A stretch of 5,079 bases of DNA, taken from a bacterium (lineage in GTDB: Bacteria > Blakebacterota > Blakebacteria > Blakebacterales > Blakebacteraceae). Both the position numbers and the translations under genes were made by a program. The notes beneath the pieces are model-generated. The model saw only the letters and a program-made list of their open reading frames with translations, ran no database searches and was not told where the DNA came from. Location of the stretch: assembly GCA_025774205.1 (NCBI GenBank), contig JALGWK010000461.1, positions 1-5,079 of the forward strand, given 5' to 3'. Position 1 is the stretch's first letter. Each line of letters opens with the position of its first letter. Shown one piece after another: positions 1-5,079 of the stretch.

Positions 1-41
1 ACCTGATCCGATGTCGCAAGGCCCGAACAGGAACCCGGAAG

Positions 42-1130
42 ATGATACCTCGAGATGAGATCGTCAGCTGGCTCAGGGAGACCGATCCCTCACGACTCGA
101 TTCACTGTGGTCTGTCGCTGACGATGTGCGGAGAATCCATGTGGGGGATTCTATCCATCTGCGCGGGATCATCAACTTCTCCAACAACTGCGTGCGACGC
201 TGCACTTATTGCGGGATCAACGCCGACAACAGAGGCCTGAGAAGATACCGCATGAGCACCACCGAGATCATGGAGTGCGTACGCTCGTTCGAAGAGCTGT
301 CGCTGATGACGGTGGTGCTCCAGTCGGGTGAGGACCGGTTGGTCACCAGGTCCTGGGTGGCAGAACTCGTCGACCGGATCAGACAGGAGACCGGCCTGGC
401 GGTCACGCTCAGCCTCGGTGAACGACAGGAGGAGGAACTCTCCGAGTGGCGGGCGGCGGGGGCAGAGCGATACCTGCTGAAGATCGAGACCTCGAACCGG
501 CTGCTGTACGAGTCGATGCAGCCTGACCGCAGGAACGCCTGGACCTCCCGGATGGAGGTACTCAGGACACTCCGATCACTTGATTATGAGGTCGGGACCG
601 GGATCATGGTCGGTATCCCGGGGCAGACCCATGAGATGCTGGCTGACGATCTGGTTCATTTCGGCGAGTTCGGTCCCGACATGATCGGAATCGGTCCGTA
701 TATCCCGCATCCTGCCACTTCGTTACCCTCTGTTCCTCATGACCGCACTGATCAGGTTCCCAACGATCTGGTGACGACTCTGAACGTGCTTGCGCTGGCG
801 AGGATGATCTGTCCGGACGCTAATATCCCCGCCACAACAGCGCTCCTGAGTATCGGTCGACGCAGAGACCTGAAGGTAGGATTGTCAGGGGGGGCGAATG
901 TCATCATGCCCGATCTCACACCGCCAGAATACCGCCAGCTGTACGACATCTATCCGACACGGCTCTCACCCGGCCAAGGTGATCTGTTGCCGATACAGGA
1001 GGCGATCGCTTCGATGGGGCGGAGCATCAGCGAAGACAGCGGAACCTCGTTGCACTATCTCAAGTGTAGAGAGGCCGAAGGCGGAATTCCGGCCGGATCG
1101 ATCCGACACTTGCAGGAACTGACCGAATGA
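42..1130 (+). CDS. hydE: HydE, [FeFe]-hydrogenase H-cluster maturation radical SAM enzyme
   Basis: This 362-residue protein is a complete HydE, close to the family's usual length of about 350. The radical SAM motif CX3CX2C is seen at Cys50, Cys54 and Cys57 and would hold the [4Fe-4S] cluster that cleaves S-adenosylmethionine. Further family signatures are VLQSGED, VTLSLGER, MVGIPGQT, IGIGPYIPHP, NIPATTA and GGANVIMPDLTP, which line the TIM barrel. HydE is known to act on a HydG-derived iron-cyanide-carbonyl precursor while the 2Fe subcluster is built in the cytoplasm. The optional second CX7CX2C cluster motif of some HydEs was not seen. The start is ATG 42, with AGGA at 29-32 nine bases upstream. 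The frame is open to the left edge, so a longer form cannot be formally excluded, but the N-terminus looks normal. The stop overlaps the hydG start in ATGA. It is the only one of the three maturase genes here that is intact. Confidence 0.96.
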   Translation: MIPRDEIVSWLRETDPSRLDSLWSVADDVRRIHVGDSIHLRGIINFSNNCVRRCTYCGINADNRGLRRYRMSTTEIMECVRSFEELSLMTVVLQSGEDRLVTRSWVAELVDRIRQETGLAVTLSLGERQEEELSEWRAAGAERYLLKIETSNRLLYESMQPDRRNAWTSRMEVLRTLRSLDYEVGTGIMVGIPGQTHEMLADDLVHFGEFGPDMIGIGPYIPHPATSLPSVPHDRTDQVPNDLVTTLNVLALARMICPDANIPATTALLSIGRRRDLKVGLSGGANVIMPDLTPPEYRQLYDIYPTRLSPGQGDLLPIQEAIASMGRSISEDSGTSLHYLKCREAEGGIPAGSIRHLQELTE

Positions 1131-2504
1131 GCGCCGGGCGGCGGCTATCCGGGGGAGCGGTGGATTTCATCGACGATGCCGGGCTGGCATCACTGCTCGA
1201 GCAGACCTCCACCGGGGATCCAGGACGATTCCGGGAGGTGATCGGAAAGAGCCTCGACCGACAAGCGCTCACCCCCGGGGAGACCGCTGTCCTGATCGGG
1301 GCAACCGCGCCTGAGCAGATTGAGGAACTATTCGCCGCCGCCAGGCAACTGAAGCAGGACGTCTACGGCAACCGGATCGTGCTCTTCGCCCCGCTCTATA
1401 TCGGGAACGAGTGCGTCAATAACTGCCACTACTGTGGTTTCCGCCGCGACAACGATGAGATGCACCGGCGCACCCTCACTCCCGATGAGATCGCCAGACA
1501 GGTCATCAGCCTGGAGGATACCGGCCACAAACGTCTGATCATCGTCTTCGGTGAGCATCCCGCCTACGATGCCGGCTTCATCGCCGACACGGTCAGAACC
1601 ATCTACGGGATCAGGGCTGGCCGTGGAGCGATCCGCCGTCTCAACATCAACGCCGCCCCGCTCTCTACAGAGGGATTCAGGCTGGTGAAGGAGGCGGGTA
1701 TCGGCACCTACCAGATATTCCAGGAGACCTACCATCACGAGACCTACGCCCGGGTCCACCCGGCGGGGACTCTCAAGCACGACTACCAGTTTCGTCGGGA
1801 TCGGCGTTCTCTTCGGTCTGTACGACTGGCGATTCGAGGTGTTGGGGCTGGTATCGCACGCCCTCTACCTGCAGGATCGCCACGGGGTCGGACCCCATAC
1901 GATCAGCATCCCCCGCCTCCAGTCCGCCTCCGGTGTGACTATGGATGCAACCTGGACCGTATCTGATGACGAATTCAGGCGGGTGGCAGCGATCGTGCGA
2001 CTGGCGGTACCGTATACCGGTATCATCCTGACGGCCCGAGAGGCGGAAGACGTGCGCCGAGCCGTCATGTCCTTTGGCATCTCGCAGATCGACGCCGGAA
2101 GCAGACTGGAGATCGGCGGTTATGAGGAGCTGGGTGACGCGCAGCAGATCATCCAGAAAGAGCAGTTCCAGCTGGGAGACATGCGCTCCCTCGATGAGGT
2201 GATCAGGCAGCTGCTCGAAGATGGTCAGATCCCCAGTTTCTGCACTGCCTGTTACCGGATCGGCCGGACGGGTGAGGCCTTTATGGAGTACGCCATTCCC
2301 GGTTTCATCCAGCGGTTCTGCACACCCAACGCGATCCTGACCCTGGTCGAGTACCTGACTGATTACGCCTCTGATGAAACGGAGAGAACCGGGTGGGAAC
2401 GACTGCCGGGATTCCTCGATCAGGTGGACCCTGGTATCAGGCCTCACCTCATGGAGAAGATCACCCTGATCAGAGACAGGGATGAAAGGGATCTGTACTT
2501 CTGA
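1127..2504 (+). pseudogene. hydG: HydG, tyrosine-cleaving radical SAM maturase, frameshifted by an apparent internal deletion
   Basis: HydG is a radical SAM lyase that splits tyrosine into p-cresol and the CO and CN ligands of the H-cluster. The N-terminal part (1127 to about 1795, 223 codons) carries CX3CX2C at Cys96, Cys100 and Cys103, then VFGEHPAYD, LNINAAPLS and TYQIFQETYH. The C-terminal part runs in the +1 frame from about 1794 (VGIGVLFGLYDWRFEVLGL onward) to TGA 2502-2504. It keeps the auxiliary-cluster motif CX2CX22C (codons at 2241, 2250, 2319) and the typical RDLYF end. Family proteins have about 15 more residues between HDY-Q-F-R and VGIG, so a loss of about 44 bp fits both the missing residues and the frame change; restored length would be about 473, normal for HydG. 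Uninterrupted translation would instead give a 279-residue product ending at 1966. The start overlaps hydE in ATGA, with AGGA at 1114-1117. Identity is certain; whether the break is real or an assembly error is open. Confidence 0.93.
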
Positions 2505-2507
2505 GTC

Positions 2508-3645
2508 ATGCAGGATACTCCCCGTGGAATGAGGCTGCAGATCGGTATCGTCGGCAGAAGGAACACCGGCAAGTCATCCCTGCTGAACATGCTCAGCCGC
2601 CAGAGCATCTCGATTGTATCGCCGGAAGCAGGCACCACTACAGATCCGGTCTCCAGGAGCATGGAGCTGCTGCCTCTGGGGCCCGTTCTGTTCTATGACA
2701 CCGCCGGCCTCGATGATAGTGGAACGCTGGGTGAGAAACGGGTAGCGACCACGAAGGCGATCATCGACCGGCTCGATCTCGGGATCCTCGTAAGCGTCGC
2801 CGATCAATGGGATGCACTCGAAATCGAGCTGCTTGACGATTTCCACTCGCGGGGAATTCCGCTGGTGGTCGTCTTCAACAAATGCGACCAGGTATGCCCC
2901 GATGAATCGCTCACCATGAGCCTGCTGGAGAAGGGTGTTAAGGTGGTCGAAACCAGTTGTATCAGTCGGTCGGGGATCGAGGAACTGCGCGATGCGATGG
3001 TGCAGGCATTGGAGAGCAGTCCCGACCAACCGGGATCGATCACCTCGGGGCTGGTGGCTGCGGGGGACCTGGCTGTACTGGTGACCCCGATCGATCTCGA
3101 AGCGCCGAAGGGGCGCCTGATATTGCCCCAGGTGCAGACGATCAGAGATCTGCTCGACCATGGAGCATACTGCATGGTGGTCAAGGAGCATCAACTGGCG
3201 ACGGCCCTCGACAACCTGAGGGAACCACCCGTGCTTGTGATAACCGACTCACAGGCCTTCCGGCAGGTGGCGGAGACGGTCCCCCCGGAGATAGCGATGA
3301 CCTCCTTCTCCATCCTCTACTCCCGATTCAAGGGTGACTTCGAGACATCCGATCGGCGATGATATCGGTACGCAGAAGATCCCGGCTCTGCTGCAAAGGG
3401 TGGCGGGCGGTGATCTGTCTATCACTCATATCCAGGGACTCGATTTCCGCGCTCCACTGGAAGAACTGGAGGCCTTCAGTCTGGTTGTCCACTGCGGTGC
3501 CTGCATGCTGAACCGGAGGAACGTGCTTAGCCGAATCGAACGGTGCCGGGAAGCGGGTGTACCGATCACCAACTACGGGATGACGATCGCCTGGTGCCTG
3601 GGCATATTCGACCGGGCAATGAAACCATTATCTGACGCGCTGTGA
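2508..3645 (+). pseudogene. hydF: HydF, GTPase scaffold for H-cluster assembly, frameshifted by an apparent internal deletion
   Basis: HydF receives the 2Fe precursor from HydE and HydG and passes it to apo-hydrogenase. The N-terminal GTPase domain is intact: P-loop GRRNTGKS (16-23), TTT switch I (43-45), DTAG (64-67), NKCD (124-127) and a G5-like SCIS near 150. The dimerisation region follows up to about residue 279 (FKGDFE). The frame then runs into TGA 3360-3362. The next frame carries the C-terminal cluster domain from HPIGDDIG (cat at 3346) through HCGAC (3490-3504) and PITNYG to TGA 3643-3645. About 26 family residues are missing at the joint, including the CxH part of the conserved CxH...HCxxC cluster-binding motif. 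A 77-bp loss fits both the residue count and the frame, and would restore about 404 residues. ATG 2508 is chosen because the MQDTPRGMRL leader resembles known HydF starts. It lies 3 bp after the hydG stop, and AAAGGG at 2485-2490 is rather far upstream. As written, the [4Fe-4S] site could not be complete. Confidence 0.93.
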
Positions 3646-3678
3646 CCAGGGTAACTGTTTGCGGCATATAAATATATC

Positions 3679-3722
3679 TGGCGGGCGATACCGGATTCGA
3701 ACCAGTGACTGCCTGCGTGTAG
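3679..3722 (-). tRNA. 3' half of a tRNA, probably tRNA-Val(UAC); 5' half absent
   Basis: Read on the - strand, this segment has a T arm ACTGG-TTCGAAT-CCGGT, a 3' acceptor strand ATCGCCC, discriminator G and an encoded CCA ending at 3679. Upstream of the T arm are a five-base variable loop (CAGTC), a 3' anticodon-stem strand GCAGG and the loop piece TACAC, which would place UAC (Val) at the anticodon. The partners needed for folding, CCTGC for the anticodon stem and GGGCGAT for the acceptor, are not found upstream where the 5' half should lie; that space holds the end of the GDCCVxC gene instead. The gene therefore appears truncated at the anticodon loop. It may be a remnant left by deletion or by a tRNA-targeting integrative element, or a partial assembly. 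It should not be functional as seen. The amino-acid identity is inferred from resemblance to known Val tRNAs. Confidence 0.6.
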
Positions 3723-3735
3723 TGATGTATTCGAT

Positions 3736-3936
3736 TCAGGATTGGTCCTGCTGCTTCATCGGGCAGTGGACATCACCATATGAACAGAACACGCAGCAAT
3801 CTCCATGGAGCGGCTTGAGGATGACACCACAACTGGTGCATTGATGGAAGAACACTCAGGTATCTACTGGCATTTCAAGGCATTCCTGAAAGCCACACTC
3901 CGGGCAGGTGAGGGTTGAATAGAATTCGGTTTCCAT
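3736..3936 (-). CDS. GDCCVxC domain-containing small (seleno)protein with in-frame UGA
   Basis: On the - strand ATG 3936-3934 opens a 66-residue protein if UGA at 3858-3856 is read through, ending at TGA 3738-3736. It begins METEFYSTLTCPECGF, has a CPEC pair at 11-14, Cys19, a CTSC pair at 33-36, and the family hallmark GDCCVFCSYG at 45-54 followed by Cys58. As I recall the family, members have Cys where residue 27 (UGA) lies here, in a context like D-A-C-x-F-F-x-x-C; the matching stretch here is D-T-U-V-F-F-H-Q-C. Reading through restores perfect family continuity without any frame change. A SECIS-like hairpin lies just downstream. The pattern of Cys pairs suggests metal or redox binding, but the function of the family is not known to me. 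An AGAGG ribosome site lies at 3951-3947, ten bases before the ATG. It is co-directional with the lipoprotein upstream. The alternative is a Cys-to-stop mutation or sequencing error. Confidence 0.85.
3821..3841 (-). promoter_or_regulatory. Bacterial SECIS-like stem-loop downstream of the UGA codon
   Basis: In the mRNA, AUGCACC pairs with GGUG-(U)-CAU, giving seven base pairs with one bulged U on the 3' side and a six-base loop AGUUGU. The loop begins 21 nt after the UGA and its second base is G. Both fit the published general pattern of bacterial SECIS elements (apical loop some 16-37 nt after UGA, G among the first two loop bases). The hairpin overlaps the codons of the conserved CTSCG residues, so part of the pairing could be coincidental. 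No energy was computed. Confidence 0.5.
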
Positions 3937-4021
3937 CTGTAAATAACCTCTATCCCTAAGGCACCCCCAGCGGGGGGTTAGTCTCACGGGTGGGCTAACT
4001 TCGGCCCGCGTCGGCTACCCG
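3937..4021 (-). other. Hairpin-rich spacer between lipoprotein gene and GDCCVxC gene
   Basis: This 78-bp gap (plus the lipoprotein stop) can form two strong hairpins. One pairs ACCCCC (3963-3968) with GGGGGT (3973-3978) around a four-base loop, extended by CTA/TAG at 3956-3958 and 3979-3981. The other pairs CGGGT (3987-3991) with ACCCG (4017-4021), enclosing GGGC/GCCC (3992-3995 and 4004-4007) with a nine-base bulge. Neither is followed by a T-run on either strand, so a simple intrinsic terminator is not supported. The structures could be an RNA-processing or attenuation element, or 5'-leader structure for the small gene. No known riboswitch class was recognised. Confidence 0.4.
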
Positions 4022-4412
4022 GTAGTGAAATAGAACACCATACCGTAGCTGCCATTGTGATGCTGCCAGCCCGGTCCCATCATGCTGCCCATTCCACCAC
4101 CCATCATACCTCCGCCACCATAGTTACCGAGCATCTGCTCAGTCACCCAATGACCGCCCATCCCCATACCAGCGGACCACTGGTGTCGCCTTCATGGAGA
4201 ACCGCATACATCTCCATTTCTGTGCCCATCGGGTGCGAAAACTCGATAGTGATCGAGGAATCCGGGTTCACACCGATGGCCCCTCCAACCGGAGTTACAT
4301 GCAGAAGAACCGGCTCATCTGCATCCTGTGGTTCAGAAGTGCTCTTGGTACAGGCGGTAAGTACGGCCAGCCCAAAGATCATGAAAGCTGGAAGGAGATA
4401 TCGGCGTGACAT
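4015..4412 (-). pseudogene. Ig-like-domain lipoprotein with Met/Gly/His-rich tail, frameshifted by an apparent internal deletion
   Basis: Starting at ATG 4412-4410, six bases after AAGGA (4423-4419), the protein has a lipoprotein signal peptide: MSRR, a hydrophobic stretch, and the lipobox LTAC with Cys21 as the lipidated residue. It should therefore be exported and membrane-anchored. After an acidic linker, VTPVGGAIGVNPDSSITIEF and SHPM look like the start of a bacterial Ig-like (Big_5 type) domain. This frame ends at TGA 4145-4143, just after SGPLV. The adjoining frame, read from about 4170 to TAG 4017-4015, continues with GMGMGGHWVTEQM, a tail with nine Met in 51 residues, and HHNGSYGMVFYF, matching what I recall of the C-terminus of such proteins. 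The middle strands of the Ig-like domain, perhaps 45-50 residues, are missing at the joint, and the frames differ. The Met- and His-rich tail suggests copper or other metal binding, but that is inference. Upstream in-frame ATG 4493 gives an implausible N-terminal extension before the signal peptide. Confidence 0.8.
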
Positions 4413-4562
4413 GCTTGTTCCTTTCCCTCTGTCTGATGAGATATGGCTGTTATCTCTCTGCTCACCGGTTGGTCTCTTATCCCTTACCGCCATTACAATC
4501 CAACTATCCCTATTTCAGTTCGGAGGCATCTGTGCTCTGCCATCTGACATTCGATCTTAAGG

Positions 4563-4568
4563 TATAAT
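4563..4568 (+). promoter_or_regulatory. Candidate sigma-70 type -10 box
   Basis: A perfect TATAAT lies about 209 bp before the usp start codon. The best -35-like hexamer upstream, CTGACA at 4544-4549, is only 13 bp away, which is too short for a standard promoter. The call rests on the -10 box alone. It would give usp a leader of about 200 nt containing the mini-ORF and the palindrome. Confidence 0.35.
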
Positions 4569-4597
4569 TACTGTTGCTGAGAGGAGCGGATAGAATC

Positions 4598-4618
4598 ATG
4601 CTCGTCATGAATCGTTAA
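4598..4618 (+). other. Six-codon mini-ORF with good ribosome binding site
   Basis: GAGGAG at 4581-4586 is followed eleven bases later by ATG and a frame reading MLVMNR then TAA. It lies just downstream of the TATAAT box, so a transcript starting there would carry it near its 5' end. It could be a leader peptide, or the surviving start of a gene lost by deletion, like the other broken genes here. It has no recognisable content and may be chance. Confidence 0.2.
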
Positions 4619-4681
4619 AAGCAACAAAGCCATTCTTCTGATTGACCGGGAGAGTCCGCTGGGATAGCACTACCTTACACA

Positions 4682-4707
4682 TCAGGATGAAAACGTGTTT
4701 TCCCTGA
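4682..4707. promoter_or_regulatory. Imperfect palindrome upstream of usp, candidate operator or leader hairpin
   Basis: GAAAAC (4689-4694) and GTTTTC (4697-4702) form an inverted repeat around GT. Outer arms TCAGG (4682-4686) and CCTGA (4703-4707) extend it, with two unpaired bases (AT) on the left. It ends 69 bp before the usp start codon. The dyad fits a dimeric repressor or activator site, or an RNA hairpin in the leader. It was not matched to a known regulator's consensus. Confidence 0.35.
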
Positions 4708-4776
4708 ATCAACTTCGCAGCAGGACTCCTGGCGGGTATTCTACTTCTAACATTCGGATTCTGAAGGAAATATGCC

Positions 4777-5079
4777 ATGAAATGCATCCTCACAACCGAC
4801 GGTTCAGAAGCCAGCCTGAAAGCCGTGACCTGGGCGGTTCAACACCTGCAGTTCGACGCCGAGACGGTACTGTTCCTGATCTATGTCTTCCCGTTGCCTC
4901 GCGACGTTGAAACCTATTCTCATCTGGTTTCACTTCCGAAGGATGCCTCCGATGAGCGGGTTGTTCAGATTTCTCAATCCGTTATGGAACGTACAAGGAA
5001 AGTTCTCGGAGATCTGGACGCGCAGGTACATGAGGTGACCCTGGTCGGCAATCCCGCTCAGAACATCGTGGAGTTCGCT
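4777..5079 (+). CDS. Universal stress protein (UspA family), 3' end cut by window
   Basis: ATG 4777, eight bases after AAGGA (4764-4768), opens a frame that stays open for 101 codons to the right edge. The N-terminus MKCILTTDGSEASLKAVTWA is the typical UspA first beta strand, with the conserved Asp8 that contacts the nucleotide in ATP-binding members, followed by helix 1. A long middle section of about 35 residues leads to DAQVHEVTLVGNPAQNIVEF, matching the fourth strand and the G-x-P-x-x-x-I motif. Family members are about 140-160 residues, so some 40-60 residues, including the Gly-rich ATP-binding loop, lie beyond the window. Whether it binds ATP therefore cannot be judged. These cytoplasmic proteins support survival under starvation, oxidative or respiratory stress. 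It is divergent from the lipoprotein gene and stands apart from the hyd genes. Confidence 0.88.
   Translation, partial: MKCILTTDGSEASLKAVTWAVQHLQFDAETVLFLIYVFPLPRDVETYSHLVSLPKDASDERVVQISQSVMERTRKVLGDLDAQVHEVTLVGNPAQNIVEFA

Follow-up and report, generated by a model that had tools for sequence, protein, structure and literature searches.

A probable selenocysteine codon in a small GDCCVxC-family (GOS_B) gene from a little-sampled bacterial phylum

The locus and its small gene

The stretch of DNA analysed here (the window) is a contig of 5,079 bases, on which a small gene on the minus strand has as its neighbours hydE, hydG and hydF, a lipoprotein gene and a USP-like ORF. The features of the small gene are the following.

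3736..3936, minus strand: probable GDCCVxC-family selenoprotein gene, 66 amino acids, ATG at 3936-3934, terminator TGA at 3738-3736
3895..3906, minus strand: first CxxC pair, CPEC, residues 11-14; invariant columns, probably zinc-ribbon ligands
3856..3858, minus strand: in-frame UGA, probable selenocysteine (Sec), residue 27; the aligned column is otherwise invariant Cys
3829..3840, minus strand: second CxxC pair, CTSC, residues 33-36; invariant columns, probably zinc-ribbon ligands
3824..3839, minus strand: bacterial SECIS-like hairpin, 5' arm 3839-3835, loop AGUUGU 3834-3829, 3' arm 3828-3824
3784..3804, minus strand: GDCCVFC signature, residues 45-51, seen in the translation, the NF041374 match and the invariant columns

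UGA is normally a stop codon, and a plain ORF listing gives only a frame of 43 amino acids (3856-3987) that ends at the internal UGA; standard gene callers would thus miss or split the gene, as the initial annotation had expected. When 3936-3736 is translated with TGA as U, one continuous protein of 66 residues results, METEFYSTLTCPECGFQECLEMPVDTUVFFHQCTSCGVILKPLHGDCCVFCSYGDVHCPMKQQDQS, after which comes TGA. The same annotation had placed GDCCVFCSYG in the second half of this protein and the UGA six residues ahead of the CTSC pair, and both are seen in the translation, where residue 27 lies six residues N-terminal of C33. The CTSC codons overlap the hairpin (3829..3840 and 3824..3839, both on the minus strand). 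The NF041374 profile, named GDCCVxC domain-containing (seleno)protein, matches the read-through protein with 92.8 bits (E 1.1e-26; curated cut-off 40 bits) over residues 7-63, on both sides of the UGA, which makes it untenable that the 66-residue frame arose by chance. A six-frame search of the host genome returned this single NF041374 locus (88.1 bits, with one TGA inside), and the sole Pfam match to the read-through protein was weak and under its cut-off.

The family is known from earlier work. The hypothetical protein GOS_B was one of seven new selenoprotein families described in 2008, with 11 Sec and 125 Cys sequences and no function given (PMC2398784), and a 2026 review lists GOS_B under NF041374 (PMC13188914). 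This mapping and the profile name bear out the statement in the initial annotation that the family includes selenoproteins. Our literature search found no paper under the name GDCCVxC, nor any on a GDCC hypothetical protein of the mer operon. AlphaFold2 modelled the protein with confidence (mean pLDDT 92.1) as a small fold that has a pair of short strands and a pair of short helices; a profile search related it weakly to the zinc ribbon 1qyp (E 0.0014), and Foldseek against the PDB gave no significant match (best E 0.38).

The Cys/Sec position and the downstream hairpin

Some 85,000 species genomes were scanned, and the 80 best relatives were retained. Among these, the codon aligned with the window UGA is TGC in 56, TGT in 23 and TGA in one, so that the proposed alignment of the UGA with a conserved family Cys holds and the suggested check of residue 27 in homologues, now run, returns Cys in 79/80 and UGA in 1/80. 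The invariant columns are C11, C14, C27, C33, C36, G45, D46, C47, C48, V49, C51 and C58, with column 27 being Cys except in the UGA forms. The sole TGA among the best 80 relatives belongs to L063, from a member of the Ardenticatenaceae (Chloroflexota), and a search of 400 genomes of its phylum yielded the further UGA members L123, L125, L127, L131 and L133, together with L129, which is L063's own gene. In the phylum search around L093, all matches over the cut-off were of the Cys form; one match of that search with a TGA, L147, scored well below the threshold and was not counted. Elsewhere in the phylum of L063, two GDCCVxC genes are adjacent (G148 C21:23550-23962), one being the UGA form L133 and the other having no internal stop.

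The window protein is 63% identical to the L063 UGA form and pairs with it in the tree (support 100/73; 53 columns, U coded as C). Three changes are needed to account for the UGA forms on this tree, which with so few columns can serve only as a guide. No second GDCCVxC copy was found in the family and phylum searches around the host genome (four genomes in the phylum), and the gene is absent from a genome of the same genus that is 82% complete.

If the UGA were a true stop, the gene would be a decaying pseudogene, and the broken appearance of hydG, hydF and the lipoprotein gene nearby would fit such decay. However, 3' of the UGA no invariant residue has been lost, whether in the second CxxC, in GDCCVFC or at C58, and the stop would have arisen exactly at the Cys/Sec codon of the family, which leaves decay a very slim chance.

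The initial annotation had also described a hairpin with a G in its loop after the UGA. It is present: it starts about 15 nt 3' of the UGA, has the core CACC/GGUG and the loop AGUUGU, and the G is at 3833. The UGA forms share a common register, with the 5' arm at offsets 19-23 from the U of UGA and the 3' arm at 30-34, and their loops are AGUUGU, AGUUGC or GGCUGC with G as the second loop base. The CxxCG protein motif by itself constrains the bases of the hairpin, and Cys forms were used as a control for that, i.e., 100 Cys-form relatives compared at the same spacing as the UGA-form hairpin. All five pairs are kept in 5/6 UGA-form sequences vs 2/100 Cys-form ones (Fisher p 1e-6, a value that ignores relatedness), and in 6/7 of the former when L131 is added. 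Both arms show compensatory exchanges among the UGA forms, A-U to G-C and C-G to U-A. The exception is L133, a UGA form on a long branch that does not keep the common register. Taken singly, the window hairpin is weak: its folding z is -2.1 when the 53 nt starting at the UGA are taken and -0.56 over 63 nt, pairing also occurs in about 21% of synonymous recodings (null 0.21), and an Rfam scan of the window gave no match. The support for this putative SECIS element is comparative.

Decoding capacity of the host and quality of the contig

The initial annotation implied that the genome has selA, selB, selC and selD, and asked for the machinery to be searched for; the search recovered all of them, with selA and selD split by contig ends. 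The host genome contains selB (313 bits, 343 with an in-frame neighbouring match), selA as two overlapping contig-end pieces on two contigs, a tRNA-Sec gene (65.9 bits; called tRNA-SeC with anticodon TCA by ARAGORN), and selD as contig-end pieces that are each under the cut-off. selB is also present in the same-genus genome. The N-terminal piece of SelD (L011, 1-276, minus strand) reads TRLTALVTCAG-UGA-ASKLGPEDLAK, and the position in CAG-U-ASK is the usual Sec/Cys site of SelD. With its UGA at the Sec site, selD is a second selenoprotein gene of the host genome.

A reassigned code, with UGA decoded as one of the ordinary amino acids, would likewise leave an open frame across the UGA, yet TGA terminates hydE and hydG in the window at the expected places, which indicates that UGA is not reassigned; the genome encodes SelB and tRNA-Sec, and members of the family have either Cys or UGA at this position. 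We consider the probability of such a code to be negligible.

The contig itself calls for caution. The host assembly consists of 527 contigs, is 85.9% complete and 4.84% contaminated. In the window, hydG ([FeFe] hydrogenase maturase, 1127-2504, plus strand) is spread over two frames and lacks profile positions 241-253 (about 12 positions; junction near 1790-1840), suggesting a short deletion or a misassembly, and hydF (2508-3645, plus strand) is also in two frames with profile positions 278-303 missing (about 25 positions; junction near 3340, in the region before HPIGDD). On the minus strand, 4493-4015 looks like a single frameshifted gene, made up of a lipoprotein-like ORF (4493-4143) followed by one rich in Gly and Met (4167-4015). 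Because of these apparent deletions and frameshifts in hydG, hydF and the lipoprotein gene, the single-base accuracy of the contig is not assured.

A sequencing or assembly error has to be weighed, in which the UGA stands for TGC or TGT and the true gene is an ordinary Cys form: TGA is one substitution away from either codon, and several indel errors seem to be present in the window. However, the disruptions seen are indels and not substitutions. The Sec-type hairpin, rarely retained among Cys forms, is retained here as in other UGA forms, the tree pairs the window protein with the UGA form L063, and the host encodes all of the Sec machinery and, in selD, a second UGA gene. An error at this codon is thus improbable, though it is the likeliest of the explanations that dispense with Sec.

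The region 3645-5079 has a GC content of 0.517 vs 0.598 for the hyd genes, and GC3 is 0.71 for hydE, 0.74 for hydF and 0.74 for selB, the composition being compared on individual loci. The GC3 of hydE and hydF fits that of selB, and the window contig therefore plausibly belongs to the bin. Given the fragmented and contaminated assembly and the lower GC of the gene region, it is binning that ties the GDCCVxC gene to the sel genes. Immediately downstream of the former is a partial tRNA gene (3724-3679, minus strand) that has a 3' half but no 5' half and ends in CTGGTTCGAATCCGGTATCGCCCGCCA, and a near copy of this half is present at a contig start (C65, 1 mismatch). This tRNA half and the GC drop from 3645 could mark the boundary of an integrated island or another assembly deletion.

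Selenocysteine is the reading that we prefer. Judged from sequence, that is, from the gene, the Sec/Cys pair, the Sec machinery and the comparatively supported hairpin, UGA 3858-3856 very probably encodes Sec in a small GDCCVxC-family (GOS_B) protein, with a probability of about 0.94. SelB with Sec-tRNA(Sec) would read this UGA as Sec, and the hairpin about 15 nt past it would direct the insertion. The locus is a plain example of a gene truncated by standard callers, and the sequence evidence for its selenocysteine forms an unbroken chain.

Possible metal handling and relation to known systems

The neighbourhoods of relatives suggest what the protein may do. GDCCVxC genes adjoin merB, merT, merP, merF or MerR-type genes at L040, L063, L082, L084, L093 and L141, and Cys-form relatives also adjoin merA-like genes. 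The L063 UGA gene lies close upstream of merB (249 bits, cut-off 193) and downstream of a gene for a MerR-family regulator, in a cluster that continues with merT-like, CopZ-like and merA-like genes. Among Cys forms, the order in L084 is merT-merP-GDCCVxC, in L093 the GDCCVxC gene directly precedes merF, and in L141 it is near merF. The calls of MerB in L063 and of both MerF are above their curated cut-offs, and those of MerT, MerP and MerR in L084 and of MerA are below them. MerR-family genes occur within 1 kb in 24/111 loci, at 1-2 kb in 2 and at 2-5 kb in none, although more sequence was searched there.

No mer gene was seen in the 5079-base window contig and a location in a mer operon was not found for the window gene; a metal role is thus carried over from relatives. 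On the strength of their neighbourhoods, the balance tips slightly towards mercury or some other thiophilic metal being handled by the protein. Its compact zinc-ribbon-like fold would be formed around CPEC and CTSC, with a zinc site likely held by the two pairs, and Sec27, the GDCCVFC cysteines and C58 would make up a reactive selenol/thiol site in which Sec27 may act as a high-affinity selenol. Such a protein could bind or transfer Hg(II), organomercury or some other thiophilic metal, or give protection against it. More tentatively, GDCCVxC/GOS_B may be an unnamed component of mercury/organomercury resistance in which Sec replaces a metal-contacting Cys in some Sec users.

Alternatively, the protein contains Sec but serves general thiol redox or zinc handling and not mercury or thiophilic metals. 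The 2008 description gives no function (PMC2398784), mer-type genes adjoin only part of the loci, and the window gene has hydEFG, a lipoprotein gene and a USP-like ORF around it; the concentration of MerR-family genes within 1 kb and the merB, merT, merP and merF neighbours of relatives speak against such a role, which we regard as a serious contender that falls somewhat short of even odds. The neighbourhoods provide the family, to which the 2008 description assigned no function, with one that can be tested, the handling of mercury or thiophilic metals, and if the more tentative reading holds, some Sec-using bacteria would have a selenol-based mercury-handling protein.

The window protein resembles zinc-ribbon proteins (the RPB9/TFIIS-like ribbon 1qyp, LysW and archaeal eS27) in its two CxxC pairs and short strands, but, unlike them, it has the additional site of Sec27 and GDCCVFC, and the relation is one of resemblance only. 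Its closest UGA form in the tree, L063/L129 of the Ardenticatenaceae, has its hairpin at the same offsets, with compensatory pairs, and differs in lying within a cluster of merR-like, merB, merT-like and merA-like genes, which the window gene does not. With NF041374/GOS_B the protein shares the length, CPxC, the Sec/Cys residue, CxxC, GDCCVxC and C58, as well as the placing of Sec at the variable Cys/Sec position and a SECIS-like hairpin downstream; it stands apart from them in that its gene comes from a little-sampled phylum, with four genomes available, and is outside a mer operon on its own contig. Since GOS_B is a known selenoprotein family, the window gene is a new member of it, and the family itself is not new.
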